A stretch of DNA of 64,000 bases from Bacteroidota bacterium (GTDB taxonomy: Bacteria; Bacteroidota; Bacteroidia; UKL13-3): contig JAZKBU010000001.1 in the NCBI GenBank assembly GCA_040388375.1, forward strand, positions 336,996-400,995, given 5' to 3'. The notes beneath the pieces were generated by a model. That model had not been told where the DNA came from. It made no database searches and was given only the letters and a program-made list of their open reading frames with translations. The position numbers and the translations under genes were made by a program. This document shows, one piece after another, positions 1 to 64,000 of this stretch; positions within the stretch are counted from its first letter, which is position 1; every line of letters starts with the position of its first letter.

Positions 1-330
1 TGTGCAGGCCTGCTGGATGAAGATAATGCGGAGGATTGTATCAGGCGTGAAACGGAAGAAGAAACCGGGTACAAAATTACCGATGTAAGAAAAATATTTG
101 AGGCTTATATGTCGCCAGGTTCTGTTACTGAAATACTACACTTTTTTATAGCTGAATATACCAAAGACATGAAGGTAAATGAAGGCGGTGGCGTTGCCCA
201 CGAAGAAGAAAATATTGAAGTGCTTGAAATACCTGTTCAGGATGCTTTACAAATGATAGAAACAGGTGAAATAAAAGATGCCAAAACAATTATGTTATTG
301 CAGTACATAAAACTGCATAACATTATTTAA
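1..330 (+). CDS. nudK: GDP-mannose pyrophosphatase-like Nudix hydrolase, 3' part
   Basis: The reading frame is open from base 1, so the 5' end lies outside the window; 109 residues remain. The Nudix box end RETEEETGY (residues 15-23) supplies the metal-binding glutamates that cleave nucleoside diphosphate sugars. The segments [19 protein letters not shown] and TGEIKDAKT follow the order I know from E. coli NudK (GDP-mannose hydrolase). The stop overlaps the end of the convergent menA by 4 bp. Family is secure; substrate is inferred from similarity only. Confidence 0.8.
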
Positions 331-1232
331 AGCCATAAGTTACCTATACCAAACAGCAAAACAAACAGCATGGTTGATATAGCCAGTTGTTTTAACAATG
401 GATCCAATAATAATTTATCGGAAGTATTTTTAACTGTAATAAGTTGTTTTAAAAACAAAGGAAAACTAATCACAAACAACAAGTTTTTCCAGGTAGGCAT
501 GTCGTACTGAAACATAACATAAACTAAGGTACATAGCAATGCTATTACTACAATACTATAATGGTATATTTTGCTTTTATCAAAACCTAATAAAGCAGGA
601 ATACTATTTTTACCAGCTTGCCTGTCTGAATCAATATCGCGCATATTATTCAAATTAAGCACGCCTACAGAAAACAATCCGCAGCTAATAGCAGGTAAAA
701 ATATAGTGGTTGTTAACTGTCCTGTTAGCAAATAATACGTTCCGCAAACGGCTATTAATCCGAAAAAAATAAATACAGAAATATCGCCTAAACCCATATA
801 ACCATAAGGGCGTTTGCCATTGGTGTAAGCTATAGCCGCTATAATGGAACCTATACCCAATACAAAAAGGGTTATCACTCCATTTAAACCTATTACATTC
901 ATACACGAGTACAGCAATGCTATACCTGTAACTAAACTTAATACTACAAATATTTTAATACCCGTTAGCATTTGCGCAGCACTAATTTTACCTGATTGCA
1001 CTGCCCGTTTAGGCCCTTTGCGTCCATCGTGGTCTGCACCATGTTTGCTATCGCCATAATCGTTGGCAAGGTTAGAAAGGATTTGCAAAAACAATGCTGT
1101 TAAAAGTGTTAGTATAACTGATGCTGTTGATACACCACTGGTATTTAATGCTGCTAAAAAAACGCCCATTAAAATACAAGCCAATGAAAGCATTAATGTT
1201 CTTAAGCGAAAAGCTTCAATCCAATTTTTCAT
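327..1232 (-). CDS. menA: 1,4-dihydroxy-2-naphthoate polyprenyltransferase
   Basis: Integral membrane UbiA-family prenyltransferase of menaquinone synthesis; it attaches the polyprenyl tail to 1,4-dihydroxy-2-naphthoate. At 301 aa it has normal family length, with about eight hydrophobic segments. The first Asp-rich motif is in [11 protein letters not shown] (about residues 57-67), followed by GPKRAVQSG typical of MenA. The second is in [14 protein letters not shown] (about 195-208). It starts at an ATG. The next upstream gene ends 5 bp away, so the two may be cotranscribed. Menaquinone is the usual quinone of Bacteroidota. Confidence 0.92.
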
Positions 1233-1237
1233 ATACC

Positions 1238-1924
1238 TTACATACCTATGCTTATACCTAAACGTAAACGCGGCACTTCATAAACAACAGGAGCTATACT
1301 GGTAGTTTGAAACATATCGTTTAACCTGTAATAAGCTACTATATTAATTACCTCGTAACCAATTCTTGCATAAGCATCGTAATTAAAATTTTTGATGTAA
1401 TTTAAATCACGTACAAAAACTTCCACGTTGTTTCCATTGGCATCTTTGGTTTCATAGTTATACGCATTGGCAAAATTCCATTTAGCCATAGCTCCTGCTT
1501 CAGCGTAAAAACCTTTACCTAAACTTACTCTTGCACCTAAACTCAATGAAAGGGCAGTAACCATAAAACGGTCAACACTGTTATTTAAAGTACTGGGGAA
1601 ACTGGTATTGGTATCGGTTTTTTTGAATGCATAATTCTCCACATTAATACCGAATTGCGAAACCAACTTTAAGTTTTTATGCAATTTATATTTTAAGTTA
1701 ATAGCTGTATTTACACCCAATGAATTAGCCAATGTACCTTCTAATCCTTTTTCATTAGCACCACCATAAAAAGTAAAATCCAACATCAAACCCAAACTCA
1801 CCTTATTTTGTTTATTTGTATTTACAGTATCTCTGGTAACTGTTTCCTCCACAACCACTGTTTGTGCCTTTGTATAGGCCGAACCTATGAGCATTAATCC
1901 TATAATAGTAATTATTTTTTTCAT
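1238..1924 (-). CDS. Predicted outer-membrane beta-barrel protein
   Basis: About 228 aa from the ATG at 1924, which gives a clean signal peptide (MKKIITIIGLMLIGSAYTKAQ). Upstream in-frame codons lack an ATG. The rest alternates hydrophobic and polar residues, with strands such as LKLVSQFGINVENYAF, and ends RLRLGISIGM, as expected for an outer-membrane barrel. No family is recognised. It lies 4 bp after the subtilisin-like protease gene and probably shares its transcript. Confidence 0.6.
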   Translation of the reverse strand: MKKIITIIGLMLIGSAYTKAQTVVVEETVTRDTVNTNKQNKVSLGLMLDFTFYGGANEKGLEGTLANSLGVNTAINLKYKLHKNLKLVSQFGINVENYAFKKTDTNTSFPSTLNNSVDRFMVTALSLSLGARVSLGKGFYAEAGAMAKWNFANAYNYETKDANGNNVEVFVRDLNYIKNFNYDAYARIGYEVINIVAYYRLNDMFQTTSIAPVVYEVPRLRLGISIGM

Positions 1925-1928
1925 GTCT

Positions 1929-3572
1929 TTATTCAATTGTTTTTGAGTATGTATATCCTTCAAAATGAAAATTAAGGGTATAGTTTTTACGTACGTTTTT
2001 TGGCTTAATAATTAACTGGGTTACTTCTCTAACGGATATTACTTCGTAGTAAGTAATTTCTCCTTTTTCATTTGTTGTATTCCAATAAAAATTCAATCCT
2101 ATAGGTGGCCTCCTATCATTTAAATTGGCTTTTTCTTTTTCCTGAAATTGCACAATTTTATTGGTAACCGCAGAGTCAGTGAAAGTAATTTCATACGCCT
2201 CTATTGTTTTATCATTCTGTTCTACTTTAAAATTAGCTGTCGCTTTTTTAACTGATGGGTTTGTGAAATATCCGGCCTGAGGAATACCATATCCATGCAT
2301 GTAATCAAAGTATGGATATAAATGTCCTGCTTTTTGAATTTCGGCAAACAACTGCATATTGGTTAAACTCCTGTTGCCTTGCCAGGCACAAGCAGCAAAA
2401 CCACTTGTTAAGGGACATGAAAAGGAAGTGCCAAAAGTTTGGCTAATGGTTCCGTTCGGATTAGCTGCCACTACATGCCCGGGAGCACTTACATTGGGCT
2501 TAACCCTATAATCGGCACTCGGACCAATGGATGAAAAGTTAATATGCCTGTCAGTATATGGGTTTGTTCCTCCCACACATAATACGCTATCGGCATCGGC
2601 CGGTGTAACAATTGTTTTCCATGAATCTTGGTATTCGTTACCGGCTGAGTTTACTATTAAAATACCTTTTTGAGCAGCCACTGTTGCTGCAAATGAAACA
2701 ACACTTTTTTTGCCATCCATGTCTCTTACGGTGTACCAATCTTTACCATAACCTAACGAGCTGCTTATAATCTGGGCACCATTTTTATCAGCCCATTCAG
2801 CCGCAGCCAACCAAAAATATTCTTCCTGTTTATCTTCTTTTATAGTCCATTCGGTACGAGCCAATAAAAATTCTGCATCGGTAGCCATACCCATTTTCAC
2901 GCCATCAAATACCCCTGTAATACAACTTAAAGTATTGGTTCCATGTGCACCACCTTTGTATACATTTGTTTCTTTTTCAATAAAATCGTAAGTGCCTTTT
3001 ATCTGGTTATTTTTACGTAAATGCTCAAATGCCATATGCTTATCAGCTCCGCTAAAACCTACATCAAACAAAGCAATACGAATGCCTTTACCTGTTAAAC
3101 CTTTTTGCTCGAACTCAGCAGCACCAAATCTTCCTGTTTGATAATCTAGGAATTGTTTATTGGGGCCACTGATAGCTGTCTGTGCATTACTACCTGCAAT
3201 TATTTTTTCATCACTGTTATGGTATTCATCAATAACTTTTACAAATGCATGTTTTGTTATTTGTGCTATCTGCACAGGTGTGGCTTTAACAAACAGCGCA
3301 TTTAGCCAACGGCTAGCCACTAAAACTGTATTACACGCTGCGGTTACCTGCTGCTCATAACTTTCGTTAACGGGTAAATCTCTTTCATCAAAAAGAGGTA
3401 AATGTGCTAACGCTTTACGTTCAATGTTTTTTGCATCAAAGTAAGTATAGGGGTTAAAGCCCTGCGTTGGTTTATCCTTTAAATAAATCACATAAGTTTT
3501 TACTTCCTGTGCCCAAACAAACTGGTTACTTACTAAAAGTACAATTATTATTTTTAAAAAGTTCCTCATCAT
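1929..3572 (-). CDS. Secreted subtilisin-like serine protease (S8 family)
   Basis: 547 aa with an N-terminal signal peptide ending FVWAQ. The catalytic triad of subtilases is visible: Asp in IALFDVGFSG (about residue 170), His in GGAHGTNTLS (about 210) and Ser in GTSFSCPLTSG (about 382). The oxyanion region is in VNSAGNE. The C-terminal 130 residues form a beta-rich domain without a clear type IX sorting motif. Two ATGs are adjacent (3572 and 3569). The substrate is unknown. Confidence 0.9.
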   Translation of the reverse strand: MMRNFLKIIIVLLVSNQFVWAQEVKTYVIYLKDKPTQGFNPYTYFDAKNIERKALAHLPLFDERDLPVNESYEQQVTAACNTVLVASRWLNALFVKATPVQIAQITKHAFVKVIDEYHNSDEKIIAGSNAQTAISGPNKQFLDYQTGRFGAAEFEQKGLTGKGIRIALFDVGFSGADKHMAFEHLRKNNQIKGTYDFIEKETNVYKGGAHGTNTLSCITGVFDGVKMGMATDAEFLLARTEWTIKEDKQEEYFWLAAAEWADKNGAQIISSSLGYGKDWYTVRDMDGKKSVVSFAATVAAQKGILIVNSAGNEYQDSWKTIVTPADADSVLCVGGTNPYTDRHINFSSIGPSADYRVKPNVSAPGHVVAANPNGTISQTFGTSFSCPLTSGFAACAWQGNRSLTNMQLFAEIQKAGHLYPYFDYMHGYGIPQAGYFTNPSVKKATANFKVEQNDKTIEAYEITFTDSAVTNKIVQFQEKEKANLNDRRPPIGLNFYWNTTNEKGEITYYEVISVREVTQLIIKPKNVRKNYTLNFHFEGYTYSKTIE

Positions 3573-3593
3573 TACGCTACTTATTTTCTATTG

Positions 3594-4847
3594 TTATAGT
3601 AACTGTCCGTTTACAATAATACGTTCTACACAATCATCACCAAAATTATAAGGTATATAAGCCAGCGATGAAATAGGTTTGGTTATAACCAAATTGGCTT
3701 TTTTACCTACTGCTATACTTCCATGTGTTTTACTTAGCTCTATAGCATAAGCACCATTAATGGTGGTTGCATTAATGGCTTCGTTAGGTGTTAGTTTCAT
3801 TTGTGTACAAGCTAAACTTACTACAAAGCCCATGCGTCCGTTTGGCGAACTTCCCGGATTGTAATCTGTAGCCAAACAAACGGGTAAGCCTGCATCTATC
3901 ATTTTACGGGCTGGCATATACGGAATACCCAGAAAAAAAGAACAGTTAGGCAAACCAACTGGCATGGTATTGCTGTTTTTTAAACAAGCTATTTCTTCGT
4001 CACCCGTATATTCCAAATGGTCAACACTTAATGCATTATGTTTTACAGCTACTTGTACACCACCAGTATATCCTAACTCATTGCCATGTATTTTTGCTTT
4101 TAAATTATATTTAGAGGCTACATTTAATAAAGCATCTGTTTCTTCCACACTGTAAAATCCTTTATCGCAAAACACATCAAAATAATCAGCCAATCCTTCG
4201 GCTGCTATATTGGGCATCATTTCATTTACTATTAAATCAATATAACCTTGGTGATTATTTTTGTAAGCTGTAGGAAAAGCGTGTGCGCCTAAAAAAGTTG
4301 ATTTTATAGTGATGGGGGATGCTTGTTTTAAACGTGCAATTACACGCAACATTTTAAGTTCGTCTTGTACCGTTAAGCCATAACCACTTTTTATTTCAAT
4401 AGCTGCGGTACCAAAACGTATTACTTGCCACAAACGCTCATAAGCTTGTTCGTACAAATCGTTTTCGCTCATGGTTTGCAAACGTTTGGCTGAGTTTAAA
4501 ATACCTCCGCCTGCCTCGGCAATTTCTTCGTAGGTTTTGCCTTTTATACGCATTTCAAATTCTTCTTCGCGCCATTTGGCAAAAACAATATGGGTATGGC
4601 TATCTATAAAAGAGGGCATTACAAACCGTTGCGAAGCGTTAATTTCTTCTCCAATATTTTTATCCTGAATATGGGCCTGTAAATCTTTCATAGCACCATA
4701 ACTATGAATTAAATCGTTTTCAATAAGTATAAAAGCATCGTCAATGGTGGGTAGCACATCCATCTCTTTGCCTTTTTTTAGCAAAACTGAATGCCCATCA
4801 ACTCCTACTATTTGTTTAATATTTGTAATTAATTTATAACACGCCAT
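3594..4847 (-). CDS. hutI: Imidazolonepropionase
   Basis: Amidohydrolase of histidine degradation that opens 4-imidazolone-5-propionate to N-formimino-glutamate. The metal-binding SFIDSHTHIVFA motif lies near residue 80, KIHGNELG and DHLEYTGD in the middle and ATDYNPGSSP near the C-terminus, all typical of HutI. The ATG at 4847 gives 417 aa, the usual family length; longer in-frame extension uses a TTG and looks non-homologous. No other hut gene is in view, so it may be standalone here. Confidence 0.93.
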   Translation of the reverse strand: MACYKLITNIKQIVGVDGHSVLLKKGKEMDVLPTIDDAFILIENDLIHSYGAMKDLQAHIQDKNIGEEINASQRFVMPSFIDSHTHIVFAKWREEEFEMRIKGKTYEEIAEAGGGILNSAKRLQTMSENDLYEQAYERLWQVIRFGTAAIEIKSGYGLTVQDELKMLRVIARLKQASPITIKSTFLGAHAFPTAYKNNHQGYIDLIVNEMMPNIAAEGLADYFDVFCDKGFYSVEETDALLNVASKYNLKAKIHGNELGYTGGVQVAVKHNALSVDHLEYTGDEEIACLKNSNTMPVGLPNCSFFLGIPYMPARKMIDAGLPVCLATDYNPGSSPNGRMGFVVSLACTQMKLTPNEAINATTINGAYAIELSKTHGSIAVGKKANLVITKPISSLAYIPYNFGDDCVERIIVNGQLL

Positions 4848-4919
4848 AACGCAAACCTCTGTTAATTTGTAAAAATGCAAATGTAAATAGTTATCATAAG
4901 TTACATAAAGCAATGCTCA

Positions 4920-5822
4920 TTAAATCCAGCCTTTTCTGCTAAACCACTGATAAATAACTATTGTAATTAAAAACATAAAAATTAATATCCCTGGATAACC
5001 ATATTGATGGTTTAACTCTGGCATTATTCTAAAATTCATTCCATAAATACCTACTATAAAAGTTAATGGTAAAAAAAATGCAGAGAACACGGTAAGAATA
5101 CGCATTACCTCATTGGTTTTTTGGCTCGACAGGGAAATATAAATGTTTAGTAAGCTATGAATACTTTCATATATTTCTTCTGTGATGGTTTCTTCTCTTA
5201 CGTACGTATCACGCAAATCTTCGTAAATGGTATTGCGTTTATGAGAACTGCCTAGTTGGTCAATAACTGTTTTAGTCAGTGTAATTAAACGTTTTTGAAC
5301 ATACATTTTCCGCTTAATTAAATACAGGTTCTTCAAAAAATCGGGGATTCGGTTTTTCAAGAATATGCGTGTTTCGTATAAATCAATTTCATTGTCCAGC
5401 TTCATCAAAGGCTCTTCAAAACTTTGCAATGAGTCCTTTACTATTTTACAAATAATATCGAATGGCGATTTGCAAATGGGACTGTTAGCATATTTTTTAA
5501 CTACATTATTTATAATCTTTGATTCGTGCCTGTGAATGGTCAGTAAAAAATCCTTTGCATAAAAAATAGCAATTTTGCGGGTTAGCTTCTGCATACTATC
5601 TGCGCCACCATCGCTGGTTGCATCATAGTTACGTATGATTATAAATGTTTTATCATCCAGCTGTTCAAACTTGGGTAAATGCTCCGGATCTAAACAATCC
5701 TTAATGGCCGTTTCAGGTAATCCGTACTGAATGGCTAAACTCATTAACTCCTGCTCACTTGGTTGATTTACATCAATCCAAGTAAATGAATTTTCAGCAC
5801 CCGATTTTATAGTTTGTAACAT
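4920..5822 (-). CDS. corA: CorA family magnesium/cobalt transporter
   Basis: 300 aa. A long soluble N-terminal part rich in charged helices is followed by two C-terminal membrane helices. The family signature YGMNF sits at the end of the first (about residue 260), and the chain ends with a basic tail. This is the architecture of the pentameric CorA divalent-cation channel. It starts at an ATG and is divergent from the secreted deacetylase-like gene at 5898; the 75-bp gap should hold both promoters. Confidence 0.92.
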   Translation of the reverse strand: MLQTIKSGAENSFTWIDVNQPSEQELMSLAIQYGLPETAIKDCLDPEHLPKFEQLDDKTFIIIRNYDATSDGGADSMQKLTRKIAIFYAKDFLLTIHRHESKIINNVVKKYANSPICKSPFDIICKIVKDSLQSFEEPLMKLDNEIDLYETRIFLKNRIPDFLKNLYLIKRKMYVQKRLITLTKTVIDQLGSSHKRNTIYEDLRDTYVREETITEEIYESIHSLLNIYISLSSQKTNEVMRILTVFSAFFLPLTFIVGIYGMNFRIMPELNHQYGYPGILIFMFLITIVIYQWFSRKGWI

Positions 5823-5897
5823 AGTTTTACTGAGCGTAATAATAATTAATTTAAAAAATAGTATTTACTGCTAAATTCGTACAATTTTATACGTTAT

Positions 5898-8531
5898 ATG
5901 ATTAAGCAAAAGATTTATTTACTCACTTTCTGTTTATTAACAATAAGTGCAGTCGTTCAAGCTCAAATGATTAATAAAAAAGGAGGCCTTTGTTTCAGGA
6001 TAGATGATGACCAAGACCCGATTAAGCTAAAATCGATTGATTCTGTTTTTCAAAAAAATGGGGTTCATTTTGTGTACTCGCCTAACTCACAAAGGGCTAA
6101 CTTTACGCAACCTGCCAGCTTTTGGCCAACAGTAAAACTTTTACAAGACCATGGACATGAAATAGCAGACCATAGCCCGAACCATTACCCACATTTTTTT
6201 GAAGTAAATGGAGCAGACACTTTACGTTTTAAAAACCGTGCAGGTGTTGATCATATTAATTTTGTGAATGAATACCCCGTTTTGGGAACGCGTATCTGTT
6301 TAAAATATTCTATTCTGAATGCAGGTGGTGCAGGTGATGAAGGTTTGGTTGATATACAAGGCAACTTGCTTATATCAAAAAATAATGGTGAATTTTCAAA
6401 CAATAAGATTTATGGTGGCAGATATACTTCTCAATTTTATTTCCCAAGTTTAAACTTGTTATGCAGTTACATTCCTAATTTATACAATTTAAACAGCAAT
6501 GACCCTGACACTATTGAATTGCTTTCATTTTGGAACGAAAAAATAACGATTGGCAACTATAGCAATATTGCTTACAAAAAACTAAACAACTACGATATAA
6601 GCGTAGACCCGGAAGGTTTTAAAGTAATGCAACAATTCTCACTCGATATATTTAAGAAAAATGGAATAAATGCACCCACAGTATGGATTCAACCGGGCGG
6701 ACCTCATCCTTATTTATCAAAATCTTTTATTGCTGATATATGCGGACATGATTATGGATTTAAATCGGCTGCAACGTATCCCGGAGCTATTAAAGGGTTT
6801 AACGAAATTGATAACGAGCACGAAAAGCATTTCCATATGCAATGGGGCGATATGTATGAAGAAACCCAAGACTTAACTACCATGAAAGGCATTATAGCTG
6901 ACAGACAGGCCCGCCATTTAATTACAATGGGCTTAAACCATTTATCTTTTTTTGGTGGTTTCCCTTACCAAACATTATTAAGCAATTTAGACTCTCTTTT
7001 ACAATGGTGCAATGCCAAACAAATACCTGTTAAAACTTATAGTGAATGGGGAGCTGTATTATATGATTCAATAGCCAAACCAAGCGAAAATGTTTTTCCT
7101 TTATTAACTACTGATTTGGATGGAGACAATATGCCTGATGGTATACAAATACTACCTGCTGAGTTAGATAAAACACAAGGAGCGGGTATTACCCCGACTA
7201 CCAGTATTAAAATAACCCAGACCAAACAAATATTTGGTATAAACAGGTTAAGCGGCGTGGAACGTGATAAAAATATTTTGAAATTTTATGCCAAAGGAAC
7301 TCCCGGCTCTAACAACTTAGTTTCTATGTATTTTGATTATCCGGAGGTATCTAAATTCCAACAGTTCTCTATTAAATGTACCACCAGTACTTTTACTGAA
7401 ACCATTTTTGAATGTGAAATTCCTGAAGGAGTAAGTTATATTAATTTATATGGTTATGCCAATATTGATGTAGGTGATATTGCAGTAAGTGGGCTTGAGT
7501 TAAGGGGTATAGCTAAACCAAGGTTTAGAACAACTACTTTTAAACGCAGTAACAATAAAACTTTTGGCGATATAAATATGCGTAACTACATAGCTGACGA
7601 AGTGTATGATGTTGCTAATCTAACTTTATCAGTATTAAATGCAGGTAACTTTAATGCCACTATAACGGGTAATCAGTTTTTAAAACTGGAGCACAAACAA
7701 AATCCTTTCTGGATAGGAAAAGATTCTGTACAGTTAATAGTAAGCAATCCGGCTAACCTTGCCGATACAGCATGGTTCTATTTTCAGTCCAACGAAACAA
7801 GTATTTGCAAAATGGAAAAAGTGCAGTTAGTCTATCCGTTTAAGAGCAGTACCGAATCAACCATAACATGGTCAGCAATACCTGCTGATACTTCTTTAAC
7901 TACAAACATTTCAAACCCAACAGTACAACCACTAGCCGGTACTACTTATACGGCAACGGTTGTAGATAAAAACAGTGTTTCGAAAAATTATGTAATTACT
8001 ATAAATGTTAAACCAAGTGTTATGTATACCAATGCAAACATTAACAAATACTTTTTAACTACGGATAACCAGTTGGATATTGATATTAATTTACCTTATT
8101 ACAGTACTGCATTTATCAGCAATATGCCTAAACGCAACAGCCAGTTGGCAAATGGCACTTTAACGGTTCAAAAAGGAAATAACTTGGGTGTTGATACTAC
8201 TACCATTATTATTTACAATAAGTCGTGTGATATAATTACGCAATATGTAATAACCAGTACTGATGCAAGTGGTATTATAGAAAGTAAATTACCGCAAGTG
8301 TTTATTTACCCGAACCCTTTCCATAACTATTTAACTATTGAGAATTTACCATACAGTAAAAACGGTTTTGAAGTAAGTATTTATAATATGGTGGGTAAAG
8401 AAATGCATAAACAACATATAGCTCCAAACCAAAATACGGTTAACACCAATTGGCTTCCAACCGGAGTTTATATTTTAAAACTAAATAATGCGGAAGGACT
8501 TCAAAGAAGTTTTAAAGTTTTGAAAAACTAA
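5898..8531 (+). CDS. Secreted polysaccharide-deacetylase-like protein with type IX sorting domain
   Basis: 877 aa with a signal peptide ending VVQAQ. The N-terminal 370 residues resemble a NodB/polysaccharide deacetylase barrel: an acidic RIDDDQD near residue 35, HGHEIADHSPNH near 95, and a late HLSFFGGFP segment. The remainder is beta-rich. The last about 75 residues (IYPNPFHNYLTIENLP to GVYILKLNN) are a Por secretion-system C-terminal sorting domain, which directs export by the type IX system. Substrate unknown; deacetylase activity is inferred from fold-like motifs only. Confidence 0.75.
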   Translation: MIKQKIYLLTFCLLTISAVVQAQMINKKGGLCFRIDDDQDPIKLKSIDSVFQKNGVHFVYSPNSQRANFTQPASFWPTVKLLQDHGHEIADHSPNHYPHFFEVNGADTLRFKNRAGVDHINFVNEYPVLGTRICLKYSILNAGGAGDEGLVDIQGNLLISKNNGEFSNNKIYGGRYTSQFYFPSLNLLCSYIPNLYNLNSNDPDTIELLSFWNEKITIGNYSNIAYKKLNNYDISVDPEGFKVMQQFSLDIFKKNGINAPTVWIQPGGPHPYLSKSFIADICGHDYGFKSAATYPGAIKGFNEIDNEHEKHFHMQWGDMYEETQDLTTMKGIIADRQARHLITMGLNHLSFFGGFPYQTLLSNLDSLLQWCNAKQIPVKTYSEWGAVLYDSIAKPSENVFPLLTTDLDGDNMPDGIQILPAELDKTQGAGITPTTSIKITQTKQIFGINRLSGVERDKNILKFYAKGTPGSNNLVSMYFDYPEVSKFQQFSIKCTTSTFTETIFECEIPEGVSYINLYGYANIDVGDIAVSGLELRGIAKPRFRTTTFKRSNNKTFGDINMRNYIADEVYDVANLTLSVLNAGNFNATITGNQFLKLEHKQNPFWIGKDSVQLIVSNPANLADTAWFYFQSNETSICKMEKVQLVYPFKSSTESTITWSAIPADTSLTTNISNPTVQPLAGTTYTATVVDKNSVSKNYVITINVKPSVMYTNANINKYFLTTDNQLDIDINLPYYSTAFISNMPKRNSQLANGTLTVQKGNNLGVDTTTIIIYNKSCDIITQYVITSTDASGIIESKLPQVFIYPNPFHNYLTIENLPYSKNGFEVSIYNMVGKEMHKQHIAPNQNTVNTNWLPTGVYILKLNNAEGLQRSFKVLKN

Positions 8532-8653
8532 ATCGCTATTTATGAAGCAACTGCATTTTATTTTGCATTGCTAAAAAACTGACTACAGAGAAATTACGTT
8601 TTTCATATAGAGTGAGTAAATTTTCATAATTAAATGAAAACGTTGGTAACAAC

Positions 8654-8686
8654 AAGCAAAAGCCGGAGGAGTCCGGCTTTTTGCTT
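8654..8686 (+). terminator. Rho-independent terminator
   Basis: Stem AAGCAAAAGCCGGA pairs with TCCGGCTTTTTGCTT around a GGAG loop, with one bulge. It lies about 120 bp after the stop of the deacetylase-like gene and can end its transcript. The gap 8532-8841 otherwise holds only hairpins: this one, a weak 8-bp stem at 8743-8763, and the dnaA terminator. Confidence 0.75.
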
Positions 8687-8776
8687 TTATAAGTTTGTTT
8701 AATTCATTTCTGCAAGCATTATTCACTATATACTCATATAGCTTAGCTTATCAATTAAGCTAATTCTTTATACAAA

Positions 8777-8818
8777 TAAAAAGCTCCTTAATCAAATGTG
8801 ATGGTTAAGGAGCTTTTT
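8777..8818 (-). terminator. Terminator after dnaA
   Basis: A 14-bp perfect stem (AAAAAGCTCCTTAA with its complement) and a loop of about 14 nt, flanked by A and T runs, so it can work in both directions. It lies 23 bp beyond the dnaA stop codon and is well placed to terminate dnaA. Confidence 0.8.
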
Positions 8819-8841
8819 AGAATATCTTTTTAGTGAAACGT

Positions 8842-10284
8842 TTATACCAAATTCATTTTAATACGTTTACCTATTTCTTCAATATCAGCACGGAATTTTT
8901 TGTCTGTTTCCATTAAATCATTAACGGTTTGGCAAGCATGGATAACGGTAGAGTGATCTCTGCCACCAAAATGCATTCCTATTGTTTTTAACGATGATTT
9001 AGTTAAGTCCTTAGCGTAATACATGCTTATTTGACGAGCCTGTACAATTTCACGTTTACGTGTTTTTGATTTCACTTGCTCTACCGGAATAGTAAAGTAA
9101 TCGCAAACTAATTTTTGAATAAACTCAATTGAAATTTCACGTGTGTTGTTCTTCACAAAGTTTTTCAATATCTGTTTAGCTAAATCAAGCGTAACTTCTT
9201 TTTTGTTTAACGATGATTGTGCCAATAAACTTACCAAAGCACCTTGTAACTCTCTTACATTGGTATTAATATTATGGGCTACATATTCTACAACGTCTCT
9301 GTGTAAATTAATACCATCGTTGTACATCATGTGCTCCAATATGGCTAAGCGTGTTTCAAAATCGGGTGATTGAATATCGGCTGAAAGCCCCCATTTAAAC
9401 CTGCTTAACAAACGCTCGTCCATTCCTTTTAAGTCTTTTGGAGCTCTATCACTGGTTAAAATAAGCTGTTTACCTTGTTGGTGTAAATGGTTAAAAATGG
9501 TAAAGAATATTTCCTGTGTTTTTTGTTTGTTCTCTAAAAACTGAACATCATCTACTATTAATACATCAACTTGTTGGTAGTAATTTAAAAAATCCTGGTT
9601 AGAGTTATTTCTGATTGCCTCAACAAACTGGTTGGTGAACTTTTCAATAGGTACATACAAAACTACTTTGTTTTTGTTGTTTTGTTTTACCATGTTACCT
9701 ATGGCGTGTACCAAGTGGGTTTTACCCATACCCGTTTCACCAAAAAACATCAATGGATTAAAAGCAGTACCGCCCGGCTTAGAAGCAACAGACATACCCG
9801 CAGCGCGAGCTAATCTATTATTATCGCCTTCAATATAATTATCAAAAGTTAAGTTATGGTTTAAGTTGGCATCAATATTTACCTTTTTTAAACCCGGAAT
9901 AACAAATGGATTTTTAATGCTTGAATTTAAAGCTGCACCCAAACCTGCTTCCTGTACATCAATTTTTGAATTGGTGCTGCCCGGTAAGTTTACAACATAA
10001 GGATTTGAATTAGAAGTACCGTTTTCTACAATGATATTGTACTCTAAACGACTTCCTGTGCCTAGTATTTGTTTAAGTGTTTTTTTCAGTAGCGTCACAT
10101 AATGCTCCTCAAGCCACTCGTAAAAAAATTGACTGGGTACTTGTATAGTCAATACTTTACTATCTAATTTTATTGGTTTGATGGGTTCAAACCAGGTTCT
10201 AAAGCTTTGGGGATTAACATTATCTTGAATTAATTTCAAGCACTCATTCCACACTGTTTCGCTAGACTGTTCACTCATGTTCAT
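8842..10284 (-). CDS. dnaA: Chromosomal replication initiator DnaA
   Basis: 480 aa from the ATG at 10284; a second ATG at 10278 is equally possible, and codons further upstream begin with TTG. The domain I helices (VWNECLKLIQDN, SFRTWFEPI) are followed by a linker. The AAA+ domain has Walker A GETGMGKTH, Walker B LIVDDVQFL and the arginine-finger helix MDERLLSRFKWG. The C-terminal DnaA-box-binding signature is GGRDHSTVIHACQTV. The upstream gap (10285-10536) is AT-rich, but I see no cluster of DnaA boxes there. Confidence 0.97.
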   Translation of the reverse strand: MNMSEQSSETVWNECLKLIQDNVNPQSFRTWFEPIKPIKLDSKVLTIQVPSQFFYEWLEEHYVTLLKKTLKQILGTGSRLEYNIIVENGTSNSNPYVVNLPGSTNSKIDVQEAGLGAALNSSIKNPFVIPGLKKVNIDANLNHNLTFDNYIEGDNNRLARAAGMSVASKPGGTAFNPLMFFGETGMGKTHLVHAIGNMVKQNNKNKVVLYVPIEKFTNQFVEAIRNNSNQDFLNYYQQVDVLIVDDVQFLENKQKTQEIFFTIFNHLHQQGKQLILTSDRAPKDLKGMDERLLSRFKWGLSADIQSPDFETRLAILEHMMYNDGINLHRDVVEYVAHNINTNVRELQGALVSLLAQSSLNKKEVTLDLAKQILKNFVKNNTREISIEFIQKLVCDYFTIPVEQVKSKTRKREIVQARQISMYYAKDLTKSSLKTIGMHFGGRDHSTVIHACQTVNDLMETDKKFRADIEEIGKRIKMNLV

Positions 10285-10536
10285 AATACCTTTTTCTGAC
10301 TGTAAAAGTGTGTGAAAAAGTTTACATGTCAAAGTTTTTTCAACATCTTTTTTTTCAAAAGTCGCATTATTTTTTTTTGTATCTGATTCTAAGGTGTTAA
10401 ATTTTTTTGAGGACTTTTTTATTGCATAATTTATATGCTTTTGTTAATAAATTGTGTATCATGAAGCACGGGTTTTCGAAAACATTTAATGATTATCAAA
10501 CAATTGCAAAACCCTTATGGCTCTAGGTTTTCAACA

Positions 10537-11484
10537 TCAGATGTTTGTATCTACAATATCAACATTTTGCGAAGTGTGCATAAACTCATCCCCTATTCGC
10601 TCATTAAATGTAAAATCTATCCTTCCTAAATTTAAACCGGCCCATCCAACCTGGTTCACAATTACATTTTTTTGCAGCGCGTTTTTTATAATAGTAGGTT
10701 CCTTTAAAAAAGTATGGGTATGCCCACCTAAAACCAAATCTACATGGCTGGTTAGTGGCACCATGGAAACATCACTCACTTTATCGCTATTGTATTTATA
10801 ACCCAAATGCGATAAACAAATGACTAAATCGCATTTCTTTTCCAGTTTAAGGAAGGAAGCCGTTTTATTTAAACTGGTTACAGGGTCGTTGTATTTAATT
10901 TTTCCGTACAGCTTTTGAGGAACCAATCCGTCTAACTCAATTCCTACACCCGTTACCCCAATTTTTAAATTTCCTTTTTTGTATATTTTATAAGGAGCTA
11001 TTTTATTTTCAATCAAGGTATCGGCAAAATCATAATTACAATTGACAAAGTCGAAATTGGCATTAGGCATTTGTTTATATAAACCTTCCAGTCCATTATC
11101 AAAATCATGGTTACCTAACGTAACACAGTCGTAACCCATTTGGCTCATCAGTTTATACTCTAACTCGCCTCCATAAAAATTAAAGTAGGGTGTACCTTGG
11201 AAAATATCGCCTGCATCAAGCAATAAAACATGTTCTTCCGTTTCGCGTATTTTTTTAATCATGGCGGCTCTCACTTCGGCACCACCCAAACCAGCATAGT
11301 TTTTATCGGTTTTATCAAATGGATCTATCCTGCTATGCCAATCGTTGGTATGTAAAATGGTTAACCTGGTTTGTTTCCCATTAGCCAGCAAACTTAGCGG
11401 ACTGCTTACCAATGAAACACCCGCCAATAATAAACCTGATTGCTTTATAAACTTACGTCTATTTAACTTGTTCAATTCTTCCAT
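10537..11484 (-). CDS. 5'-nucleotidase-type metallophosphatase, Tat-exported
   Basis: 315 aa with a twin-arginine signal (NRRKFIKQSG followed by a hydrophobic stretch). The calcineurin-like metal motifs are HTNDWHSR, LDAGDIFQG, LGNHDFDNG and LGGHTHTF, as in the catalytic domain of UshA-type nucleotidases. The substrate-binding C-terminal domain is absent here and is encoded by the preceding gene (11459-12211), which overlaps the start of this one by 26 bp. The pair probably works together in the periplasm. Confidence 0.88.
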   Translation of the reverse strand: MEELNKLNRRKFIKQSGLLLAGVSLVSSPLSLLANGKQTRLTILHTNDWHSRIDPFDKTDKNYAGLGGAEVRAAMIKKIRETEEHVLLLDAGDIFQGTPYFNFYGGELEYKLMSQMGYDCVTLGNHDFDNGLEGLYKQMPNANFDFVNCNYDFADTLIENKIAPYKIYKKGNLKIGVTGVGIELDGLVPQKLYGKIKYNDPVTSLNKTASFLKLEKKCDLVICLSHLGYKYNSDKVSDVSMVPLTSHVDLVLGGHTHTFLKEPTIIKNALQKNVIVNQVGWAGLNLGRIDFTFNERIGDEFMHTSQNVDIVDTNI

Positions 11485-12211
11485 CTAAAGTGCTTTTAAC
11501 TGATTGACCATTTTTTCCTTTTATACGCAGATTGTTAATCAATGCATCGCGTACCATTATATTTAAATTGGTAACCGATTTGGCATTTTTCATTGGTTCT
11601 GTTTTATCGCCACCATTGGCTACATAATCATTGGTTATAATGGCATAGGTTTTATTTTCATCAAATACGGTATTATTAATAGTTGCATTCACTATTTTAT
11701 TATTGCTTATGCTCAACCTCAATTCCTTTGAACAAGGCGTTCCATTGTTTTCAGCGACTAAATCAAATAACTTTTTACAGTCAGCACCACCTAATTCTAC
11801 TACTACCAGATAATTGTCAAAAGGAGCCAGTTCAAATATTTTACCAACGCTTATATTTCCTTTTGCTATACTACCCACACGTAAGCCACCATGATTATAT
11901 ATACAAAAATCAACTGGCTTGTTATAGTTTTTGGCAGCATAATCCATTAATTCATCGCACACAAAATTACCAAGCGTACCTTCAGGCAATTGTTTATTCA
12001 GGTCTTGTTCATTGTAACAAAGTACTTCGCTCATTAAGCTATCCAACTTAATTTTATACGGAATAATTAAAGAGGCGCTTTGCGTATCAGTTAACTGCAA
12101 AGAGTCTTTATTCATTTTTAAATAGGAAACCTTTGAGTTGGAAACAACCAAAGGGGTATGACATTGACTGAATGTCAATACTATTAATAAATATAAAAAT
12201 ATATTTTTCAC
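11459..12211 (-). CDS. 5'-nucleotidase C-terminal domain lipoprotein
   Basis: 250 aa, starting at a GTG. The signal peptide has a lipobox (FSQC), so the protein is probably lipid-anchored. The body matches the substrate-binding C-terminal domain of UshA-like nucleotidases: LGNFVCDELMDYA, NHGGLRVGSIAKGNISVG, FELAPFDNYLVVVEL and TNDYVANGGD. It carries no metallophosphatase motifs. It overlaps the catalytic-domain gene downstream, giving a two-gene split of the usual single protein with the C-terminal half encoded first. Confidence 0.85.
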   Translation of the reverse strand: MKNIFLYLLIVLTFSQCHTPLVVSNSKVSYLKMNKDSLQLTDTQSASLIIPYKIKLDSLMSEVLCYNEQDLNKQLPEGTLGNFVCDELMDYAAKNYNKPVDFCIYNHGGLRVGSIAKGNISVGKIFELAPFDNYLVVVELGGADCKKLFDLVAENNGTPCSKELRLSISNNKIVNATINNTVFDENKTYAIITNDYVANGGDKTEPMKNAKSVTNLNIMVRDALINNLRIKGKNGQSVKSTLDGRIEQVK

Positions 12212-12273
12212 CTCCGCAATATAACCGATGAAAACGGATGGTGTATTATGAATATGTGAAAATTTACAATGCC

Positions 12274-12993
12274 TTATAAGCCTTGTGCCAACACATCAGC
12301 AATATGCATTACCTTTAGTGAACTTCCTTTTTTGTGTAGTATGCTGTTTAAATGTAATAAACAGCTATAATCAGTTGATATAACTATTTGTGCGCCACTT
12401 TCAATAATGGCATCTATTTTTTTATTACCCATATGAACGGATAAATCGGGATTGGTTACAGAAAAATTACCGCCAAACCCGCAACACTCATCCTGGTCTT
12501 TTATTTCAATTAACTCTAAGCCTTCTACATTGTTTAATAAAGCCCGTGGCTGGGCTTTTACATTACAGCCGTTTAAACCGGTGCAGGTATCCATAAAAGC
12601 GGCTTTAGCAAAAAACTTGGAACCTATATTGTCTTTTTTTAACACATCAACCAAAAACTCGCTTAACTCGAATGTACGTTTTTGTAGCTGACGAAACTTA
12701 TTATGGTATGATGAATTTTGAAATAACAAATCATAAGAGTTTCTAATCATACCTGTGCAAGCGGTAGAAGCACAAACAAAAGTTCTGTCGGGAGTAATTT
12801 CATTCAAGAGCTTTTCGCTTACTTGTCGGGCATCGTTCCATTGGCCCGCATTAAAAGCAGGTAAGCCACAACATGTTTGTTCTATATTATAATTAACCTG
12901 GCAACCTGCTTTTTCAAGCACCTTAACCATGTTAAACCCTGTTTGCGGGTTAAACTGGTCAATAAAACAAGGTATAAATAAATCTATTTTCAT
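12274..12993 (-). CDS. lutA: LutA/YkgE-type Fe-S oxidoreductase subunit
   Basis: 239 aa. Two cysteine-rich CCG motifs (CCGLPA near residue 42 and CCGFGG near 170) mark the heterodisulfide-reductase-like domain of LutA, one of three subunits that oxidise L-lactate. Other family landmarks are the DLFIPCFID start and DTCTGLNGCN. LutB and LutC are not in view, so the lactate role is by family only. It is 17 bp downstream of the MFS transporter gene, and the two may share a transcript. Confidence 0.82.
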   Translation of the reverse strand: MKIDLFIPCFIDQFNPQTGFNMVKVLEKAGCQVNYNIEQTCCGLPAFNAGQWNDARQVSEKLLNEITPDRTFVCASTACTGMIRNSYDLLFQNSSYHNKFRQLQKRTFELSEFLVDVLKKDNIGSKFFAKAAFMDTCTGLNGCNVKAQPRALLNNVEGLELIEIKDQDECCGFGGNFSVTNPDLSVHMGNKKIDAIIESGAQIVISTDYSCLLHLNSILHKKGSSLKVMHIADVLAQGL

Positions 12994-13009
12994 TGTAATA
13001 CTACTTAGG

Positions 13010-14467
13010 TTAATTTACGCTACTTGTATAACTCTTAAAGTTTTTTATCTGCACAATAAAAACCAATCCAATTAAAAAATAAATGGCCAATGCCACAACG
13101 GATAAACGCATGTTATGGGTAATGCCATTTAATAATCCGTAACTAAAAGTACCTAATACAATGGCGCCTTTTTCGCATACATCGTAAAAACTAAAAAAAG
13201 AGGCGTTGTCTTTTGTACCTTCTGGAATCAATTTAGCATAAGTGCTTCTAAACATAGACTGTATACCACCCATTACTATACCTACCAAAGCACCTAAACC
13301 CATAAAATGTATAATTACTTTTTTTATTTGTGTTGTACCAAATGTAAAATACGCTGGCGTATCAGTAATTAAATAGGCTAAGAAACAAATGACTATCCAA
13401 ACAATGATGGTTATAATTAAAGTATAAATATTGCCAATGGCTGCTGAAATACGGGAAAAGGCCCAGGCTCCTAAAATAGCTATCAATTGAATAACCAAAA
13501 TAGTTCCTATTAAAACGGAAGTATCTAAATGCAATTGTTCTTCGCCAAATAAACTAGCTACGTACATAACTGTTTGTACACCCATACTGGCAAAGAAAAA
13601 ACCACATAAGTACTTTAATAAGGTAGGTTGTGTTTTTACCTGTAACCAAACCTTCTTTAATTCTTCAAATCCTTTATTTAAAATATTGCCTTCGTATTTT
13701 TTATTGGAGTGTATTTCTGGTACATTCTTAAACATAATCTGTGCAAAGCCCGCCCACCAAATACCTACCGATACAAACGATAAACGGGTAGCAATGCCTG
13801 CATAAAAACTTTCGGCTTCTTTTAAGGCTCCTTCAGCTCCCATGTAAGGGTTGGTGGTTAACAATTCTACTGCCTTGCTTTGAATAGAAAAAAACCAATG
13901 GGGCATCATAATAGTTAACAGGTTTATAATTAATAATATTACACTACCTATATAACCCATTGAAAAGCCTTTTGCACTTACTTTATCCAGCATATCCTCA
14001 CTGGCTATTTCCGGTAAAAATGCATTGTAAAAAACAATACTCCCCGCAAAACCAACCAAACTAAGCATAAATAAAATAACACCAAAGCCTATGGTATCGG
14101 CTGTAAAAAAATACATGCCCATACAACTTATGGAACCTGTGTAACAAAATAGTTTCAGGAATAACTTTTTGTTCTGTTTAAAATCGGCAATACCAGAAAG
14201 CAAGGGACTTAAAAAAGCTACTATTAAGAAACCTGCTGAAACAACAAAGGAGTATAACTCTGACCCGATTACTTTTAACCCGAAAATATTTAAGTAATAA
14301 ACTCCATCAACCATTGCACCTTGTTCAACAGATGCTACTTTACACATTTTATTAAAATAAATAGGGAAAATGGCGGTGGCTATGGTGAGGGAAAAAACCG
14401 AATTGGCCCAATCATACATGGCCCATGAGTTGATTACTTTCTTATTATTAAGTTCCGTTTTAAGCAT
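13010..14467 (-). CDS. UMF1/Atg22-like MFS transporter
   Basis: About 485 aa with roughly twelve membrane helices. The N-terminal NSWAMYDWANSVFSLTIATA is typical of the UMF1 (Atg22-like) MFS branch; IRGGIQSMFRSTYAKLIPE-like sequence occurs near residue 400. The ATG at 14467 fits the family; codons further upstream begin with TTG. Substrate unknown. Its promoter must lie in 14468-14650, next to the element border, so insertion could affect it. Confidence 0.85.
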   Translation of the reverse strand: MLKTELNNKKVINSWAMYDWANSVFSLTIATAIFPIYFNKMCKVASVEQGAMVDGVYYLNIFGLKVIGSELYSFVVSAGFLIVAFLSPLLSGIADFKQNKKLFLKLFCYTGSISCMGMYFFTADTIGFGVILFMLSLVGFAGSIVFYNAFLPEIASEDMLDKVSAKGFSMGYIGSVILLIINLLTIMMPHWFFSIQSKAVELLTTNPYMGAEGALKEAESFYAGIATRLSFVSVGIWWAGFAQIMFKNVPEIHSNKKYEGNILNKGFEELKKVWLQVKTQPTLLKYLCGFFFASMGVQTVMYVASLFGEEQLHLDTSVLIGTILVIQLIAILGAWAFSRISAAIGNIYTLIITIIVWIVICFLAYLITDTPAYFTFGTTQIKKVIIHFMGLGALVGIVMGGIQSMFRSTYAKLIPEGTKDNASFFSFYDVCEKGAIVLGTFSYGLLNGITHNMRLSVVALAIYFLIGLVFIVQIKNFKSYTSSVN

Positions 14468-14650
14468 GATTGGAAATACGTAAAGGCGCAAGATATTTTT
14501 TTGCCGCAATAATTATTCAATTGTTAAAGGATTATTTGTTAACAAGCTTTGTGGCATACTAGCTATGAGAACAAAGCCTCTTTTGTGCTTATATTTTTTA
14601 AAAGAAATGGTACGTTTTAAAGAAATACGTACAAGCAAAAAACGGAAAAT

Positions 14651-14673
14651 AAAAAAACCCAGCAATTGCTGGG
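14651..14673 (-). terminator. Orphaned terminator of the initiator tRNA gene
   Basis: The palindrome CCCAGCAATTGCTGGG (14658-14673) is followed on the minus strand by seven T. It lies 4 bp outside the left attachment repeat, so before insertion it sat immediately after the tRNA-fMet 3' end. The element now separates the tRNA from it by 39 kb. Confidence 0.8.
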
Positions 14674-14677
14674 CTCC

Positions 14678-14722
14678 TAGTTGCGGAGGCAGGACTCGAA
14701 CCTACGACCTTTGGGTTATGAG
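14678..14722. repeat. Left attachment site (remnant of tRNA-fMet 3' end)
   Basis: Forty-five bases identical to 53933-53977, running from the tRNA anticodon loop through the 3' end plus three bases. The 5' half of the tRNA is missing here, so this copy is not a tRNA gene. Direct orientation of the two copies is the classic product of site-specific integration. Confidence 0.93.
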
Positions 14723-14772
14723 TTTTATTTCAGTTTTGCAGGAGTTAATGTTTACGGGGCTTTGCGGGTGCG

Positions 14773-14809
14773 AAGTGGTACGCATCCGTACCACTTAATC
14801 GTACCACTA
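14773..14809. promoter_or_regulatory. Left arm-type recombinase sites (candidate)
   Basis: Three copies of a 10-bp sequence: AAGTGGTACG (inverted, 14773-14782), CGTACCACTT (14787-14796) and CGTACCACTA (14800-14809). The same core occurs twice near the right end (53890-53910). Position and shared sequence suggest arm sites bound by the integrase or an excision factor. Confidence 0.6.
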
Positions 14810-15106
14810 ATATTTAGTTAATATTTTGTCGCGCAGTTTTACGTTAATTTTTAAACTATTGGTTCCATCGGCCATCATTGGCCCCTCGTTCAGTATTAAC
14901 CAATTAAGGCTAATACCGGGAAAGCCTTTGGCAAACTGCCCTATAATTCTTAGGCCCATATTGGTTTTAGCAAATTTTAAATTGCTTAATGAACTACCTG
15001 GAATGTCTAAGTACTCGGCCATTACTGCCCAGTGTTGAAATTCCCCTTTTTCAAAAAGTAACTGTATGTTTTTTGAAATATGCTTTTTTAATTGTTTAGC
15101 GTTCAT
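14807..15106 (-). CDS. Small HTH regulator-like protein
   Basis: 99 aa. The segment WAVMAEYLDIPGSSLSNLK looks like a helix-turn-helix, and LNWLILNEGPM matches the end of the repressor domain seen in many Bacteroidota XRE proteins. It is last in the leftward lysogeny operon and overlaps the stop of the previous gene by 4 bp (ATGA), which indicates translational coupling. It is nearest the attachment site, so it could be a second repressor or an excision regulator. Function inferred. Confidence 0.55.
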   Translation of the reverse strand: MNAKQLKKHISKNIQLLFEKGEFQHWAVMAEYLDIPGSSLSNLKFAKTNMGLRIIGQFAKGFPGISLNWLILNEGPMMADGTNSLKINVKLRDKILTKY

Positions 15107-15831
15107 TTTTTGTTCCTTTCTGTGTTTTCACTCTCATTTAAAGTAAAAAATTTTTCAGTTGGCTGGTAATTAATCTGTATGTAGTATTTGTTGTCTATGC
15201 ACTCAAAATTATAGGCATCACAAATAGTTTTAATTTGCACAAGGGTGTAGGTATTCATTTTTCCAATAATTGTTAACTCCTCGTCTGTTATTTCTATTTG
15301 CGTTAACTCTTCGCTTGCCAATGATAACAGCCTTACTATTGGAAAAAGTAAATCTACCGGAATATTGTCTTCGCCTGAAATTTTGTTTACTACTATCTTA
15401 TTATTATATAGTTTGTTGTGTAAAGCAATAAAGCCGGTTATAATTTTTTGGAATGACTCCCCCTCTTTTATTGGGTATAATTCATATTTAATTATATTCA
15501 GTTCTTTTTGTATAGTAGCGTACATATCTAAAAACTGTTCGCGGCTTTCATTCAAATCTTTTTGATCGTCTACAGCTTTTATTATATCTACCAAAAAAAA
15601 CAAAAACGACTCTGTAAATACCGTTCTGTTTTTAAGGGAATCAAAATATTTATTTTTGATTTCATTTAATTGTATTATTACTGCTTGGTGTGCCGCCTCT
15701 TTTTTCTTCAGTTGGAAATTTGCGTTACTTACTTTCCTTTTGGCAATTACAATTATAAAAAACACGCCAGTAAAACACACCAGCATTGTGCATGTTCCTG
15801 CAATGAATACATAAGCAATTGCATTGTTCAT
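15103..15831 (-). CDS. Membrane-anchored coiled-coil protein, unknown
   Basis: 242 aa. One N-terminal membrane helix (about residues 6-30) is followed by a basic stretch, a coiled coil (about 33-65) and a mixed helical/beta cytoplasmic part. The layout recalls the linker and dimerisation region of Bacteroidota sensor kinases, but no phospho-acceptor motif or ATP-binding N and G boxes are visible. It starts 2 bp from the end of the seven-helix protein gene, so the pair may form a membrane complex. Confidence 0.55.
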   Translation of the reverse strand: MNNAIAYVFIAGTCTMLVCFTGVFFIIVIAKRKVSNANFQLKKKEAAHQAVIIQLNEIKNKYFDSLKNRTVFTESFLFFLVDIIKAVDDQKDLNESREQFLDMYATIQKELNIIKYELYPIKEGESFQKIITGFIALHNKLYNNKIVVNKISGEDNIPVDLLFPIVRLLSLASEELTQIEITDEELTIIGKMNTYTLVQIKTICDAYNFECIDNKYYIQINYQPTEKFFTLNESENTERNKK

Positions 15832-15832
15832 A

Positions 15833-16447
15833 TCAGTAGTTAGTTTTATATTGATACAAAGCCCCCAGTAATGCTGTGTTACAAAAAATATTTGCCAATT
15901 TTACGGTACTAAACACGTCAGCCTGGTAATTAATAGGTATATCTTTTGCAAAAAAGAAAGCAATCCAACTTATACTATTGTAAGCCGTTAAAGCTATTAT
16001 AATAATTAGTTCATAAGTTCGTGCTCCATCTTGTTTTAGCCACTTTATGCCATGGTTTATACAAATACCCAATACGCCAATACATTGTAGCGTTCGGCCA
16101 TAACGTGGAAAAACAGAATTGCTCATTAACTCATAACACAATACGCTTACTACTATTAAAAAAACAAGCATGTAGTATTTAAACAAGTGTTTGTTGGCTT
16201 TATTTAGTGTAAAATACACTATTATAAAAAGTAACTCCAGTGCACAGTAAGCACCGGTAAAATAACTATGGTTTAATTTAGCTATATAAAAACAGTAACT
16301 AATTAACTCGCTTAGTGCTTTAAAGCCAATAAAATAAACTATAACCTTTATGTTATTAGATAAAAAGAACGACTTAATACTCCCAACAGCATATAGCAGT
16401 GTTGGGAGTATTGAAAACATACTTATATAAGCGAGTATATTTAGCAC
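15833..16447 (-). CDS. Seven-helix membrane protein, unknown
   Basis: 204 aa with about seven predicted membrane helices (residues 1-21, 33-57, 62-82, 91-108, 118-137, 144-165, 180-200) and short loops. It begins at a GTG whose last G-containing codon overlaps the TAG stop of the upstream gene, a coupled arrangement. I do not recognise the family. It sits in the operon of the prophage repressor and so is probably made during lysogeny, which suggests an immunity, exclusion or sensing role. Confidence 0.55.
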   Translation of the reverse strand: MLNILAYISMFSILPTLLYAVGSIKSFFLSNNIKVIVYFIGFKALSELISYCFYIAKLNHSYFTGAYCALELLFIIVYFTLNKANKHLFKYYMLVFLIVVSVLCYELMSNSVFPRYGRTLQCIGVLGICINHGIKWLKQDGARTYELIIIIALTAYNSISWIAFFFAKDIPINYQADVFSTVKLANIFCNTALLGALYQYKTNY

Positions 16448-16746
16448 TACAAGCCGTTTAAAATATTAGCTGCCCCGCAATGAGGTGGGCATGTCCAGGT
16501 ATCATCAACAACTACATCAAGCATGTCGTTTTCGCTTGCATCGGCTGCTACTATTACAAGCGTTTTTTTACCATCTTTTAAAGCGTAGTACATGCGTAAG
16601 TACTTTGCGCCCTCTTGGTTTATTAAAGTTTTAATTAAATCTACATCTACCACTTGGGCTAATGTGGTTTCGCCTGTAGCGCGATAGTTAGCAGTATATT
16701 CTGCTCCTAATTCTTTGTCAATAATTTGTCCGGCTGGTGTTGGCAT
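16447..16746 (-). CDS. Small protein, unknown
   Basis: 99 aa, acidic, with no signal or membrane segment. It ends DTWTCPPHCGAANILNGL, with two cysteines and a histidine close together that could bind metal. It lies between the repressor gene (6 bp upstream) and the seven-helix protein gene (overlapping). Not recognised; operon membership points to expression in the lysogen. Confidence 0.5.
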   Translation of the reverse strand: MPTPAGQIIDKELGAEYTANYRATGETTLAQVVDVDLIKTLINQEGAKYLRMYYALKDGKKTLVIVAADASENDMLDVVVDDTWTCPPHCGAANILNGL

Positions 16747-16751
16747 AATTT

Positions 16752-17210
16752 TTATTTTTTTATAGGGTTTGTTTTTTCAAATTTATGTTGTCTTTCTCCA
16801 AAATCTTTAACCACTTTTAGGGCTTCAGTTACTTTTTCTTCGTGTGTTAATGTACTAAGTCCGTTATCTTCGATTATTTTTTTTAAGCGGGTATTTTCGG
16901 TAGTTAATTTTACTATTTCTTTTAAGTGTTTATAGGCCTCTTTTTGCCAGTATTCAATACTCTCCTCATCATTTTTATTTTTTCCATATTTAGCCGGAGG
17001 CTCTTCTACTATTTGCGTGTCAATATCAAATACAGAAATGTCTACACTTAATTCTTTACAGGCTAATTCTAAAAAGTCTTGTTTTAAATATTTTTTATCA
17101 AACAACCGTATCAGGTAAGTCCTAGATACGGGAATACTCGCGGCAAAATCTTCCTGTCGGTAACCCTTTTCTTTTATTAGTTTTTTTAAGATTCCCCCTT
17201 GTGTTAACAT
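16752..17210 (-). CDS. XRE-type prophage repressor (cI-like)
   Basis: 152 aa. The N-terminal helix-turn-helix (LIKEKGYRQEDFAASIPVSR, about residues 11-30) is followed by a linker and a C-terminal coiled coil (about 95-125). There is no LexA-like peptidase domain, so induction would not be by classical self-cleavage. It is first in the leftward operon, divergent from the Cro-like gene at 17315 across a 104-bp region with two operator palindromes. Position makes it the likely lysogeny repressor. Confidence 0.75.
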   Translation of the reverse strand: MLTQGGILKKLIKEKGYRQEDFAASIPVSRTYLIRLFDKKYLKQDFLELACKELSVDISVFDIDTQIVEEPPAKYGKNKNDEESIEYWQKEAYKHLKEIVKLTTENTRLKKIIEDNGLSTLTHEEKVTEALKVVKDFGERQHKFEKTNPIKK

Positions 17211-17244
17211 TTTTTTAATGGTTTAATGTTCATAACTTTTCCGC

Positions 17245-17282
17245 AAAATGTGTTGACATTTTGGAAAATGTGTATACATTTG
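17245..17282. promoter_or_regulatory. Lysogeny/early switch: two operators over the early promoter
   Basis: Two palindromes 20 bp apart share the form AAAATGT-N4-ACATTT: 17245-17262 (spacer GTTG) and 17265-17282 (spacer GTAT). The second overlaps TACATTTG (17275-17282), a match to the Bacteroidota -7 element TAnnTTTG. GTTG at 17252-17255, 19 nt upstream, fits the -33 element. The arrangement is a repressor-controlled rightward promoter; no RNA data. Confidence 0.75.
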
Positions 17283-17314
17283 TATCAAGATTTGTAACAA
17301 ATATAGCAACAAAC

Positions 17315-17569
17315 ATGAAACAAACAAGTAAAACAAAGGCAAAAGCGCGGTTATGCGATACCGTTACCGAGTTACTTTTAAGTAAAGAGGCTTATATGGG
17401 CCATTTAGCCGATGAGGTAGGAGTAGATGCATTTACCATAAAACGCCAGCTAAAAACACAGTCGCCAACACTGTGCTTACCGCAGTATTTAACTGCCATT
17501 AATAAAATTCTTAAAGAGGAGCCTAAATACCAAGCTATTGAGGCAGATGCTATAGTTATAGTTTCTTAA
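17315..17569 (+). CDS. Cro-like small HTH protein
   Basis: 84 aa from the ATG at 17315. A longer in-frame start at 17261 would run through the operators and is unlikely. MGHLADEVGVDAFTIKRQL (about residues 31-49) fits a helix-turn-helix. It is the first gene of the rightward early operon and the divergent partner of the repressor, so a Cro-like role is likely. Confidence 0.6.
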   Translation: MKQTSKTKAKARLCDTVTELLLSKEAYMGHLADEVGVDAFTIKRQLKTQSPTLCLPQYLTAINKILKEEPKYQAIEADAIVIVS

Positions 17570-17609
17570 AACCAACCAAGCCCCACACATTTTAACCCTT
17601 ATAAAAATT

Positions 17610-17924
17610 ATGCTTAACACAATTATTGACCACGCAAAGCTTGTAATACTGCAAGAAAACACGTTTGACCTGATTATTAAATTTACCACCACCAGTAAGG
17701 GCGTAGATACCCACAAGCGCGAAAACTATTCCCTTAAAGATGCAAACCAGGAGTGGTTAGTAGGCTTGCTAAAAGAGCAAGAAACCGTATTGCTAACACC
17801 CTACAAACCCGAAAACCAGTACGCCACCTGTACTATTTATGCAGCCAATACCAAGGGTATTGAAATGTGGGGTAACCCGTTTTTAGTGAGCACCGTATTT
17901 GCGCAAAGTTTTTCGTTCGATTAA
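17610..17924 (+). CDS. Hypothetical early protein
   Basis: 104 aa, soluble, mixed alpha/beta, no recognised motif. It lies between the Cro-like gene and other small early genes on the same strand. Coding is supported by the continuous frame with element-type codons. Not recognised. Confidence 0.5.
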   Translation: MLNTIIDHAKLVILQENTFDLIIKFTTTSKGVDTHKRENYSLKDANQEWLVGLLKEQETVLLTPYKPENQYATCTIYAANTKGIEMWGNPFLVSTVFAQSFSFD

Positions 17925-17953
17925 TAACCCCACCATTAATAGCCTCTCACCCA

Positions 17954-18325
17954 ATGGAAAGTATATTTTATCAGCAAAACTATAACAACAAATTAGACTG
18001 CCCAGTGCATACCACTATTAGGCTTTATAACCCAAGCAAGTTTGCAGTGGGCAAAGAGTTTAACGAGTATCTCATTTGTAAAAAAGACACACCGGACAGT
18101 TTTATGCTTGATGGCAAAAACGTTATAAAAGTAGCTACAGTAAAATGTATTGAAGTAAAGGTTTACCAGCTAAAGGACATTACAAGTTCAATGGCATGGA
18201 TAGACACAGGCAAGGGCCTTGCCTATCTTAAAAGCTTGTTAGAGCATATTTATGCTAGAGAACTAAAAACTAACCCAAACCCACATTTCCATTGGGTGTT
18301 GCTTAAAAACATTAATCACCAATAA
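17954..18325 (+). CDS. Hypothetical early protein
   Basis: 123 aa, soluble, no recognised domain. Its sequence is rich in Lys and Tyr (for example KVYQLKDITSS). A TAACCCC motif occurs 22 nt upstream of the ATG. Same-strand neighbours are 29 and 14 bp away, so it is inside the early operon. Confidence 0.5.
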   Translation: MESIFYQQNYNNKLDCPVHTTIRLYNPSKFAVGKEFNEYLICKKDTPDSFMLDGKNVIKVATVKCIEVKVYQLKDITSSMAWIDTGKGLAYLKSLLEHIYARELKTNPNPHFHWVLLKNINHQ

Positions 18326-18339
18326 CCCCATTTCCTATA

Positions 18340-18636
18340 ATGAGCGCAGATATAGCACAAGCCGAATACAAGTTTACTACCGCACCGTTTACTTTAAAAG
18401 TAACTGCTTTTAAGCAAGGCAATACAGGTATGGTAAGCGAGTGGGTAAACACCCGCACACAAGCCAAGCAAGAGCCTAACCAGGTAGAAAGTAAAACAAT
18501 GATGTACGAGTATTTAACCAAGGCTATACCTCACATATACCAGTTGCTTGCCAACAGTATTGATACACCCATAGTATACGCCATACAAGCACCCGGCTAC
18601 GAAAAGTACACCAAAACATACATGCCACAAAACTAA
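18340..18636 (+). CDS. Hypothetical early protein
   Basis: 98 aa, no recognised domain and no membrane segment. The start is preceded by the element's TAACCCC leader (18323-18329), which begins at the previous stop codon. It ends 2 bp before the next gene. Confidence 0.5.
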   Translation: MSADIAQAEYKFTTAPFTLKVTAFKQGNTGMVSEWVNTRTQAKQEPNQVESKTMMYEYLTKAIPHIYQLLANSIDTPIVYAIQAPGYEKYTKTYMPQN

Positions 18637-18638
18637 CT

Positions 18639-18953
18639 ATGAAAGAGCTCTTTTTTAATGTAGCAATGGTAATGTACATGGGCAGGCACCAACTGCTAAG
18701 CCGCCAGGTAAGTAATGCGCTTAATAACTACCCGGGTGATTATAATAACAATGAACTAGCCAACTTAATTGAACTTAGAAATACACTTTACAGTGCCCTT
18801 TTACACTTGGTACCAGCAGACTTTTTACTGCGCCCCGAAAACGAGCCCAGCCGCTCCCTGTTTTATACTATGCTAAGCCAAAACGGTAACCATAGCCAAA
18901 TAGCTATAGGCCCGCGTTTAAACATTAATAGCCAAACCAATGAGTACAAATAA
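18639..18953 (+). CDS. Hypothetical early protein
   Basis: 104 aa, helical and soluble, not recognised. Its last 14 bp overlap the start of the cytosine methylase gene, so the two are probably translationally coupled and may be functionally linked. Confidence 0.5.
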   Translation: MKELFFNVAMVMYMGRHQLLSRQVSNALNNYPGDYNNNELANLIELRNTLYSALLHLVPADFLLRPENEPSRSLFYTMLSQNGNHSQIAIGPRLNINSQTNEYK

Positions 18954-20043
18954 GCGCAACATACTGGTTGATGTATTTAGTGGTGTGGGTGGTTTTGCCC
19001 TGGGCTTTAAAAATGCCGGAGTACCCATACATAAGCACTTTTTTAGTGAGATAGATTTACACGCAATAGCCAACTATAAATACAACTTTCGCAATGCACA
19101 ATACCTCGGATCCGTTAAATATGTTCGACACATTATTAACACCATTAATGCCTACCGAAGAGCGGGCGACACCCTCATTTTCGTTTTCGGATCGCCTTGC
19201 CAGGATTTCTCAATGGCGGGAGAGCGTGCCGGCCTTGGCGGAAACAAATCAAGCCTTATCCGCTTTGCCCTCTTTCTTATCAAATGGCTTAAACCTGACC
19301 TATATACCTGGGAAAACGTTAAAGGAACATTCAGCAGCAACGCTGGCGCAGACTTTTGGACAATTATCAAAGCCTTTGCCAACTGTGGGGCATATAACAT
19401 CGAATGGCAATTGCTTGATACAGCATGGGTATTACCCCAAAATAGAGAGCGGATTTATATTGTTGGACATGCTACAACAGGAAGTACCAAAAAAGTATTT
19501 CCTATCCAAGAAAATGATCGATTATTTGGAAAGACGTTCGCTACAGAAAAACGATCATCACAAGCCGAGAATTGTTCAACAATAACCCACAATTTTGGAA
19601 GTAATGCAGATAGTACTTTTATAAAAGTAGCAACTAATAATGCAAAAGGTTTTGAAGTAGCTGGCCCTGGTGATAGTATAAACTATAGCAACATAAATAG
19701 TACTACACGCAGGGGCAGAGTAGGAAAAAAACCTGCTTCCACATTAGATACCCATGCAAACTTAGCTGTAATTGATAATACAGAACAATTACGGAGGCTT
19801 ACTGAAATAGAGTGCGAGCGGTTACAAGGCTTTCCTGATAACTGGACACAATACGGCTACATGCCACTAAAAAAAATAAGCCAAAACAAGTTTAACACCC
19901 TTACGGCCACGGAGCAAATAGCCGTGTTCCAAAACACCGTAAAAAAGCCCATTTCAAGCACCCAGCGTTACAAGCAAATGGGTAATGCAGTAACAGCCGA
20001 AATAGTAAAAAAAATAGCCATTAAACTAGAATTACCAGCATAA
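18940..20043 (+). CDS. dcm: C5-cytosine DNA methyltransferase
   Basis: 367 aa. All main C5-methylase motifs are present and in order: I DVFSGVGGF (11-19), IV GSPCQDFS with catalytic Cys87, VI ENVKG (125-129), VIII QNRERIYIVG (167-176), IX RLTEIECERLQGFP and X YKQMGNAV. The target-recognition region lies between VIII and IX (about 180-280). No partner restriction enzyme is adjacent, so it is likely an orphan phage methylase that shields element DNA. Confidence 0.93.
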   Translation: MSTNKRNILVDVFSGVGGFALGFKNAGVPIHKHFFSEIDLHAIANYKYNFRNAQYLGSVKYVRHIINTINAYRRAGDTLIFVFGSPCQDFSMAGERAGLGGNKSSLIRFALFLIKWLKPDLYTWENVKGTFSSNAGADFWTIIKAFANCGAYNIEWQLLDTAWVLPQNRERIYIVGHATTGSTKKVFPIQENDRLFGKTFATEKRSSQAENCSTITHNFGSNADSTFIKVATNNAKGFEVAGPGDSINYSNINSTTRRGRVGKKPASTLDTHANLAVIDNTEQLRRLTEIECERLQGFPDNWTQYGYMPLKKISQNKFNTLTATEQIAVFQNTVKKPISSTQRYKQMGNAVTAEIVKKIAIKLELPA

Positions 20044-20053
20044 AAAATTATCG

Positions 20054-20989
20054 ATGGGAGCCAAAAAAGTAAAAACAGTAAACAGTATAAGTGGTGGTAA
20101 AACCAGTGCTTACATAGCAGTGCACTACCCTGCCGATTACGAAGTATTTAGTGTGGTGTGTATAGACGATAAAGAATGCACCCCAACCGACAAAGCACTG
20201 ATAGACTATGCCAACAACAAACTGGCCCCTTTCCATGCTGAATATGGTGATTTTATAGCCACTGCCGAGTTAGATGAAACATTGATAGCAATGATGGATT
20301 TGGAGCAATACTTAGGCCGCGAAATAATTTGGGTACGAGGTAAAAGCTTTGATAAAATACTAACCACCGCCAATACCCATGGTGGTGCTCCTAACCGCTT
20401 ACCAAGTTGGGCTCGCAGGTATTGTACCGATGAAATGAAGTTAGTACCAATATTTAAATGGTGGTTAAACAACGTAGGCGAAAAAGTAAACATGCGCATA
20501 GGTTTCAGGTTTGATGAGTTTGATAGAATGGAACGCTTTTTTAACAACTCCGATCCATGCAACTTTAAAATAGCTACCAGTTGCAGCTTACGGGGCCAAC
20601 GCCAACAAAAGCACACCAATTTTAATTGGAGGTTTTGCCACTTTCCATTAGTAAAAGCAGGTATTACCGAAACTATAGTAAAAGACTATTGGGCAAACAA
20701 TGGGTGGTTAACTCCCAATTTATTTAACACAAACAGCCACCAAATAAACTTTCCCCCAATTAGTAATTGTGTAGGCTGTTTTCATAAAAAAGTAGAAACA
20801 CTAAGCATTATGAGCCACATAGCACCAGCTAAAATGAGGTGGTTTGCTTTTAAAGAAACCCTTGGCAAAGGCACCTGGTTAGATAGCCAAATTACCTATG
20901 CTGAAATTATAGAAAATAATAAAGACTGGATACCCGAAATGTTAAGCGAAAGCTTAAGCCATTGCGATAGTGGCGGTTGCCACGATTAA
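20054..20989 (+). CDS. PP-loop ATPase, PAPS-reductase-like
   Basis: 311 aa. The N-terminal PP-loop (SISGGKTSAY, residues 11-20) marks the adenine nucleotide alpha-hydrolase fold of PAPS reductases and of enzymes that activate a substrate with ATP for sulfur or nitrogen transfer. Cysteines occur in RYCTDEMK, ISNCVGCFHKK and the C-terminal HCDSGGCHD; the last two pairs could hold a metal or Fe-S cluster. It sits between two DNA methylase genes. A nucleic-acid modification role is plausible but unproven. Confidence 0.75.
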   Translation: MGAKKVKTVNSISGGKTSAYIAVHYPADYEVFSVVCIDDKECTPTDKALIDYANNKLAPFHAEYGDFIATAELDETLIAMMDLEQYLGREIIWVRGKSFDKILTTANTHGGAPNRLPSWARRYCTDEMKLVPIFKWWLNNVGEKVNMRIGFRFDEFDRMERFFNNSDPCNFKIATSCSLRGQRQQKHTNFNWRFCHFPLVKAGITETIVKDYWANNGWLTPNLFNTNSHQINFPPISNCVGCFHKKVETLSIMSHIAPAKMRWFAFKETLGKGTWLDSQITYAEIIENNKDWIPEMLSESLSHCDSGGCHD

Positions 20990-21023
20990 TAAACTAATAA
21001 CTAGAACTAACCCCTTAACCAAT

Positions 21024-21245
21024 ATGTATTCAACAGAACAAATAGAAGCCCGCTTTAAATCGCTAAGCCTTGAAATAGGGCAGCTTTACAAAATTATTGA
21101 TAGCGTACCCAATGTAGATTTAAAAACCAAAAACGATGCCTACAGCCTTATTGGTAACATGAGTTACGAGGCAAACAAGGTAAAGGCAATTATTAACCAG
21201 GAAGTAGCAAGAGTAGCTACCGCCATAGCTGTGCCAAAACCATGA
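21024..21245 (+). CDS. Small hypothetical protein
   Basis: 73 aa from the ATG at 21024, which is preceded by TAACCCC (21008-21014). An earlier in-frame ATG at 20970 lies inside the previous gene and is less likely. Helical, soluble, not recognised. Its end overlaps the next start by 4 bp (ATGA). Confidence 0.5.
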   Translation: MYSTEQIEARFKSLSLEIGQLYKIIDSVPNVDLKTKNDAYSLIGNMSYEANKVKAIINQEVARVATAIAVPKP

Positions 21246-21685
21246 GCCCACAATTATTTATAAACGAGCACCGCCTGGCCCGTTTAGGTTTTGCCGAGTT
21301 AAACGGTATAAACCTGCTATGCCAGGCAGTTATAGCCAAGGCCGATAACGATGCCGAAAAAGACAACTATACCCAACTGCAAAGCAATACACTGAAAGTA
21401 GTTAGGCGCAAGCTGGTAAACGAAAACATTATGAGTTACACCGGTATGGATATAACCCAGCAACTCATTTTTTCCGACACCATGCCCAACATACGCATAT
21501 ACACCAGCATGCAAAAATACTTTGGGCGCGAAAGCAACTTTGTTTGGCAGGACTTAAAGGAAATGTACAACGTTATTAAAAACAAACGTATGCGCAACGT
21601 AGGCGAGAAAACCCTGCGCGACATACAATACCACCTTAACGAGCATAACCTATTAGACGAACCACCACCAATAGTAATACAATAA
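21242..21685 (+). CDS. Protein with RNA polymerase alpha-CTD-like helix-hairpin-helix
   Basis: 147 aa. The C-terminal MRNVGEKTLRDIQYHLNEH (about residues 117-135) resembles the helix-hairpin-helix of the RNA polymerase alpha subunit C-terminal domain, which binds DNA minor groove and activators. The N-terminal 110 residues are unlike the alpha subunit. It overlaps both neighbours by 1-4 bp. It may bind DNA or modulate host transcription; the domain match is from the motif only. Confidence 0.55.
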   Translation: MSPQLFINEHRLARLGFAELNGINLLCQAVIAKADNDAEKDNYTQLQSNTLKVVRRKLVNENIMSYTGMDITQQLIFSDTMPNIRIYTSMQKYFGRESNFVWQDLKEMYNVIKNKRMRNVGEKTLRDIQYHLNEHNLLDEPPPIVIQ

Positions 21686-22341
21686 TGAGCACAGCTACAG
21701 AATACATAATTATACAGGGAGAAATGGCATTGTTTTACTCTACCACCATTGGTAAAAAAACAACCTTTTTCCAAAACATAAACATGGTTTTTAAAACCCG
21801 TAAAATACTTGTTTATAAAAACAAAGCCCAGGCGCAAAAGGTGGCCGATAAAAACAATGCCGCCCATAACACCAAATTTAAAGTAGTAGAGTTAAAGCAT
21901 GTAGCCACCAAGCATATTTTAATAATAGGCTTACCCCAGTCAGGCAAAAGCACCAAGGCTTTAGCATTAGCCCAAAGCAACTGCCCGCATAATGGTAATG
22001 TATATCAGGTAATGAGCCCTACCGACTCATTTAAAAGCAAACTTGCTGGTAGTACGGCCCTGGTAATAGATGAAATACCCGCTGATGCCCACTTAACCAA
22101 GTGGATAAAACGAGCCAAAGCCATACAGAAAACTAAAATAATACTTACCTGCCAAACTACCTGCGAGGAGTTAAACCAACTCATTTACGACAAAACACTG
22201 CTTGAAAACTTTGAAATAATAGAGTGCTCAAAGCATGAGAGCACCGAGGCAAAAGCCGTAGCCGCTGTAAAACGCATGTTACAACAGCCGCCTTTAGTTG
22301 GCCCGTTTAAGCCATACCCAGGCCGTACCCGTAACCATTAA
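21685..22341 (+). CDS. Small P-loop ATPase
   Basis: 218 aa. Walker A is GLPQSGKST (about residues 79-87), Walker B is ALVIDE (about 117-122), and a sensor-like ILTCQTT lies near 154. The N-terminal 70 residues are beta-rich and not recognised. Its small size and Q-containing sensor strand are compatible with several phage ATPases, including packaging-type enzymes, but position beside methylase and replication genes also allows a replication role. Unassigned. Confidence 0.6.
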   Translation: MSTATEYIIIQGEMALFYSTTIGKKTTFFQNINMVFKTRKILVYKNKAQAQKVADKNNAAHNTKFKVVELKHVATKHILIIGLPQSGKSTKALALAQSNCPHNGNVYQVMSPTDSFKSKLAGSTALVIDEIPADAHLTKWIKRAKAIQKTKIILTCQTTCEELNQLIYDKTLLENFEIIECSKHESTEAKAVAAVKRMLQQPPLVGPFKPYPGRTRNH

Positions 22342-22356
22342 TTCATAAATCAAACC

Positions 22357-22950
22357 ATGCAAAAGTATAACGTAATAAGTATTGATCCGCCCTGGCAGCA
22401 AAAAGCCGGTCGTAAAATTGACAGCTACAAAAAAGTTGGTGGTAAACAAATTTTCAATACCAGCACCAATAAAACGCTAAACCTACCATACAACACACTA
22501 ACTGTTGAGCAAATACAATCTGTTAATATTGGTGAGTTGGCTGCAGATGATTGCGATTTATACGTATGGGTAACAAACGCCTACCTGCCAAAAGTATTTG
22601 CCATAATTGAGGCCTGGGGTTTTCGTTATTCAACTACCATAGTTTGGGCCAAAAATATGTTTGGTGGTGGCCTTGGCGGTGCTTTTAAAATAAATACCGA
22701 GTTTTTAATTTATGCTAAAAAAGGCAATTTAAAAGCATTAACAACCCATAAGGGCACTTGGTTTAACATAAAGCGCACCTATGTAAATGGCTACCCCAAA
22801 CACTCAACCAAGCCAACATTTTTTTACGAGTTAATAGAAAAAATTTCACCTGGTAAAAAGTTAGAAATATTTGCCCGCAATACCCGTATTGGTTGGGATT
22901 GTTTCGGCAATGAAGTTGCCAGCACAGCACCCGTAACCATTAATTCATAA
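22357..22950 (+). CDS. MT-A70 family adenine methyltransferase
   Basis: 197 aa. The catalytic DPPW tetrad is at residues 10-13, with YVWVTN near 69 and KPTFFYELIEKISPG near 148, as in MT-A70 N6-adenine methylases of phages. No restriction enzyme is nearby. With the cytosine methylase it gives the element two kinds of base methylation. Confidence 0.88.
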   Translation: MQKYNVISIDPPWQQKAGRKIDSYKKVGGKQIFNTSTNKTLNLPYNTLTVEQIQSVNIGELAADDCDLYVWVTNAYLPKVFAIIEAWGFRYSTTIVWAKNMFGGGLGGAFKINTEFLIYAKKGNLKALTTHKGTWFNIKRTYVNGYPKHSTKPTFFYELIEKISPGKKLEIFARNTRIGWDCFGNEVASTAPVTINS

Positions 22951-22980
22951 ATCAACATTCACAAATCAAAAATCCAATCT

Positions 22981-25548
22981 GTGGCTAAAAAAGATACCAT
23001 ACTAACCTATACCGAGGAGCGTTTAAAAGCCCTTGGCATAACACCCGAATACAATGCGGCCAGTATTGTTGTAAACGATACCAGCCAGTTTCCGCATACT
23101 ACTACCACCAAAGCTGCCCAATGGTTTACCGAGTACAATCCGAATGAAAGCGATAAAATGCCAAACGATATGCTTACCGGTGCTATGCAGTTTTTATACC
23201 TTAACTTAGATGGTACCCAGCAAACCTATAGAACGACCGATAACCGCCACGAAAAAAAGTATTACATACACCGCTTACACCCTACCCAAGCCACCAAGGA
23301 TCGCAAGTACTTTCAGCCAGCCAAAAGCGGTAGCCATTTGTTCCATACCCCTGGTATAATACATGCCTATACAAACCAGTTAAAAGTAAACCGCTTGTAT
23401 TTAATAGAGGGGCAGTTAAAAGCCTTTGCAGCCTGGCAGGCAGGTTACATACCAGCTACCACCAAAAAAGGCAAAGGTAAAGGCGGTGTGGTGCCCGTAC
23501 CCGAGCAACACACCATACAAATTATGGGTATGATGGGTATAACCCAAAGTGGCGATGCCGATTACACCAAAGAAGTAAAAAGCCGCAGTGCTATTGATAG
23601 TATAGTAACAGGCAAACGTTTTCACGATGATATAATGGAGTACATACGCGTATGCCGGCCCGATGAAATAGTAATAATATACGATGCCGATTGCAAGCAA
23701 ATGGCAAGCTGGCATAAAGAAAACGAACCCAATAAGGATTTAGGCAAACGCTTTTTAGATTTTTTCAATGCCCTGCGCAACATACGTGAGTACGGCAAGG
23801 GAGTGGTTAAAGATGTATATTTTACCCATATAAAAGAAGAGTATTTACTACAAAAAATTAAACCTGGGGCTGATGATGTGGTAAAAGGGTTAGATGATTT
23901 ACTAATACACACCAACCCCGATAAGGTAATAGAAGATTTACAGCAGCTAACCCAAAGCCGCACCTATTTTGAATGCATAAACCTAACCACCGAAAGCAAT
24001 GCCAACATACGCAAAGCCTTTTTGCTTACCAAAAGCAAAGGCGGAGTGCCAGATATGTTTTACCGCAAGTTCGAAGCCTATATAAACAGCACCCCTTTTA
24101 AATGGTGTGGTAGTATATACATTAGCGAGGGTGGCGACCTTAAAATGCAAAAGCATGCCGACTCCGAACAGTTTAAACGCATAGGCTGCAACTACATGAA
24201 AGTAGTTTACATACCCAATAGCAAGGGAGTATTTGAGCGCAAGTACGAGCCCTGGAAAAAAACCGAAATAACCAGCGATTATGTAAACGGCCTTGGTATA
24301 AAAAACTTTTTAGATACCATAGAAAAATACGATGCCCCGTGCAATGTACCCGAGCACGATCCTGAAAAATACCAGCAAGATATAATAGGCCCCCATGGCG
24401 GCAAAACCTTTAACCTGTACTATAAGGTTGACCACGATATAGAAAAAGGCGAGTGGGCCGCTACCGAGCGTTATTTAAAACATGTGTTTCAGGATAAGTA
24501 CGATGTGGCACTGGATTGGTTAACCATACTGTACCGTTACCCCAACCAAAAGTTACCCGTAGTATGTTTGGTTAGTAAAGATAAAAACACTGGTAAAAGT
24601 ACCTTTTTATGGTACCTGCGCGAGTTGTTTAAAGAAAACGTAACCGTAATTGGTAATGCCGAAATACACGATAACTTTAACGATGATTATGCCAGCAAGC
24701 TGGTTATAGGTATTGATGAGGCCATATTTGATAAACAGGTAGTAATAGAGCGTATAAAAAGCTGGGTTACCAGTAACCGCATAAAAATGAATACCAAGTT
24801 TATGAGCCGCCAGGAAATAAGCTTTATAGGCAAGTTTGTAATTACCAGTAATAACGAGGATAGTTTTATACGTATTGATGATGATGAGGCCCGTTTTTGG
24901 GTAAACAAAGTACCTACCTTTCCTGATAAAGACCGCGATCCACATTTGTTAGATAAGCTAATGGGCGAAATACCCGCTTTTCTGCATTACCTAAAAAGCG
25001 AGCACACTATAAAATACGCTAATGTAGATAGGCTTTGGTTTGGTAAAGAAGTAACCAATACCGAGGCTTTAGAAAAGCTAAAAACACAAAGCGTAAGTTG
25101 GGGAGTAAGCAGTATAAGGCACTATGTACGTGAGCAATTTAAAGCCCACCAGCAAATAGACTTATACTTTACCTGCGATGATCTGTTCCAAAACTGCGAC
25201 CGCAAAGGCAATAACGTAAACGCCCAATACTTTCAAAAGTGCTTAACCAAAGAAATGAATTTAGAAAGCACCTGTTGGCGTGCTCCAAAGTTTGAGGTAA
25301 TAGAAGAAACCGAGAGGTTTTATGTAATAAGCCAACGCAGTAAGCCGCTTAACTTTTACCACTTTAAGGTAGAAGATTGTTTACAACCAGCCGAGTACAG
25401 CCTATGGATAAACCCCGATGAGTTAAAAGAAGTGCGCGAAGAAAAACGCAGCTTTAACAACACCAGGCGCGAACTCATTTACTTTATACCCGATGCTGAT
25501 AAAAAGCCAGCCGATGATAATACCAACGCAAACGATTTACCATTTTAA
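22981..25548 (+). CDS. Primase-helicase (TOPRIM-like plus SF3-type helicase)
   Basis: 855 aa, starting at a GTG. The N-terminal half carries TOPRIM-like strands: LYLIEGQLKA (about 139-148) with the glutamate and IVIIYDAD (about 230-237) with the acidic pair. The C-terminal half is a D5/SF3-like helicase with Walker A KDKNTGKSTF (about 531-540), Walker B LVIGIDEA (about 572) and sensor FVITSNNED. This is the likely replication initiator-helicase. The shift from GTG start and a C-terminal acidic tail are the only oddities. Confidence 0.82.
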   Translation: MAKKDTILTYTEERLKALGITPEYNAASIVVNDTSQFPHTTTTKAAQWFTEYNPNESDKMPNDMLTGAMQFLYLNLDGTQQTYRTTDNRHEKKYYIHRLHPTQATKDRKYFQPAKSGSHLFHTPGIIHAYTNQLKVNRLYLIEGQLKAFAAWQAGYIPATTKKGKGKGGVVPVPEQHTIQIMGMMGITQSGDADYTKEVKSRSAIDSIVTGKRFHDDIMEYIRVCRPDEIVIIYDADCKQMASWHKENEPNKDLGKRFLDFFNALRNIREYGKGVVKDVYFTHIKEEYLLQKIKPGADDVVKGLDDLLIHTNPDKVIEDLQQLTQSRTYFECINLTTESNANIRKAFLLTKSKGGVPDMFYRKFEAYINSTPFKWCGSIYISEGGDLKMQKHADSEQFKRIGCNYMKVVYIPNSKGVFERKYEPWKKTEITSDYVNGLGIKNFLDTIEKYDAPCNVPEHDPEKYQQDIIGPHGGKTFNLYYKVDHDIEKGEWAATERYLKHVFQDKYDVALDWLTILYRYPNQKLPVVCLVSKDKNTGKSTFLWYLRELFKENVTVIGNAEIHDNFNDDYASKLVIGIDEAIFDKQVVIERIKSWVTSNRIKMNTKFMSRQEISFIGKFVITSNNEDSFIRIDDDEARFWVNKVPTFPDKDRDPHLLDKLMGEIPAFLHYLKSEHTIKYANVDRLWFGKEVTNTEALEKLKTQSVSWGVSSIRHYVREQFKAHQQIDLYFTCDDLFQNCDRKGNNVNAQYFQKCLTKEMNLESTCWRAPKFEVIEETERFYVISQRSKPLNFYHFKVEDCLQPAEYSLWINPDELKEVREEKRSFNNTRRELIYFIPDADKKPADDNTNANDLPF

Positions 25549-25568
25549 AAACCAAAAACAATAACAAT

Positions 25569-25796
25569 ATGACTCATATATTTATTTTAACAATGCTCCC
25601 AAACGCTCAATTTCCTGTAAGGTTAGGCGTTTTTAGTACAATTAAAAAAACACTTAACCACACAAAAACAGGGCCGGTACTCTCGCATAAAATAACCGAT
25701 AGCGATCGTGCATTTATAACGCAGTTTTTCAATGCACCTGATCAGTTTCATTATGAAACCGACATTATCAGTATAGAAAAATGTTTTGTTGATTAA
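25569..25796 (+). CDS. Small hypothetical protein
   Basis: 75 aa, soluble, not recognised. The ATG at 25569 follows the helicase stop by 20 bp; an internal ATG would shorten it by ten residues. It ends 19 bp before the next gene. Confidence 0.4.
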   Translation: MTHIFILTMLPNAQFPVRLGVFSTIKKTLNHTKTGPVLSHKITDSDRAFITQFFNAPDQFHYETDIISIEKCFVD

Positions 25797-25815
25797 CCTT
25801 AATAACCCCCACCAA

Positions 25816-26295
25816 ATGAATACAAAACTATTTACCCCAGCCGATATACCCAACGTAAGCACTGATGATAAATACAGCGTTAACGTTTTTACTATAGATG
25901 AGGATAACCACCCCGCTATAGCATACTATAATTTTGAAAATGGCCTATGGTTTTTTGTTGCTGGGGATTATGCCCCAACCTCAGAAACTAAATGGCATTG
26001 GTATTACCCACCTGTAGCCGCACACAGTGGTATAGATAACAACTACTTGTTAAACGAAACAATTTTTAGTAAAATTTTTATTGTTGATGGTAAACAGCAA
26101 GTACTTATAACTAGGGTTATTGGTAACGATGTGTTTTATGAGTTAGAAGTAAAGGCACATTTAAAAAGGACCATAGTTACAACTACAGTAAAATTTATGA
26201 GTGTAAATGAAAGAGATAATGCGTTTGACCACTACACTGCCGAAAAAGCCGGTAACTATATTAGAAACCTATTACCTAACATTTATTACCTATAA
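25816..26295 (+). CDS. Hypothetical protein, paralogue of the next gene
   Basis: 159 aa from the ATG at 25816, preceded by TAACCCCC (25803-25810). It shares with the next protein the pattern F.P...P..STDD...VF.IDE, then AYY.F.NG.W and KW.WYYP, so the two arose by tandem duplication. Beta-rich and aromatic-rich. Family not recognised. Confidence 0.55.
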   Translation: MNTKLFTPADIPNVSTDDKYSVNVFTIDEDNHPAIAYYNFENGLWFFVAGDYAPTSETKWHWYYPPVAAHSGIDNNYLLNETIFSKIFIVDGKQQVLITRVIGNDVFYELEVKAHLKRTIVTTTVKFMSVNERDNAFDHYTAEKAGNYIRNLLPNIYYL

Positions 26296-26298
26296 ACT

Positions 26299-26802
26299 AT
26301 GCACCCACAACTATTCCCCCCAACCCAACTGCCAAAGCCCAGCACTGATGATGCCGCTTTTAGCGATGATGTTTTTATTATAGATGAAAATAACAACCAT
26401 GGCATGGCGTATTATAGTTTTCAAAATGGTAAATGGTATTTTTATACCGATACCAATGTAGATTACATTACCCCTAGGCCTGCATCAAAGTGGCTTTGGT
26501 ATTACCCCACAGTTACATTTCCTAAAAGTGCTTTGGTAGATGAGGTAACTTATAATATAGTACAAAAAGGCACCATATTAATAGCCCACAATCCGCTTAT
26601 TAAAGAAAATATACCCATGCTAATTGTAGGCAAGGAATATACTGTATCAACTAAAGTTAGGTCATTACCAGTTAACAGTCTTTGTTTAAAATCAGAAATG
26701 TATGAAGAGCACTACTTTGACTTTCCACACTACGAAGATTTACAAAAAGGTGCCCCCTCATTTTTAGATTATTTCACTATTAAACCGTACGAAACAACAT
26801 GA
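26299..26802 (+). CDS. Hypothetical protein, paralogue of the previous gene
   Basis: 167 aa. Shares the STDD/IDE/AYYSFQNGKWYF/KWLWYYP pattern with its upstream neighbour; similarity fades after about residue 75. Starts 3 bp after the neighbour's stop and overlaps the next gene by 4 bp. Not recognised. Confidence 0.55.
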   Translation: MHPQLFPPTQLPKPSTDDAAFSDDVFIIDENNNHGMAYYSFQNGKWYFYTDTNVDYITPRPASKWLWYYPTVTFPKSALVDEVTYNIVQKGTILIAHNPLIKENIPMLIVGKEYTVSTKVRSLPVNSLCLKSEMYEEHYFDFPHYEDLQKGAPSFLDYFTIKPYETT

Positions 26803-27203
26803 AAATAACCGAACATACCCCAATTCATTACTTTATTAAAGAAGAGTATAACCATGCTTTTCATCAAATATACCTATACAGTTATTTAGAAATACCTCAA
26901 CAGGATAACTATTCACGTTTTAAGCAAATGGAAAAAATACGCCTGTTTTTTAGCAAGGATTTGGATAACCATGAGGTAGGAGTTTTTGAAATTAATTTTG
27001 GTAGAAACGATTGTATGTACTCAGGGCATAAAACACTAAAAGAACTTGTTAAACAAAAAACTTCCAATTCTTCAATTGAAAACTTTAAAGTAGCTAACCA
27101 GGAGCAATATTTAGCCCTGCGCCAAAAAGCTTTCGATATTTATTTAAGCCACCCAAAAACCAATTTTGATAAACTACAAATAGGTTCAGAATATAAAAGC
27201 TAA
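26799..27203 (+). CDS. Hypothetical protein
   Basis: 134 aa, soluble, Tyr- and Lys-rich, no recognised domain. Coupled to the paralogue gene by a 4-bp overlap. After its stop comes copy a of the GTTAC repeat. Confidence 0.5.
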   Translation: MKITEHTPIHYFIKEEYNHAFHQIYLYSYLEIPQQDNYSRFKQMEKIRLFFSKDLDNHEVGVFEINFGRNDCMYSGHKTLKELVKQKTSNSSIENFKVANQEQYLALRQKAFDIYLSHPKTNFDKLQIGSEYKS

Positions 27204-27234
27204 CAGCATTTTCAGGCAATTGCAGCAAACAACA

Positions 27235-27275
27235 TTTCAAAAAACAGTAACTAAAAAAGGTAACTAAAAACTGAA
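27235..27275 (+). repeat. GTTAC/A-tract repeat, copy a (short type)
   Basis: Contains TTTCAAAAAACAGTAAC, then GGTAAC and ACTGAA, ending 2 bp before the next ATG. One of six dispersed copies that all lie just upstream of element genes. Confidence 0.7.
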
Positions 27276-27277
27276 TT

Positions 27278-27487
27278 ATGAATATAACACTAAACAGCTG
27301 GTGGTACATACCAAACGAAAAAAAAACATTTGTAGTAACAGATAACGGCTGCGCAGGTAGCGACATAATACTAATACTACCCCTTTACAGCGATTTGCGC
27401 GAAACCAAAAGCAAAGCCACAATGCTTGACCGTATTAACAAAAAAACAATACTACCGCTTGACAGCAACGGTAATATACCAAAGTAA
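27278..27487 (+). CDS. Small hypothetical protein
   Basis: 69 aa, not recognised. Tryptophans near the N-terminus (NSWWYIP) and a basic C-terminal half. Directly preceded by a GTTAC repeat, so its expression may be controlled separately from upstream genes. Confidence 0.45.
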   Translation: MNITLNSWWYIPNEKKTFVVTDNGCAGSDIILILPLYSDLRETKSKATMLDRINKKTILPLDSNGNIPK

Positions 27488-27516
27488 CTAACCCTTTAAA
27501 ACAAATACATACACTC

Positions 27517-27825
27517 ATGAACACAAACTTACAATTGAGCAAAAATTTAACGCTCGACAGCATTCAAGAAAACAACTTTAAAGCCAACTACCTAATAGCA
27601 GTTGTTTGTTACTTCACCTTTTTTGGCGAGTGCGCCACCGCTTACATTTCTATTGCCAAATTGGATGGCCCGAGCCCCTCTTATGCAATGATGGAAATGG
27701 ATGAGGGCGATCTGTTTGAGTCTTTCACAGAAAAATTGGAAGACGAAGACATTTGGCAGCAAATAGTTACCGAAGTTAAAAAGTATAAAGCCGATTGGGA
27801 GGCTAAACAATTAAGCGATCAATAA
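27517..27825 (+). CDS. Hypothetical protein
   Basis: 102 aa, acidic at the C-terminus, with a mildly hydrophobic segment near residues 28-42. Not recognised. Ends 2 bp before the next gene. Confidence 0.5.
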   Translation: MNTNLQLSKNLTLDSIQENNFKANYLIAVVCYFTFFGECATAYISIAKLDGPSPSYAMMEMDEGDLFESFTEKLEDEDIWQQIVTEVKKYKADWEAKQLSDQ

Positions 27826-27827
27826 TT

Positions 27828-28082
27828 ATGAAATACAACATACGCAAGCAAATACAATACACAATGTTTTTATACACCACAGCCTATTTGGTTTACTCTT
27901 TTTGCCACTGGAGTTTAATAAACCCGTTTACCATGCTTATTCAGCTTCCAACCGATAGCATTGATATACGCTCTGCCAAACTGTTTGGGTGGATAGGAAT
28001 ACAGTTTATTATTTACTGTGTTACGCAACCATTTGGCGATGAGGAGCAAAAGGAAAACAAAAGTAACACACCAACCAGTTAA
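27828..28082 (+). CDS. Small membrane protein
   Basis: 84 aa with two hydrophobic segments (about residues 13-30 and 52-66) and a charged C-terminal tail rich in Glu and Lys. Not recognised. Same-strand genes lie 2 bp before and 34 bp after. Confidence 0.5.
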   Translation: MKYNIRKQIQYTMFLYTTAYLVYSFCHWSLINPFTMLIQLPTDSIDIRSAKLFGWIGIQFIIYCVTQPFGDEEQKENKSNTPTS

Positions 28083-28116
28083 CCTATTAACCAATAAACT
28101 TTAAAACAAAAACAAA

Positions 28117-28983
28117 ATGCAACTCTCAACAATTGAATGGACAGACCGCACCTGGAACCCCGTAAGCGGCTGTACCAAAGTAAGCCAAGGGTGTAAAAAC
28201 TGTTACGCCCAAACCTTGTACGAGCGGTTTAATGGCAAAGGCAGCTTTGGCACCATAAAGCTAAACCACCACAAGCTAACCGAGCCCGTAGGCATAAAAA
28301 AGCCCAGCAAAATATTTGTTAACAGCATGAGCGACTTGTTTCATGAGCAAGTACCGTTTAGCTTTATTGATACTGTTTTTAACATTATGGGCCAATGCCA
28401 TTGGCACACATTTCAGGTGTTAACCAAACGCCCCAAACGTATGTACGATTATTATTTTTCATATAGAGAGCCTTTCAACCCTATACCCGATAACGTTTGG
28501 CTGGGCGTAAGTGTAGAAGATCAGGCCACCGCTAATGAGCGTATTCCCATATTGCTAGACATACCGGCTAAAACACGCTTTATAAGTGCCGAGCCCTTGT
28601 TAGATAGTTTTAACCTGTTTTCCGCTTACGATATATGGTTAGAAAAAGGAAATAGAGTACCTGTAAGGCCCCTAAGAAAAATGTTACACTGGGTAATTGC
28701 CGGTGGCGAAAGCGGTAGCGGAGCAAGGCCCCTTTCGCACCATACAGTAATAAAACTACAGCAAGAGTGCGAAATAAATAACATTCCTTTTTTCTTTAAA
28801 CAGTGGGGCGAGTATTTCCCAATAAACAGAATACTTACCAGTAAAGAGGTAAGACAACTAGGCAACATGAGCCCTAAAAAATGTATAACCATAGGCGATA
28901 CCGATTTTTTAAAAGTAGGTAAAAAAGCCGCAGGTAGTACGCTAAACGGCCAAGAGTACAAACAATTTCCAACCAACATTTAA
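28117..28983 (+). CDS. DUF5131 (phage Gp37/Gp68) family protein
   Basis: 288 aa. It opens with the family hallmark EWTDRTWNPVSGC followed by a CX6CX2C cluster (Cys19, Cys26, Cys29, then YA), which resembles an Fe-S site. The middle has VLTKRPKRM, WLGVSVEDQ and ISAEPLL, and the end GGESGSGARP. The family is common in phages and defence-type loci; its chemistry is not settled to my knowledge. It is 3 bp before a DUF1643 gene, so the two probably act together. Confidence 0.88.
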   Translation: MQLSTIEWTDRTWNPVSGCTKVSQGCKNCYAQTLYERFNGKGSFGTIKLNHHKLTEPVGIKKPSKIFVNSMSDLFHEQVPFSFIDTVFNIMGQCHWHTFQVLTKRPKRMYDYYFSYREPFNPIPDNVWLGVSVEDQATANERIPILLDIPAKTRFISAEPLLDSFNLFSAYDIWLEKGNRVPVRPLRKMLHWVIAGGESGSGARPLSHHTVIKLQQECEINNIPFFFKQWGEYFPINRILTSKEVRQLGNMSPKKCITIGDTDFLKVGKKAAGSTLNGQEYKQFPTNI

Positions 28984-28986
28984 GCT

Positions 28987-29604
28987 ATGAAAAACCAAGA
29001 AATTAATACAGCCATTACCACCAATATTAATGCGTTAAAAGAGAGCATGAAAAGCGCACCCGAAATGCTAAACACCATGCAAGATATAGCTAAGGCAGTA
29101 GGCGTAGTAACCATTAGCGGTGCCGAGTTTTCGCCTTGCCGTAAATACCGCTATGCACTTTGGCGTATTTGGGATGAAACAAAACCCTTTGTAATGTTTA
29201 TAGGCCTTAACCCCTCAACGGCCGATGAAAGCAAAAACGATAGAACAATAGCCAGGGTAAAAACCATTAGTGAGCACAACGGTTATGGCGGCTTTTACAT
29301 GATGAATTGTTTTCCATACATAAGCACAGATCCAAATATGCTAAATATGATGATGGCAACTATACCACACAGTAACGATGCTGTAAACGATAAATGGTTA
29401 GAGTGTGCAGCCGAAATGTGCAAAACCGTTGTGTTTGCCTGGGGAAATTTTGAAATAGTAAAAATATTGGGTAAAAATGAAACCATGCAGTTTTTATTCC
29501 CCAATGCCAAAGCTTTACACATTAACAAAAACGGTAGCCCAAAGCACCCTTTGTACTGCAATGCCAATACACTTTTTATTGACTATAACCCAACTAAAAA
29601 ATAA
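28987..29604 (+). CDS. DUF1643 family protein
   Basis: 205 aa. The pattern RKYRYALWRIWD, FIGLNPSTADESKNDRTIAR and NCFPYISTDP identifies DUF1643, a soluble family frequent in phages with no established activity. Adjacent to DUF5131; the pair recurs as neighbours of nucleic-acid-modifying genes, here two methylases and a PP-loop enzyme upstream. Confidence 0.88.
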   Translation: MKNQEINTAITTNINALKESMKSAPEMLNTMQDIAKAVGVVTISGAEFSPCRKYRYALWRIWDETKPFVMFIGLNPSTADESKNDRTIARVKTISEHNGYGGFYMMNCFPYISTDPNMLNMMMATIPHSNDAVNDKWLECAAEMCKTVVFAWGNFEIVKILGKNETMQFLFPNAKALHINKNGSPKHPLYCNANTLFIDYNPTKK

Positions 29605-29608
29605 AAAT

Positions 29609-29884
29609 ATGCTATTCAAAATACAATCAGAAAACGGTAAAACAGAGTATGCACAAGCCGAAAGCATACTACACCTGTTAAAATCTTATGCCAACGAGTT
29701 TTCGGCAGAGGACTTTCAAAACATAACAGAAGTTGATCCAATACCCGATGAGGAGGCAAAAACAATTAAGCTACACAACACATCGTATACCGAGGGCGAT
29801 CTGGAAAACACCAAATACATAATGTTATACGACTTAGCAGTAGGCAATGACTTTGTAATTATAGCCTCTAACGATACATATTAA
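29609..29884 (+). CDS. Small acidic protein
   Basis: 91 aa from the ATG at 29609; an upstream in-frame start lies inside DUF1643 and is unlikely. Strongly acidic, soluble, not recognised. Very acidic small phage proteins sometimes mimic DNA, but nothing specific supports that here. Confidence 0.5.
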   Translation: MLFKIQSENGKTEYAQAESILHLLKSYANEFSAEDFQNITEVDPIPDEEAKTIKLHNTSYTEGDLENTKYIMLYDLAVGNDFVIIASNDTY

Positions 29885-29895
29885 CCCCCAAAGCT

Positions 29896-30078
29896 ATGAA
29901 ACACCACCGCAAACCAAAGTATAACTACCGCAAGCGTACCAATGCAAAGCTAAAAGCCCATCGCAAAAAGCGTATGAGGCGATTAGTTAGGGCGATAGGC
30001 GGAATTATTCTGTTTTCAGGAATAATTCTTTCCTTATCACAATTAGCAGGAAGAATGAATAATAATACTAAAAACTAA
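29896..30078 (+). CDS. Small basic single-helix membrane protein
   Basis: 60 aa. The first about 32 residues are very basic (His, Lys, Arg), followed by one hydrophobic helix (about 33-50). Preceded by TAACCCCC (29882-29889) that starts at the previous stop codon. The basic cytoplasmic end may contact nucleic acid or lipid. Not recognised. Confidence 0.5.
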   Translation: MKHHRKPKYNYRKRTNAKLKAHRKKRMRRLVRAIGGIILFSGIILSLSQLAGRMNNNTKN

Positions 30079-30082
30079 AAAT

Positions 30083-30520
30083 ATGAGCACAGATTTAAAC
30101 CAAATACACCGTACCGATACCCCTTTGCAATATTTAGAAAATTACCACCGTAAATGGCTTGCATTAAAAAATGAGCCCACCACTGGTAACATTAATAACA
30201 ATTTTGAAAACAACCAGGCACGCCAGTTATTTCTTGATGATTGCAAACACCAGCTATACCAGTTAGATGTAGCCATTACAATGCTCAAAGAGCAAGATAG
30301 GTTAAGGTCAAAACTACGTATGTGTAAACTAGAAAAGTATAAAGACAATATTTACTATTTCCATGTGTTTTTTACTAACGAGGTAGAAGATATAACGGTG
30401 CATAGCGATGAATACCCGCATAAAGTTTTTTATACCACCAAGGTAACAGCCATTGTAGAAAACAGCGAGGGTAGCTTAGTCCTGGTAGATTTTAAAGAAA
30501 TACAATTTATTAACCCCTAA
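30083..30520 (+). CDS. Hypothetical protein
   Basis: 145 aa. Helical N-terminal half and beta-rich C-terminal half; soluble. No recognised domain. Spaced 4 bp after and 5 bp before same-strand neighbours. Confidence 0.5.
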   Translation: MSTDLNQIHRTDTPLQYLENYHRKWLALKNEPTTGNINNNFENNQARQLFLDDCKHQLYQLDVAITMLKEQDRLRSKLRMCKLEKYKDNIYYFHVFFTNEVEDITVHSDEYPHKVFYTTKVTAIVENSEGSLVLVDFKEIQFINP

Positions 30521-30525
30521 CCACC

Positions 30526-31077
30526 ATGCAAAGAGAACCAATAGACATATACAAGTGGAATGTACAAGTAACCACCATTGAGCAGTTTAAAGAAGTTGAG
30601 GGTTTTTGCCGTATAAGTTGGCCCAACTTAGTTTTTGATATAGAAAGCTTGCCAAAGCCCGCATATATCAATTTTGACGCCTTATACTATGGCTTAAATT
30701 GCTTTTGTTTTAATCCCTATTTAGATAGCCGTATTGATACCCGGTACACAATTACCTGGGAGCAATTTTTAACTATTAAACCAAAAGGTTTAGAAATACT
30801 TGCCAGCTTTTTACCTGAAAACAACGGTAGTGCTGCCAAGTCTATGAATGAAGCCATAGAAAAAATAAAACACCGACAATGGCAAACAAAAACACCAACT
30901 GAAGCCATTGCCGCCCTTTGTGTTGGCGATGCCGATGGTGAGCATTTTAATGGCGAAAAATATTTTACAGCCACCTATTACCCCAATACCCCGGGCATTG
31001 ATCCTGGTTGGGTATGTGGTAAACAACAGTACCCGTGCGAAGTAACCAAATACATACCACTAAAAAACCTCATATAG
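30526..31077 (+). CDS. Hypothetical protein
   Basis: 183 aa, soluble, Trp-rich at the N-terminus. Ends PGWVCGKQQYPCEVTKYIPL, with two cysteines. Preceded by TAACCCC (30511-30517). Not recognised. Confidence 0.5.
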   Translation: MQREPIDIYKWNVQVTTIEQFKEVEGFCRISWPNLVFDIESLPKPAYINFDALYYGLNCFCFNPYLDSRIDTRYTITWEQFLTIKPKGLEILASFLPENNGSAAKSMNEAIEKIKHRQWQTKTPTEAIAALCVGDADGEHFNGEKYFTATYYPNTPGIDPGWVCGKQQYPCEVTKYIPLKNLI

Positions 31078-31079
31078 CC

Positions 31080-31574
31080 ATGAAACTATTTAACCGCACA
31101 CGCTATGTAATTATAGCTACCGACATAATGGAGCGCACCGGGTATGTAAACTGCGACTGGTTTGGCTGGCAAACAATAAAGCCCGTTTCCAAGGGTAAAC
31201 AAACCGATGCCGACCAACTGGCGTGGGCCACCCTATTTAGGTTTGAGTATTTGCCCCACTTTTTTTGTTGGCTGTTTAACCGTTATAGCACTCGTAATTT
31301 ACTACTGCTAACCTTTTCCATAAAGCAGGTAACAAAGCCCCGCTACCGCTATGTAATACATTATACTACCCTGTTTACCTGGTGCACCGGTTATGTTAAT
31401 CTTTTCAGCACCGAACAGCGTAACTATAACTTAAATGCCCCCTATACCCATACCCAGGCATTAGCATGGGGTACCAAGTTTAAATACAAGTGGCTGGTAT
31501 ACCCATATTGTTGGTACCTAAACACCTTAATAAACATGCACACCGTTGAAAAAATAACCCTGCCCAATGATTAA
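31080..31574 (+). CDS. Aromatic-rich protein with internal duplication
   Basis: 164 aa from the ATG at 31080. Two about 50-residue units share TGYVN, then a variable stretch, then LAW.T.F.(F/Y) and CW..N: one at about residues 19-75, the other at about 107-160. Tryptophan and tyrosine are unusually frequent. No membrane helix is clear despite hydrophobic patches. Not recognised. Confidence 0.55.
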   Translation: MKLFNRTRYVIIATDIMERTGYVNCDWFGWQTIKPVSKGKQTDADQLAWATLFRFEYLPHFFCWLFNRYSTRNLLLLTFSIKQVTKPRYRYVIHYTTLFTWCTGYVNLFSTEQRNYNLNAPYTHTQALAWGTKFKYKWLVYPYCWYLNTLINMHTVEKITLPND

Positions 31575-31977
31575 CCACCGCAACACCCAACACCATTTTA
31601 TAAACCGCAAAGGCAAGTTTGTTAAAAACTGGGCGGTTATAAAAGCACACTATTGTAACCCTGTAAAGCAACATATTTCGCTGGGTTGGCATAAGCCAAA
31701 AATTGTGTACTATAAATGCTCACGCAAAGCTTTTGAGCAAATAGTAACCTGGACAGTACAACACCCACTTATACAAGTAAACAGCATTCGCGGCTGTTCT
31801 GATATTCCTTGGCCCGATGTTGAAGAGGAGCCTTACCCAGTACCAACCCATGTACACATAAATATGGGCGGAGGTGCCGTAGCTACCTTTAGCAAAACCC
31901 CAGGCACCGATACCCTAAACATAGTTAAAGGCTTAATACAAGCCGCCAAAGAACATTTAGCAAACAACATTATATAA
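31567..31977 (+). CDS. Hypothetical protein
   Basis: 136 aa, N-terminal half basic, overlapping the previous gene by 8 bp. Soluble; contains a Gly-rich turn (NMGGGA). Not recognised. Confidence 0.45.
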   Translation: MINHRNTQHHFINRKGKFVKNWAVIKAHYCNPVKQHISLGWHKPKIVYYKCSRKAFEQIVTWTVQHPLIQVNSIRGCSDIPWPDVEEEPYPVPTHVHINMGGGAVATFSKTPGTDTLNIVKGLIQAAKEHLANNII

Positions 31978-31984
31978 TACCATT

Positions 31985-32518
31985 ATGAAAAAACCAATAA
32001 CATTTAAAGACGTAGCCCACCATTATTGGGGCTGTACCATATTAACCAATGCCGATGCCGGTAACAGCTTTACCCTTGATACCGCAACAATAAACTTAGT
32101 AAGAAACGAGGCAAACTTACCAAACCACCCATACAAACCAGTGCTAAGGCGCATAAACGATATTTGTTTAGAAGAGGCGGCCATGGTAATGCAAATGGTA
32201 CACCACGAAGGTGTAGAGTATTCCATTTTAAACTATAAGATAAGCCACAACGAGGCCGGTACACCAATTATTACAATTAATAACGATTGGTATAAAGAAA
32301 CCCTATGCTTTGGAAACCTTACCGGTGCCATTTGGAACACCAATGAAAGCGCACATTTTAGAGCCAAAGTAGGTGCCGATGTTTTCCACTTTTTATACGG
32401 CCAGTTTTTCGATATGCACGGGCTTATTGATAGCAACCAAGCCTACAATATGCGCGACTACCCACAGCTATACGAACAACATTATTACCAAAACATTGAT
32501 AAATTAAAAACATGGTAA
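31985..32518 (+). CDS. Hypothetical protein
   Basis: 177 aa, soluble, alpha/beta, no recognised domain. Next gene begins at or within 3 bp of its stop. Confidence 0.5.
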   Translation: MKKPITFKDVAHHYWGCTILTNADAGNSFTLDTATINLVRNEANLPNHPYKPVLRRINDICLEEAAMVMQMVHHEGVEYSILNYKISHNEAGTPIITINNDWYKETLCFGNLTGAIWNTNESAHFRAKVGADVFHFLYGQFFDMHGLIDSNQAYNMRDYPQLYEQHYYQNIDKLKTW

Positions 32519-32520
32519 CA

Positions 32521-32799
32521 ATGCAAACAATTAAAAACTTTTACCATGTTATTGTAACCTTTCTCATGGTAGCACTAATTGCGTTTATAGGCAATAAAGC
32601 CAATAACGCTGTAAACTTTCCATTTATTACCCGGTACCAGGTAATAATACAGCGCATAAACCCAACAGCCGATAGTTGCCTGTGCAACTTTGTAACCCAT
32701 TACCGCACCGATACAGACTTGCTCCCCTCTACCCTTGTAATTCCCGACTCATGCCACAAATACAAGCTGGGCGATAGCCTGGTATTTACAAAAAAATAA
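32521..32799 (+). CDS. Small single-helix membrane or exported protein
   Basis: 92 aa from the ATG at 32521 (an ATG at 32512, overlapping the previous gene, would add three residues). One N-terminal hydrophobic helix (about residues 7-26) followed by a soluble beta-rich domain with two cysteines in SCLCN. Probably a membrane-anchored or secreted product. Not recognised. Confidence 0.5.
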   Translation: MQTIKNFYHVIVTFLMVALIAFIGNKANNAVNFPFITRYQVIIQRINPTADSCLCNFVTHYRTDTDLLPSTLVIPDSCHKYKLGDSLVFTKK

Positions 32800-32822
32800 T
32801 TAAATCATAACCCCTATAAACA

Positions 32823-33050
32823 ATGAAAAACGTAAAACGACTATCAGTAACCGTTACCTACAGTGTAGGATTAAGCGACTTACAAATGCCCGAAAAGGTA
32901 TTAAAAGAACTTACCGAGGCCGCCAATAATGGCGACACCATAGAACATGGCATGCTTAAATATAGCGAAGCTTCAGAATGGATTAATAACAATATAAAAG
33001 AGCGCGATTGCTTTGAGCATAACACAGCCATTGATGAAATAACAGAATAA
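32823..33050 (+). CDS. Small hypothetical protein
   Basis: 75 aa, acidic C-terminal half, soluble. Preceded by TAACCCC (32808-32814), 8 nt before the ATG. Not recognised. Confidence 0.5.
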   Translation: MKNVKRLSVTVTYSVGLSDLQMPEKVLKELTEAANNGDTIEHGMLKYSEASEWINNNIKERDCFEHNTAIDEITE

Positions 33051-33077
33051 GTTATACCATAACCCCCATTATAAACC

Positions 33078-33338
33078 ATGAAAATACAATTTAAAACCTA
33101 TGGAGGTAAGGAACAAACAACCTCTCTAAAGGAAATACTGGAAGATATAAACGCCATTCATAATGCAAACGATTTACAGGAGGTAATGAGCCAGTCAAAT
33201 GCAATGAAAAGTACCCTTTGCAGTATGATAGAAATTTTTTACAAAAAAGGCCTCCTTACCACTGATGACATTGCCAATATATTGGAGCAATTAAGATTTA
33301 GCTTTGATGAGGACACCCTAAAAATAATAGCGGAATGA
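33078..33338 (+). CDS. Small helical protein
   Basis: 86 aa, predicted helical after a short N-terminal beta part. Preceded by TAACCCCC (33060-33067), 10 nt before the ATG. Overlaps the next gene by 4 bp. Not recognised. Confidence 0.5.
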   Translation: MKIQFKTYGGKEQTTSLKEILEDINAIHNANDLQEVMSQSNAMKSTLCSMIEIFYKKGLLTTDDIANILEQLRFSFDEDTLKIIAE

Positions 33339-33691
33339 AAGCAAAACTATTAAAGCTTCCCAAAGTAAGTTTTTTGTTTGCTTGGTATGATTTATGGGTT
33401 GGCATATTTTGGGATCGTAAAAAACGCTGGCTATACATTTTACCGGTTCCATGCACCGGCATTATTGTAAAGTTTGAAAAACAAAAACCCGCTAACGAAA
33501 TATCAGTAGTAAGGTACAACCTAATGAACCAAGAGGGCTATACTCCTTATTGCGGCAACGATACTTGCATTTTACTCATGCACCGCACCACATGGAACAT
33601 AGACACTGCCCAGTTTGAGTGTAAATGTGGTTGGCGCTCACAGTTTCCATCGCGCTTTATTGCCAGGTATAAAGCCCGATGGAACAAGTAA
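33335..33691 (+). CDS. Hypothetical protein with possible zinc ribbon
   Basis: 118 aa. The C-terminal part has cysteines in YCGNDTC and FECKCGW, spaced as in a treble-clef or zinc ribbon. A hydrophobic aromatic N-terminal part precedes it. Last gene of the early operon before the noncoding centre. Confidence 0.5.
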   Translation: MKAKLLKLPKVSFLFAWYDLWVGIFWDRKKRWLYILPVPCTGIIVKFEKQKPANEISVVRYNLMNQEGYTPYCGNDTCILLMHRTTWNIDTAQFECKCGWRSQFPSRFIARYKARWNK

Positions 33692-33699
33692 AATATAGT

Positions 33700-33853
33700 T
33701 ATATTTGTATTTGTATTGCGTTAAACAATGAGAACTCGTGTACGGGGTGACGATAAACCATAAAGCTGCACAGTTTACTACACCGTTAGTAAAAAGGTTC
33801 AGGTACGCAAGTAGTCCTGGCTTACACATTAAAAATTTCATTTGCGCACTTGC
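33700..33853 (+). ncRNA. Candidate structured noncoding RNA
   Basis: No credible ORF in this 150-nt stretch. TATATTTG (33700-33707) matches the -7 promoter element. Downstream I find nested helices: AATGA/TCATT (33727-33731 with 33838-33842), GTGTA/TACAC (33738-33742 with 33823-33827), TTTACTA/TAGTAAA (33774-33780 with 33787-33793) and CAGG/CCTG (33800-33803 with 33816-33819). A terminator follows. No family recognised; it could also be only an operon 3' end. Confidence 0.4.
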
Positions 33854-33883
33854 AAAAGGCAGCCCTTAAAGGCTGCTTTTTTT
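33854..33883 (+). terminator. Terminator after the early operon or candidate RNA
   Basis: Stem GCAGCC (33859-33864) pairs with GGCTGC (33871-33876) around CTTAAA, flanked by AAAA and seven T. Confidence 0.85.
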
Positions 33884-33884
33884 A

Positions 33885-33970
33885 TGTTTTGCGCCAGCAA
33901 AACGCCTTTATTTACCCCTGTTGTGGCGTAGCCCAACAGCATTATTTTTGTTTTGCGCCAGCAAAACGCC
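33885..33970 (+). repeat. 22-bp direct repeat pair
   Basis: Identical 22-bp copies at 33885-33906 and 33949-33970, 64 bp apart. Each contains a small hairpin TTTTGC/GCAAAA around GCCA. Function unknown; they sit between the terminator and the iteron arrays. Confidence 0.8.
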
Positions 33971-34002
33971 ACTTTACTCCCGTGGGGTCAGTTCAGCCCG
34001 GG

Positions 34003-34025
34003 TACTTCTTTGTAGAAGTAGTTTT
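34003..34025 (+). terminator. Second terminator in the noncoding centre
   Basis: TACTTCT (34003-34009) pairs with AGAAGTA (34014-34020) around TTGT and is followed by GTTTTT. Weak but well formed. Confidence 0.5.
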
Positions 34026-34140
34026 TATTCGAAAATTTTTTTTAGTGCTGCTACTCCTACAGCCAATAATAACTACGCTTTTGGCCTGTTTTGAGGTGTA
34101 TAGGGGGTATTATTGGTTACTTTTCTAATATATTTTTTAA

Positions 34141-34414
34141 AAAATTTACCACAACAGCCACAACAAACCACTATATAATTTAATTAATTAATTAATAATA
34201 ATAGAGTTACGCTATAAATTTTTGTTGTGGCTGTTGTGGCTGTTGTGGCATTTTTCCATTTTTTAGCAGCTAAAATTTAATTTTCGGTAACTAAATAATT
34301 GGTTTTCATATAAAATTTACCACAACAGCCACAACGCTTACAACAGCCACAACGCCCACAACATAAAACACGGTTAAAAACCAGTGCTTTATGTTCTGTT
34401 GTGGCTGTTGTGGC
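34141..34414. repeat. Inverted iteron arrays, candidate replication origin
   Basis: Tandem CACAACAGC-type units form four blocks: 34148-34168 and 34319-34362 in one orientation, 34222-34250 and 34397-34414 in the other. A 24-bp segment is identical at 34141-34164 and 34312-34335. An AT-only block with repeated TTAA (about 34171-34200) lies inside the first inverted pair. Iterons plus an easily melted block, between the replication genes and the late region, is what a replication origin looks like. The rest of 33971-34626 shows no gene. Confidence 0.6.
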
Positions 34415-34538
34415 ATTTTAGTAAAAAAAGTTTTTTAAGGAAAAAATGAATTTTCGGGCAAAAAAAGGTAAAAAAACGCCATGCTATCAGTAAAAACAGG
34501 CGTTTAAATAGTACTCCATATAGTACAAATTATTATTG

Positions 34539-34580
34539 GTTTCAAAAAACAGTTACTAAAAACGGTAACCGTATATTGAA
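34539..34580 (+). repeat. GTTAC/A-tract repeat, copy b (short type)
   Basis: TTTCAAAAAACAGTTAC, then CGGTAACCG and ATTGAA. It overlaps the -33 region of the promoter at 34575-34606. Confidence 0.7.
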
Positions 34581-34606
34581 TTTGTAATAATAAAACTTTA
34601 CTTTTG
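34575..34606 (+). promoter_or_regulatory. Candidate promoter for 34627
   Basis: ATTG (34575-34578), 20 nt, then TACTTTTG (34599-34606), a match to TAnnTTTG. The -33 part lies in GTTAC repeat b, so a factor bound there would control it. Confidence 0.5.
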
Positions 34607-34626
34607 AGTTTATAATTAGCTAGTTA

Positions 34627-34851
34627 ATGAGCCACAAACCAGCGCGATTGTTTATTACCAAACAAGACATTAAAACACTGTTGGAGTGTAGCGAAAGCAT
34701 GGCTACTATACACAAGCGTAAAATTTACGATTTTGTAAACAAGCCCAAAGGTACCAAGCTTACCATTGATGATGTTTGCAAATGTTTTAACATAACGTTG
34801 GATCAGGCAGTACGTGTACTTACCGACTTTGCACCACCTGGCGATAAATAA
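34627..34851 (+). CDS. Small HTH-like protein
   Basis: 74 aa. ITKQDIKTLLECSESMATIH and KLTIDDVCKCFNITLDQAV look like two short helical DNA-binding segments, as in small excisionase-type or terminase-small-type proteins. It is the first gene after the candidate origin, with its own promoter. Function inferred only. Confidence 0.5.
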   Translation: MSHKPARLFITKQDIKTLLECSESMATIHKRKIYDFVNKPKGTKLTIDDVCKCFNITLDQAVRVLTDFAPPGDK

Positions 34852-34875
34852 CAACCCAATAAAAAAACAATAACA

Positions 34876-35361
34876 ATGGAACACACAAACGACTTTAATG
34901 TATTGCTTCAATACTTAGCCCAGCATGGCGGTAAAATAGTTAGCAGTAACAGTTTAGATGCTGACTTAATAGCACAAGCGCAAGCCTCAAACCGCATGTA
35001 TGTAGATGAAAATTCACTGGGTTATGTTTGGGAGCCACCCGTTGCCGATAAATTTCCCGTTACTGTTGATGAGGTAAAAATGTATGAATGGTGCTACCCC
35101 TTAGAGGTTCATTTACCGGAACACTTAAAAAACCTAACATTTACCGATGCAGATAACCCTGCTAACACAACCGACAGCGTACCCCGTAGGGCTAAATTAT
35201 ATATGCTAACAACTCCCGAAAAAGCTATATACAATGCTGTTATGGAGGTTGAAAAAATTGGTGCCGATGTTAGACTTACCAATGCTGTAAACCTTTTACA
35301 GCAAGCAAAAGAACTGGTTGCCGATTTTGTAGATGATGTACCACCAAAAGCGGCCAATTAA
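34876..35361 (+). CDS. Hypothetical protein
   Basis: 161 aa, acidic, soluble, with a helical C-terminal third (AVMEVEKIGADVRLTNAVNL region). Not recognised. Ends 50 bp before a strong terminator. Confidence 0.5.
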   Translation: MEHTNDFNVLLQYLAQHGGKIVSSNSLDADLIAQAQASNRMYVDENSLGYVWEPPVADKFPVTVDEVKMYEWCYPLEVHLPEHLKNLTFTDADNPANTTDSVPRRAKLYMLTTPEKAIYNAVMEVEKIGADVRLTNAVNLLQQAKELVADFVDDVPPKAAN

Positions 35362-35410
35362 CCAATAAAATATAGACCAAACAACATTTGTTGAGATTAC
35401 AGATTACACA

Positions 35411-35442
35411 AAAAAAGGCTGCCTTAAAAAGCAGCCTTTTTT
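35411..35442. terminator. Bidirectional terminator
   Basis: AAAAAAGGCTGC pairs with GCAGCCTTTTTT around an 8-nt loop. It ends both the rightward gene at 34876 and the convergent leftward gene at 35463. Confidence 0.88.
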
Positions 35443-35462
35443 GTTGTTAACCGGTGTTGGTA

Positions 35463-36194
35463 TTAATACTTAGCTATGCGTAAGCCTACACCTACACTTA
35501 GGTTATAGTTGCTTACACTTAAGCTATTATCTAACGTGGCTGGGCTGGCACCCGTTAAAGTAGCATTAGTAGTATATTTTATAGTTTGTGCCTGGCTGCT
35601 TACATCTGCCAGTAAACATACCCTGTTACTTAGGTTATACTTATAGTTAAGCCCTAAGCTAAACGATAAATTACCCCCACTACCCTCACTGTTGGTAAAC
35701 CTGTCGCCACCGCTAAAGGTAGCATCGTACCCGGGTGTGGTAAAGCTGCTATAGTAAAACAAATACCTAAGCGCTAAGCTGTGTTTGTAGTTTATTTTCC
35801 AGCGTATGTTGTGGCCTAACCCAAACGAGTTAAAGTTATAAGCCCCCTTGTTTTCAGCCAATAAAACAGTACCGCCAAAAGCCGTTTCCAGTCGCTCATT
35901 ATACGCTGAATTGTTTAACATATACTTTTGCCCGGTATACTGTAAAATAAGCCCGTGGCGTTGCTTTTTACCAAACTGAAAGCATACGTTTAAGTTAATA
36001 AGCGCACCGGTATTAGCATAGCCCGCGCTTTTACTGGTTTTATCCATACTGCCAAAGTCGCCATTGGGTACAGCCACACCAAGGTTTAAGCCCCAGGTGC
36101 CTATGTCGTTTTGGGTAGTATCAATGGTGTTTTGTGCGCTTACTTGTGCGCTAAGTGCGGCCACCATGGCCGTGAGTAAAATAATTCTTTTCAT
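35463..36194 (-). CDS. Phage-borne outer-membrane beta-barrel protein (cargo gene)
   Basis: 243 aa from the ATG at 36194, giving the signal peptide MKRIILLTAMVAALSAQVSAQ; an upstream ATG would hide it. The mature part alternates as in an eight-strand barrel, with strands such as HSLALRYLFYYSSF and YNLSVGVGLRIAKY. It is on the strand opposite to its neighbours and has its own terminator, the hallmark of a cargo (moron) gene. A surface change such as exclusion of other phages is plausible. Exact family unknown. Confidence 0.7.
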   Translation of the reverse strand: MKRIILLTAMVAALSAQVSAQNTIDTTQNDIGTWGLNLGVAVPNGDFGSMDKTSKSAGYANTGALINLNVCFQFGKKQRHGLILQYTGQKYMLNNSAYNERLETAFGGTVLLAENKGAYNFNSFGLGHNIRWKINYKHSLALRYLFYYSSFTTPGYDATFSGGDRFTNSEGSGGNLSFSLGLNYKYNLSNRVCLLADVSSQAQTIKYTTNATLTGASPATLDNSLSVSNYNLSVGVGLRIAKY

Positions 36195-36315
36195 AGTTTG
36201 TATATGTTTTTTTAGGTGAACAATTATACCAATTACCCTATACAAAACCATGCCAACCTAACAAAACGGCCTTTTTAGTTACTTTTTTAGCTGCCAAAAA
36301 CAGCTAATTAAAGCC

Positions 36316-36334
36316 TTTTTTAGCTACTAAAAAA
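36316..36334. repeat. A/T-tract palindrome
   Basis: TTTTTTAG-CTA-CTAAAAAA, a variant of the palindromic core of the GTTAC repeats (TTTTTAGTwACTAAAAA). It lies in the 276-bp gap between the cargo gene and the late operon, which also holds the late promoter at 36363-36394 and no gene. Confidence 0.5.
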
Positions 36335-36362
36335 CAACTATAAACAGTTGTAAAGCCTAGTG

Positions 36363-36394
36363 TTTGCAAGGGGTTTAAAGCAGTGGTATATTTG
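36363..36394 (+). promoter_or_regulatory. Late operon promoter (candidate)
   Basis: TTTG (36363-36366), 20 nt, then TATATTTG (36387-36394): a full match to the Bacteroidota consensus, about 75 bp before the first late gene. Confidence 0.65.
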
Positions 36395-36470
36395 TATAAC
36401 AATTTAGGAACTGAGAGGCCTTTAATGTATTTGTGTTAAAAGTATCTCTATCCTGTTTAATAGTTTATTG

Positions 36471-36800
36471 ATGTATACACCAAACGAACACCACTACCTG
36501 ATTAACGATTTATTTCAAAAGTTAAGTAACGCAATAAATAATCATTTATTCGTAACCGGTGGTGTATTGGGTAGCATTTATAGCTGGTTAAACGGGGTTG
36601 AGGTGCTACAATTAAACCATGTAGTAATAGACTTTAACCAGTTAGCCCAGTTAGCCATTAACAGTATAACCGGTGCCGTAATAACCATAGGTGTAAAGTT
36701 TGCCTTTAATCTGTTACAAGGTGTAGGCAGTAAAATAGGATCAGGTATAAAAAATAAAAGCATTCAGCTTTATAAATACTTTTCAAAAAAAGGTAACTAA
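36471..36800 (+). CDS. Small membrane protein, late operon
   Basis: 109 aa from the ATG at 36471. Hydrophobic segments at about residues 27-42 and 63-82 and a basic C-terminal end (KNKSIQLYKYFSKKGN). First of a run of small membrane proteins that may belong to the particle. Its stop codon lies inside GTTAC repeat c. Confidence 0.5.
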   Translation: MYTPNEHHYLINDLFQKLSNAINNHLFVTGGVLGSIYSWLNGVEVLQLNHVVIDFNQLAQLAINSITGAVITIGVKFAFNLLQGVGSKIGSGIKNKSIQLYKYFSKKGN

Positions 36801-36826
36801 AAAAGGTAACCAAAAACAGTAACCAA
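36781..36826 (+). repeat. GTTAC/A-tract repeat, copy c (short type)
   Basis: Three tandem units GGTAACTAAAAAA, GGTAACCAAAAA and AGTAACCAAAA; overlaps the end of the previous gene and stops 1 bp before the next ATG. Confidence 0.65.
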
Positions 36827-36827
36827 A

Positions 36828-37388
36828 ATGAGCAATACTAAACAAATAGTAAAATGGAGCCTTATAACCGGTGCTTTTGCCGCTCTTATTTTTGGTGTAA
36901 AAAAAGGTGCCAACCTGGTAACCGAAATAACTGATATAGAAGATAAGTTTAAACTATTCCCGGGCACCCCGCGCATACATGAGTTAATAAATTATGGTTT
37001 GGGTGGGGTTAAAATAGCTATAGATAGTACCCAAATAGTAAACCAAACAAGCCTGAGCGCCACCCTCGAAAATATTTACGTTACCGTTAAAAACCAAAAC
37101 GCCCAGGGCGGCTGGGATGATTTGCTTATAAACAAATCGCCAATTAGCAAGTTTTTAATTACCCCCAATACCAGCAATACAATGAGCACTATTTTATTAA
37201 GTGCCGGCTTGCAGGATATTTACACCCTTATAAAAATATTTAAGGGTACGTTACCCAGCCAGCTAAAAATAGTAACCAGGTTTAATTACCTGGGCCTTAG
37301 CCAAACTATAGAAAAGCAGGTAGATGCCAACAGCTTTTTTGCACCCATTAAGGCCGCACTAAGTAAAATAGGAGTAGTAAGTTTTTAA
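36828..37388 (+). CDS. Membrane-anchored protein, late operon
   Basis: 186 aa. One hydrophobic segment near the N-terminus (about residues 9-24), then a soluble beta-rich domain (LSATLENIYVTVKNQNAQ, about 70). Not recognised. Preceded immediately by repeat c. Probably a particle membrane protein by context. Confidence 0.5.
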   Translation: MSNTKQIVKWSLITGAFAALIFGVKKGANLVTEITDIEDKFKLFPGTPRIHELINYGLGGVKIAIDSTQIVNQTSLSATLENIYVTVKNQNAQGGWDDLLINKSPISKFLITPNTSNTMSTILLSAGLQDIYTLIKIFKGTLPSQLKIVTRFNYLGLSQTIEKQVDANSFFAPIKAALSKIGVVSF

Positions 37389-37407
37389 CTATAAAATCTG
37401 ATTAAAT

Positions 37408-39750
37408 ATGAAAATACAGCAATTAGGTTTTGTAGCAGCCAATAAACGTACCATAAGCCCACTGGGTAAATATGCCGCTTTAATATTACCGAGTACCGGT
37501 ACCAACAAAATATTAATGCCTGATGGTAATACTTTTGATACCGTTAACTACATGGTTGACTTTGTTAAAAAGTACAGCTACCAGGTAGGCCCGTTAGCCA
37601 AGCAGTTGGTTAAAGAAAGTGGGGGTAACCCCAATAGCAGGGAGTTTAAAAAGCGTGTATTCGATTGGATTTATGAGTATGTAGACTACGTACCCGACAA
37701 AGAGGGTGTAGAGCAAATACGTGAGCCCGGGCGTTGTGCCAGGGAGCAAAAAGGCGATTGCGATTGTATGGCTACCCTTGCCAATTCATTATTGGTACAA
37801 GGCGGTGCTAAAGAAGAGCCTAAGTTTAAAAAAATTGCCTTAAGCAGCGATTGGCAGCATGTATACGCTGTATCCGGCCCTTATGTAATTGATCCGGTAT
37901 TGAACCACTTTAACGAGGAGGCCAAAGGTATTACCAAAAGTTACGTGCAGGGTTTAAGCGGCTTAAACGGAATGCCTATACAGCAACTAGGAGCGGTAGC
38001 AGTAACCGTAAAAAAAGATGTTGCTATAACCAGTACAGCCGCACCCGCCAATAACCAAAGCACCGGTAAAACATTTGCCCAAACCAACGAGGCCGGCCAA
38101 ATAGTAATAAGCGTACAGGGTACTGGTACAGGCGGTGCCGTAACCATTACCCCAGGTGCCGGTAGTGGTGTTAATATACAAAGCCTGTTAAACAGCGATG
38201 AGTTAAAAGCAGCTTTATTAGCAGCCGGAAAAAACCCTTTTGAAGAAACCATAAAACGGGCCTTTATAGGTACCACGTTAGCCACCTTTGCCCAAACAAC
38301 CCTTGCCCCGCGCAATAAAAGTTTAAATGGTTTAAGTGGTATAGAAGATATAAACCCGCTTGATGCCGGTAATTTAGATACCGTTTTAAGCAGTGGCGAG
38401 TTACAAAAGTATAGCAAAGATGTTGACAGTGCTTTAAGCAAAATGAACCTGGCCGATACCAAAAAAGTACACAGCCAGCTAAACAAAAACTATGCATACC
38501 TAAAACAAAATACCAGTAGTGCCGAGGTAAGTAAAATAGCCAGCACTCCAACCCCTATAAAAGAGTTAGCCAATAGCAGTGTAGCCAAAGGCCTTATAAC
38601 AGGCGGTGCAACTACCGCAGGTGTGGCAGCCGCCATAAGTATAAGCGGGGCTACAGGTTTAGCCACAGCCACCACCGCTACTGCTTGTGTAGCAAGTTTA
38701 GTATGTGGCGCAGTAGCAGCCGGTATAGCAGCTATAGTAATAGGTTGTGTTTATATTTTTAGCGACAATGCCGATACTACCGTAAATAACTTTATAGACT
38801 GGTTAAGCGGCAAAGGGCCTAGCAGCATGTTGTTTGATAACAACGAGGGCTATAGCGTAAAGGTTGATGTAAATATATATGGTGAGTTAATACGCAACTG
38901 GCGTGCATTGGCTACCGGTAGCACCAGTGGTACCGATACCATGCAAAACCCTAACGATTACTTGCCCATACTGTTAAGCATTTACCAAAACGCACCCATT
39001 AAACCAGGCGAACAATTAATAGTTAACCCCAATAAAACAGTACTACATGCCCAGTTTGATAATGCATTGCGTACCAAGTTTGGTAACGAGTACTGGAGGC
39101 AGTTTTTTTGGATGAAAACCCGGGCATTTATGGTTACCCCCTTGTTAGCCGAAATGCTATACAACGAACCATACACCGACTATAAAGCCAACATACGCAC
39201 ACAGTTTGCAAACGTAAACTGGCAGTTGATAGATGATGAATATTTGAGAGAAACAAAGGACGTGTTAAAGCTTCAGTTACTAATAGCCAAACGCGATCAA
39301 ATAGCACTGGAAAACAGCAAAAACCCAAACAATAAGGCTATAGATGTAAATGAGCCGGCTGTAAGCGGTGCCATACTTTGGATAGGTGGGCAATACAACG
39401 GTACCAAAACCGGTATAATGACCAACCAAAACAACCTGGCACTTAAAAAAGGCGATGTAGTGTTTTTACAGTTTAACGCTGGTACCGCAACCGAGTATAC
39501 AGGTTTACACACCGTTGACAGCCTGGGTAGCGATGATGGGCAATACCCTACCAGCATGTTTGTGGTTAATACACCAAAAACAACCAGTGTAAATGGTAGC
39601 GGAGTGTTTCAGTTACAGGAGGTAGTACCCGCAAACACCGATGTTAAAACAGCCAGTGTAGGTGGTTGGATAGGAGCCCTTTTATTATTGGCTGGTATAG
39701 GTGCCGTAGTAGGCAGAAATTCAAATAAACAAGAACATGAAAAAGCTTAA
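37408..39750 (+). CDS. Transglutaminase-like cysteine protein with C-terminal membrane anchor
   Basis: 780 aa. The N-terminal region has a transglutaminase/papain-like triad: Cys in GDCDCMATLA (about 115-124), His in WQHVYAV (about 150) and Asp in YVIDPV (about 160). Hydrophobic alanine-rich helices occur at about 395-450 and a C-terminal helix at about 755-775. Three LSG motifs are present (LSGLNG, LNGLSG, WLSGKG). It is the largest late protein. It may be a maturation protease, a cross-linker or a wall-degrading entry enzyme; the choice is inference. Confidence 0.65.
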   Translation: MKIQQLGFVAANKRTISPLGKYAALILPSTGTNKILMPDGNTFDTVNYMVDFVKKYSYQVGPLAKQLVKESGGNPNSREFKKRVFDWIYEYVDYVPDKEGVEQIREPGRCAREQKGDCDCMATLANSLLVQGGAKEEPKFKKIALSSDWQHVYAVSGPYVIDPVLNHFNEEAKGITKSYVQGLSGLNGMPIQQLGAVAVTVKKDVAITSTAAPANNQSTGKTFAQTNEAGQIVISVQGTGTGGAVTITPGAGSGVNIQSLLNSDELKAALLAAGKNPFEETIKRAFIGTTLATFAQTTLAPRNKSLNGLSGIEDINPLDAGNLDTVLSSGELQKYSKDVDSALSKMNLADTKKVHSQLNKNYAYLKQNTSSAEVSKIASTPTPIKELANSSVAKGLITGGATTAGVAAAISISGATGLATATTATACVASLVCGAVAAGIAAIVIGCVYIFSDNADTTVNNFIDWLSGKGPSSMLFDNNEGYSVKVDVNIYGELIRNWRALATGSTSGTDTMQNPNDYLPILLSIYQNAPIKPGEQLIVNPNKTVLHAQFDNALRTKFGNEYWRQFFWMKTRAFMVTPLLAEMLYNEPYTDYKANIRTQFANVNWQLIDDEYLRETKDVLKLQLLIAKRDQIALENSKNPNNKAIDVNEPAVSGAILWIGGQYNGTKTGIMTNQNNLALKKGDVVFLQFNAGTATEYTGLHTVDSLGSDDGQYPTSMFVVNTPKTTSVNGSGVFQLQEVVPANTDVKTASVGGWIGALLLLAGIGAVVGRNSNKQEHEKA

Positions 39751-40552
39751 CAACACCATATCGTTACAAGGTTTAGGCAGTGGTAGTATTACCCTGGGTG
39801 CTATTAAAATAGATACTGCAACCATTGCCGATATAGCCCAAAAATATGCCGAGGTAACCCCTTTCGAGGATCGTATACGGTTAATAGAAGAGGATTACGA
39901 CTTAGCCACTGCCAATGCTGTACGCCAGTATTATATGGAGTATGCCTCCAAAGCAGGTACACCAGCAAAGGTAAGCACCGGCATGCCCCAGTTTACCACT
40001 ACTTATAGCAGTAGCCCGGGTGTAAACAATATAGGTGTACAAACCAATGGTAGCCCTGTACCCATAACCACACAGGGTAGCGATGAAAGTATAGCAAAAA
40101 GCATTTACACGCAGGCCAAACAAAACCTGGCTTTATCCGACACCGATGGTTGGACAGCCTTAAGCAAGGAAGTATACAAAACCTATGGTGCCGGTATATC
40201 AAATGCTTTTTGGCAAGCCTACCAAGACGAATTAAATTTAGAAGCAAAGTACAATGGACAAATGGTTACCAGTATGCCCCAAAGCACTACTACCGTTATA
40301 ACCGAAATACCCGATGCACAACCCCAAACAGCCGATCAGGTAGCAGCCGGTAGCAGCAATAAACTATGGCTTGGTATACTAGCAGTAGCCAGTTTGGTAG
40401 GCATTGGTGCCCTGGTAAAAAACAAAGGCAAAAAAGGGCTGGGTTGCGCTTGTAACGATGATGATAAGCCCAAACCAACACCCACAACGCTAAGCGGGGT
40501 AAAACGCAAAGCAAAAAAAACAGCTAAAAAAAGTTTAGCACTTAACATGTAA
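39737..40552 (+). CDS. Late protein with C-terminal membrane helix
   Basis: 271 aa. Overlaps the previous gene by 14 bp. A soluble N-terminal part (IADIAQKYAEVTPFEDRIRL) and Ser/Thr-rich middle are followed by one membrane helix (about 212-230). The tail is basic with LSGVKRKAKKTAKK near the end. Tail-anchored topology fits a virion membrane protein. Not recognised. Confidence 0.55.
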   Translation: MKKLNNTISLQGLGSGSITLGAIKIDTATIADIAQKYAEVTPFEDRIRLIEEDYDLATANAVRQYYMEYASKAGTPAKVSTGMPQFTTTYSSSPGVNNIGVQTNGSPVPITTQGSDESIAKSIYTQAKQNLALSDTDGWTALSKEVYKTYGAGISNAFWQAYQDELNLEAKYNGQMVTSMPQSTTTVITEIPDAQPQTADQVAAGSSNKLWLGILAVASLVGIGALVKNKGKKGLGCACNDDDKPKPTPTTLSGVKRKAKKTAKKSLALNM

Positions 40553-40574
40553 CCCAAAAATAACAAATAATAAA

Positions 40575-41114
40575 ATGAAAACGCCAACAAAAAAGGAAGC
40601 AATTAGTGGTTTAGCTACTACAGGCTCCCAGTTAGCAGGTATGGCCGCACCTCACGCACTATTAAAAATAGTGAAAAAAAATGGCCTGATTTACTCTTTA
40701 CTAATTACTGTCGCAGGATTGGCACTTTCCATTATGGGCCCTAAACCGGCCAACGCTGGGGAGAAAAAAGGAACCGATTACAAGCTGCGCGAATTTGGAC
40801 AAGGCGTTGCTTTGTACGGTATTGTAACTACTTTAAATGAAATGGCAAAAGATACCATAAACCTTGGTTTAGGTAGCGTTACACCCATGTCGTTAAAAGG
40901 TTTAGCCTTACCACAAGGTATACGCGATGCTATTAAAAACTATGTACCTAACCTAAGTGGCTTACCGGCTATGACCATTTACCCGCCTAACTACAAAATA
41001 CCTGGCGACACTACAGTTAACCCCAATTTAAAGGGAGTAAACCTACCAAGCCCTAAAGAAAACATGCCTGCTCCAACCTCTTTACAATTGGGTAGCATCA
41101 ATCTTCAGTTTTAA
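40575..41114 (+). CDS. Late membrane-associated protein
   Basis: 179 aa with one hydrophobic segment (about residues 32-53). The C-terminal half is Pro-rich and contains LSGLPAM and NLPSPKENMPAP. The Leu-Gly repeats (SLKGLALPQ, SLQLGSI) echo neighbouring late proteins. Not recognised. Confidence 0.5.
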   Translation: MKTPTKKEAISGLATTGSQLAGMAAPHALLKIVKKNGLIYSLLITVAGLALSIMGPKPANAGEKKGTDYKLREFGQGVALYGIVTTLNEMAKDTINLGLGSVTPMSLKGLALPQGIRDAIKNYVPNLSGLPAMTIYPPNYKIPGDTTVNPNLKGVNLPSPKENMPAPTSLQLGSINLQF

Positions 41115-41118
41115 TAAA

Positions 41119-41171
41119 TTCAAAAAACAGTTACCTTTTTTAGTTACTAAAAAAAGTAACCAAAAACTGAA
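41119..41171 (+). repeat. GTTAC/A-tract repeat, copy d (full type)
   Basis: TTCAAAAAACAG, then a near-perfect inverted repeat with arms of about 15 nt (GTTAC to GTAAC around TTTTTTAGTTACTAAAAAA) and ACTGAA. It precedes the capsid candidate by 80 bp. Confidence 0.75.
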
Positions 41172-41250
41172 ACAACACTTATAACAAATATTATTTAAAC
41201 CTCTCTCTCCTAGCCAACTTAAAAATTAACAATAAATAATAAATAAAGTT

Positions 41251-41937
41251 ATGAGAAGTAATGTTTTAAACTTACAAGAGTTAGCCACTACCACAAACGT
41301 TTTTGATAGTGCACCAGCCACCTTATTGGAGGGATTAAGAAACGGTACTGCCAAGCAAAACGAAAGTATTTTGTTTGCCCGTAAACAAATGGTATTAGCC
41401 GGCACGCCCGAGTTAATTGATAACGATCAAAGCCGTGCCGATGGTGTTACCGATTTTGAAAAAGGTAAGTTACAAGGTAACCAAGCCTTTTTAGTAACCC
41501 GTATGTTTATTAAATATGCATTCGATGCATCTGACACAGTAGTATACACAAAACGTTACAGCCAGTTTATTTACGCAATTGATAGCTTTGTTTTACAAGC
41601 TACAACTATTGATACCGATGCAGGGGCTACAGGTAACCAAACCGTAGCAGTAAATGCAGCTACCATTCCGGTACAGTTAGAAAATGCAAACTTGGTTTTA
41701 AGCGTAAACAACGCTGTAAAATACCGCAACAAGGTAGGAGCCTTTTTTATAAGAGGTACCCAAACCCAAAAAGTAGCCGATCATGATGACAATTCAGTAT
41801 CGTTGGGACTTGCGCCAATACTTATTTTACCTGAGTCGCCAATACAAGCACAGTTCCGTTTCAACACAGGTGTAACAACGCCAACTGGTGTGCACTTTGT
41901 TGAGTTAGGCTTAGGCGGTGTGTACGTTTACGTTTAG
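41251..41937 (+). CDS. Major capsid protein candidate
   Basis: 228 aa, soluble, without membrane segment. The sequence is beta-rich, with many alternating strands and a C-terminal run ending VELGLGGVYVYV, as in jelly-roll capsid proteins. Support is context: centre of the late operon, its own regulatory repeat upstream, and a very strong hairpin directly after the stop, typical of the most abundant transcript. No HK97-fold features. The length suits a single jelly roll better than a double one. Confidence 0.45.
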   Translation: MRSNVLNLQELATTTNVFDSAPATLLEGLRNGTAKQNESILFARKQMVLAGTPELIDNDQSRADGVTDFEKGKLQGNQAFLVTRMFIKYAFDASDTVVYTKRYSQFIYAIDSFVLQATTIDTDAGATGNQTVAVNAATIPVQLENANLVLSVNNAVKYRNKVGAFFIRGTQTQKVADHDDNSVSLGLAPILILPESPIQAQFRFNTGVTTPTGVHFVELGLGGVYVYV

Positions 41938-41960
41938 TAGATAAATTAACAATTCATTAT

Positions 41961-41993
41961 AAAGCCTTGCCCACGCTGGCAAGGCTTTATTTA
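41961..41993 (+). terminator. Strong hairpin after the capsid candidate
   Basis: AAAGCCTTGCC (41961-41971) pairs perfectly with GGCAAGGCTTT (41978-41988) around CACGCT; the U tract is short (ATTT). It may be a partial terminator or protect the upstream mRNA. Confidence 0.8.
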
Positions 41994-42021
41994 ACTACTC
42001 AAAATTTAAACAAGCAATGCC

Positions 42022-42396
42022 ATGTCAGAAAATAATAACATAAAGTACCAAAAACAAACCATTACCATAGCCAATGGTGCGGTTGCGGGTATACAAACCG
42101 AATCCGAAATTACGCTTGATGTTCAATATCCGCGCTGTACTGGTATTTCTATTATTGAAAAATCAAACACCGGTGCAACTACTTACGACATTGGTTTTAA
42201 ACCAAATCCAAACGAGGTTATAGCCGATTATCAAGATCGTAGCTTATGGCTTATTCCTACTGGGGTAAAACGCGATGATTGTTTCCGATCATTTGATTTT
42301 GCCGTAAAAGGTGATAAAGCCTCACTCCTTATTTCAACCGATGCCATAACTACAGCGGTAATTAAACTGCAAGTCATTTATAGGCTTGAAAAATAA
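42022..42396 (+). CDS. Small beta-rich late protein
   Basis: 124 aa, soluble, almost entirely predicted beta. Strand-rich small proteins beside a capsid gene are often minor capsid or vertex proteins. Not recognised. Confidence 0.5.
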   Translation: MSENNNIKYQKQTITIANGAVAGIQTESEITLDVQYPRCTGISIIEKSNTGATTYDIGFKPNPNEVIADYQDRSLWLIPTGVKRDDCFRSFDFAVKGDKASLLISTDAITTAVIKLQVIYRLEK

Positions 42397-42423
42397 ACCA
42401 ATTAATAAAAACGCGAACCATAT

Positions 42424-42714
42424 ATGTACGAAGCTTTAAAAGACATAATTGGTGCAGGCATTAAAACAACCGGCACAAAAGATAATAGCACCAGCACTAT
42501 TTACATTAAAGAAGCCTTTAAATACAGCATTAAAAACGAGGGCGATGGTATTGTTTATCTTGATGGTATGCCATTAGAACCAGGTTATACTGATAGTGCA
42601 GAGTGTAATATACCAATGTCCGGCAATATTAATATTGAATTTGCCGAGGGTGCTACTACATACAGGGTTCGCGTTTCTATTGTATCTGCTATCCGTAGTA
42701 GCAAAACATCATAA
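42424..42714 (+). CDS. Small beta-rich late protein
   Basis: 96 aa, soluble, beta-rich (KYSIKNEGDGIVYLDG, INIEFAEGATTYRVRVSI). Similar in character to its upstream neighbour; a minor capsid role is possible by context only. Confidence 0.5.
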   Translation: MYEALKDIIGAGIKTTGTKDNSTSTIYIKEAFKYSIKNEGDGIVYLDGMPLEPGYTDSAECNIPMSGNINIEFAEGATTYRVRVSIVSAIRSSKTS

Positions 42715-42738
42715 TTCCCCATTTAACCCCCAATACAA

Positions 42739-43485
42739 ATGGATCAAAATATTAACAAACCCGGGCGCAAAAAAACAGTGTTTAACCTGGAAGAGGTTAA
42801 ACAAAAGTATGCTGCCTGTAATTACCAATACTATACCCTGGCACAACAGCTAAACGTAAATAAAGACACGTTACTCCAATTTTTAAAAGAGAACGGGTTG
42901 TATAAGCCCAAACCAAAAACCCAACCAGCCTTTTTAGGTAGCACGCAAAACAGCATGAGCAATTCAACAAACAATACAACCTTAATGCGCCAGTTGGCCG
43001 ATGCTGATGAATATGCCTTAAAGTATAAGCGCTGGTTTGAAGAGGAGGAGCGTAAACGTAAAAAAGTGGAGGAGGATTTAGACAAAGCACTACGTAAACT
43101 AGATGCTTTTGAAGATAGAAAGCAAATTGAATTAGAACAATTGCGCTCCTCAATAAATGCCGAAAAAAATAGCGGACTTGCCGGCTTGGCAAATACCATA
43201 AACGATCCTGACAAAGTAAAAAGCCTTGCCGAGTCGTTTGCCACTGTTTATACCGCAATTAAAGCCAATAGTGGTGGTGGTAGCAATACACAAATACCCG
43301 TTAACAATGGCAAACATGCGCAAGCAATAGCCGCCATTACCGAAGTATTTAATAAACTAGATGATGAAAGCGCATTATACCTGCTTACCATTAACCAGGC
43401 GTATGGCGATCCTACCAACAAAACCTATTTAACCGATTTGTATAACAAAACCATAGCCGCCATAAACGGCAATGCAAAAGCATAA
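42739..43485 (+). CDS. Coiled-coil protein with N-terminal HTH-like segment
   Basis: 248 aa. The N-terminal VKQKYAACNYQYYTLAQQLN to KDTLLQFLKENGLYKPK region resembles a homeodomain-type DNA-binding segment, as in small terminase-like proteins. A charged coiled coil (about residues 95-140) and a helical C-terminal part follow. Preceded by TAACCCCC (42724-42731). Could be a scaffold or DNA-recognition subunit; not recognised. Confidence 0.5.
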   Translation: MDQNINKPGRKKTVFNLEEVKQKYAACNYQYYTLAQQLNVNKDTLLQFLKENGLYKPKPKTQPAFLGSTQNSMSNSTNNTTLMRQLADADEYALKYKRWFEEEERKRKKVEEDLDKALRKLDAFEDRKQIELEQLRSSINAEKNSGLAGLANTINDPDKVKSLAESFATVYTAIKANSGGGSNTQIPVNNGKHAQAIAAITEVFNKLDDESALYLLTINQAYGDPTNKTYLTDLYNKTIAAINGNAKA

Positions 43486-43507
43486 ACCATAACCCCCACG
43501 TATATAT

Positions 43508-43801
43508 ATGAATTTAACAATTGTAGAATTAAACAACCTGGTACAACTAGCCTGGACAGCATTAACCGTAATATTTTTATTGGTTATTGTTTTAAAGAAA
43601 AAAAACACAAATGCCTTTTCATTTTTGGCATTAGGCAAACGATCTAAAACCCAAGTTTTAGAGGGCGAAAACGAAGAGTTAAAGAGTGATATAAGTCTTT
43701 TAGAATTAGAAATAAACAACAAAAATGCCCTGCTTAACCTGATGGATAAACAGCGCAATTTAAGCCTGAAAGAAGCAAAGAAAATATTGTACAACCATTA
43801 A
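43508..43801 (+). CDS. Small membrane protein with coiled coil
   Basis: 97 aa. One N-terminal membrane helix (about residues 11-29) and a C-terminal coiled coil (about 48-85). Preceded by TAACCCCC (43490-43497). Possibly spanin- or particle-related; not recognised. Confidence 0.5.
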   Translation: MNLTIVELNNLVQLAWTALTVIFLLVIVLKKKNTNAFSFLALGKRSKTQVLEGENEELKSDISLLELEINNKNALLNLMDKQRNLSLKEAKKILYNH

Positions 43802-43813
43802 CCCCCCAATAAC

Positions 43814-43996
43814 ATGCCAAACTTACTAATAGCAACAAACGACACCGCAGATTTAGCCAAAAAACAAGCCTACCTGCAAACCATTGTAAATAAAACCGAC
43901 AATGAAACACTCCGCATTTTATCAGAGTTAGTACAAAAGCCAACAGCTTGCGAAACACTTAAGAAAAAAGAGGGTTTTATAAAAACTTTTCTTTAA
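43814..43996 (+). CDS. Small helical protein
   Basis: 60 aa, helical, no motif. Preceded by TAACCCCCC (43799-43807). Followed 3 bp later by GTTAC repeat e. Confidence 0.45.
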   Translation: MPNLLIATNDTADLAKKQAYLQTIVNKTDNETLRILSELVQKPTACETLKKKEGFIKTFL

Positions 43997-43999
43997 TAA

Positions 44000-44049
44000 A
44001 TTCAAAAAACAGTTACCGTTTTTGGTAACTAAAAAAGGCAACCAAAAAA
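44000..44049 (+). repeat. GTTAC/A-tract repeat, copy e (full type)
   Basis: TTCAAAAAACAGTTACCG, TTTTTGGTAACTAAAAAA and GGCAACC, ending 10 bp before the next ATG. Confidence 0.75.
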
Positions 44050-44059
44050 CAACAGCAAC

Positions 44060-44863
44060 ATGAAAAGCAGAAATAATAAACAAATTAAAATAGATGTACC
44101 AGCCGAAAAAACAAAAAGCAATGGCGGCAGTTTTGGTAAAATACTGGCCTTTGGCATTTTAGCGGGCGGTGCTATTGTTGGTTATAATTATTATGCTGGC
44201 AAAGCCGATGCCCAGGCACAAGGCGGAGCCATTCAGAACGATGTTTTTACCCAATGGGCCAGCCAGTTAAAAAACCTTATTGATGGTTGGACAAGTGCCG
44301 ATGATATAAAAGAAATTATTGCCATAGCCGGTAAAATTACCGACTACACCAAAGTAAGTGCGGCTTATACCAAACTAACAAATGGCAATAACCTTACAAA
44401 CGATTTAAGCGATGCTATGGGCCTACAGGAGTACCAAAACTTTGTTATAGCCCTTAACGCAAAAGGCGCAGCCGTTAACAATAAAAAAGTAGCTGTTGGC
44501 AATGGTACCAACCCTACAGGTTACACAGCAAATGTTACCAAACTTAAATTAAACACAGCAACTGCAGGTGTAAGCTTATATAAAAACCTGGCCGATTATG
44601 CGGGCGGTACTACCCGCCCCCTAACTTTTGCACAAGGTGCTAGTGTAACAGTTACTTACATAAGCGCACACACTGCTACCTATACCAATATGCAACCACC
44701 TTTAACGGTACCCGTGTATAAGGTTGCTTTATCAAACGGATCGCAGTACTACATAAGCAAAAGCATGGTACAAGCTACTCCACTTTCCGGTGTAGATGAA
44801 AACCAAGCACCAACGCCTTTATGCAATGGCATAGGCAGTTTAAAACGCATTTCAATACAGTAA
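44060..44863 (+). CDS. Late protein with N-terminal membrane anchor
   Basis: 267 aa. Basic start, then one membrane helix (about residues 27-45), then a helical domain (about 55-130) and a beta-rich C-terminal part. LSGVDEN occurs about 25 residues from the end. It lies 4 bp before the endolysin gene and could be a membrane-bound partner in entry or lysis. Not recognised. Confidence 0.55.
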   Translation: MKSRNNKQIKIDVPAEKTKSNGGSFGKILAFGILAGGAIVGYNYYAGKADAQAQGGAIQNDVFTQWASQLKNLIDGWTSADDIKEIIAIAGKITDYTKVSAAYTKLTNGNNLTNDLSDAMGLQEYQNFVIALNAKGAAVNNKKVAVGNGTNPTGYTANVTKLKLNTATAGVSLYKNLADYAGGTTRPLTFAQGASVTVTYISAHTATYTNMQPPLTVPVYKVALSNGSQYYISKSMVQATPLSGVDENQAPTPLCNGIGSLKRISIQ

Positions 44864-44867
44864 GGCC

Positions 44868-45581
44868 ATGGCAGATTATAGAATTATAATACCGCACATT
44901 AAAAAAAGCGAGGGCGGTATGAGCCGCAGAAAAGCAGATACGGCCAGTAAAAAACCTGCGCCCTACTTAACCACCGCGTATAATGCCAACACCCGTAAAA
45001 CGGAAACCGCCCGCGATTGGCATACCAACAAAGGCATTACCTGGGAAACCTTTAGCACCAACGGTACCAAGCTGGGCTATGTAGTAAACCAAAAAAATTG
45101 GGAAACCATGCCCGATAGTATTTGGGTACCCATATTTAAAAAAATATACTGGGATGGTGTAGGAGGCGATCAGCTAAAAAGCCAAGCAATAGCCAACTAT
45201 TTAGCCGATTGGAGTTGGGGAGCATATTACACAACAGCCGTAAAAAACTTACAGCAAGTATTAAACCGCAGTTTTGGTAATAACCTAGAAGCAAAAGGAG
45301 AAATAGGCCCACTTACCATTGCGGCCACTAATAAAGTAAACCCTGCGCAGTTGTTAGACTTGCTAAAAGCTGAACATTTAGACTTTTACGCGCAAGTAGT
45401 AAAAGCAAACCCATCGCAACAAAGTAACCTAGAGGGTTGGCAAAACCGTGTAGACGATTTATATGCCTTAAGTAAGCAATACTTAACCCCTGTTAAGGTA
45501 ACCGTAGGCCTTACCGGTTTAATATTATTAAGCCTAGGTATTTGGGGTAGTTACAAACTTTTAAAACCAAGTGCCGCTTAG
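44868..45581 (+). CDS. GH108-type endolysin with C-terminal membrane helix
   Basis: 237 aa. The N-terminal IIPHIKKSEGG holds the catalytic Glu15 of the GH108 N-acetylmuramidase family; DWHTNKGITWETF and the downstream peptidoglycan-binding-like region (LNRSFGNNLEAKGEIGPLT) match the same family. It cleaves cell-wall glycan. One C-terminal membrane helix (about residues 213-231) is unusual and could anchor it in the inner membrane or particle. A candidate holin follows 1 bp later. Confidence 0.82.
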   Translation: MADYRIIIPHIKKSEGGMSRRKADTASKKPAPYLTTAYNANTRKTETARDWHTNKGITWETFSTNGTKLGYVVNQKNWETMPDSIWVPIFKKIYWDGVGGDQLKSQAIANYLADWSWGAYYTTAVKNLQQVLNRSFGNNLEAKGEIGPLTIAATNKVNPAQLLDLLKAEHLDFYAQVVKANPSQQSNLEGWQNRVDDLYALSKQYLTPVKVTVGLTGLILLSLGIWGSYKLLKPSAA

Positions 45582-45582
45582 T

Positions 45583-45774
45583 ATGAAACGTGTAAATAAC
45601 TGGCAGTCAAAATTAGCAAGTATGTTGGGTATGGCTACAGCCATAGCCAATGCATGGATAACCATAGACTGGGAAAACTTTGATATACAAAAAGCATGGC
45701 CCAAACTGCTACTAAGCGCAATTATTGCGCTGGGTGGTTGGAAAAGCCAAATAAAAACCAAACAACAAAATTAA
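45583..45774 (+). CDS. Small holin-like membrane protein
   Basis: 63 aa from the ATG at 45583. Two hydrophobic segments (about residues 12-27 and 44-54) and a basic tail (KSQIKTKQQN). Size and position directly after the endolysin fit a holin; no family is recognised. Confidence 0.5.
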   Translation: MKRVNNWQSKLASMLGMATAIANAWITIDWENFDIQKAWPKLLLSAIIALGGWKSQIKTKQQN

Positions 45775-45887
45775 TACCCATACCCCTCGCTGAACCTGCC
45801 TTTAAAACCTTACTACTTTAGAAAGTGCAGTTACATAAACGAGGGTATGAGTTAAACCATTTAGTAAACCATTTAACCCCCAATAAA

Positions 45888-46298
45888 ATGAGCACAAAAA
45901 CAACAACACCAAGAAAAAAGCCAGCCTTTCAAGTATTTGAAATTGAAACCCCTTTGTACGAGTACCCCATAACAATTTTTTATGGCGATGTACAGCAAAG
46001 CAATGCCGAGTTAGCCCGCGAGTTAAAAAAACGCAATATAAAAAGTGAACTTTTTGAAGCACATAAGAGCAATGGTAATGGCGGTTTTTACTGGCCCAAT
46101 AATCAGTATGGGCTAGAGTTTTTTTTAGTTATACCAAATCAGATTGACGAAAGTTACCTTATACGCATTTGTTTAATGATAGCCATGCAGGTATTGGATG
46201 CATCATTTATTAAGTATAGTTCTAAGAAATTTAGTGCACTGGCCTTTTTACAAACAGGCTTGTTAACCACCATTACCAAGACTCTAAAAATTAAATAG
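45888..46298 (+). CDS. Hypothetical late protein
   Basis: 136 aa from the ATG at 45888, preceded by TAACCCCC (45874-45881). Soluble alpha/beta, with a hydrophobic helix near 95-112. An earlier in-frame GTG at 45825 is less likely. Not recognised. The 113-bp gap before it holds no gene. Confidence 0.5.
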   Translation: MSTKTTTPRKKPAFQVFEIETPLYEYPITIFYGDVQQSNAELARELKKRNIKSELFEAHKSNGNGGFYWPNNQYGLEFFLVIPNQIDESYLIRICLMIAMQVLDASFIKYSSKKFSALAFLQTGLLTTITKTLKIK

Positions 46299-46299
46299 C

Positions 46300-46575
46300 A
46301 TGAAAGAAATAGTATTAGAAATATTACTCCAAATGCTGTTAATAATAATAGCATACAGGCCAGTTAAACACGCCCAGTTAGAGTACAAACGCCTAACCAG
46401 TGAGTTACTGTTTTGGTATAGTACCGATGGTGAGCACAAACGCAAATACCTAACCCTAAACCAAAAACCCGATTTAGAAGCTATGTATAAAAGGCAACGC
46501 TTGTTTATTATATACCTGTTGGGCCTTTTACTGCTTATAGCTTACCTGTTTTACTTAATTAAAATATTTATATAG
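46300..46575 (+). CDS. Small two-helix membrane protein
   Basis: 91 aa with helices at about 4-20 and 70-90 and a charged middle loop. Possible lysis or particle membrane protein. Not recognised. Confidence 0.5.
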   Translation: MKEIVLEILLQMLLIIIAYRPVKHAQLEYKRLTSELLFWYSTDGEHKRKYLTLNQKPDLEAMYKRQRLFIIYLLGLLLLIAYLFYLIKIFI

Positions 46576-46577
46576 TT

Positions 46578-47192
46578 ATGAGCAATAATACCAATACCGG
46601 CAGCCGTACCCTGTTTATAATAGCCTTGCTAATAACTACAGTAGTTAGTTACATAGCAGGTTGCGCCCGTGGCGAAAAAACAGGCTACCAAAACAGCACT
46701 ACCGATACCGTAACCGTAACCGATAGTACCTTAAAGCTTCAGTACGATAGTACCGCAAAAGTAATGAGCACCGGGCATGTGCCTGATACCGTTTACCTCA
46801 CAGGCGAACCCGTTTTTATTCCGGCTCATGTAGATACAGCCGCCACATTGTACAACTACTATGCCCGTTGGGTAAATATAGATAGTATGCGCAATAACGA
46901 GTTAGCCATTTACATAACCGATACCATAAGCCGTAACAGAGTGCTTAAACGTAACTTAAACTATAAAATACTAAGGCCCGATAGTATTATAACAATAACA
47001 ACCACACAAACTATAACAACCAAAGAAGCTGCAAGTGGCTTGTACGTGGGGGCACAAGTAGGGGCTAATGGTAGTAACCTACTGTTAGCACCACACTTGC
47101 TTTACACCACAAAAAACAAATGGGCTTTTAGCCTGGGTGTTTCACTTAACCAAGGTTACCCTATTGTAGGTATCTATTATAAAATTAAATAA
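46578..47192 (+). CDS. Membrane-anchored or lipoprotein-like late protein
   Basis: 204 aa. N-terminal hydrophobic helix ending in YIAGCARG, compatible with a lipobox-like Cys. Thr/Val-rich repeats (DTVTVTDST) follow and the C-terminal third has barrel-like strands (WAFSLGVSLNQG). It could be the outer spanin or an outer-membrane protein. Not recognised. Confidence 0.5.
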   Translation: MSNNTNTGSRTLFIIALLITTVVSYIAGCARGEKTGYQNSTTDTVTVTDSTLKLQYDSTAKVMSTGHVPDTVYLTGEPVFIPAHVDTAATLYNYYARWVNIDSMRNNELAIYITDTISRNRVLKRNLNYKILRPDSIITITTTQTITTKEAASGLYVGAQVGANGSNLLLAPHLLYTTKNKWAFSLGVSLNQGYPIVGIYYKIK

Positions 47193-47217
47193 TTATTCAT
47201 TTAACCAACATAGCAAT

Positions 47218-47409
47218 ATGAAAAACAACATCATTATTCCAAACGGTAGCACTTTCAAGGCAGTTTTAACAAACCAGCCAGCACAAAAAGCCGCCCCAAA
47301 AACCAAAAAGGTAGCTAAGAAAGCCGCCAAAAAAGCACCCGCAAAAGCAGCTAAGAAAGTTGCCAAAAAGGTTGTTAAGAAAGCTGTTAAGCAAGCACCA
47401 AAAAAATAA
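47218..47409 (+). CDS. Lys/Ala-rich histone H1-like protein
   Basis: 63 aa. From residue 20 onward it is built of KKA/KKV repeats, strongly basic, like bacterial histone H1-type proteins. It would bind DNA and neutralise charge, for example in a packaged genome. Confidence 0.65.
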   Translation: MKNNIIIPNGSTFKAVLTNQPAQKAAPKTKKVAKKAAKKAPAKAAKKVAKKVVKKAVKQAPKK

Positions 47410-47415
47410 GCCGGT

Positions 47416-47751
47416 ATGAAAAAATTAGTAATAGGTGCAAGTGTTTTAGGTTTGGTATACCTGGCATTTGCCAACCGTAATAAAGATACAATTTCGTTTT
47501 TTGGGCTTAACCCCGCAGATAACACTTTGTCTTTTACTGTTAACAACAGTAAAAACATAACCGTTAAAAAACAAAATTTTGTTAATGGCAGCATTACTAT
47601 AATGCCCAACGAAACCGGTTTGCCATTTTTGGTACAGGTTACACAAGGCCCTCCCAACTATGTTTTTATAACCCTATTAAACTTTGATGGTTCAACCCGC
47701 AGGGCGGCTGAACAATATTATGAGCCACGTGTACAGGGAGTAAGTCAATAA
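47416..47751 (+). CDS. Small membrane-anchored protein
   Basis: 111 aa. One N-terminal hydrophobic helix (about residues 3-19), then a beta-rich soluble domain ending with basic and acidic residues. Lies between the two histone-like genes. Not recognised. Confidence 0.5.
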   Translation: MKKLVIGASVLGLVYLAFANRNKDTISFFGLNPADNTLSFTVNNSKNITVKKQNFVNGSITIMPNETGLPFLVQVTQGPPNYVFITLLNFDGSTRRAAEQYYEPRVQGVSQ

Positions 47752-47778
47752 GTAATAAAAATCTAATAATTAATCATT

Positions 47779-48180
47779 ATGAGTAAAATAGTAGTAAAAG
47801 GAGCCGTTAAACGCAAACCTGACCACCTGTATTTTGTAACCGCTAGTGGTGATATTGGCGAGGCAAAAAGAAAAAGCGGTGGTACTAAAGGTGCCAAGCG
47901 TAAAAGCTGTAGCACTAAAGCAAAACCAGCTAAAACCCGCAAGAAAAAAGCTACCAAAAAAGCGGCTGTAAAAAAAACAGTAAGCAAAAAACGTGTAGCT
48001 AAAAAAGTAACAAAAAAGGCAGCAACCCGCAAACCCGTTACAAAAACGGTTAAAAAGAAAGTGGCTAAAAAAGCAGTAAAACGCAAAAGCACCAAAAAGC
48101 CAAGCCCTGCACAAATAGCAGCGCGTAAAAAGTTTGCAACTATGGCCCGTAACAAGGCTAAAAGTAAAAAAAAAAGATAA
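47779..48180 (+). CDS. Lys/Ala-rich histone-like protein, possible frameshift product
   Basis: 133 aa, extremely basic, with KKA/KKS repeats from residue 30 on; likely DNA-condensing. It ends at a run of ten A (48166-48175) followed by AGATAA. A -1 slip on A-AAA-AAA within this run would bypass the stop and join the downstream frame (48180-48350). Whether this is programmed, transcriptional slippage, or a mutation cannot be told from sequence. Confidence 0.6.
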   Translation: MSKIVVKGAVKRKPDHLYFVTASGDIGEAKRKSGGTKGAKRKSCSTKAKPAKTRKKKATKKAAVKKTVSKKRVAKKVTKKAATRKPVTKTVKKKVAKKAVKRKSTKKPSPAQIAARKKFATMARNKAKSKKKR

Positions 48181-48350
48181 AACAAACGCCTGATCTTAAA
48201 AAAATAGCAAGCGATTATGCTTATGTAACATCAAGCAATTATGAGCGTGCTTTCTATCGTTTAACTGATCCTGATTTTACAAAAATATTATTGCCAAAGT
48301 ATAAAAAGGCAATTAAGGATTGGGAGAAAAAAAACAAAACAAAACTTTAA
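48180..48350 (+). CDS. Possible -1 frameshift extension of the histone-like protein
   Basis: An open frame of 56 codons without its own good start continues from the slip site in frame -1 and ends with TAA at 48348-48350. It encodes a mixed-charge helical tail (for example SSNYERAFYRLTDPDFTKIL) unlike random sequence. Expressed only by frameshift if at all. Confidence 0.4.
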   Translation, partial: KQTPDLKKIASDYAYVTSSNYERAFYRLTDPDFTKILLPKYKKAIKDWEKKNKTKL

Positions 48351-48380
48351 GCAAACAGTGCTTAAGCAACATTATTAATT

Positions 48381-48420
48381 AACCACTTACACGGCCATGG
48401 CTGTGTATGTGGTTTTATTA
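48381..48420 (+). terminator. Long hairpin before the clamp-ATPase gene
   Basis: AACCAC, TACAC and GCC pair with GGC, GTGTA and GTGGTT, separated by symmetric single mismatches, followed by TTTTATTA. May terminate or attenuate transcription 11 bp before the next ATG. Confidence 0.6.
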
Positions 48421-48430
48421 ATTTACAATT

Positions 48431-50944
48431 ATGTTTAAAACTATTCAAACTATAGCCAATGTAAGCCAAATTTTAGGCCTGTTTAAAACAGGACTAAGCG
48501 GGGTTGCGCAAGCTGCTGGCGGCATAAACTTTGCCGTAGTTAAGCAGTGGCAAGAGTTAACCAATAGTTTTTACATACCAAAGCCGGTAAGTACCATTGG
48601 CTATAAACTTACGCCTAACGATAAAGGATTAAACACCATTGTTGCACCCTTTTTACTTAACGATAGTTTAAGGCCAAAATTAAACGGTATTTGCTTTGAT
48701 GAGCACGGCATTTGTGCTACCGATACCCACCAATTAATTTTTATACCTGGTAAACATACTTACCGAGGTATTTATTTATTCCCGCAATTTGTAAAAAACA
48801 ACAAAGCTTCGCGGGAGTTACATAAACAAGCATTTAAAAATAACAAACATGAGGGCGATCCATACCCCGACTACATGTCCGTTATTCCTAAAAGTAGCAC
48901 CCACACTTTTAAGGTCGATATTTTAGCCCTTAAAACATTTGCAGAGGCAGTTAAAGCAACGCAACTGAATAATGCTACCATAAACCCAATAATATTACAG
49001 TACGGTAAAAGCAACGGTGTTTTTAATTTAATAGCCCTAAACTGCGATAAGCTTATACAAGTACTAACAGGCGTTTTACAGTTACACGGTACCAGTTGTT
49101 ATATGCACATAAGCGCACCTAACAGGGCCGTAGTGTTTACGCCTGGCAAAAAAATTACTAAAAGTCAGTTTATTATTTTGCTCATGCCGTTAATGCTTGC
49201 CGATGATGAGTGGCCGCAAGATATAGACTTTGAAACCCAACTACAGGCTAGGTACGATGTAAGCAAAAACCAAGTTTATAGCGGCAATAAAAAATACTAT
49301 ACTATTAATACCATACCTGGTAAAGAACAAATAGTTTACCCTGGCAATATGAGTAAAGGCGATTTAGATTTACTCAAAAAAAATATACCGGCAAAACCTG
49401 CGCTTTACGTACTTAAATATGTTTTTGTTGAAAATAACAAAGCCTATGTTTCCAGTGATACTGAAAATTTTATTAGTGTAAAAGCCAATTTGCCAACAGG
49501 CCTATACAACCTTACAAAAGGAGGTTTAATGCTATCAGCCACTAATGCTGATGAGTACCCAAAACCACATAAAGCACAAAATAATATGGATAATTTAAAA
49601 GCTAAAAAAATAGCAACCAATAAGAAAACTAAGCCGATGAAAGCAGCTAAAAAGGTATTAAATACTAAAAAAGTAAAGCCTTTAGTGGCTGGTAAAAAAA
49701 CTAACCCACCCATAGTACGTAACATAAAAAGCTTAGAAATACAGCACATAACCAAGTATGTAAACTTGAATGGTAAAAGCAAGCCGGCAGCAAGCGTAAT
49801 AAACTTAGGTAAGCAGGTAGCAAAAGCCATTGCCGGTAAAAGTTATAACGAGCATACCGGTATGTTAAACGAAATACATAGCAAGCTTACCACAGCCGTA
49901 AAAGCTATTGCCAAGGCAGGTGTTGCAAAGGTTGATTTTAACATAGATAAAGACTTTAAAGCCAAGTTACAAAATGTACTTAAAAACGTAAAGGTACGTG
50001 TACAAACCAATGTGCTTGCTGGAGTTACCCCCACTCTACCTAAAACAATTAAAACCGTAGCCGATGTAAAAACTTTTTTTAAATATTTAACAGAAGTTGA
50101 CAACGTTTCGTTTCACCCTGATGATGATTTTAACGATACTATAAACTTTAATACAAAAAAAAGTACTTACACAAAAGCCCAGGCCAAATTACTTAACAAA
50201 CTGATGGATCAGGCATTTACTGTATGCACAAAAAACAAGGTTGATATTTATGAGATAGGTTTTGAAACAACGCCTATTGCTAAGTATAGTAAGAGTAAGG
50301 CTAAAAAAAAAAGCCTTAGCGGAGTTGGAACGGTGGATCAGGGAGGAGTTAGTGAAGTAAAGCCAATACAGACACAAAGCAACCCTATATTAAGTGCTTC
50401 GCAAATATTACAGCAAAGCTATAAAACAAATGAGTTAGGACCATACACCAAGTATTTTGGTAAAGTAGCCCACAATTTTGATTTAATGCTGCATGGAGAG
50501 CCAGGGGCCGGTAAAACATATTTTTTATTAAGGTTTGCCAATTGGTATGCTGAAAATATTGGGCCTGTACTATTTTTAAGCGATGAGGAATACGGAACAG
50601 TAACCCTACAATTAAAAATAGAAGAAACAAAAAGTACTTCGCCTAACCTATACTTTGTACAAAGTCTTAAGGGTGTAAACATTAGTAATTATGCCTTGGT
50701 TATACTTGATAGTATAACATCAACAGGGTTAACACTGGAAGACTATAAAGCCATGCGAATTGCCAACCCTGATACTGCAGTAATAGCCATTTTTCAAAAA
50801 AATAAAGATGGTAGCTTTAAAGGTGGTAAAGACTGGGAGCATGAAATAGAAATATGCGGAGAGTTGGTTTTTGATGAGAAAAACAAAAGGTGTATACGAG
50901 TTTACCGTAACCGATATGGGGTTTTAGGTAAGCAAAGAATATAA
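48431..50944 (+). CDS. Sliding-clamp-like and RecA-like ATPase fusion
   Basis: 837 aa. The N-terminal third has clamp-like elements: GICFDEHGICATDTHQL (about 78-95) resembles the ATDGHRL strand of DnaN, and YPDYMSVIP (about 143-151) resembles its FPDY.RVIP segment. A Lys-rich linker (about 390-450) and a small domain with HPDDDFND (about 555) come next. The C-terminal domain has Walker A HGEPGAGKTYF (about 685-695) and Walker B LVILDSITS (about 755), as in RadA/RecA-type ATPases. I know no protein with this combination. Confidence 0.65.
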   Translation: MFKTIQTIANVSQILGLFKTGLSGVAQAAGGINFAVVKQWQELTNSFYIPKPVSTIGYKLTPNDKGLNTIVAPFLLNDSLRPKLNGICFDEHGICATDTHQLIFIPGKHTYRGIYLFPQFVKNNKASRELHKQAFKNNKHEGDPYPDYMSVIPKSSTHTFKVDILALKTFAEAVKATQLNNATINPIILQYGKSNGVFNLIALNCDKLIQVLTGVLQLHGTSCYMHISAPNRAVVFTPGKKITKSQFIILLMPLMLADDEWPQDIDFETQLQARYDVSKNQVYSGNKKYYTINTIPGKEQIVYPGNMSKGDLDLLKKNIPAKPALYVLKYVFVENNKAYVSSDTENFISVKANLPTGLYNLTKGGLMLSATNADEYPKPHKAQNNMDNLKAKKIATNKKTKPMKAAKKVLNTKKVKPLVAGKKTNPPIVRNIKSLEIQHITKYVNLNGKSKPAASVINLGKQVAKAIAGKSYNEHTGMLNEIHSKLTTAVKAIAKAGVAKVDFNIDKDFKAKLQNVLKNVKVRVQTNVLAGVTPTLPKTIKTVADVKTFFKYLTEVDNVSFHPDDDFNDTINFNTKKSTYTKAQAKLLNKLMDQAFTVCTKNKVDIYEIGFETTPIAKYSKSKAKKKSLSGVGTVDQGGVSEVKPIQTQSNPILSASQILQQSYKTNELGPYTKYFGKVAHNFDLMLHGEPGAGKTYFLLRFANWYAENIGPVLFLSDEEYGTVTLQLKIEETKSTSPNLYFVQSLKGVNISNYALVILDSITSTGLTLEDYKAMRIANPDTAVIAIFQKNKDGSFKGGKDWEHEIEICGELVFDEKNKRCIRVYRNRYGVLGKQRI

Positions 50945-50956
50945 CCATAATTATTA

Positions 50957-51019
50957 TATATTTGTTTCAAAATACAGTTACCGTTTTTAGTAACTAAAAA
51001 AGGCAACCGTATTTTGAAA
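50957..51019 (+). promoter_or_regulatory. Promoter and GTTAC repeat, copy f (full type)
   Basis: TATATTTG (50957-50964) matches TAnnTTTG; the -33 element is not clear. The transcript would begin in the repeat: outer stem TTTCAAAATAC (50965-50975) pairs perfectly with GTATTTTGAAA (51009-51019) around the palindrome TTTTTAGTAACTAAAAA (50984-51000). Confidence 0.65.
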
Positions 51020-51044
51020 TTTAACTTTTTAAAAGTAAAATTTT

Positions 51045-52169
51045 ATGTCAGCAAGCACAGACGAATTACTAAGCGGCTTACCCACATGGGCCTTACTCCC
51101 AAGAATATCAGCCAATGGGCAGTTACCGTTTTGGAACAATACAACAAAAAAATGGGAAGCCGGTGATGCTCCCAGCGGTTTTAACCCTGATGCCGCCTAT
51201 ACATTTAACAACAGTGTGCTGTTTAACCAGGTACCGCAATACCTAGGTATTAATTTAGCCACTGTTCAGGACTTAACAAGCGCATTGGCCCCTTACAGCA
51301 CTACCACGCAAATGAACGATGCTATTTCTGCCTCGTACAATATGATATTAGCCGGTGCCCCTGCTGGTTACGATACTTTGTTAGAAATAAGCAACTATAT
51401 AGCCACCGATACTACCGGAGCGGCTGCCATAAATAACGCCATAGCTGCCAGGTTACTTATTACCGATGTTATTGATAACGTAACCAGCACCAATACCAAT
51501 AAAGCATTAAGTGCTAACCAGGGTAAACTGCTAAACGATGCTTTAAGCGGTAAAGCCAACGTATCTACTACAAATGTTTTTTCACAAAACAATACGTTTC
51601 AGGCTAATGTATCAGTAGGCCATGCCAGTATACAAACTGATAGGTTTGCCGCTAAGTCAGATGGTACCAACCGTATAGGCCGCTTTAGCAATAGTGCCGG
51701 TACTATTTTTATGGATATTGATACCAATGCCCGGGTACTTACCATTACCGAGGGTAGTACCGTTACCACCTTACAACAAATAAGTGGTAACACCAGTTTG
51801 TTTAATAACTCAAACAGCAATTTTAATATACAAACAGGTGTAGGTGGTAATATATCTGCCGTGTTACTTTCAGCCGGTGGGGTTGATTTACGCATAAACA
51901 ATGTTTCGCAATTATTGGTTGATAACAGTGGCTATGTAACTTTAAAAAGCCGCTTGCGCTGGGGTAGTAACAGTAGTACTCCGATGTTAATAGCCAATGG
52001 AGCCCAGTTAGATGTAAAACTAGCCGATAATAGTGCCTATACTTATATACGTGGCTTTTTCAGGTTTGAGCAAATGCCAACCAGCGAAGTACGCTCTAAT
52101 ACCCATTATTTAACAGTAAAGCTGCAAGATGGTACCGATTTTCTTTTACACGGTTCTTTAGGTGGCTAA
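51045..52169 (+). CDS. Receptor-binding fibre or spike protein
   Basis: 374 aa, Asn/Thr/Ser-rich and repetitive. VIDNVTSTNTNKALSANQGK (about residues 147-166) is a motif frequent in phage tail-fibre and knob repeats, followed by beta-helix-like sequence with many Gly and Asn. LSGLPTW lies near the N-terminus. Likely trimeric host-recognition protein. Has its own promoter. Confidence 0.75.
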   Translation: MSASTDELLSGLPTWALLPRISANGQLPFWNNTTKKWEAGDAPSGFNPDAAYTFNNSVLFNQVPQYLGINLATVQDLTSALAPYSTTTQMNDAISASYNMILAGAPAGYDTLLEISNYIATDTTGAAAINNAIAARLLITDVIDNVTSTNTNKALSANQGKLLNDALSGKANVSTTNVFSQNNTFQANVSVGHASIQTDRFAAKSDGTNRIGRFSNSAGTIFMDIDTNARVLTITEGSTVTTLQQISGNTSLFNNSNSNFNIQTGVGGNISAVLLSAGGVDLRINNVSQLLVDNSGYVTLKSRLRWGSNSSTPMLIANGAQLDVKLADNSAYTYIRGFFRFEQMPTSEVRSNTHYLTVKLQDGTDFLLHGSLGG

Positions 52170-52199
52170 CCAATAAAATTACTTAATCCCCTATATAAA

Positions 52200-52574
52200 A
52201 TGAAAACAGAAGTAGAAAACAAAGACTTAATAACAATAATTTCGCATTTCAACAACTTACAACGCGAAAAAATAAGCCTTGGTGTTAAAAACAGAGTTCA
52301 AAAAATAAGTAAAATGATATTGTTAGAGCACTATGAGCCCTTTAACAATTTAGTTTTAGAGTTGTGCAAAAAAAGAAACCTTATAGCTAACGATAAAGGC
52401 CAGTATGAACCACCTGAAGAGTTTTATAAATTATCCGAGTATTTAGAATTAGCACAACAAAAATGTACTTTAACGTTTGATCCAATTGATTGGTTATTGA
52501 TTAAGGATATTGAAACTACCCATGTTTATGACTTTGATTTACTCAAAGCATTTTTTGAAAATTATTCCATATAG
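52200..52574 (+). CDS. Hypothetical protein
   Basis: 124 aa, helical, soluble, not recognised. Follows the fibre gene by 30 bp and could assist its assembly, as fibre chaperones often do; no motif supports this. Confidence 0.5.
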   Translation: MKTEVENKDLITIISHFNNLQREKISLGVKNRVQKISKMILLEHYEPFNNLVLELCKKRNLIANDKGQYEPPEEFYKLSEYLELAQQKCTLTFDPIDWLLIKDIETTHVYDFDLLKAFFENYSI

Positions 52575-52599
52575 TTTAGTTTAGGTTTAACAACAAAGG

Positions 52600-52622
52600 G
52601 CCTCCATTTTGGGGGCTTTTTT
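52600..52622. terminator. Terminator at the end of the late operon
   Basis: GCCTCC (52600-52605) pairs with GGGGGC (52611-52616) around ATTTT, followed by six T. It lies between convergent late genes and the integrase gene. Confidence 0.8.
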
Positions 52623-52626
52623 GTGC

Positions 52627-53820
52627 CTAAAAACTTAAACTAAATCTTGCGCTTACATCTTCTGCAGGTTCGTCAAGGTACTTTTGTATATAATTTTGGA
52701 AAGATTGTAAACTGGTGTGGCCACTTATAGCCATTATTTCCTTGGTGTTTAAGTTGTACTTGTTTGCATTTTTTACCAAGTCAATAATAAATGTGTGGCG
52801 CAAGGCATACATGGTTTGCTCCGGTTCAATGCCCAACAGCTTTTTAATTTTGCCAAACCGCCTGGTAAAGTAATCTCTATTGGTACGTACCGGCCCTGGT
52901 TCACCCTTGCTGGTAAAAATATAATAATGGCCCGGTAAGTTGGCTATGTCTAAAGCTTCAAAATCGGCCTTGTGTACAGCAAATATGCGTTTAATTTTGC
53001 GTACCCTTTGTTTTGCTTTTACAGCCTCTAGCGTTAGTTTGTCTAACTGTAGGTCAATATCCTTTACCTGCATTTTAACTATTTCTACAGGCCTTATGCT
53101 AAAGTAAATTTCACACCTTAAAAAGTAGTAAAAATAAATATCGTACTCACGTACCCAGTCGGCTATGCGTTTAAACTCAGCCGCGCTGTATGGTTTATTG
53201 GTATGGCTTTTAGTAGGTAGTTTTTCAATATCCTCGCATGGGTTTTCTGTTACCCATGTTCTGTTTATTTTTTTCATTGAAGTAAACATACTGGTTAAAT
53301 CAACCAGGTGGTTATTACGGCTGCGGGCTGCATTTTTCCGCTCTATCATTAAGTAGTCAAGGTAAGCAAATATATGCTCGCTGGTAACCTCATTGGGTTT
53401 TAAAGTACCCATGCGTTTACTAATAAGCCAGTTTTTAAAAAGGTTTACATGGCTTTTGTATACCGGCAAGGTTGTTTCTTCATCAACATACGTTTGTTTA
53501 TGTTTTAAAACGGCCTCAAGCGCATCAATAATAGTGGTGTAATTAACCTTTTTTTCAGGTAAGTGTTTTAGGTCAATGCCCGGGTACGGACAAAAGCCAC
53601 TTTGTAGCTGGGCCAGCATTTTAAGCCTGATTTTCTCAAACTCGGCTAGGCGTTTATCTACATCTTTAATTCTGTTGGCATTTTCCCTGGGCGCAAAAAA
53701 ACGTTCTCGTTCGCCAGTTATAGGGTGGGTAAAGTAGTAGTCTACTCTCCATTTTTTTGAAATATCCAGTCCGCCATCGTAAAGTTGGGGTACTGAATAA
53801 AGCGGGCTTTCATTATCCAT
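52627..53820 (-). CDS. int: Tyrosine recombinase (integrase)
   Basis: 397 aa from the ATG at 53820; an in-frame GTG at 53847 would add nine residues. The N-terminal arm- and core-binding domains are followed by the catalytic domain. Catalytic residues are Arg in SIRPVEIVKMQ, Lys/beta region, YALRHTF (Tyr replacing the usual first His), GHTS, and nucleophile Tyr in QNYIQKYL. It lies 113 bp inside the right attachment site next to the intact tRNA gene, the usual place for an integrase that uses a tRNA site. Confidence 0.93.
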   Translation of the reverse strand: MDNESPLYSVPQLYDGGLDISKKWRVDYYFTHPITGERERFFAPRENANRIKDVDKRLAEFEKIRLKMLAQLQSGFCPYPGIDLKHLPEKKVNYTTIIDALEAVLKHKQTYVDEETTLPVYKSHVNLFKNWLISKRMGTLKPNEVTSEHIFAYLDYLMIERKNAARSRNNHLVDLTSMFTSMKKINRTWVTENPCEDIEKLPTKSHTNKPYSAAEFKRIADWVREYDIYFYYFLRCEIYFSIRPVEIVKMQVKDIDLQLDKLTLEAVKAKQRVRKIKRIFAVHKADFEALDIANLPGHYYIFTSKGEPGPVRTNRDYFTRRFGKIKKLLGIEPEQTMYALRHTFIIDLVKNANKYNLNTKEIMAISGHTSLQSFQNYIQKYLDEPAEDVSARFSLSF

Positions 53821-53889
53821 TGTAAGGTTGGTTAAATGTGCCCCCACATTTTAACCCCTACAAAATTGAAATAATTGTTTGTTAGCTAT

Positions 53890-53910
53890 CGTACCACTTT
53901 CGTACCACTT
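53890..53910. promoter_or_regulatory. Right arm-type recombinase sites (candidate)
   Basis: CGTACCACTT at 53890-53899 and again at 53901-53910, the same core as the three sites at the left end. They also lie just upstream of the integrase gene, so binding could regulate it. Confidence 0.6.
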
Positions 53911-53932
53911 AAACTAACAAACCCCCTGTTTT

Positions 53933-54007
<75 letters not shown>

Positions 54008-54146
54008 ATGTATCTTTGAATGTGGTTATCGTCTTATATATCCAATAACAAAAGTTTTACTTGGCTTTTAAAAAACTATAATTCTTTTGTTTTTGGGAGT
54101 GCAAATATAAAGTTGTTTATTTGTAATCCTAATAAAAAAATAAAAA

Positions 54147-55034
54147 ATGTCGTTTCGTGCTGGTTTTGTAAGTATTATAGGTAAGCCTAATGTTGGTAAA
54201 TCTACTTTAATGAATGCCCTGTTGGGTGAAAAAATTTCTATTATAACTCCTAAGGCACAAACAACCAGGCATAGAATTCTAGGTATTTTAAACAACCCTG
54301 AATATCAAATTGTGTTTTCTGATACTCCCGGTATTATAGAGCCTAAATACAAATTACAAGGCAGCATGATGAAATTTGTAAACGAAAGTTTAGAAGGCGC
54401 TGACTTGGTTATGTTTGTAGCTGATTTTAACGAACAAAACGAAGAACCTGAATTAATTGAACGCCTTAAAGTAATTAAAGCACCTATTATTTGTGTTATT
54501 AATAAATTAGATGAAAGTGACCAAGATGGCGTAATGAAGAAAATTGACTTTTGGCGTAGTCAGGTTGATTTTCTGGAAATAGTGCCTATTTCAGCCCTCA
54601 ATAAATTTAACTTGGACTTATTGTTAAAAAGTATCAAAACTTATTTACCTGAAGGACCTCCTTTTTATGAGCAAGACCAGGTAACGGATAAGTCGGAACG
54701 ATTTATTGCTTCTGAAATTTTGCGCGAAAAAATATTGATGCGCTATAAAGAAGAAATTCCTTATTCGGTGCAGGTTGAAATTGAATCGTTTAAAGACGAA
54801 GAAAAATTATTACGTATTAGTGCTATTATATATGTAATGCGCGATTCGCAAAAACAAATTATGATTGGCAAAGGTGGTATAGCCATTAAAAATATGGGTA
54901 TAGCTGCCAGAAGAGATTTAGAAAAATTCTTTGGTAAACAAGTTTTCTTACAAACTTTTGTAAAGGTGAAAGAAGGCTGGCGTGATAATAATAACCTATT
55001 AAAAGAATGGGGTTACGATAATGATGGTCAATAA
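54147..55034 (+). CDS. era: GTPase Era
   Basis: 295 aa. G1 GKPNVGKST, G3 DTPG, G4 NKLD, plus TRHRILGI in switch I; the C-terminal KH domain has GKGG near residue 245. Essential ribosome-assembly GTPase that binds 16S rRNA. First host gene right of the element. Confidence 0.95.
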   Translation: MSFRAGFVSIIGKPNVGKSTLMNALLGEKISIITPKAQTTRHRILGILNNPEYQIVFSDTPGIIEPKYKLQGSMMKFVNESLEGADLVMFVADFNEQNEEPELIERLKVIKAPIICVINKLDESDQDGVMKKIDFWRSQVDFLEIVPISALNKFNLDLLLKSIKTYLPEGPPFYEQDQVTDKSERFIASEILREKILMRYKEEIPYSVQVEIESFKDEEKLLRISAIIYVMRDSQKQIMIGKGGIAIKNMGIAARRDLEKFFGKQVFLQTFVKVKEGWRDNNNLLKEWGYDNDGQ

Positions 55035-55036
55035 AT

Positions 55037-55711
55037 TTAATTGCCCGAAAATTGCTCTCTGATTCCACCTTCTAAAGCTGTCCACTTTCCTGTTCTGTAA
55101 CCAATCACCTTTAAGGCATTGTTTGTCCATGTATTACAGGTATGGAAAAAACTAAACTCTCTTTGTGCCTCATAGGTAACCTCACCTTGTTTTGTGGTAT
55201 TAAAAGGAGTTAACATTTGCCCATTGTTTTGCGCAAAGCTATTTTTAATAAAACTACATAATTGCAGGTACTGCTCAGGGCTTAAATATATTTTTCTAAT
55301 AAACTTTCTGTTAAACGGATATTGTCCTTCGTAACTAACATGCATAACTGATTGGCCAAAACCACATAAAGAAGAAAACCCGGTTAAATAGTTCATATTA
55401 TCCCAACGTTTATTTTGCTGGTAAAATTTGTTTTCGGCAAAGCCAAAGCACAACCACTCCTGGTCGGTTGCGTTAAAGTCAGCTCTGTTTATAAATGTTT
55501 CCCAATTGGTTTGTTCGTTTTTTACCGGTACTATTACTTCGCTATGCATACCATCACCAGCTACAAAAACCAATAATCCTTTATTTTTAACTAAGTAATC
55601 GCCATTTACTTCAACAAGGGGCAAAACCAAACAACATAAGTAATAAAATGATGCGATGGATAATATTCCATAGCATAGTTTAAGGCCATACTTTCCAATT
55701 TTTTGTAACAT
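55037..55711 (-). CDS. DUF2459 (TIGR02117-like) membrane-anchored protein
   Basis: 224 aa with one N-terminal membrane helix. MHSEVIVP, WLCFGF and FFHTCNTWTNNALKVIG match the pattern of the DUF2459 family; the HTCNTW segment may carry a catalytic Cys. Function unknown. Convergent with era, 2 bp apart. Confidence 0.75.
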   Translation of the reverse strand: MLQKIGKYGLKLCYGILSIASFYYLCCLVLPLVEVNGDYLVKNKGLLVFVAGDGMHSEVIVPVKNEQTNWETFINRADFNATDQEWLCFGFAENKFYQQNKRWDNMNYLTGFSSLCGFGQSVMHVSYEGQYPFNRKFIRKIYLSPEQYLQLCSFIKNSFAQNNGQMLTPFNTTKQGEVTYEAQREFSFFHTCNTWTNNALKVIGYRTGKWTALEGGIREQFSGN

Positions 55712-55816
55712 TTTATATCTGTTTTTTTATATGATAAGGTATTATAAATTAGACCTAACTCAAGTTTAGGCGAAACTTTTGTAAATTAAACTTACTTTTG
55801 CAAATATATTTATATT

Positions 55817-57559
55817 ATGCAAAAGAGAAACGATAGCGGAAAGAGATTTGATAAAAAAGGTGGTAAAACACCTCCTTCATTTTCATCATCAAAAAAATCA
55901 TATGGGAATGATGACAACAAATCAAGTCGTAAACCAAGCGGTAATAGTAACAGAAGCCAAAAAGAAGATGGTTTTAAACCCAATTCAAGGGCTAAAAGTT
56001 ATGGCGACAGCTCGTTTTCTCCAAGATCAAGCAAGCCATCAGACAGAAATACATCGGATAGATTTAGTGACGATAAAAAACCTTATAACAGAGGTAAAAG
56101 TACAGGCGATGATAAATTCTCTTCAAGCTCACGCAAGCCTAGCGCAAGAGGCACATCTGATAGATTTGATGCTGACAAAAAACCTTATAGCAGAAGCAAA
56201 AATGTAGGCGAAGACAAATTCTCTTCGAGCTCGCGCAAACCTAGTGCAAGAGGTACATCTGACAGATTTGATGCTGATAAAAAACCTTATAACAGAGGTA
56301 AAAGTGTAGGGGAAGACAAATTCTCTTCGAGCTCACGCAAGCCTAGTGCAAGAGGAACTGCGGACAAATTTGATGCGGACAAAAAACCTTACAACAGAGG
56401 TAAAAGTGGTGGCGATGATAAATTCTCTTCAAGTTCACGTAAACCCAGCACAAGAACTTCGGCTGATAAATTTGATACTGACAAAAAACCTTACAACAGA
56501 GGTAAAAGTGCAGGCGAAGACAAATTCTCTTCGAGTTCACGTAAGCCAAGTACAAGAGTTACTACTGATAAAAAAGATAGCTACGGTAAAAGCACTTCAT
56601 CACGCAGAACAAAAGATGAGTTTAGTGACGAACCTAAAAGATTTGCCGCTAAACCTGAGAATATTAACAGCAAAGAAAGTTTCCGTAAAAAAGGAATATC
56701 GGAAGATGCTAAACCTTTAAAAGGAAAAAGTATTAAAGAAAAAACAAAGTTTGAATTTAGAAGTGTTAGAAAAGCAAAATTTGCTGATGAGAAAAACACT
56801 AAAGTAAATAAAAAAACGGCTGAAGAGGATTTAAACTTTGGCGAAATAAGATTAAACAGATTTATAGCCAATGCGGGTATTTGTAGCCGTAGGGAAGCTG
56901 ATACTTTAATAACTGCAGGTTTAGTTACTATTAACGGAGTAGCGGTAACTGAAATGGGGTATAAAGTAAAAGCGGGCGATGATATTAGATACAATGGCGA
57001 AAGGCTTTCGGTTGAAGAAAAAATCTATATTTTAATGAACAAGCCTAAAGATGCCATTACTACAGCTGTAGATCCTGAAGGCCGTAAAACTATATTTGAT
57101 TTAATTGAAGGCCGATTAGCACAAAGAGTTTTTGCTGTTGGCCGTTTAGATAGAAACACTACTGGGGTACTTTTATTAACCAATGATGGTGATTTAGCAC
57201 AACGCTTAATGCATCCGAAATATGAAGTAGAGAAAGTATATATAGCTACTTTAAATAAGGATTTAACTAAAAACGATTTATGGCAACTGGCAGGTGGTGT
57301 GGAGTTGGAAGATGGTATGATAAAACCTGATGCAGTGGCTTATGCTGAAGAAAGCAAAAAAGATGTAATTGGTGTGGAGATTCATAGTGGCCGTAATAGA
57401 ATTGTACATAGAATGTTTGAACACATGGGTTATTTGGTTGACAAACTAGATAGAGTAGCTTATGCCGGTTTAACTAAATCGAAATTGAAACGTGGAGAGT
57501 GGAGGGAGTTAACGGAGAAAGAATTAAAAACTTTAAGACGTAACGTAAAGATAGCTTAA
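55817..57559 (+). CDS. rluB: RluB-type pseudouridine synthase with repetitive N-terminus
   Basis: 580 aa, about twice the usual length. The C-terminal 240 residues are the enzyme: S4 domain (RLNRFIANAGICSRREAD), then GRLDRNTTGVLLLTNDG with the catalytic Asp. It isomerises a uridine in 23S rRNA. The N-terminal 330 residues are disordered, rich in Ser, Lys, Arg and Gly, with five tandem 34-residue repeats. TACTTTTG (55793-55800) is a possible -7 element. The exact rRNA target is inferred. Confidence 0.88.
   Translation: MQKRNDSGKRFDKKGGKTPPSFSSSKKSYGNDDNKSSRKPSGNSNRSQKEDGFKPNSRAKSYGDSSFSPRSSKPSDRNTSDRFSDDKKPYNRGKSTGDDKFSSSSRKPSARGTSDRFDADKKPYSRSKNVGEDKFSSSSRKPSARGTSDRFDADKKPYNRGKSVGEDKFSSSSRKPSARGTADKFDADKKPYNRGKSGGDDKFSSSSRKPSTRTSADKFDTDKKPYNRGKSAGEDKFSSSSRKPSTRVTTDKKDSYGKSTSSRRTKDEFSDEPKRFAAKPENINSKESFRKKGISEDAKPLKGKSIKEKTKFEFRSVRKAKFADEKNTKVNKKTAEEDLNFGEIRLNRFIANAGICSRREADTLITAGLVTINGVAVTEMGYKVKAGDDIRYNGERLSVEEKIYILMNKPKDAITTAVDPEGRKTIFDLIEGRLAQRVFAVGRLDRNTTGVLLLTNDGDLAQRLMHPKYEVEKVYIATLNKDLTKNDLWQLAGGVELEDGMIKPDAVAYAEESKKDVIGVEIHSGRNRIVHRMFEHMGYLVDKLDRVAYAGLTKSKLKRGEWRELTEKELKTLRRNVKIA
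56078..56587 (+). repeat. Five tandem 102-bp repeats
   Basis: Inside rluB; each unit encodes a 34-residue variant starting KPYNRGKS and containing DKFSSSSRKPS. In frame, so copy-number change would alter protein length without breaking it. Confidence 0.88.
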
Positions 57560-57569
57560 TGCAATAAGC

Positions 57570-58151
57570 ATGCTTGGATTAAAATTAGCCACTGACCCAC
57601 GTTGGGTAAATATAGCTGAAAAACAAATTGATGAAATACTAACAGACCATGCTTACTGTGAACAAAAAGCAGCAAGCAGCGGTATTTCTTTAATCATTAA
57701 TTTTCCGGAAAAAGACAGAATTGTTGATGAGATTACTTCCATTGTAGCGGAAGAATGGGGTCACTTTCGTAAGGTGTTAAAGGAGCTTGATAAGCGAGGT
57801 TATAAACTAGGCTTACAACGTAAGGATGATTACGTAATTGAGTTGAAAAAACTAATTCGTAAAGGTGGTAGCAGAAACCAGCAAATGTTGGATAAACTTT
57901 TGGTGTTTGCCATGATTGAAGCCCGCAGTTGCGAAAGATTCAGGTTGCTATCATTACATATAAATGATGCTAGTTTAAAACAGTTTTACCATGAGTTTAT
58001 GGTGAGTGAAGCGGGTCATTACCGTGCCTTTATTGATTTAGCCAATCATTATTTACCTGAACAGGAAGTTAAAAACAGATGGAATGAAATATTGGAAGCG
58101 GAAGCCAATATATTAGCCGGATTAGAGCTTAGGGGTGACAGAGTACATTAA
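57570..58151 (+). CDS. miaE: tRNA-(ms2io6A)-hydroxylase
   Basis: 193 aa. Carboxylate-bridged diiron motifs EEWGHF, EARSCERF and SEAGHY, with a ferritin-like helical bundle, identify MiaE, which hydroxylates the modified adenosine at tRNA position 37. Starts 11 bp after rluB and is likely cotranscribed. Confidence 0.88.
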   Translation: MLGLKLATDPRWVNIAEKQIDEILTDHAYCEQKAASSGISLIINFPEKDRIVDEITSIVAEEWGHFRKVLKELDKRGYKLGLQRKDDYVIELKKLIRKGGSRNQQMLDKLLVFAMIEARSCERFRLLSLHINDASLKQFYHEFMVSEAGHYRAFIDLANHYLPEQEVKNRWNEILEAEANILAGLELRGDRVH

Positions 58152-58164
58152 GCACTCAACTAAA

Positions 58165-58683
58165 TTATTCAAAAATTTTATCAGGCTCTGGTACTTTAAA
58201 TACTAAAAAGTTGGTACCAAAAAAATTGAGCATTACGTTTAACAGTATGGATATGATATTGGACACGAAAGGGCCATTATCGTTAAGCCAATTGGCCGAT
58301 AATGTCCAACCCATAGATTCAACCAACTCTGCCAAATACTGGTGAGGTAGTAAATAATGGTCGCACAAAAAATTAAAGCCTAAGTATATAAAAAAGGTTA
58401 CTGCGTATACCAGAATATATTTTACTAAATATTTTTCTCCATCGTCTGCCTGATCTACATAAGTCCATAACTTATTCAGTGTAAAGCCTACAAAAAATCC
58501 CATTATCCAACCAATGGCTTTGGTTAATAAATTTAATGCGGGAAACTGTAACGACAATAGCCAGAAAACCAATAAACTTACCAATGTACTTGATGTACCT
58601 ACTATACCAAATTTAATAAATTTTTTGGCTGTAGGGTATTGGGCAAACCATTTTCTAATATGCTTAATCGTAGCTATTATCAT
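58165..58683 (-). CDS. GtrA-family membrane protein
   Basis: 172 aa with four membrane helices. KFIKFGIVGTSSTLVSLLVF and GFFVGFTLNKLWTY are typical of GtrA, thought to move lipid-linked sugars. An 11-residue insertion enlarges the third loop. Convergent with miaE. Confidence 0.85.
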   Translation of the reverse strand: MIIATIKHIRKWFAQYPTAKKFIKFGIVGTSSTLVSLLVFWLLSLQFPALNLLTKAIGWIMGFFVGFTLNKLWTYVDQADDGEKYLVKYILVYAVTFFIYLGFNFLCDHYLLPHQYLAELVESMGWTLSANWLNDNGPFVSNIISILLNVMLNFFGTNFLVFKVPEPDKIFE

Positions 58684-58736
58684 TTTTTCGTGCGCAAATA
58701 TATTGATTATCGCTTCAAATACCGATTTTCGTTTTT

Positions 58737-61487
58737 ATGAAAAAAATAATCTTTGCCTTCATTGCTTTACTCTCCACTATTGTTTCTATAGCACAACCAA
58801 ACGGCTATTCTCACAGCAACGATACGAGCACTTTTATTTTCAATGAAAATGACTATGGTATTGTGGCTAAAAACAGGGTAGTAGTTACGGGTGTGTTTAG
58901 GAACTGGAGTCAGGATATGGACGACCAACATTGGCAGCTGCAAAGACAAACTCAACGGGTATGGACATTGAAAATATACAACCCGAACTTTGAAATTATT
59001 AAACCAAGTATGGCTTTTAAATATAGAGTTGACGAAGGTAAATGGCTTGACCCACCGAAAGGGGCAGACAATACAGATGGAGGAAATCTGGTGTTTATGA
59101 AAGGGGTAGAACCGCTTGCCATAAAAGCTACTTTAGTTGCTGATAACAACATTGAAGTTTCATTAACGGGTCTGTCAAAAAAAACATTGCTTACCGTCAA
59201 TGATTTTGTTTTAACGAATGCCAAGAATGAAAAAATTGATTTAAATAATTTAGCACGTTATAATAGTTCTTTTGATACGCTTACAACAAGTCCCGATAAA
59301 GACAAAGGAAACTTAATTTTTAACTTACTATCTAAGGGAGCTGTAGACAAACGCAGGGTTTACTACTTGGAAATACCTAAGCTTAAACTTAAAACTTTAT
59401 GTACTTACGATGGCTGGTTTAAAGATTTAAGAAGTTTCAAAACATTGGGTGCTACTATTTCTAATGATAGCAGCTTTACGCTGTTCAGGGTTTTTGCACC
59501 AAGGGCTACGCAAGTAAAGCTTTATTTATACCAAGCTAATACTGATACTATACCTTTTTCAACTATTGATATGCAAATAGATAGACAGGGGATTTGGGAA
59601 GCTACCGTTATGCAAAATTTAGCAGGTACTTGGTATGATTATACGGTACATGGATTTGACGACCCGGGTAATTCGTTTTACGAAACCAACCCTGTTCATA
59701 TTAGCGACCCTTATGCCCGTGTGAGCGATGATGGTTTTGGCAAATGTATGGTAGCTTATAAAACAAAACCTGCTAAGCCTTTAAAAATTGGTAGACCGCG
59801 TTTAGAAGAGGTAATAGCTTATGAGGTACATGTACAAGATTTTACTGACTTGTTACCTATTAACAACAAGTTACAAGGAACCATTGCTGGTATGGCTATT
59901 CCCGGTTTAAAAAACACCAAAGGCCAAGCCATTGGGTTTGATCATTTGGTAAAGCTGGGTATTAATGCTGTGCACTTAATGCCTGTACAGGAAATGTTAC
60001 ACTGGCCTAAAGACGAATGGGAAAAGGCATTTAACAAAGACCCTTACATGGTTGAACAAGGGGTAGCAACAGAAAATTACGACTGGGGTTACCGTACATC
60101 GCATAGTTTTGCTATCGAATCTAGGTATAGAATTAAAGGAACTAAACCGGGTGATGAACGTTTACAATTCAGGGACGTGGTTCAAAAATTCCATGACAAG
60201 AATATAGCTGTTATTGTTGATTTTGTTTTTAACCATACTGCCGAAAATATGGATGGAAGAAGTTACTTATTTCATTTCAATGCTTTTGATAAACAATATT
60301 ATTACCGCACTAAAAATTTAAACCATATTGGTGAGTATGGTAACGAAACTAAAAGTGAAAACCGATATATGACACAGCGTTGGATTATTGACCAATGCAA
60401 ACATTTTATTGAAGAATTTGGTGTAGATGGCTTTAGAATTGACCTAGCCGGACAAACGGATAAGGAAACGTTGTTGGCTTTAAAAGCGGCTTTACCTAAA
60501 GACATTATTATTTATGGTGAACCCTGGATTGACAGCAACGACCCTGATTATAATAAAAACCCTAACTGGCATTGGTATAAGAATGATGCACCTATTTGTT
60601 ATTTCAATGACGATACACGTAACGCTTATAAAGGACCTGTTTTTGAATTGACTGATAAACTGAAACACCGTGGCTGGGCTGGTTGGAATTTGGAAGAAAG
60701 GGACAATGTAATAAAGGGTTTGAGTTGCTCTTTCAGCACGCAAAAAAATATTAACAGTGCTATTAATTATTTGGACATTCATGATAACTATGCTTTAGCT
60801 GACCAGTTTGCAACTACTGATTTTGATGGTCGCTTTGGCGTTGACGAAGCCAATTATAAAATAGCAGCTACTTTATTATTTACTACTCCGGGCCCTATTG
60901 TTTTACATGGTGGCAGTGAGTTTATGCGTAGTAAAGGCCATGCTCCTTTAAAAGAAGTGGTGAAGGAAATTCCAAGTGGTAAAATTTATTTTCATGGTAA
61001 GCGCGATACTTACAATATGCGTACAGCAAACCAATTTATTTGGGAAAATATTGGTAAGGATAAAACAAATGGTAATACATTAACCAAACCTTATCAAAAC
61101 AGTAATTTTAAAAACATGCTGGCTTATTGGAAAGGATTAATGCAATTACGTACTACTATTTTGCAACCAATTATTGATACCTTTCCCAGTTTGCATCGCA
61201 ATGAAAGTAGCCGTTCAATGCCTTCTGTTACTTATAAACAAGACTATATTCAATTTGTAACGCCAAATAATAAGGCCCTTTTGGCTTATTTAATAGGTGG
61301 AAAAATATTGGTGCTTATTAATAACGATGCACAAGCCAATACTTTTGATTTGAAAGAACTGCATTTAACGGGTAAATGGAAACAGGTAGCTGATATTAAC
61401 GAAGTAAATATATATGGTTTAAAAATAAATAAATCGTTTAATGAACCTTTAGCACCTGGTAGTTTAGGTATTTGGGTTAAAGAATAA
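58737..61487 (+). CDS. pulA: Secreted type I pullulanase-like GH13 enzyme
   Basis: 916 aa. Signal peptide ending SIAQ; N-terminal starch-binding and CBM48-like domains (about 20-340). The catalytic GH13 barrel has YDWGYRTSH, VIVDFVFNHT, nucleophile Asp in GVDGFRIDLAG (about 564), acid/base Glu in IIYGEPW (about 595) and LDIHDN (about 680). It debranches alpha-1,6 linkages in pullulan or glycogen. Substrate by family. Confidence 0.9.
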   Translation: MKKIIFAFIALLSTIVSIAQPNGYSHSNDTSTFIFNENDYGIVAKNRVVVTGVFRNWSQDMDDQHWQLQRQTQRVWTLKIYNPNFEIIKPSMAFKYRVDEGKWLDPPKGADNTDGGNLVFMKGVEPLAIKATLVADNNIEVSLTGLSKKTLLTVNDFVLTNAKNEKIDLNNLARYNSSFDTLTTSPDKDKGNLIFNLLSKGAVDKRRVYYLEIPKLKLKTLCTYDGWFKDLRSFKTLGATISNDSSFTLFRVFAPRATQVKLYLYQANTDTIPFSTIDMQIDRQGIWEATVMQNLAGTWYDYTVHGFDDPGNSFYETNPVHISDPYARVSDDGFGKCMVAYKTKPAKPLKIGRPRLEEVIAYEVHVQDFTDLLPINNKLQGTIAGMAIPGLKNTKGQAIGFDHLVKLGINAVHLMPVQEMLHWPKDEWEKAFNKDPYMVEQGVATENYDWGYRTSHSFAIESRYRIKGTKPGDERLQFRDVVQKFHDKNIAVIVDFVFNHTAENMDGRSYLFHFNAFDKQYYYRTKNLNHIGEYGNETKSENRYMTQRWIIDQCKHFIEEFGVDGFRIDLAGQTDKETLLALKAALPKDIIIYGEPWIDSNDPDYNKNPNWHWYKNDAPICYFNDDTRNAYKGPVFELTDKLKHRGWAGWNLEERDNVIKGLSCSFSTQKNINSAINYLDIHDNYALADQFATTDFDGRFGVDEANYKIAATLLFTTPGPIVLHGGSEFMRSKGHAPLKEVVKEIPSGKIYFHGKRDTYNMRTANQFIWENIGKDKTNGNTLTKPYQNSNFKNMLAYWKGLMQLRTTILQPIIDTFPSLHRNESSRSMPSVTYKQDYIQFVTPNNKALLAYLIGGKILVLINNDAQANTFDLKELHLTGKWKQVADINEVNIYGLKINKSFNEPLAPGSLGIWVKE

Positions 61488-61586
61488 AGGTTCATCTTGC
61501 ATGTCATATAAAATAATTGCTTAAATATTGTTAATTTTTACTTTTTTGCAATGGCTCTTATTGGGCTTTGGAACAGGTTATGTTAT

Positions 61587-64000
61587 ATGTTAGTTAGGCT
61601 TTTTGTTTTTAATTTTTTCTTTTTATTAAACGTACTTGTGCAAGCACAGGTTAATGATAATTTTAGTGATACTAACTTTACTGATAATCCTGTTTGGCTT
61701 GGCGATGATAGCCTTTGGCAGGTAAATGCAAGTTTGCAACTGCAAAGCAAAGGAACTACAGGTACTACCAAAGATATTTACCTCGTTACTCAAAATAATT
61801 TAATACAGCATATAGAATGGCGTTTACAAATCCGCTTTAACTTTAGCCCCAGTACACAAAATTTTTGCAGGTATTATTTAACGGCTGACCAAACAAATTT
61901 AAAGAGTAACTTAAATGGTTATTACTTACAATTTGGAGGTAGTACAGGCAATACTGATACCATTAGTTTATATAAACAGGAAGGAAGCAAACGTACACGT
62001 ATTATTGCAGGCAGACCTGCAACTGTAGCCAAGAGTAACAATATAGTTGATATTAAAGTAAACCGGGATAGTTTAGGCAACTGGACTTTGTATAGCGATA
62101 CTACAAGTAGTGGTAATTTTATATTGGAAGGAAGTGCCAATGACAATACTTTTACTACTACTGCTTATACGGGATTTTTTGCCCGGTTTACCAGCGGAAA
62201 CGTTAGCAATTTTTATTTAGATAATGTTTATATAGGTGAACCTATTGTAGATATAAACCCACCTTTATTAGAAAGTTTTGCACTTATTAATGACAGCACC
62301 TTACAACTCCATTACAACGAAGCATTGGAAAGCAATGCGGTTAATGATATAGCTAATTTTGAGCTGAACAATAATTTCCCAACCATAACCCATACAAAAC
62401 TGGCTGACGATTTAAAAAGTATCATTATAGCATTTGACCATTCGTTTGTTTTAACCAATAACTATGTTTTAACGATTAAAAACATACAAGACCTTCACCA
62501 TAATATAGCTAATGACACAAGCATTTCATTTTTGTTTTATAAACCCGCTATTGACGATATTGTTATCAATGAAATAATGCCTGACCCATCACCAAGCAAT
62601 GGTTTACCAGATGCGGAGTTTATTGAACTGTTTAACCGAAGCAACTACCCTATTGCTATTGGCAACTGGAAAATAAATGATTTAAGTACTTCGGCTACTA
62701 TTCCCAGTTTTACTATTCAACCTAAAGCGTATGTAATTATTTGCAGCCCCGCTAACGAAAATTTATTTAAACCTTATGGTACTACTTTGGCTGTACCTTT
62801 TTTACCGGGTTTAAATAACGATGGCGATTTGGTACAACTAACTACTGCTAACAATACTCTTATCAATCAAATAAAGTATGATTTGAGTTGGTATACCTCA
62901 ACGACTAAAAAAGAAGGTGGTTGGAGCATGGAATTAATTAATCCGTATACCTTGTGTAAAGGAACCGATAACTGGCAAGCTACTGAAAAAACAACCGGCG
63001 GTACACCAGGGCAGGTTAATTCTTTTCATAGTTTAATACCCGATACTGTTAAACCTACTATACTTAAATGGTATTATAAAAATGATAAAAACCTTGTACT
63101 TATATGCAATGAAAAAATGGATTCATTGACAATGCAACAGGTAAAACTAAATGTAACCGGAAATACTATTGCTTCTATAGCTGTTATCGGTAGTCGTTTT
63201 GATTCTATACTGATAACACTGAGCAATGTCATGGTTGACAGGCAAACTTATACACTTAAAATTGATTCGGCTTTTGATTGTTCATTGAATAAAATAGCCG
63301 ACAATACAGTTATTTCTTTTACATACATTCCCATAAAGGCCGCTCAGCAAAACGACATACTGATTACTGAAATATATGCCAATCCGAAACCGAATACGGC
63401 TTTACCTGATGCGGAATATATTGAGTTATATAATCGCTCCAGCAATATTGTTTCGTTAAATCGTTTTAAAATTAAAAGCGGTTCTACTATCACAAATATT
63501 GAAAATGTACAATTATATCCCGATAGCTTTATAGCCATATGTGATGACAGCAATTTGCCTTTATTTATCAATTATAAAAATGTAATCAGTGTAGCTACAT
63601 TACCTACTTTTAGTTTGGATGATGAAATTGTTTTATACAATGAAAGCAATTATATCATACACCAAATAGCGTATAAACAAAGCTGGTTTAACAACAATGT
63701 GAAAGCTGATGGCGGTTGGAGTATTGAAATGATTGACACTAAAAATCCATGTGGTTTAGCGAGTAACTGGACTGCCAGCAAAAACAACAAAGGAGGAACG
63801 GTGGGCTTTGTCAATTCTGTTAAAGGCATTAGCTTGGATAATACTAAAACTTTGGTTAACCGTATTTATCCTGCTAACTCACATACCATTGAAGTATATT
63901 TTAACAAAACACTTGATAGTACAAGTGCCTGCAATAAAAATATTTTTAGCATAAACCCTCCATTAAACGGCTCTTTTGTTTTTGATTTTAAAGATGATTA
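61587..64000 (+). CDS. Secreted lamin-tail-domain protein, 5' part
   Basis: At least 804 aa; open to the window end. Signal peptide MLVRLFVFNFFFLLNVLVQA from the ATG at 61587; an in-frame ATG at 61551 is also possible. A concanavalin-like N-terminal part (about 20-215) is followed by Ig/SbsA-like units and two lamin-tail domains (INEIMPDPSPSNGLPDAEF near 330, ITEIYANPKPNTALPDAEY near 595). Such multidomain proteins are usual type IX secretion cargo; the C-terminus is outside the window. Confidence 0.75.
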   Translation, partial: MLVRLFVFNFFFLLNVLVQAQVNDNFSDTNFTDNPVWLGDDSLWQVNASLQLQSKGTTGTTKDIYLVTQNNLIQHIEWRLQIRFNFSPSTQNFCRYYLTADQTNLKSNLNGYYLQFGGSTGNTDTISLYKQEGSKRTRIIAGRPATVAKSNNIVDIKVNRDSLGNWTLYSDTTSSGNFILEGSANDNTFTTTAYTGFFARFTSGNVSNFYLDNVYIGEPIVDINPPLLESFALINDSTLQLHYNEALESNAVNDIANFELNNNFPTITHTKLADDLKSIIIAFDHSFVLTNNYVLTIKNIQDLHHNIANDTSISFLFYKPAIDDIVINEIMPDPSPSNGLPDAEFIELFNRSNYPIAIGNWKINDLSTSATIPSFTIQPKAYVIICSPANENLFKPYGTTLAVPFLPGLNNDGDLVQLTTANNTLINQIKYDLSWYTSTTKKEGGWSMELINPYTLCKGTDNWQATEKTTGGTPGQVNSFHSLIPDTVKPTILKWYYKNDKNLVLICNEKMDSLTMQQVKLNVTGNTIASIAVIGSRFDSILITLSNVMVDRQTYTLKIDSAFDCSLNKIADNTVISFTYIPIKAAQQNDILITEIYANPKPNTALPDAEYIELYNRSSNIVSLNRFKIKSGSTITNIENVQLYPDSFIAICDDSNLPLFINYKNVISVATLPTFSLDDEIVLYNESNYIIHQIAYKQSWFNNNVKADGGWSIEMIDTKNPCGLASNWTASKNNKGGTVGFVNSVKGISLDNTKTLVNRIYPANSHTIEVYFNKTLDSTSACNKNIFSINPPLNGSFVFDFKDD

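What the first reader, a model, noticed from the sequence alone, without database searches (positions are those of the whole stretch)
48431..50944. Sliding-clamp-like domain fused to a RecA-like ATPase in a late operon
GICFDEHGICATDTHQL and YPDYMSVIP align by eye with two DnaN segments, and the C-terminus has Walker A and B of a RadA/RecA-type ATPase, with a basic linker between. Such a fusion is not known to me. Placement among particle genes, not replication genes, suggests a DNA-loading or packaging motor tethered by a clamp.
Basis: partly seen in the sequence, partly recalled or inferred. Interest (0 to 1): 0.8.

Follow-up and report, generated by a model that had tools for sequence, protein, structure and literature searches.

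The report
Clamp-RadA fusion in tailless prophage
A prophage of a Bacteroidota bacterium, related to a little-known tailless phage, carries among its particle genes one protein that joins part of a bacterial sliding clamp to a RadA-type DNA motor, probably to handle the phage genome in or with the particle; each half has known relatives, but the two joined were seen only here.

Summary
ORF 48431-50944 (837 aa) has a DnaN-type clamp region (residues ~56-258) and a RadA/Sms-type ATPase core (~650-837). The clamp is DnaN domains II+III only (VIA-align Z 16.3 on E. coli beta 131-365). Domain I is not detected and both domains are shortened, while the client-cleft motifs remain, so a DNA-encircling ring is doubtful. 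The ORF lies in the late block of a 39.3-kb provirus bounded by a 45-bp repeat at tRNA-Met. [quoted passage not shown] The ATPase is a distant homologue of SSIP-1 gp40, annotated structural and predicted in print as its packaging ATPase. In a sample of 395 genomes, 40 of 44 testable gp34-like loci have this ATPase downstream (five of them weak). The clamp recurs in other Bacteroidota multidomain proteins, with methylase or SNF2 parts; joined to RadA it was seen only here. I read it as a virion-borne polyvalent protein: a genome-handling, perhaps packaging, ATPase plus a cleft module that docks host clamp clients. RadA domains in polyvalent proteins are published; the clamp module appears uncatalogued in the texts I could search.

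The parts
48431..50944 (+). ORF of 837 aa: clamp II+III - unassigned 259-387 - basic linker - helical domain - small domain - RadA-like ATPase
   Evidence: ORF; domains
48596..49204 (+). DnaN-type clamp, domains II+III (residues 56-258), with cleft motifs at 48686-48736, 48863-48889 and 49178-49198
49205..49591 (+). residues 259-387, unassigned; by eye like DnaN domain I (ATNADEYPKPH) but not significant
   Evidence: -1.5 bits; best of 100 shuffles 3.6; mostly pLDDT under 50
49592..49726 (+). basic linker, residues 388-432 (15 K/R, no D/E)
49727..50035 (+). helical domain, residues ~433-535, shared with other RadA-bearing proviral proteins and with the ArdC-N/zincin protein (859 aa) of the G005 provirus
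50036..50302 (+). small domain, residues ~536-624; relatives in IMG/VR contigs L002 and L003, in L003 as a 101-aa ORF
50378..50941 (+). RadA/Sms-type ATPase core, residues 650-837; Walker A 50495-50518, Walker B 50696-50713, RNRYG 50906-50920
37408..39750 (+). late protein (780 aa) homologous to SSIP-1 structural protein gp34
41251..41937 (+). conserved late protein (228 aa); capsid role only guessed
44868..45581 (+). glycosyl hydrolase 108 endolysin of the late module
51045..52169 (+). fibre-like protein with phage tail fibre repeat, next gene downstream
52627..53847 (-). tyrosine integrase
14678..14722 (.). left copy of the 45-bp att repeat
53933..53977 (.). right copy of the 45-bp att repeat, overlapping tRNA-Met (53935-54007, -)

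Best explanation
A late, probably virion-borne polyvalent protein of an SSIP-1-like tailless provirus. Shown: the ORF lies in the late module of a 39.3-kb tRNA-Met provirus; its C-terminal domain is homologous to SSIP-1 gp40; its N-terminal domain is DnaN domains II+III with conserved cleft motifs; in sister proviruses the same slot holds ArdC-N/zincin polyvalent genes. Inferred: (1) like gp40 it is in or on the particle; (2) the RadA-type ATPase, probably as a hexamer, moves phage DNA, most likely during packaging (about 0.5 given step 1); (3) the clamp part is not a ring but a cleft module that binds host proteins carrying clamp-binding motifs (polymerase, ligase, repair enzymes), bringing them to phage DNA at packaging or just after entry, or keeping them from the host clamp; (4) the basic linker holds DNA.
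For: Homology to gp40: blastp E 5e-7 and, with an HMM built without SSIP-1, 66.3 bits (both against 32 SSIP-1 proteins). gp40 and the 2319-aa methylase protein gp43 are annotated structural in the SSIP-1 record. Co-occurrence: 40 of 44 testable gp34-like loci have the ATPase downstream, five of them weakly. In a loose P-loop motif listing I saw no other such gene common to the elements; the provirus's early P-loop gene was found in 1 of 25 genomes. RadA type: TIGR00416 E 3.2e-7; profile to PDB RadA 5lkm E 6e-13. Clamp; the polyvalent clamp profile matches in 47 of 51 genomes, mostly 373-396-aa frames that look like chromosomal DnaN. Of six columns invariant in 7 polyvalent clamps and 4 DnaN, four lie in the three cleft motifs. 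Polyvalent slot: ArdcN and MPTase-PolyVal in the neighbours of two sister late modules (G005, G142). Phage polyvalent proteins are typically near virion genes and thought to be packaged (PMC5512222 section 32).
Against: No proteomics of this provirus. tblastn of the ORF or its ATPase against all phage records did not list SSIP-1 at E 0.01, so the gp40 link rests on the targeted search and the HMM. Packaging ATPases of this virus type are of the FtsK/HerA kind (recalled), not RadA. RadA-type relatives also sit in small integrative elements in which no SSIP-1-like late gene was found; 50 of 85 RadA-like places kept were not within 30 kb of a gp34-like place; 4 testable gp34-like loci have none within ~19.8 kb. 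SSIP-1 capsid proteins show no sequence similarity to the candidate here. Most phage polyvalent proteins come from terminase-portal phages (PMC5512222 section 6), and no terminase was recognised here. SSIP-1 gp41, also structural, has a P-loop-like motif too. The ATPase-half model is poor (pLDDT 48; best Foldseek hit RadA 8rxc, E 7e-4). In the PDB profile search tandem RecA constructs rank above RadA (3cmu, E 8.1e-16, over positions 39-121 only). The clamp-RadA fusion is a single case.
Confidence: 0.42

Rival explanations
1. A polyvalent protein that acts only after entry: carried with the genome, its RadA-type core processes branched or circularising DNA and its clamp part recruits or blocks host replication and repair enzymes. 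It has no role in packaging.
For: Iyer et al. describe SMS/RadA domains in Bacteroidetes polyvalent proteins and suggest manipulation of incoming DNA (PMC5512222, passage). The ORF lies where relatives carry ArdC-N/zincin, N6-methylase and SNF2 genes. The family also occurs next to an integrase outside SSIP-1-like modules. SSIP-1 gp43, methylase-type, is annotated structural.
Against: Frequent co-occurrence with the SSIP-1-like late module (40 of 44 testable) and stand-alone copies (gp40, G005, pPP10) suggest a core particle function.
Confidence: 0.33
2. One reading: a ring-forming sliding clamp that tethers a packaging motor to DNA.
For: Clamp fold; a motor-type ATPase with a published packaging prediction for its homologue gp40; T4 offers an indirect clamp-packaging link through gp55 (PMC9026906, passage). 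Residues 259-387 look by eye like a permuted domain I.
Against: Domain I not detected: -1.5 bits, below the best of 100 shuffles (3.6); region modelled mostly below pLDDT 50; segments lost inside domains II and III; in the relatives I aligned only domains II+III were matched.
Confidence: 0.1
3. A non-virion replication or recombination helper that merely sits at the end of the late operon.
For: DnaN and RadA are cell replication and repair proteins; no DNA polymerase was recognised among the 21 provirus proteins scanned.
Against: Late-module position recurs across the group and gp40 is annotated structural.
Confidence: 0.1

Closest known systems
SSIP-1 gp40 (Salisaeta icosahedral phage 1, NC_017983.1)
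   Same: homologous RadA-type ATPase in a related virus, near gp34
   Different: 320 aa, no clamp; annotated structural and cited as a predicted packaging ATPase, which is untested here
SMS/RadA domain of Bacteroidetes polyvalent proteins (Iyer et al. 2017, PMC5512222)
   Same: RadA-type domain in a multidomain mobile-element protein (abstract, sections 6 and 32, and passages read)
   Different: there mainly in conjugative elements or plasmids; main text has no 'sliding clamp', 'DnaN' or 'clamp' (supplements not seen)
Bacterial DnaN beta clamp
   Same: fold and sequence of domains II+III, cleft motifs
   Different: no domain I found, both domains shortened, fused to other domains
RadA/Sms (PDB 5lkm, 8rxc)
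   Same: ATPase core with Walker A, Walker B and a KNRFG-like RNRYG
   Different: no Lon-like domain after the core (7 residues remain); score far below the family cut-off
Cystovirus P4 packaging motor (recalled, from no call)
   Same: precedent for a RecA-type packaging NTPase
   Different: packages RNA; no relationship tested

Membership tests
DnaN sliding clamp | clamp fold with DnaN sequence homology | tested here: met
DnaN sliding clamp | three domains in the order I-II-III | tested here: not met
   domain II starts near residue 56, leaving no room for domain I before it; none detected after 258 by sequence
DnaN sliding clamp | client-binding cleft residues | tested here: met
   ATDxxxL, YPDY and MP positions align with host DnaN; their role in the cleft is recalled
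DnaN sliding clamp | encircles DNA as a ring | not testable with these tools
   needs protein
RadA/Sms | RecA-type core related to RadA | tested here: met
   TIGR00416 E 3.2e-7; profile to 5lkm E 6e-13, 8rxc E 6.9e-13
RadA/Sms | KNRFG motif | tested here: inconclusive
   RNRYG at 826-830; relatives KNRYQ, KNRFG, KNRLD, others with GRF or GRY
RadA/Sms | Lon-like C-terminal domain and curated score | tested here: not met
   protein ends 7 residues after RNRYG; 29.5 bits against a cut-off of 403
SSIP-1 gp40 family | sequence homology and late-module setting | tested here: met
   not found by tblastn at E 0.01
SSIP-1 gp40 family | present in the virion | not testable with these tools
   only the SSIP-1 record annotation
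FtsK/HerA/A32 packaging ATPases | match to FtsK/A32-type Pfam models | tested here: not met
   no such family among the Pfam matches of the ORF (E up to 1) or the ATPase (E up to 0.1); Walker B is DS
Polyvalent proteins (Iyer 2017) | two or more domains of unlike activity, near virion genes, with a catalogued domain | tested here: met
   clamp plus SMS/RadA domain, late operon; sister slot with ArdcN and MPTase-PolyVal
Polyvalent proteins (Iyer 2017) | delivered into the new host with the DNA | not testable with these tools
   needs virion proteomics
SSIP-1-like viruses | gp34-like and gp40-like proteins | tested here: met
SSIP-1-like viruses | capsid protein homology | tested here: inconclusive
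   no detectable sequence similarity; not folded

The most novel reading that the evidence does not exclude
The SSIP-1-like tailless viruses package DNA with a RadA/RecA-family motor instead of an FtsK/HerA ATPase, and in this provirus the motor carries a cleft-only half-clamp that docks host clamp clients, coupling packaging or genome entry to host replication and repair.
Probability: 0.27. Interest if true: 0.85.

Novelty: new variant of a known kind. Interest (0 to 1): 0.6.

Why it matters
It adds a half-clamp module to the domains known from polyvalent-type proteins and suggests phages borrow the client-binding cleft of the host clamp. It links a predicted packaging ATPase of an orphan virus (SSIP-1) to the RadA family. 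Strong relatives of SSIP-1 gp34 were found in 47 of 395 genomes of the class (E 1e-19 or better), which gives many hosts in which packaging by a RadA-type motor can be tested.

Tried and rejected
A chance resemblance to DnaN: rejected by the HMM, hhalign and fold results. A permuted domain I at 259-387: looked at by eye, not supported (-1.5 bits against 3.6 for the best of 100 shuffles), left open. The early P-loop protein 21685-22341 as the group's packaging ATPase: found in 1 of 25 genomes. Clamp relatives in IMG/VR: none by single protein or alignment; none in phage records with two clamp queries or in plasmids with one. gp34-like relatives in IMG/VR: none confirmed. The late protein 41251 as a homologue of SSIP-1 capsid proteins: no similarity. 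An RNase H-like part in L051: seen by eye only, no Pfam support. Prophage fF4 of Flavobacterium columnare as a relative: its paper describes a terminase and tail genes (PMC7761591, passages). Foldseek with the ATPase half: model too poor to lean on. Weak points: the capsid role of 41251 is a guess; the HMMs contain sequences from the loci they were run on, and only the test leaves SSIP-1 out; PHROG also labels the clamp region 'DNA polymerase' (phrog_6615, E 1.6e-5) and 'RusA-like resolvase' (phrog_3007, E 0.0015). Literature: searches, in an open-licence library only; in their listings I saw no paper on a clamp-RadA fusion or on Bacteroidota proviruses of the SSIP-1 kind. A passage of PMC4958249 mentions several proviruses of the vertical single beta-barrel group that includes SSIP-1; I did not check their hosts. 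Supplements were not open to me. The SSIP-1 paper (Aalto 2012) was not held, so what I say of SSIP-1 comes from its record and from papers that cite it.

Full report
What is there. The ORF 48431-50944 (+) codes for 837 aa. Residues 56-258 are DnaN domains II+III: an HMM of four host DnaN proteins gives 31.4 bits on 149-257, and hhalign gives probability 96.3 and E 1.7e-9 over DnaN 147-371. The AlphaFold2 model of residues 30-400 has mean pLDDT 58; over window residues 59-259 the ten-residue means are 63-89 except 46 at 120-139, and most of the rest is under 50. Of the 50 Foldseek rows shown, 47 are titled as DNA polymerase III beta or sliding clamp and three by complex (8xla twice, 5x06); the best E is 2.4e-8, with 180 matches at 1e-3 or better. 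VIA-align, a second look at those matches, places model 27-226 on E. coli beta 131-365 (Z 16.3, 167 aligned, rmsd 3.0). The C-terminus (650-837) is a RadA/Sms-type core: TIGR00416 E 3.2e-7 (29.5 bits; cut-off 403). A seven-sequence profile matches PDB RadA 5lkm (E 6e-13) and 8rxc (E 6.9e-13) over positions 23-182; tandem RecA constructs score as well or better (3cmu E 8.1e-16, 3cmt E 4e-13) but over 39-121 and without a single stretch that passes alone. Between clamp and ATPase lie a stretch without assignment (259-387), a basic linker (388-432; 15 K/R, no D/E), a helical domain and a small domain that recur in other mobile-element proteins.

The clamp is partial. Domain II begins near residue 56, so DnaN domain I cannot precede it; residues 256-400 score -1.5 bits against the DnaN HMM, below the best of 100 shuffles (3.6). 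Against a host DnaN, about 18 residues are missing in domain II and 22 in domain III (read from the alignment). Kept are the ATDxxxL, YPDY and MP motifs, with exceptions in single relatives (for instance GP for MP in L047). Six columns are invariant in 7 polyvalent clamps and 4 DnaN; four of them are the T and L of the first motif and the P of the other two. That these form the client-binding cleft is recalled knowledge of DnaN. A cleft-binding module is therefore likelier than a ring, but this is inference.

The clamp recurs elsewhere. A sample of 395 genomes of the class gave 11 with a match: the window's own, three in multidomain proteins (1560, 764 and 722 aa; the first cut by its contig end), and seven in 376-395-aa frames. 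Those seven hold ORFs of 372-377 aa that match the clamp HMM; two were read in full as DnaN. The proteins have 722-2270 aa; one starts at a contig end and one runs off the stretch held. Pfam finds an N6-methylase domain in L047, L048 and L050 and an SNF2/helicase pair in L049, but no partner domain in L051 or L052; L052 and L053 lie next to a 1434-1440-aa gene. In 51 genomes (all 47 with a gp34-like match at E 1e-19 or better, plus four others), 47 matched the clamp profile; strong matches (E 2.6e-75 or better) were only in G276, G275, G000 and G064, the others being 273-443-aa open frames, mostly 373-396 aa like chromosomal DnaN. Among 67 ORFs (duplicates included) with a strong RadA match in the loci held, only copies of the window protein also matched the clamp.

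The provirus. A 45-bp direct repeat, 14678-14722 and 53933-53977, the latter overlapping tRNA-Met, brackets a 39.3-kb element with a tyrosine integrase. Its late protein 37408-39750 matches SSIP-1 gp34 (33% over 90 aa, E 9e-7 in the whole phage collection; HMM without SSIP-1 70.5 bits). SSIP-1 is a membrane-containing icosahedral phage of PRD1-adenovirus-type architecture (PMC6356626 and PMC4958249, passages). The record annotates gp34, gp40 (ATPase) and gp43 (2319-aa methyltransferase) as structural. The ATPase of the finding matches gp40 when searched against 32 SSIP-1 proteins (E 5e-7; HMM 66.3 bits), but tblastn of the ORF or its ATPase against all phage records did not list SSIP-1 at E 0.01. 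No terminase or portal was recognised among the 21 provirus proteins scanned with Pfam or PHROGs. Capsid homology to SSIP-1 was not detected.

The group. A gp34-like profile found 54 of 395 genomes, 47 of them at E 1e-19 or better. Of the 69 places at that level, 35 have the RadA-like ATPase 9.6-22.0 kb downstream on the same strand (median 14.1 kb). Of the other 34, 20 were fetched then: 4 have it (E 1e-12 to 1e-15), 4 lack it within about 19.8 kb, and 12 run into a contig end within 17 kb. Of the remaining 14, one (G302) has a weak copy (E 3e-13), one (G142:C28) ends at a contig end, and 12 were not examined. Hence 40 of 44 testable, five of them weak. Outside this sample, SSIP-1, G005, two loci of G001 and the Persicobacter plasmid pPP10 also have both. 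Against the link: of 85 RadA-like places that I kept from a cut list, leaving out chromosomal-looking ones by hand, 50 are not within 30 kb downstream of a gp34-like place. Some of these are contig breaks next to a helicase-type gene (L125; L130 by eye). Others (L089, L122, L126, L127) lie near a phage integrase (Pfam), three of them with an N-terminal cysteine motif; none of five late-module HMMs other than RadA itself matched there, though the contigs of L122 and L127 are only 14-15 kb long. In relatives the ATPase may be a gene of its own (gp40, 320 aa; G005, 175 aa; pPP10, 174 aa) or fused behind other domains.

Domain swap. In the G005 sister provirus, 10 genes match 10 genes of the window's late module by blastp in the same order. 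In place of the clamp fusion stand an 859-aa protein with ArdcN (E 9e-20) and MPTase-PolyVal (E 4e-35) domains followed by the same helical domain, then a separate 175-aa ATPase, then the fibre-like gene. The late module of G142:C28 is followed by an ArdcN/MPTase-PolyVal gene too, those of G172 and G302 by an N6-methylase gene. So the slot exchanges cargo while the ATPase tends to stay.

Mechanism. Iyer et al. (PMC5512222; abstract, sections 6 and 32, and passages) describe polyvalent proteins as packaged or transferred with DNA, place phage ones near virion genes, and list SMS/RadA domains in Bacteroidetes, mainly of conjugative elements or plasmids. A review lists SSIP-1 gp40 among predicted packaging ATPases and leaves the role open (PMC4124505, passage). 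I put about even odds on packaging versus post-entry work for the ATPase if the protein is virion-borne. The clamp part could recruit host clamp clients or compete for them; a 2026 paper reports that RecBCD binds the clamp in E. coli (PMC13254535, start of abstract in a search listing only), one possible client among many.

Verdict. Observation confirmed; interpretation partly supported. The parts are known kinds; the half-clamp as cargo of such proteins and its fusion to a gp40-type ATPase are new variants within the searches made.

Noticed in passing
window 14678-53977: Exact provirus ends: 45-bp repeat at tRNA-Met, 39.3 kb, related to SSIP-1.
   Followed up: yes
L089 7674-13221, L122 8679-14200, L126 218-4652: Possible small integrative elements: phage integrase (Pfam), a 263-270-aa gene and a RadA-like ATPase with an N-terminal cysteine motif; no late-module HMM match nearby. 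Possibly satellites.
   Followed up: partly
L142 (NZ_AP025302.1, Persicobacter plasmid pPP10): Plasmid with ParA/ParB genes carrying gp34-like, 41251-like and RadA-like genes: a likely SSIP-1-like phage-plasmid.
   Followed up: partly
L143 2959-3615 (LR756504.1): A 636-kb uncultured phage record has a stand-alone 218-aa RadA-like ATPase (36.7% identity to the window ATPase) with KNRFG.
   Followed up: no
window 47218-47409 and 47779-48180: Two lysine/alanine-rich histone H1-like proteins just upstream of the finding (by eye).
   Followed up: no
window 21685-22341: Early P-loop protein found in 1 of 25 genomes searched.
   Followed up: partly
L075 26863-33822 (SSIP-1 gp43): Annotated structural, 2319 aa, with methylase and ParB_N matches: by architecture a polyvalent protein annotated as part of a virion.
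   Followed up: partly
L076 9965-14596: The 1543-aa protein next to the RadA protein in the G172 provirus joins an SNF2 domain to a Zeta_toxin-type domain (E 1.3e-26).
   Followed up: no
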